NCBI GenBank assembly: GCA_902465215.1
Contig: CABQMM010000006.1
Location: forward strand, 1 to 14,200
Length of the DNA: 14,200 nt
Direction of reading: 5' to 3'
Origin: an uncultured Bacillota bacterium
Lineage (GTDB): Bacteria; Bacillota; Clostridia; Peptostreptococcales; Anaerovoracaceae
A model generated the notes under the pieces. It saw only the letters and a program-made list of their open reading frames with translations. It ran no database searches and was not told the DNA's origin. Positions 1-14,200 of the stretch are shown here, in pieces (the first letter of the stretch is position 1; the number at the start of each line of letters is the position of its first letter). Position numbers and translations under genes: made by a program.

Positions 1-99
1 TAAAAATGCATAATCTCTAGCAAAATATCCATGTAAAACAAAAAAAGAAGCAGCGATTTCAAGGCTTTTGGGTTTTGAAGGGAAAAACAGGAATTTACT

Positions 100-115
100 T
101 GGCACGATACTTGCT
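100..115 (+). promoter_or_regulatory. Sigma-54 (RpoN) -24/-12 promoter
   Basis: The sequence TGGCACGATACTTGCT matches the sigma-54 consensus TGGCACG-N4-TTGCW at every defined position. The -24 GG is at 101-102 and the -12 GC at 113-114, which predicts a transcript start near 126. It lies 54 bases before the ureohydrolase start with no gene between, so it should drive the operon running to the terminator at 4799-4834. Sigma-54 promoters need an ATP-dependent enhancer-binding protein; none is encoded in the window. The A/T-rich 1-95 could hold its upstream site, but I see no convincing long dyad there. Confidence 0.88.
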
Positions 116-168
116 CTATATACAAGCAAAAGATGCATCAAAATTTATTTCCGGGAGGGACAAAAATC

Positions 169-1065
169 ATGGAAAAATTAAAATATGGACTTTTAGGGTT
201 AAATTATGACACAGAGGCCGGAAGAGGATGGCCTGGCGCAAGATACGCTCCCGACAGCATAAGAAGAGCGATGTCGGGAATTATGAACCGAATGGAGGAC
301 GGATTCCTTTTCGATGTAAACAACAACAGACTTGTTGACTACAATAAAATTGACTTTAAGGATTTCGGAAATTGTGATAATATTGTTCATTATGAACACT
401 ATCAAGGCCTGAAGGACATGGCGGAAGAAATTAAAAAAGTTATGGCAGAAGGCTACAAGCCGATTTTGCTGGGCGGCGACCATTCCGTAACGAACGCGGG
501 ATTTATGGCGCTGCATGATGTGGCAGACGGAAGAATCGGCATCATCGACTTCGACGCACATCTGGACATCAAGGTGGATTCCCCGGTACAGGGAAGATTC
601 TCCGGTTCCAGTGAAATCAGAAGAGCGACGGAAATGGAAAAATACGATGCGCACAACATCGTTGAAATCGGTCCGAGAGGCTACAACTATCCGGAACACT
701 ACCACTTCATCAAGGACAGCGGTCTTACAATTTTCACTGCAAGAGATGTATATAAGCTCGGAGTGGAAGAAATCGCAAAGCGTACGATTGAGACAGTAAG
801 AAAGAATACAGACTATGTTTATATGACAGTTGACATTGATGCTTTGGATATGGCATATGCACTCGGCTCCGGCGGACAGGAACCGGCAGGCTTGAACCAC
901 TTCCAGCTGTCTGACTTAATCAAGGCATTCGCGCCTTATGTCGATGTAGTTGACTTCGTAGAAGTAAATCCGATGACAGACCACAAAGAACTGACCAGCC
1001 ATGTATGCGCAAATCTCGTTTTGGACTACATCGCAGCCGCTTATTACGAAAAGTTCGAAAAATAA
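169..1065 (+). CDS. Ureohydrolase (arginase/agmatinase) family enzyme, substrate unknown
   Basis: A 298-residue cytoplasmic enzyme of the arginase/agmatinase/formiminoglutamase superfamily, which uses two Mn ions to hydrolyse guanidino or amidino groups. All expected metal-ligand motifs are present: GGDHS (His105), DAHLD (Asp129, His131, Asp133) and VDIDALD (Asp222, Asp224), plus VEVNP near the C-terminus. GARYAPDSIRR near residue 23 is the usual N-terminal motif. The loop after the last ligands reads ALGSGGQEPAGL instead of the common PGTGTPEPGGL, so substrate choice may differ from agmatinase. I chose ATG 169 over the in-frame ATG 133 because GGGAGG at 153-158 is correctly spaced and 133 lies almost on the predicted transcript start. 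It is the first gene of the operon with TRAP transporter genes. Candidate substrates are guanidino acids, formimino amino acids or agmatine. Confidence 0.85.
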   Translation: MEKLKYGLLGLNYDTEAGRGWPGARYAPDSIRRAMSGIMNRMEDGFLFDVNNNRLVDYNKIDFKDFGNCDNIVHYEHYQGLKDMAEEIKKVMAEGYKPILLGGDHSVTNAGFMALHDVADGRIGIIDFDAHLDIKVDSPVQGRFSGSSEIRRATEMEKYDAHNIVEIGPRGYNYPEHYHFIKDSGLTIFTARDVYKLGVEEIAKRTIETVRKNTDYVYMTVDIDALDMAYALGSGGQEPAGLNHFQLSDLIKAFAPYVDVVDFVEVNPMTDHKELTSHVCANLVLDYIAAAYYEKFEK

Positions 1066-1115
1066 AAAATAAAAGGCTCACATAAAGAGAACATAAAAAG
1101 AAAGTAGGTTTACAG

Positions 1116-1658
1116 ATGAAGACTGTATTAAAGATTAACAATTTCATAGTTAAGGCAGAGCAGGTCATCATCGCAGCCGGAATATTGATTATTTCACTTG
1201 TTTTGATTGGAAATGTACTCGGAAGACTATTCTTCAGCAAAGGCATCTATGCAACCGAGGAAATCGGACAATACTGCATTTACGCAATCACCTTCATCGG
1301 TCTGAGCTATGCGGTAACGACAGGAAAACATATCAATATGCTCGGGCTGTTCGATATGGCACCGAAAAAATTCCGGAAAATTGACGCATTTATCATTTCA
1401 GGAGTGACGGCAGCTACCATGGGCGTACTTACGGGAATATCCTTTAAATATGTCTCCACGCTGAAACTCATAGGCAAAGTATCCATCAACCTGCAGGTGC
1501 CGACCTATCTGGTGGTTGCGGTAATTTCCTTCGGATTCCTGTTTGCAACGCTGCAGTATATTCTGATATTTATTAAAAATCTGCAAAGCGACGAAATTTA
1601 TTTAGGGCTCGAAAATCCATATGTGCCTGATTTCAGAAGGGAGGAAAAGAAAAAATGA
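1116..1658 (+). CDS. dctQ: TRAP transporter small permease (DctQ-type)
   Basis: A 180-residue inner-membrane protein with four hydrophobic segments at roughly residues 17-36, 47-66, 90-110 and 128-151, the size and topology of the DctQ subunit. The second segment carries the family pattern EEIGQY...FIGLSYAV...GKHI, where DctQ proteins have an EE pair, a glycine-rich helix and a His-containing loop. DctQ scaffolds the large permease in Na+-dependent TRAP carriers. The gene starts 50 bases after the ureohydrolase, has only a modest Shine-Dalgarno (AAGTAGG near 1102), and overlaps the next gene by 4 bp. The symbol names the family only, not a dicarboxylate substrate. Confidence 0.87.
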   Translation: MKTVLKINNFIVKAEQVIIAAGILIISLVLIGNVLGRLFFSKGIYATEEIGQYCIYAITFIGLSYAVTTGKHINMLGLFDMAPKKFRKIDAFIISGVTAATMGVLTGISFKYVSTLKLIGKVSINLQVPTYLVVAVISFGFLFATLQYILIFIKNLQSDEIYLGLENPYVPDFRREEKKK

Positions 1659-2926
1659 TTGTAGTATTGGTTGGAATCATGTTTGCTTGTCTCCTTTTGG
1701 GATTTCCGATGTTTATGTGCATGATTCTGAGTTCGACAGTTGTTATCTTCGCATATCTTGATAGTATGCAGTCGACGACCATCATTCAGCAGCTCATGTC
1801 GGGCGTAGATTCCTTCGCTCTTCTGGCAATTCCGCTTTTCATCTTTGCGGCGGACATCATGAGCGCAGGACATACGGCAAGAAGACTGATTGAATTCGTA
1901 AAGGCCTTCATCGGCCATATTTATGGAGGATTAGGCGTAACGATGGCAGGAACCTGTACGCTGTTCGGCGCAATTTCAGGCTCCACGCAGGCAACGGTAG
2001 TAGCAATCGGCAAAACCATGCGTCCGATGATGCTGGAATCCGGCTACAAAGAATCCAATGTTGACGGACTGATTATCTCGTCAGCCAACATTGCGGCTTT
2101 AATCCCGCCAAGCGTAACGATGATTATGTACAGCGTAGTAACGGGCGCTTCCGTCGGTGAAATGTTCATCGCAGGCATCGCTCCGGGCATACTGCTCTTC
2201 ATAGTATTTTCGATTTATCAATATTTGAGCGCGAGAAAGAACAAGCTTCCACGCTCCGAAAAGACAACCTGGGCGCAAAAAGGACAGGCAACGCTCCGTG
2301 CACTGCTTCCGCTGGGCTTTCCGGTTATCATTGTAGGAAGCATTTACACAGGAAAGGCAAGTCCGACAGAGGCTGCGGCAATCTCCGTATTATATGCGGC
2401 TTTGCTGGAAATGGTTGTTTACCGCACGGTAAAGATTAAGGATCTGGGGAAAATCGCTTTATCTACAGGCGCAGTTACGGCGACACTGTTCATCCTGCTC
2501 GCAAGCGGACAGATTTTCTCGCTCGTGCTTACATATGCGAATGTACCGCAGATGATTGCGACAGGTGTTTTGGGCGCAAATCCATCCATGACGACAATCC
2601 TGATTTGGGTAACGGTTTTCTTCTTCATCGCAGGAATGTTCGTAGACCCGCTGATTGCAGTCGTTGTAGTAACGCCGATTTTCTACGGCCCGGCGATGGC
2701 GGCCGGAATCGACCCGATCTGGCTCGGAATCATCATTACGATTCAGTGCATACTCGGAGCAATCTCACCGCCGTTTGGATGCAACATCTTTACAGCCTGC
2801 GCTGCATTTGATGTTCCATATATGAGGGTAGTAAAGGGGCTGCCGGTATACATGCTCATTATGATAGCATTATCGGTAATACTGATTTTCTTCCCACAAA
2901 TTATCACATTCTATCGGTTATTTTAA
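1655..2926 (+). CDS. dctM: TRAP transporter large permease (DctM-type)
   Basis: A 423-residue polytopic membrane protein, the normal length for DctM, which forms the ion-coupled translocation path. Family signatures are visible in order: SGSTQATVVAIG (about residues 108-119), IPPSVTMIMYS (about 150-160), GKASPTEAAAISVLYA in mid-protein, and AISPPFGCNIF near residue 370. ATG 1655 overlaps the stop of the small permease as ATGA. The Shine-Dalgarno GGGAGG sits inside the upstream gene near 1639, so the two subunits are probably translationally coupled. It is followed by the solute-binding gene after 36 bases. No truncation or missing motif is seen. Confidence 0.92.
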   Translation: MIVVLVGIMFACLLLGFPMFMCMILSSTVVIFAYLDSMQSTTIIQQLMSGVDSFALLAIPLFIFAADIMSAGHTARRLIEFVKAFIGHIYGGLGVTMAGTCTLFGAISGSTQATVVAIGKTMRPMMLESGYKESNVDGLIISSANIAALIPPSVTMIMYSVVTGASVGEMFIAGIAPGILLFIVFSIYQYLSARKNKLPRSEKTTWAQKGQATLRALLPLGFPVIIVGSIYTGKASPTEAAAISVLYAALLEMVVYRTVKIKDLGKIALSTGAVTATLFILLASGQIFSLVLTYANVPQMIATGVLGANPSMTTILIWVTVFFFIAGMFVDPLIAVVVVTPIFYGPAMAAGIDPIWLGIIITIQCILGAISPPFGCNIFTACAAFDVPYMRVVKGLPVYMLIMIALSVILIFFPQIITFYRLF

Positions 2927-2962
2927 TGTAGAGTCTATAGGACTAGGAGAAAGGATGAAGAC

Positions 2963-4012
2963 ATGAAAAAGAAATTATTATTACTTGCAGTATCGTTAAT
3001 CGCTGTAATGCTTGTTTTCGCAGGATGCGGAGGCAATGACGACTCCAATACAGAGGGACAGACCGAAGTATGGAAACTGGCGCACCAGGAATCCACAGGA
3101 ACTGTATTCGACAACTATGCTCACCACTTCGCGGATTTAGTTTCCGAAAAGTCAAACGGTCGCATCACAGTTGAGGTTTACCCGGTAGGGCAGCTTGGAG
3201 ACACAGGGACACAGGTTGAAATGCTGATGAACGGCGGCGTTCAGTTCGGGATTTTAGCAGCGGGAGATGTCGGCGATATGTTCCCCGCGACTCAGGCATT
3301 ATCCTTGAACTTTGTATTTTCCGATGATGACGATGTAAACAGCGCGGTTCTCACGCAGGGAGAAGCAACAAAATATTTAAATAATTTGTTCTTAGACAAG
3401 AATATTACAACTTATGACTGGCTCAGCCTCGGCAACATGCAGTGGACAAGCAACAAGCCGCTGCATACCCTGAAGGACTTCAAAGGTTTCAAGATGAGAA
3501 TCATGGCATCCCCGATCATCGCCGCGAACTATGAAGCACTCGGCGCAAGCCCTACACCAATGGCATTTACAGAGACTTATTCCGGTCTTCAGCTTAAGAC
3601 GGTAGAAGGAACCGAACAGCCTCTGAACGCGATTCAGGAAATGAAGTTCTATGAAGTTCAGGATTATATTACAATGTCCAATCATGCGCAGATGGCATCC
3701 TTCATGGCTATGAACTCGGATTTCTACAACGGACTTTCCGACGAGGACAAAGCTCTTCTGGATGAAATCAAGCCGGAAATGGAAATCTTCGCAAAGGAAA
3801 ATCTTCAGCAGATGCTGACAGAAAAGTTCGACGCTATTAAGGAAGCAAAACCGGGAATCAAGGTTGAAGAACTGACAGAAGAAGAAAGACAGGCATTCAT
3901 TGACGCGAGCCTTCCTGTAAGAGACCGCATCGAAGAATTCGGCGGCAAGGAAGCAAAAGAAGTTTTAGACCTCCTGCTTGCAGATGTTGAAAAATACGAA
4001 AAAGAAAGGTAA
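2963..4012 (+). CDS. dctP: TRAP transporter solute-binding lipoprotein (DctP-type)
   Basis: A 349-residue extracytoplasmic binding protein. It begins with a lipoprotein signal peptide, and the lipobox VFAGC places the lipidated Cys at residue 22, as expected in a Gram-positive cell. The DctP fold shows in KLAHQ...VFDNYAHHFADLV at residues 38-60, GRITVEVYPVGQLGD at 66-80 and GFKMRIMAS around 175-183. Arg179 is the conserved residue that normally salt-bridges a substrate carboxylate. TVEGTEQPLNAI (213-224) corresponds to the usual VDGQENP loop. Retention of the Arg implies a carboxylate-bearing ligand, which fits a guanidino or amidino acid better than free agmatine. The Shine-Dalgarno is AGGAG/AAAGG at 2945-2954. 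It follows dctM and ends 5 bases before the LUD gene. Confidence 0.92.
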   Translation: MKKKLLLLAVSLIAVMLVFAGCGGNDDSNTEGQTEVWKLAHQESTGTVFDNYAHHFADLVSEKSNGRITVEVYPVGQLGDTGTQVEMLMNGGVQFGILAAGDVGDMFPATQALSLNFVFSDDDDVNSAVLTQGEATKYLNNLFLDKNITTYDWLSLGNMQWTSNKPLHTLKDFKGFKMRIMASPIIAANYEALGASPTPMAFTETYSGLQLKTVEGTEQPLNAIQEMKFYEVQDYITMSNHAQMASFMAMNSDFYNGLSDEDKALLDEIKPEMEIFAKENLQQMLTEKFDAIKEAKPGIKVEELTEEERQAFIDASLPVRDRIEEFGGKEAKEVLDLLLADVEKYEKER

Positions 4013-4017
4013 AGAAC

Positions 4018-4758
4018 ATGCGCAGACTCAGACAGAATGTGGATGTGCCACTTAGTGCGGTAACACATGATATCAATCAGATTAAAAAAGAATATTCATT
4101 TTATAAGGGAAGCGCTATTGTAAAAGCATTGAAGAAAAATTTTTTTGATGCATACTATGTGGAAAACAAGAGTGAAGCAGCAAAGTTGTTACATCAGCTG
4201 ATTCCGGATAACAGCGTTATTGGAGTCGGCGATTCCCATTCCTTCTACGAACTCAATATGGAAAGCGAGTTGAAAACAAGAGGGTGCAAGCTGATTCCCA
4301 ATGTTGCGGCGTTAAACCTGCATAGCTACAACAGCGATGAGTATGGATATGTAAAGGCACCGACCAGAGAGCAGGCGAGAGATATTTTAGCAGACTATTT
4401 GACCAGTGATGTATTTGTTTTAAGTGCCAATGCGATTACGATGGAAGGCGAAATCATAAATGTAGATGGTGTCGGCAACAGAATCGCAGGCAGTTTATAC
4501 GGTGCGGATCGAATTATTATGGTTGTTGGCATCAATAAAATCGTAAGAGATGAAGAAAGCGGCCGTAAGCGTATTGCTGATATCGCAGCACCCATGAATA
4601 AGGTTAAATATGGTGAGAAATGTCCGGGTCTTGTAGCAGGAAGATGTGTAAGCTGTAGAGGAGAGGATCGTTTTTGCAATATTACAACAATCATTCACAA
4701 AAAGCCGATAGAATCTGATTTCCATGTCATAATCGTTGGAGAAGAGCTGGGATTTTAA
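4018..4758 (+). CDS. LUD-domain (LutC/YkgG-like) protein with C-terminal Cys cluster
   Basis: A 246-residue protein of the LUD family (formerly DUF162), the group annotated in clostridia as 'lactate utilization protein'. Typical segments are VKALKKNFFDAYYVEN (35-50), SVIGVGDSHS (66-75), VLSANAITMEGEIINVDGVGNR (134-155) and GADRIIMVVGINKIV (162-176). Four cysteines at 202, 210, 213 and 220 (CX7CX2CX6C) could bind a metal or an Fe-S cluster; this is inference. No LutA or LutB partner is in the window, so a lactate role is not supported by context. ATG 4018 is preceded by AAAGG at 4005-4009, which lies at the dctP stop, suggesting coupling. It is the last gene before the terminator. Its role with the ureohydrolase and TRAP genes is unknown; handling the oxidisable product of the imported compound is one possibility. 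Confidence 0.83.
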   Translation: MRRLRQNVDVPLSAVTHDINQIKKEYSFYKGSAIVKALKKNFFDAYYVENKSEAAKLLHQLIPDNSVIGVGDSHSFYELNMESELKTRGCKLIPNVAALNLHSYNSDEYGYVKAPTREQARDILADYLTSDVFVLSANAITMEGEIINVDGVGNRIAGSLYGADRIIMVVGINKIVRDEESGRKRIADIAAPMNKVKYGEKCPGLVAGRCVSCRGEDRFCNITTIIHKKPIESDFHVIIVGEELGF

Positions 4759-4798
4759 AATAAAGTATTTTTAAATACAGCTTCAAACCATCAACGGT

Positions 4799-4834
4799 AA
4801 AACCGCCCGATGCTTTACGCAGAGGGCGGTTTTT
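4799..4834 (+). terminator. Rho-independent terminator closing the TRAP operon
   Basis: ACCGCCC (4802-4808) pairs perfectly with GGGCGGT (4824-4830). The stem is extended by A/T pairs, has a loop of about 15 bases, and is followed by a T run to 4834. It lies 41 bases after the LUD stop codon and is the strongest intrinsic terminator in the window. Confidence 0.93.
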
Positions 4835-4892
4835 GGCAAGTGCAGCGAGCATGAGCTTCTTCACAGCGAAAGTTCACAAATGGATCAGCCTG

Positions 4893-4912
4893 CGCCTTGA
4901 AAAAGCAAGGCG
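4893..4912. promoter_or_regulatory. Inverted repeat over the MFS promoter -35
   Basis: CGCCTTG (4893-4899) and CAAGGCG (4906-4912) form a perfect 7-bp dyad with a 6-base spacer. It covers the -35 hexamer of the promoter at 4897-4925 and has no T run after it, so an operator is a better reading than a terminator. No regulator is identified. Confidence 0.45.
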
Positions 4913-4925
4913 TTTATGCTATATT
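4897..4925 (+). promoter_or_regulatory. SigA-type promoter for the MFS gene
   Basis: TTGAAA (4897-4902), an exact 17-base spacer, then TATATT (4920-4925). The predicted transcript start is near 4932, giving a leader of about 30 bases with AGGAGA at 4945-4950 before ATG 4964. This rules against the upstream in-frame ATG at 4916. Confidence 0.68.
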
Positions 4926-4963
4926 TGAATAACAGAAAATCGACAGGAGATACAGAAATTTCA

Positions 4964-6226
4964 ATGAAAAGAAGCAGCAGAATTTTGAATGCGGGCTATG
5001 CGAACATCTTCGCAGCCTATTGGATGTTTTACGGAGTGGCAAATGCCTTTGCGTCGGCGTATTTATTGCCGAAAGGGTACACAAATGCCGAAATCGGCAT
5101 CATTTTGGCAGTCGGAAGCGTACTTGCAGTATTTTTGCAGCCGATTATGGCCGACATCGCCGACCGCTCGAAGAAGCTGTCGCTGCTCAGTGTCACGCAG
5201 CTTAGCGCGGGGCTTTTGATTGTACTGGAGGCAACGCTGTTTGCGATGGCTCATAAATCACTTGCGCTTTGGGCCGTTTTCGTGATGATTATCGCATGGC
5301 TGACGGCGCTGCAGCCGCTGTTTAACTCGCTTGCTTTTCATTTGGAAGAAAGCGGTGTACATATTCATTTCGGCGTATGCCGCGGAATGGGCTCCTTAGG
5401 GTTTGCTCTTCTGACAGCGCTTCTGGGAACTTTCGTCGAGATGTGGGGAGCAAACATCCTCCCGGCGGTCGGTGAGCTGACGTTGGTGGGACTTTTGGTT
5501 ACGATTATTATTGTGAAGCGCGAGTTTGAACGCTGCGTAAAGGCTAAGGCACAGACACGGTCCGCGGGCGCCGGCGCCGATGCGTCTGGGGCTGCAGATG
5601 CAACGCTGCCTATGCCATCGGATTATGCGCAAGAGCAAGAGGAAATCAACCTCTGGAGATTTATACGTGACAACAAACTTTTTTTGATTTTAAATATCGG
5701 CGTCATCGGGCTGTACTTCAGCAATGCAGTTTTGAACAATTTCATGCTGCAGATTGTCAATGCAGTCGGCGGCACGAGTGAAGATATGGGCAGGGTACTT
5801 GCGGTTATGGCATTTATGGAAATGCCGGCGCTGTTTTTCTTTGACAAGGTAAAGGCACGCTTTTCCTGTCAAACACTGCTGAAAGTTGCGGCAGTCGGCT
5901 TCACCCTCCGCGTCGGATTGATTTACATGGCAAAATCCATGACTGTGATTTATCTGGCGCACATTTTCCAGACGCTCGGTTTTGCACTTTTCCTTCCGGC
6001 AATGGTCGTGTTCATCGGCGATGTTATGCGTCGCGGGGAAGCGGTTAAAGGACAGGCGTTTTTCACGGCGATGACGACTGTGGCCGCGATGATTTCATCG
6101 GTTTTGGGCGGCATTATGCTCGATGTGCGCGACGCAAACTTCATGCTGCTCGTATCCACGCTGGTGACTGCGGCGGGCGCACTGGTGATTATCATGGTTG
6201 TCGGAAAAATCAGAAAAAAAGCGTGA
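4964..6226 (+). CDS. MFS permease (MFS_1-like family)
   Basis: A 420-residue major facilitator superfamily transporter with two hydrophobic halves, about 12 membrane helices, joined by a polar linker rich in Ala, Gly and Ser (about residues 185-230). The loop between helices 2 and 3 has PIMADIADRSKK, a version of MFS motif A (GxxxDRxxRR). The overall pattern resembles the MFS_1-like/nucleoside-symporter-type permeases common in clostridia. The substrate cannot be read from the sequence. I start at ATG 4964 rather than 4916 because the promoter places the transcript start at about 4932 and AGGAGA (4945-4950) precedes 4964, though its spacing is slightly long. It stands alone between a terminator and a non-coding region, so it is probably monocistronic. 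Confidence 0.85.
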   Translation: MKRSSRILNAGYANIFAAYWMFYGVANAFASAYLLPKGYTNAEIGIILAVGSVLAVFLQPIMADIADRSKKLSLLSVTQLSAGLLIVLEATLFAMAHKSLALWAVFVMIIAWLTALQPLFNSLAFHLEESGVHIHFGVCRGMGSLGFALLTALLGTFVEMWGANILPAVGELTLVGLLVTIIIVKREFERCVKAKAQTRSAGAGADASGAADATLPMPSDYAQEQEEINLWRFIRDNKLFLILNIGVIGLYFSNAVLNNFMLQIVNAVGGTSEDMGRVLAVMAFMEMPALFFFDKVKARFSCQTLLKVAAVGFTLRVGLIYMAKSMTVIYLAHIFQTLGFALFLPAMVVFIGDVMRRGEAVKGQAFFTAMTTVAAMISSVLGGIMLDVRDANFMLLVSTLVTAAGALVIIMVVGKIRKKA

Positions 6227-6354
6227 CGAGCGGTTGAGGCGCGCCGGGCATGGTGCTTATGCGCTGTCTGTGTTCGGGTAGCGTGTGGTGCCGCTTCGCC
6301 GGAGGGTTGTGTGGCACCGGTGCGTGCTGCCGCTTCGCTGGGACTTAGGTGGCG

Positions 6355-6371
6355 CGTCGAAATTTGTTGAA
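6355..6371 (+). repeat. Degenerate 0A-box-like tandem repeat, copy A
   Basis: CGTCGAA (6355-6361) and TGTTGAA (6365-6371) are two heptamers offset by exactly 10 bp. Each has one difference from TGTCGAA. The copy follows a G/T-rich stretch and precedes A/T-rich DNA, the same setting as copies C and D. Confidence 0.5.
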
Positions 6372-6499
6372 AATGTATATTTACATACCAAATTCGGATT
6401 TTAGCGGTGTTGGCGTGTAAAAAATTCCAATTAAAGTAAAACGACATTTAAAGGAAGAAGATACATAGTGGAAACGTTATAAAACAGAAAGATGTAACT

Positions 6500-6513
6500 G
6501 TTGAAATTTCAAC
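6500..6513. repeat. Perfect 14-bp palindrome
   Basis: GTTGAAATTTCAAC is fully self-complementary and sits in non-coding DNA. It could be an operator-type protein site. It shares the GAAATTT core with the 0A-like repeat nearby, so it may be a mirrored derivative of it. No nearby promoter fixes its target. Confidence 0.4.
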
Positions 6514-6710
6514 GATTTGAAGGGTATGAGGTTTTTCGCTAAATGTAACTGATAGGGCAATGAAAATGAATGTGGAAAAACATGTAAAAAAAACACGCCA
6601 ACCATGTTGATTTTTGATTTAGGAGTGCAAATATACATTTTTCTAATAAATGTAAGAGCACTTTGCAAAAGCTCAATAAATGTAAGCGTGCTGTAAATCC
6701 ATATTTTCCT

Positions 6711-6756
6711 GAGCGGTGTCGAAATTTGTCGAAAATATGAACACGCCTCGCCGCTC
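6711..6756 (+). repeat. 0A-box-like tandem repeat, copy B, flanked by an inverted repeat
   Basis: Two exact TGTCGAA heptamers lie at 6717-6723 and 6727-6733, offset 10 bp. The copy is bracketed by GAGCGG (6711-6716) and CCGCTC (6751-6756), with GTGT/ACAC also able to pair inside, so the whole block could fold. It lies about 180 bases before pdaA. Confidence 0.6.
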
Positions 6757-6868
6757 CTTGCCTGCGGAATTTACAAGTGCACCCTCTTCTCGTCACTGAA
6801 GAACGCGCATAGATGCGTTACAACGGATAAACGACGCGGCGAATTCCCAAAAGAGCGTAATAGAAAAC

Positions 6869-6912
6869 AAGAACACCTCATAGATATAGAAATATATTGA
6901 AGAGGTGTTTTT
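6869..6912 (+). promoter_or_regulatory. Leader hairpin burying the pdaA ribosome binding site
   Basis: AACACCTC (6872-6879) pairs with GAGGTGTT (6902-6909), extendable by G-U and A-T pairs to 6869/6912. The loop contains a second stem, ATATA (6884-6888) with TATAT (6893-6897), capped by a GAAA tetraloop. The right arm contains the GAGG Shine-Dalgarno (6902-6905) of pdaA and is followed by T's up to ATG 6914. It could work as a translation-blocking hairpin or as a weak intrinsic terminator/attenuator. Confidence 0.6.
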
Positions 6913-6913
6913 T

Positions 6914-7942
6914 ATGGGGAAAAATTTTGGCAGGAAGGCAGTCGTGGCAGGCTGCATAGGTATGGCAGCGGTTGCGCTGCTGGTTACAGTTTTGACATTT
7001 CAGGGGATTTTGGCATTGGGCAGGGGTGATTCAGGCGCAGGCAACGGAACGAGCGCGGGCGCAGGTTCTTCCGCAGGCGCAGGCATGAACTCTGGCGCGG
7101 ACGTGAACGCGGGCGCGGTCACCGGTGCGGTAAATAAGGACAGCGGGCAAGGCGCGGTGGCTACCGCGGCAGATGGAAACTGGGGGCTTTCCTTCCAGCA
7201 GGAGGGTAAATCGCCAATCGGCAATGCGACGAGTGAATATCTGAAGAAGTACAACGCATACTATATAGGCGACCAGCGAAGCGGCGCGCAGGAAAGCAAA
7301 AAAGACGGCGGCAAGCAGGCCGCAGCCCCAGGCAATACAGGCGCGGGTAAAACAGGCGAAAAGGCGATTTACCTCACCTTCGATGCGGGCTACGAGAACG
7401 GATACACCGCGACGCTTTTGGATGTTTTAAAGGAAGAAAAGGTGCCGGCGGCATTTTTTGTGGTAGGAAATTTCGTCGAGGAAAATCCGGAGCTTGTCAA
7501 ACGCATGACGGACGAGGGACATATCGTGGGCAATCACACCATGCATCATCCAGACATGTCGGCCATTTCTGACGAGGCGGGCTTCCGCAAAGAAATGAGC
7601 GAGCTCGAGGCGGCATACAAAGAGGCGGTCGGGCGCGATATGCTGAAATTTTACAGGCCGCCGCAGGGCAAATACAGCGAAAGAAATCTGGAAATGGCAA
7701 ACCGCATGGGCTACACGACGGTGTTTTGGAGTCTTGCATATGTAGACTGGCTTCAGGACAGTCAGCCAAGCAAGGAAGAGGCTTTGAACATCTTGAACAA
7801 AAGAATTCACCCGGGGGCAATCGTGCTTCTTCACAGCACTTCAAAGACGAATGCGGAGATTTTGCAGGAACTTTTGCAGGGTTGGAAGGCGCAGGGGTAT
7901 GTCTTTAAGTCGATTTCGGAGCTGGGTGTGGAAAAACTTTAG
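6914..7942 (+). CDS. pdaA: PdaA-type polysaccharide deacetylase (spore cortex muramic-delta-lactam pathway)
   Basis: A 342-residue membrane-anchored or secreted NodB-family deacetylase. Residues 9-35 form an N-terminal hydrophobic segment, followed by a low-complexity Gly/Ala/Ser linker to about 80. NWGLSF...YLKKYNAYYIGD (89-120) resembles the N-terminal part of PdaA. The catalytic domain starts with YLTFDAGYENGYT (Asp157), as in the PdaA subgroup, where the second Asp of TFDD is replaced. Metal ligands are His208 and His212 in GNHTMHH. RPPQGKYS (248-255), FWSLAYVDW (271-279) and LLHS (305-308) complete the motifs. PdaA removes the N-acetyl group from muramic acid during delta-lactam formation in spore cortex, hence the inference of a spore-former. 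I prefer ATG 6914 to GTG 6905 because GAGG at 6902-6905 is the ribosome site. Its expression may be controlled by the leader hairpin. Confidence 0.87.
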   Translation: MGKNFGRKAVVAGCIGMAAVALLVTVLTFQGILALGRGDSGAGNGTSAGAGSSAGAGMNSGADVNAGAVTGAVNKDSGQGAVATAADGNWGLSFQQEGKSPIGNATSEYLKKYNAYYIGDQRSGAQESKKDGGKQAAAPGNTGAGKTGEKAIYLTFDAGYENGYTATLLDVLKEEKVPAAFFVVGNFVEENPELVKRMTDEGHIVGNHTMHHPDMSAISDEAGFRKEMSELEAAYKEAVGRDMLKFYRPPQGKYSERNLEMANRMGYTTVFWSLAYVDWLQDSQPSKEEALNILNKRIHPGAIVLLHSTSKTNAEILQELLQGWKAQGYVFKSISELGVEKL

Positions 7943-7960
7943 GCGTACCCCCCAACCCTA

Positions 7961-7989
7961 TTGACATGACTGGATTGCAGGACTAAAAT
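7961..7989 (+). promoter_or_regulatory. Consensus SigA-type promoter
   Basis: A perfect -35 TTGACA (7961-7966), a 17-base spacer and TAAAAT (7984-7989). The predicted start near 7996 leaves a short leader with GGAGG at 8011-8015 before ATG 8022. It lies 18 bases after the pdaA stop, so the next gene is transcribed independently and probably strongly. Confidence 0.82.
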
Positions 7990-8021
7990 ATTTACAAGAA
8001 ATAGGAAACCGGAGGAAGAAG

Positions 8022-9095
8022 ATGAAATTACAGAAGAGGAAAATATTGCTGCTGGCACTTGCAGTATGTTTGGTTGTCAGTATGATTCCGACTGTGGCTT
8101 TTGCAGGGATGGATGAAGAAAAAGAGGTTGTTGCTCTTGTAGGAAACAAAGAGTATACGGATTTTCAAGAGGCTCTCAATGATGTTAAAGACGGTCAGAC
8201 TATCACACTTGTGGATGATGTCTTAGGCGGAGGATTTGATACGGAAGGAAAGGATGGAATAAAATTTACCATTGATCTCAATGACTATAAAATTACCAAT
8301 CAGACCGGCTGGTGGGATACATTGATGATTAGTGAAGGCGATGTCACCATTAAAAATGGAACAATCGAGAATCTGTCCGATGACGAAGCGAAAAAAGATG
8401 AAGACGGTGATTGGTGTTGTGATGATGCTTTATATGTAGAAAGCAAAGCGACTTTAAAAAATGTGAAGCTTTTTGCAAATGGCTCCGGGGCGGCAACGCT
8501 TGTAGCCGCAGCCGGTAGTAAGTTGATTATGACAGGGTGTATCGTTGAAACTGTGGGCAGCGATCAGGAAGAGGATATGTACGCTGAGGCCCTTTATGTA
8601 GGTAAAAATGCGTATGTTAAAGCGACAAAATGCGAATTCTACTCACGGAATGCAGAGCGGGCTGCTGAAACATCTTCCAAAACACTGCTGACGAATTGTA
8701 AATTACAGGCAAAAGAATGTTCTATATTGGCATTTGAAGGTGCAGACTTGCGAATCAGCAAGGGAAGCTATAAAGGATGTGTTTACACTGAAATAAATGC
8801 AAAGACAACTATAAACGGAGGATATTTCAAAGATCAGGTTACTGCGCTTACCGTTTTCGGAAATGTTATTATTAAGGATGGGAAATTCTACGGCGAAGAT
8901 AATGCGGTTTATGTAAGCAGCGGCAAGGTAACCGTTTATAAAGGATACTTTAGCGCGGCAATCGGAAAAGCATGGGGAAGCAAAAAAAATTCTAAACAAC
9001 TGGATAAAACCTTTAAAATCGCAAAAGGCTCTAAAGTCGTCCAGAAAAATTGGAAAACAGGAAGATTGGGGACTATTAAGGTAAAGACAAAATAA
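8022..9095 (+). CDS. Secreted beta-helix protein of unknown function
   Basis: A 357-residue exported protein. The signal peptide has KLQKRK, a hydrophobic core and a predicted cut at AFA|G after residue 28. Residues 39-60 (DFQEALNDVKDGQTITLVDDV) are the entry motif typical of right-handed parallel beta-helix surface proteins. Short beta-rungs follow to about residue 310, such as VTIKNGTIENL, ATLKNVKLF, TTINGGYF, VIIKDGKFYG and VTVYKGYF. The basic C-terminus (about 315-357) has no LPXTG or membrane anchor. I do not recognise a named family; a polysaccharide-binding or surface role is inference. Its start is fixed by GGAGG at 8011-8015. Base composition is visibly A/T-richer than pdaA and the nicotinamidase on either side. 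It shares the beta-helix style with the large surface protein at 10385. Confidence 0.82.
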   Translation: MKLQKRKILLLALAVCLVVSMIPTVAFAGMDEEKEVVALVGNKEYTDFQEALNDVKDGQTITLVDDVLGGGFDTEGKDGIKFTIDLNDYKITNQTGWWDTLMISEGDVTIKNGTIENLSDDEAKKDEDGDWCCDDALYVESKATLKNVKLFANGSGAATLVAAAGSKLIMTGCIVETVGSDQEEDMYAEALYVGKNAYVKATKCEFYSRNAERAAETSSKTLLTNCKLQAKECSILAFEGADLRISKGSYKGCVYTEINAKTTINGGYFKDQVTALTVFGNVIIKDGKFYGEDNAVYVSSGKVTVYKGYFSAAIGKAWGSKKNSKQLDKTFKIAKGSKVVQKNWKTGRLGTIKVKTK

Positions 9096-9130
9096 TACAG
9101 TGAAGAGGATAACGCAAAAAGGAGAAGGCG

Positions 9131-9673
9131 ATGAAAAAGAAAAAACTACTAATCGTTGTCGATTACCAAAACGATTTCACAGTCGGCTCGCTCGGCTGCC
9201 CGCAGGCTGCGGCAATCGAAGATGCAGTGGCTGCGAAAATTGAAGAATACCGCGCCATAGGCGAGGAGGCGCAAATCATCTTCACCATGGACACGCATGA
9301 TAAAGATTATCTGCGCACGCAGGAGGGCAGAAATCTGCCGATTGAGCACTGTATCAAAGGCTTCGACGGATGGCAGCTTTACGGCAAAGTCGCTGCGCTG
9401 AAGTCGCCGGAAGATCTTGTCTTCTCAAAGCCGACTTTCGGCTCGCTGGAGCTTGCAGATTACCTGCGTGACAAGGGCGGCGAATATGAAAGCATCGAGT
9501 TTGCCGGCGTCGTAACGAATATCTGCGTGATTTCCAATATGGTACTCGCAAAGGCTGCCATGCCGGAGGTTCCAATCCTTATCGACGCCGCCTGCGTGGC
9601 AAGCAACGACGACAGGCTCGGCGAAGCAGCACTCGCTGTCATGGAAACCATGCATGTGAAGGTGAAACGGTAG
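9131..9673 (+). CDS. pncA: Nicotinamidase / isochorismatase-family cysteine hydrolase
   Basis: A 180-residue cytoplasmic amidohydrolase of the isochorismatase fold, probably nicotinamidase, which converts nicotinamide to nicotinate for NAD salvage. The catalytic triad is present: Asp11 in VVDYQNDF, Lys100 in VFSKPTFGS and Cys132 in VVTNICV, preceded by the expected cis-peptide pair Val-Thr. The PncA-type metal site is also visible as Asp54, His56 (MDTHDKDY) and His73 (IEHC). The EGRNLPIEHC spacing is typical of PncA and argues against other cysteine hydrolases, though a related amidase is not excluded. GGAG at 9121-9124 precedes the start. The gap to the upstream secreted protein is only 35 bases with no terminator, so it may share the promoter at 7961. 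Confidence 0.82.
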   Translation: MKKKKLLIVVDYQNDFTVGSLGCPQAAAIEDAVAAKIEEYRAIGEEAQIIFTMDTHDKDYLRTQEGRNLPIEHCIKGFDGWQLYGKVAALKSPEDLVFSKPTFGSLELADYLRDKGGEYESIEFAGVVTNICVISNMVLAKAAMPEVPILIDAACVASNDDRLGEAALAVMETMHVKVKR

Positions 9674-9814
9674 GGCATGCTGCTGTGGCTTGCAGTTTGC
9701 AGTGTGCACGTTAGCAGCTGCCGGGGCGTTGCGGCTTCGGGTGCGCGGTGTTTTGTCGCATGCTTGGAGTTTGTCGCATGTTTGTAGCTTGTTGTGCGTG
9801 GTGTGGCTTGGTGC

Positions 9815-9869
9815 GTGTCGAGACTTTCTGTGCGGCTTGCGGCGTGTCGAAATTTGTCGAAAGTTGGAT
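9815..9869 (+). repeat. Direct repeat unit 1, with 0A-box-like copy C
   Basis: This unit begins GTGTCGAG and ends TCGAAAGTTGGAT. By eye it matches 9936-9990 at about 49 of 55 positions. It contains TGTCGAA at 9845-9851 and 9855-9861, offset by 10 bp, followed by AAGTTGGA. Confidence 0.75.
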
Positions 9870-9935
9870 TTGGCGTGAGAGCTTGCGGCGTGTTGCTAGG
9901 GCTCGTAGAGCGAGTTGCGGCTTGCGGCGTGCAGG

Positions 9936-9990
9936 GTGTCGAGGTCTTCTGTGCGGCATGTTGCGTGTCGAAATTTGTCGAAAGTTGGAC
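9936..9990 (+). repeat. Direct repeat unit 2, with 0A-box-like copy D
   Basis: The second unit, 121 bp after unit 1. It contains TGTCGAA at 9966-9972 and 9976-9982, then AAGTTGGAC. The following TTGGAC-T5-C can fold with GA7-TCCAA ending at 10019 into an imperfect hairpin, a structure echoed after copy E. Confidence 0.75.
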
Positions 9991-10037
9991 TTTTTCAAGC
10001 ATTCGCGAAAAAAATCCAATAAACGGGCGGATTTGCC

Positions 10038-10075
10038 TTGCGAAACTTGTCGAATCTTGCCGAATGGTGACGGAA
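10038..10075 (+). repeat. Four heptamers phased at 10 bp, copy E
   Basis: TTGCGAA (10038), TGTCGAA (10048), TGCCGAA (10058) and TGACGGA (10068) start exactly 10 bp apart. The two central ones fit TGNCGAA fully and the outer ones have one mismatch each. The array ends in the same GGAAGTTGGATTTTTC-type tail as copies C and D. Confidence 0.6.
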
Positions 10076-10099
10076 GTTGGATTTTTCGGCGCATGTCGT

Positions 10100-10148
10100 A
10101 AAAAAGCCAAAAAAAGCGTTGCTTTTAGGTCATTTTTTTGGCTTTTTT
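10100..10148. terminator. Perfect 16-bp hairpin, bidirectional terminator-like
   Basis: A6-GCC-A7 (10100-10115) is the exact reverse complement of T7-GGC-T6 (10133-10148), with a 17-base loop. The T-rich arms on both strands fit a weak bidirectional intrinsic terminator between pncA and the surface-protein gene. The G/C core is only 3 bp, so efficiency is doubtful. Confidence 0.5.
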
Positions 10149-10160
10149 CAAGAGCATGGC

Positions 10161-10186
10161 GATTTTGTCCAAGTCTGGACAAAATC
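10161..10186. repeat. 11-bp perfect inverted repeat, 4-base loop
   Basis: GATTTTGTCCA (10161-10171) pairs with TGGACAAAATC (10176-10186) around AGTC. There is no T run, so an operator or RNA structural element is more likely than a terminator. It lies 199 bases before the surface-protein start. Confidence 0.5.
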
Positions 10187-10222
10187 CGCATGCAATATAG
10201 CTGTTTCGAGCAACTTCAAATG

Positions 10223-10272
10223 AAAAAATTGGCTTTTTATCGGTCGTGACCGGCAAAGAGCCAATTTTTTTT
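10223..10272 (+). terminator. Long hairpin with T8 tail
   Basis: The arms 10223-10243 and 10250-10270 pair over 21 positions with one mismatch and two G-U pairs around a TCGTGA loop. They are followed by T's to 10272. The stem core includes TTGGCT/AGCCAA and CGG/CCG. It reads as an intrinsic terminator for plus-strand transcripts. The A6 at the left arm makes it potentially bidirectional. Lying 112 bases before the surface-protein start, it could also be an attenuator. Confidence 0.65.
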
Positions 10273-10384
10273 GAAAAATTTTGCGCTTTGGGTGCGACTT
10301 TTTTTGTTTTTTTGTACCTATATAAGTAAAGGCGTTTTTTGGTCGTATTTTCGGAAAAATTCAAAAGAGGAGGACTTAAACGAT

Positions 10385-12607
10385 ATGTATAATACCGCAA
10401 AACGAGTTGCACGCGTTAAAAAACGAATGTTCAGCATTTTGCTCATGTGCTGCATGGTGCTAACGCTGCTGCCTGCCACGGCTTTTGCCGGGGAGGATAT
10501 CCAGGTAAACACCGGGAGGCTAAACGAGGGTGAAATCGAAGGGGGCATTTTTGACGATAAAGTAATAAACAATAGCAAGATCACCGGCGGTAAGTTTTAT
10601 GGTGAAGTGGTAAACAATGGTGAAATCACCGGCGGCGTTTTCTATGGCACGGTAACAGGCAGCGGCACGATTTCGGAGAGCCTCTATAAGACCGTGACAT
10701 TTGACTCCGATGGCAGCGGCGCGGTCGCTTCACAACGAGTTCTGCCGGGACAGAAGGCGCAAAGACCGGAGGCTATTACGAAAGAGGGTCATACTTTTGT
10801 CTGTTGGTTTGACACAAGCGAAGCACAGAATAGCAATGTACGGGAGTGGTATTTCAATGTTCCTGTGACCAAGGATTTGGAACTGAAAGCCCGGTGGCTG
10901 CAGGCGATGACAATCTCCAACGAACCGGTCACCTATCTGGACGCAGACGGCAAGAAGCAGGTCTGTAGCGAATACATCGTACTGAAGAGCAATACCGCAG
11001 ACGACATTCTCGACCTTGAGAACAAATGGTACGATCTGCCTGCCGGCTGGTATGTCGTGGAGGGCAGTGTCACCATCACGCCCCGCGTGGACACCCACGG
11101 AGCGGTCAATTTCATTTTGAAGGACAACAGCCAATTCACAGCAGAGTGGGGCATCAATGTGAAGGAGGATGATACCTTCACCGTCTATGCCCAAAGCACT
11201 GATGAGAAAACCATGGGTAAGCTGACAGCGTGCCTGCCTGAAGAGTTTAAGAGCGGCGCGAGTGTCGATTACGAGGTATGGCCGGAAAGAGGGCTGTCCG
11301 GCATCGGCAGCGGTGTGCGCTGGAGGAAAGCCAATGATGGTATCCACGAAAGTGAGGGCACGATCATCATCAACGGCGGCAACATCCTCGCCAGAGGGCA
11401 GTATCTAGCCTCCGCCATCGGCGGAACCGGGGCCGATACAATTAATGGGTGGTCGGATTCTTTCGGAAACAGACAGTGCGGCAGCGTTACCATTAATGAC
11501 GGCTTCATTCGTACCGAAGTGGTAACAAAAGTAAGTCTTGATATTGCCGACAGCGTTGGGATCGGGTCTTGCCAATCCGGTTATGGCGGTAGCGTCACCA
11601 TCAATGGCGGCACAGTCATTGCCGAGGCCGTCAACGATGCAATCTGCACAGGACGCGGCGGCAGCATTACCATTAACGGCGGCGATATAACGGCGCGAGG
11701 AGGCGTCAACAGAACTACAAGACCGGGCTATCTGAACTACCTGCCTTTTGGAAACGGAATCGGGCCGTCCCTAAGAGGTGAAAATGCCAACATCATCATC
11801 AACGGCGGTAATGTAGATGCGTCTACCGGCGGCAGGGGCTCAGGTATTGGCGGATTTGCGCCAATAACGGTAGAAATCAACGGCGGCAACATAAAAGCGG
11901 ATGGTTGTCAAGCAGGCGACCATGTTGCAGCAGGTATTGGCGGAAGGGGCAGTGTCAGCATCGCCGGCGGGAGGATCTCAGCAACGGGAAGAATTCAGGC
12001 GGCAGGCATCGGCGGTCTGGCTGATGTCAGCATCACCGGTGGCGAGATCACCGTATCCGCCGAGGACACGGGTGCAGCCATTGGAGCGTCTCTCTACAAC
12101 CCTGTCAGTGTTATTAGTAGACCGAGCGGTGGAGAGAAAATCAGCATCCGCGGCAGCGCAATCAAATCCATTTCCAGCAAGAACGGTGCCTGCATCGGCG
12201 GAGCCACGAACAGAAGTGTTCCAAATATCACCATCCTTGACGCCGAGCTTCCGTTCCTCAACAGCGAGAAACTTCTGATCGGCAACTGGGACAGTGATGA
12301 TGTGGAGGGCAATCTCACCATCCGAAACTGCCGCATCCTGTCAACATCCGCTACAGTATATAGAGGAATACAGATGGGCAATAATGGAAATATACTGATT
12401 GAAGACAGCGAGATCAGGCTGCCCGGGAAAAAGGGAATCATCACCGGCGACGGCGGGAGCATTGCTATCCGCGATTCCTGGATCCTCACATACGGCATTT
12501 ATATGGAAGGAGACCCCCCCACCCTCAAGAAACGCGAGGAAGCTGAAGCGCATAGAGATTACGGACAGCACCGTGATGACAGGCAATACCATCGGTACCG
12601 ACGATAA
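10385..12607 (+). CDS. Large secreted beta-helix/InlB-B-repeat surface protein, N-terminal part cut by a frameshift
   Basis: This frame gives 740 residues before a premature stop. ATG 10385 follows GAGGAGGA (10367-10373); the longer in-frame start at 10271 lies in the terminator hairpin and is rejected. The signal peptide (1-35) ends in AFA|G. Residues 48-95 hold short repeats of the type GEITGGVFYGTV. Residues 102-171 form an InlB B-repeat/Listeria-Bacteroides repeat domain (TVTFDSDGS ... FVCWFD ... LKARW). A segment around 210-310 (DLPAGWYVVEGSVTI...GINVKEDDTFTVYAQS) precedes about ten beta-helix rungs of the form SVTINGGxIxA with GIGG turns (about 325-560). After codon GAC 12512 the frame meets seven C and the protein turns into an Arg/His/Glu-rich nonsense tail. 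Coding resumes in another frame. A cell-surface adhesin or glycan-binding role is likely but inferred. Confidence 0.78.
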   Translation: MYNTAKRVARVKKRMFSILLMCCMVLTLLPATAFAGEDIQVNTGRLNEGEIEGGIFDDKVINNSKITGGKFYGEVVNNGEITGGVFYGTVTGSGTISESLYKTVTFDSDGSGAVASQRVLPGQKAQRPEAITKEGHTFVCWFDTSEAQNSNVREWYFNVPVTKDLELKARWLQAMTISNEPVTYLDADGKKQVCSEYIVLKSNTADDILDLENKWYDLPAGWYVVEGSVTITPRVDTHGAVNFILKDNSQFTAEWGINVKEDDTFTVYAQSTDEKTMGKLTACLPEEFKSGASVDYEVWPERGLSGIGSGVRWRKANDGIHESEGTIIINGGNILARGQYLASAIGGTGADTINGWSDSFGNRQCGSVTINDGFIRTEVVTKVSLDIADSVGIGSCQSGYGGSVTINGGTVIAEAVNDAICTGRGGSITINGGDITARGGVNRTTRPGYLNYLPFGNGIGPSLRGENANIIINGGNVDASTGGRGSGIGGFAPITVEINGGNIKADGCQAGDHVAAGIGGRGSVSIAGGRISATGRIQAAGIGGLADVSITGGEITVSAEDTGAAIGASLYNPVSVISRPSGGEKISIRGSAIKSISSKNGACIGGATNRSVPNITILDAELPFLNSEKLLIGNWDSDDVEGNLTIRNCRILSTSATVYRGIQMGNNGNILIEDSEIRLPGKKGIITGDGGSIAIRDSWILTYGIYMEGDPPTLKKREEAEAHRDYGQHRDDRQYHRYRR
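11361..12060 (+). repeat. Degenerate repeat array coding beta-helix rungs
   Basis: Within the surface-protein gene, the core ATCAAYGGCGG or ATTAACGGCGG and its variants recur about every 60-110 bases, for example near 11369, 11601, 11673, 11799 and 11877. They encode INGGxI rungs, interspersed with GGTATTGGCGG-type stretches coding GIGG. This is protein-level repetition with enough DNA similarity to permit slippage or recombination. Confidence 0.7.
12514..12520 (+). other. C7 tract at the frameshift point
   Basis: Seven consecutive C follow GGAGA. In the upstream frame they lead to a stop at 12605-12607. With six C, the frame reads DPPPSRNARKLKRIEITDS and joins the downstream open frame without a stop. 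The site is either a real slippage or phase-variable tract, a fixed mutation or a base-calling error. Confidence 0.75.
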
Positions 12608-14200
12608 CAACGCTTCTGTTGGCGAAATCGTGATCCACGGCAGCAGTATCCGCAAAAACGGTGAGGATTATGAGAGTGGCTACAGCATTGGCTGCGGTGA
12701 ATACGCCACCTTTGACCGCATCGACATTCAGGACAGCCGGATTGATATTCCGGGTGCTACCCTTGGCGCAGCCATCGGCAGCGGTAGAGGGTCTAGATAT
12801 ATTGGCGAAAGCATCATTCGCATCGCAAACAGCCAGGTGTTTGCAAGCACCTATCACTTCAGTCCTGCCATCGGTGTCGGTGCAGACTCCTATGGAGAAA
12901 GAGACAAAGACGGAACGCTGCGGATCTTCATCGAGAACAGCTCTGTGATCGCAAAAGGAGGCTATTTACGTCCTTACACTCAATATACTCCCGGAATCGG
13001 AAAAAAGGAGGGCCGTAATTTTCCGGAAACCTATATTCAGGTTATGAACAGTACCGTGGAGTCTTTCCGACATACAGAAAGAGGAAACAATCTCGATTTC
13101 GATTATGTCTATGACGACCTGCACACGAGAAGCATACCGGGCATTCCGGAGGAAAACATCACCGTCTGCGGCAGCACCGTCAACGGAACACGCATTGATC
13201 ACAGCTTTGATGAATACGGCAAATGCACGCTTTGTGGCAAATACGACCTAGGATATTGCTATGAAAAAGGGCTTCTGACGATTGAGGGACTTACGGACTG
13301 CAGCTATGACGGCAGCGAAAAGAAGCTGACGGGACTTTCCCTTAAAACCGGTGAAAATACCGATAGGCAGCTTGCGGAGGGAACAGACTACACCGCCGGC
13401 TATTCAAACAATATCTATACATATACGCTCACCACGGATGAGGCGGGCTTTGACCCTGCCAAGGCTCCTAAGGTGACCCTGTATGGCACAGGGGGCTACT
13501 GCGGCAAGGTGGAACACTACTTTACCATCAGCGGAGACGCACAAGCCTCGTACAGCGTAAAATATGATACCGCCGGGGGAACGAAAATCAGCGACAAGAG
13601 CGACATCAGGTGGCAGCAGCGCGTGCTGGACGGTGTGGAGCCGCCAACCAGAATCGGCTATGATTTCCGGGGCTGGAACTGTAACGGCAAGCCCGTGCTT
13701 GCAAACACAACCTACGCGGAGCTGGCTGGCGATGCGAGCATGAAAAGCATTACGCTGACAGCACAGTGGGCGGATTCGGGATACCCTGCAGGTGAGGTTC
13801 GTATTGACGAGAATAGTGCATGGCAGAAGTTCCAGGTGGCGCGCTTCAACCTGATCTATAATACAGGGAAAACGGTTACCATCACCGCTATGGACGCAGG
13901 TGGCAAGCCTGTGAGCATCGGCTATCTGATCAGCAATGAAATGATTGTTTATCAAAGAGACTGCGAAAGCAAGGAGTTTACAGCATACACCGGCCCAATC
14001 CACATAGAAGAGGACGGCAACTATGCCGTCTATGTAAAGCTCACCAACGCAGCGGGCAAGAGCACATATATCAGCACAGGCGGTTTCGTGATTGATACCA
14101 CAGCCCCTGTGATTGATGGTATTGAGGACGGCGGCGTGTATTATGGGGTATCCAAAATTACTTGTGGTTTCTCCAAAAACAACTGTGGGATGGATTCGTG
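12576..14200 (+). CDS. Surface protein, C-terminal continuation in shifted frame, partial at window end
   Basis: This frame is open from the C7 tract to the last base, with no stop seen; the first ATG is 12576, which has no ribosome site. It carries more beta-helix rungs (IGEIVIHGSS-type, GAAIGSG, PAIGVGADS) to about 13190. A HSFDEYGKCTLCGKYD motif (about 13200-13250) looks like a small CxxC zinc-ribbon knuckle. A repeat domain with LTIEGLTDCSYDGSEKKLTG follows. A second InlB B-repeat (about 13552-13770, VKYDTAGGT ... YDFRGWNCNGK ... ITLTAQW) is next, then an Ig-like end (GFVIDTTAPVIDGIEDGG) near 14088-14140. The match in domain style to the upstream part shows it was one gene. As it stands it is the untranslated or pseudogene half unless the frame is restored. 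The true 3' end and any wall anchor lie outside the window. Confidence 0.75.
   Translation, partial: MTGNTIGTDDNNASVGEIVIHGSSIRKNGEDYESGYSIGCGEYATFDRIDIQDSRIDIPGATLGAAIGSGRGSRYIGESIIRIANSQVFASTYHFSPAIGVGADSYGERDKDGTLRIFIENSSVIAKGGYLRPYTQYTPGIGKKEGRNFPETYIQVMNSTVESFRHTERGNNLDFDYVYDDLHTRSIPGIPEENITVCGSTVNGTRIDHSFDEYGKCTLCGKYDLGYCYEKGLLTIEGLTDCSYDGSEKKLTGLSLKTGENTDRQLAEGTDYTAGYSNNIYTYTLTTDEAGFDPAKAPKVTLYGTGGYCGKVEHYFTISGDAQASYSVKYDTAGGTKISDKSDIRWQQRVLDGVEPPTRIGYDFRGWNCNGKPVLANTTYAELAGDASMKSITLTAQWADSGYPAGEVRIDENSAWQKFQVARFNLIYNTGKTVTITAMDAGGKPVSIGYLISNEMIVYQRDCESKEFTAYTGPIHIEEDGNYAVYVKLTNAAGKSTYISTGGFVIDTTAPVIDGIEDGGVYYGVSKITCGFSKNNCGMDS

Follow-up and report, generated by a model that had tools for sequence, protein, structure and literature searches.

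A sigma-54 promoter element is present at positions 100–115 of a 14,200-nucleotide stretch of DNA from an uncultured Bacillota bacterium; the whole of this stretch is termed the window. With a probability of roughly 0.8, the element is the working promoter of an operon at 169–4758 that encodes a TRAP transporter and hydrolase catabolic module and is served by a dedicated, divergently encoded enhancer-binding protein (EBP). Sequence comparison supports the promoter and its conservation, the activator and paired palindromes found in relatives, and the gene families assigned to the operon.

The promoter and operon of the window

The -24/-12 element is real. The sequence TGGCACGATACTTGCT occupies exactly positions 100–115, with GG and GC dinucleotides 10 bases apart in a TGGCAC-N5-TTGCW context. 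An earlier note on this DNA had claimed that every -24/-12 consensus base is present, and this holds: the match to TGGCACNNNNNTTGCW is exact and is the only one on either strand of the window, against an expected number of 0.03; among 200 shuffled sequences, five contain one. In the 168 bases 5′ of the hydrolase gene, the score of 12/12 is reached by none of 300 shuffles. When two mismatches are allowed, 12 matches are found in the window versus 8.8 expected, a count that 38 of 200 shuffles reach; these looser matches lie within chance and therefore carry no meaning.

The spacing between the element and the start of the first gene is 53 bases. Transcription from sigma-54 promoters typically begins about 12 bases past the GC of the -12 element, and the predicted start is given on this basis in Table 1, together with the other features of the operon. 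An in-frame ATG at 133 was considered as the start of the hydrolase gene and rejected; it leaves a leader of only ∼7 bases, and the family alignment begins at 169.

Table 1. Promoter, genes and terminator of the operon in the window
Feature	Position	Strand	Basis
Sigma-54 promoter core (-24 TGGCAC, 100–105; -12 TTGCT, 111–115)	100–115	+	Sequence read, consensus scan
Predicted transcription start	126	+	∼12 bases after the -12 GC; inferred from spacing
Likely ribosome-binding site GGGAGG	153–158	+	Sequence read
Arginase/ureohydrolase-family metal hydrolase, 298 amino acids	169–1065	+	PF00491
TRAP small membrane subunit DctQ	1116–1658	+	PF04290
TRAP large membrane subunit DctM	1655–2926	+	PF06808; TIGR00786 over cut-off
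TRAP substrate-binding protein DctP	2963–4012	+	PF03480; TIGR00787 over cut-off
LUD-domain protein with cysteines close to the C-terminus	4018–4758	+	PF02589, E 5.3e-33; translation
Intrinsic terminator ending the operon	4799–4835	+	U-rich-ended stem; folding z -3.0; 1 of 200 shuffles as stable

The five genes are tightly spaced, with gaps of 50, -4, 36 and 5 bases, and all three subunits of a DctPQM TRAP transporter are encoded among them. The operon is closed by a terminator, as had been proposed from the sequence; a simple terminator scan missed the stem because its loop exceeds the limit of that scan. An Rfam search gives no match and a tRNA search finds none, nor does a scan of viral contigs yield a relative. 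Plasmid matches are to the DctM gene only, at 4–7% of the query, and are found in seven Leisingera plasmids.

Other genes are found further along the window. A sporulation-type polysaccharide deacetylase, encoded at 6905–7942 and narrowly short of the PdaA cut-off (295 of 298 bits), suggests a spore-forming lineage. It is followed by an isochorismatase-family hydrolase at 9131–9673. The segment 10271–14200 encodes a long surface-type protein with a List_Bact_rpt domain, seemingly split between two overlapping frames; the frame break lies near a run of seven C residues at 12514–12520 and may represent a sequencing error, decay or phase variation.

Conservation of the promoter

Related operons come from a scan of genome contigs with a 32-row hydrolase alignment, which gave 17 loci, and from an order-wide search that added four further loci, taken in longer pieces (L028–L031). 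At 1e-60 the hydrolase is found in 7 of 393 genomes of the order of G006 (G006, G007 and G013 among them), in 1 of 400 genomes of the family of G004 (G004 itself) and in one of the two genomes of the genus of G002 (G002 itself). In L004 and L013 the hydrolase was taken from the alignment scan; the thinning of open reading frames had kept an antisense frame over the hydrolase there. Promoters were scored with TTGGCAYNNNNNTTGCW in up to 350 bases 5′ of the first gene of each operon, and L015–L017, which are fragmentary or remote, were left out of the scoring.

By this comparison, the -24/-12 promoter is conserved at related operons. Sites of 10–12/12 are found, at varying distances from the gene, in all 14 related operons that adjoin an EBP gene (the window excluded), although these are not all independent, as the gene order makes L006 and L029, and also L009 and L010, look like close pairs. 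The full score of 12/12 is seen in the window, L001, L003, L004, L006, L028, L030, L031 and the second cluster of L008; L002, L005, L009, L010 and L029 score 11/12 and L013 scores 10/12. None of 300 shuffles matches these scores, except for one in L030, two in L013 and three in L010. Four loci supply five gene starts that lack an upstream EBP gene (L007, L012, L014 and two in the first cluster of L008); these give a best score of 9 or less, or no candidate, and a BLAST search for an EBP of the operon-adjoining family finds none in L007, L012 or L014. A separate aminotransferase gene in L006 scores 6. L011 has no candidate, but only 108 bases are present upstream. The closest relative, L001, has aligned DNA 73% identical to the window. 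The alignment takes in the promoter, which is thus kept, but starts at window base 97 and leaves the bases before it unaligned.

The activator and its candidate binding sites

An EBP gene adjoins each of the 14 related operons that were scored with a promoter. It is divergent in ten (L001–L006, L013, L028, L029 and L030), whereas in L008, L009, L010 and L031 it is upstream and co-directional with the operon. The hydrolases of L001–L006 and L013 are 74–92% identical to that of the window, and the EBP gene is directly upstream and divergent there, as in L028–L030, although it is truncated by the end of the contig in L003 and part of it is masked in L005. These relatives bear out one expectation of the earlier note, that a sigma-54 activator gene would lie directly upstream, and support another, that control would be exerted by a dedicated activator.

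The EBPs form one family: in a 12-row alignment they are 41–66% identical to the first row, and all 12 rows keep GSFTGA or GSYTGA. Three EBPs scanned with Pfam contain the sigma-54 interaction domain, the AAA+ lid and a Fis-type helix-turn-helix, and their first 138–144 residues match no Pfam family at 1e-3. In a structural model of the L002 protein (mean pLDDT 78.8, pTM 0.54), residues 20–122 form two strands, short helices and then three strands, an order of secondary structure that reads as PAS-like; a fold search with the EBP was filled by matches to the AAA+ domain. Among curated families, the five EBPs that were scanned match PrdR (NF041552) best, at 318–377 bits versus a cut-off of 795. 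As these scores are far under the cut-off, the proteins are regarded as PrdR-like and not as PrdR.

A pair of palindromes, ACA-N3-TGT-N11-ACA-N3-TGT, is found upstream of the promoter with a score of 10–12/12 in all nine close loci (L001–L006, L013, L028 and L029). Only 0–6 of 500 shuffles are as good when the 260 bases upstream of the promoter are searched. The pair starts 132–260 bases before the promoter; the value of 260 is that of L013 and coincides with the limit of the searched stretch. A search of nine whole genomes for the exact pair gives a single occurrence in each of G001, G003, G004 and G006, in every case at this locus, and none in G002, G013, G218 or G305. The sole exact match in G005 sits inside a prophage-tail gene and is therefore taken as chance. 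A backwards control gives one match in the nine genomes, in G003. The pair is not shared by the distant operons L008, L009, L010, L030 and L031.

Positions 1–168 of the window do not contain the palindrome pair. As the window begins just 99 bases before the -24 element, both the palindromes and the activator gene are expected left of base 1; in the window's own genome, the activator gene would be divergent and just beyond that base, and the palindrome pair would probably precede the promoter as it does in the close relatives.

Control by a general regulator, such as a nitrogen regulator, in place of a dedicated activator is very improbable. The window itself contains no activator gene and ureohydrolases release nitrogen, both of which would agree with general control, but the constant presence of a one-family EBP beside the scored relatives and the rarity of the exact palindrome pair, at most one place per genome in nine, argue against it. 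Least credible is transcription chiefly by a housekeeping sigma factor with an incidental -24/-12 match, since a sigma-70-type scan of the window gives no plus-strand site starting within 1–156 and the 14 EBP-adjacent relatives keep the site although its distance from the gene varies.

The presence of rpoN, also expected from the earlier reading, was assessed in relatives, where 17 of 18 genomes carry the gene (13 of 14 in the first set, and the four further ones). The one miss is G001, the genome of the closest locus, in which no rpoN is found with either Pfam domain. L001 is a contig of just 4.3 kb in a metagenome bin labelled Lachnospiraceae, and mis-binning or incompleteness of G001 is thus possible. 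At L004:14857–16263, an rpoN frame is found 32 bases past the LUD gene in the same direction, and another rpoN is present elsewhere in G004. It would be unusual for a sigma factor to travel with the operon that it serves.

The hydrolase and its probable substrate

The hydrolase has the PF00491 domain, and it has the fold and the presumed binuclear metal ligands in common with the arginase/agmatinase/formimidoylglutamase superfamily. The substrate of the operon is probably an amidino or guanidino carboxylate. Some related clusters add genes for an aminotransferase, an ornithine-cyclodeaminase-family protein and EutA-like proteins. At 1e-100 the aminotransferase is found in 9 of 18 genomes with the module versus 0 of 40 others, and at 1e-70 in 12 of 18 versus 8 of 40, a co-occurrence that is only suggestive because the two groups of genomes differ in kinship. 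In some relatives, amino-acid permeases or ABC carriers are found in place of the TRAP transporter, so the substrate may differ between relatives. In L030, a 52% identical hydrolase is paired with a permease similar to basic amino acid/polyamine antiporters.

Several neighbourhoods show further gene combinations. L031:965–9078 has an arginine-deiminase-family gene and two M20-family genes, which precede the EBP gene, a permease gene and a hydrolase 38–39% identical to that of the window. Dethiosulfatibacter aminovorans (L008:6828–20870) has two adjacent hydrolase-TRAP clusters, whose enzymes share 61% and 36% identity with that of the window; an EutA-like gene is present in each cluster, and a strong -24/-12 site is present at the second only. 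At L047:7944–15364, another EBP gene (34%) and a divergent sigma-54-like site at 14168 are found in the vicinity of an ornithine-cyclodeaminase-family gene flanked by two aminotransferase genes.

That the operon is a conventional one of arginine catabolism, equipped with a TRAP importer and acting on arginine, agmatine or 4-guanidinobutyrate, is a possibility of some weight, though not the expected outcome. The enzyme is of the arginase family, and ornithine-cyclodeaminase-family genes are found near the hydrolase in L002, L006 and L008 and beside an aminotransferase gene elsewhere in the genome in G005, G305 and G280. The permease of L030 and the arginine deiminase relative of L031 point the same way. 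On the other hand, the hydrolase widely misses the NCBIfam equivalog cut-offs for agmatinase (108 of 174 bits), arginase (91 of 228) and formimidoylglutamase (133 of 229), and the residue aligned with the loop histidine of guanidinobutyrase is glycine in 32 of 32 rows of the hydrolase family.

An undescribed anaerobic pathway is a more tentative idea and on balance unlikely. Here the operon, with its own sigma-54 activator, would import a hydroxylated or cyclic guanidino or amidino amino acid by the TRAP carrier, a new ureohydrolase subfamily would open the guanidine, and an aminotransferase with EutA/EutC-like enzymes would yield a fermentable amino acid. The aminotransferase would, as part of the same tentative idea, be related to capreomycidine synthase and gamma-hydroxyarginine cyclodehydratase. 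At 1e-100 the aminotransferase is found in 9 of 18 genomes with the module versus 0 of 40 others, and at 1e-70 in 12 of 18 versus 8 of 40, a co-occurrence that is only suggestive because the two groups of genomes differ in kinship.

Less probable again is that the substrate of the hydrolase is ectoine or another cyclic amidine, in an anaerobic ectoine-type pathway where the enzyme would replace the ectoine hydrolase EutD. The nearest solved relatives of the window DctP after 4pfi are ectoine binders, namely TeaA (2vpn and also 3gyy, which we take to be TeaA) and UehA (3fxb). Two residues of TeaA that presumably take part in ectoine binding, W167 and F209, are aligned with F202 and M244 of DctP, a difference that counts against ectoine. 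The entries 2vpn and 3fxb are TeaA and UehA according to the portion of PMC5924519 that deals with them. The likeness to TeaABC and UehABC with EutABC extends to L008, where EutA-, EutB- and EutC-like genes are found beside the hydrolase, but these score far under the curated cut-offs (131 of 318 bits for EutA, 182 of 413 for EutB and 203 of 472 for EutC). EutD over its curated cut-off is found in 0 of 18 genomes with the module, as replacement would predict, but equally in 0 of 14 control genomes, which included no ectoine degrader. The permease partner of the L030 hydrolase also argues against ectoine. The relevant part of PMC5924519 names EnuR as the regulator that accompanies ectoine operons in many microbes, and not a neighboring sigma-54 EBP as seen here in the related operons.

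Proposed mechanism and significance

In the favored explanation, that of a sigma-54 promoter with a dedicated activator, sigma-54 (RpoN) polymerase would sit poised at 100–115 to serve the five-gene operon. The activator would use a Fis-type helix-turn-helix to bind the TGT/ACA palindrome pair, which starts ∼130–205 bases 5′ of the -24 element (in one relative, 260); its N-terminal sensor would be PAS-like, and its AAA+ core would activate sigma-54. In the presence of ligand, the palindrome-bound activator would loop over to the poised polymerase. The TRAP carrier would import the carboxylate, the arginase-family hydrolase would cleave its amidine or guanidine group, and the LUD protein may process the product, in some relatives together with the aminotransferase, the ornithine-cyclodeaminase-family enzyme and EutA-like proteins. 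Induction by the substrate and the chemistry of the pathway are the conjectural parts of this scheme. That the operon is an inducible catabolic module, as the earlier note had suggested, may fairly be inferred from the transporter, the hydrolase and the PAS-like domain on the activator of relatives.

The sigma-54/EBP arrangement is ordinary for Clostridia. Regulons of this type described in Clostridiales include those of PrdR (proline), OrdR (ornithine) and AguQ (agmatine), with the promoter consensus TTGGCATNNNNNTTGCT; 15 EBP groups, PrdR among them, have sites of TGT and ACA inverted repeats 10–12 bases apart, as given in the relevant sections of that report (Nie et al., 2019, PMC6615313). 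The operon described here agrees with these regulons in promoter consensus and as a probable amino acid catabolic operon; its close relatives share the TGT/ACA type of site, and PrdR is the best curated match of the activators scanned in relatives, yet under cut-off. The novelty lies in the target: a ureohydrolase-TRAP-LUD operon is absent from the EBP groups in Table 1 of PMC6615313. A literature search, judged by titles and the opening lines of abstracts, found no published description of such an operon.

The same combination of regulator, target site, transporter and enzymes is found in several Clostridia, and the substrate is therefore directly testable in a cultured relative. The ligand of the activator should be the substrate of the pathway or an early product. 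With this finding, the sigma-54 control known for clostridial amino acid fermentation would extend to guanidino or amidino compounds.
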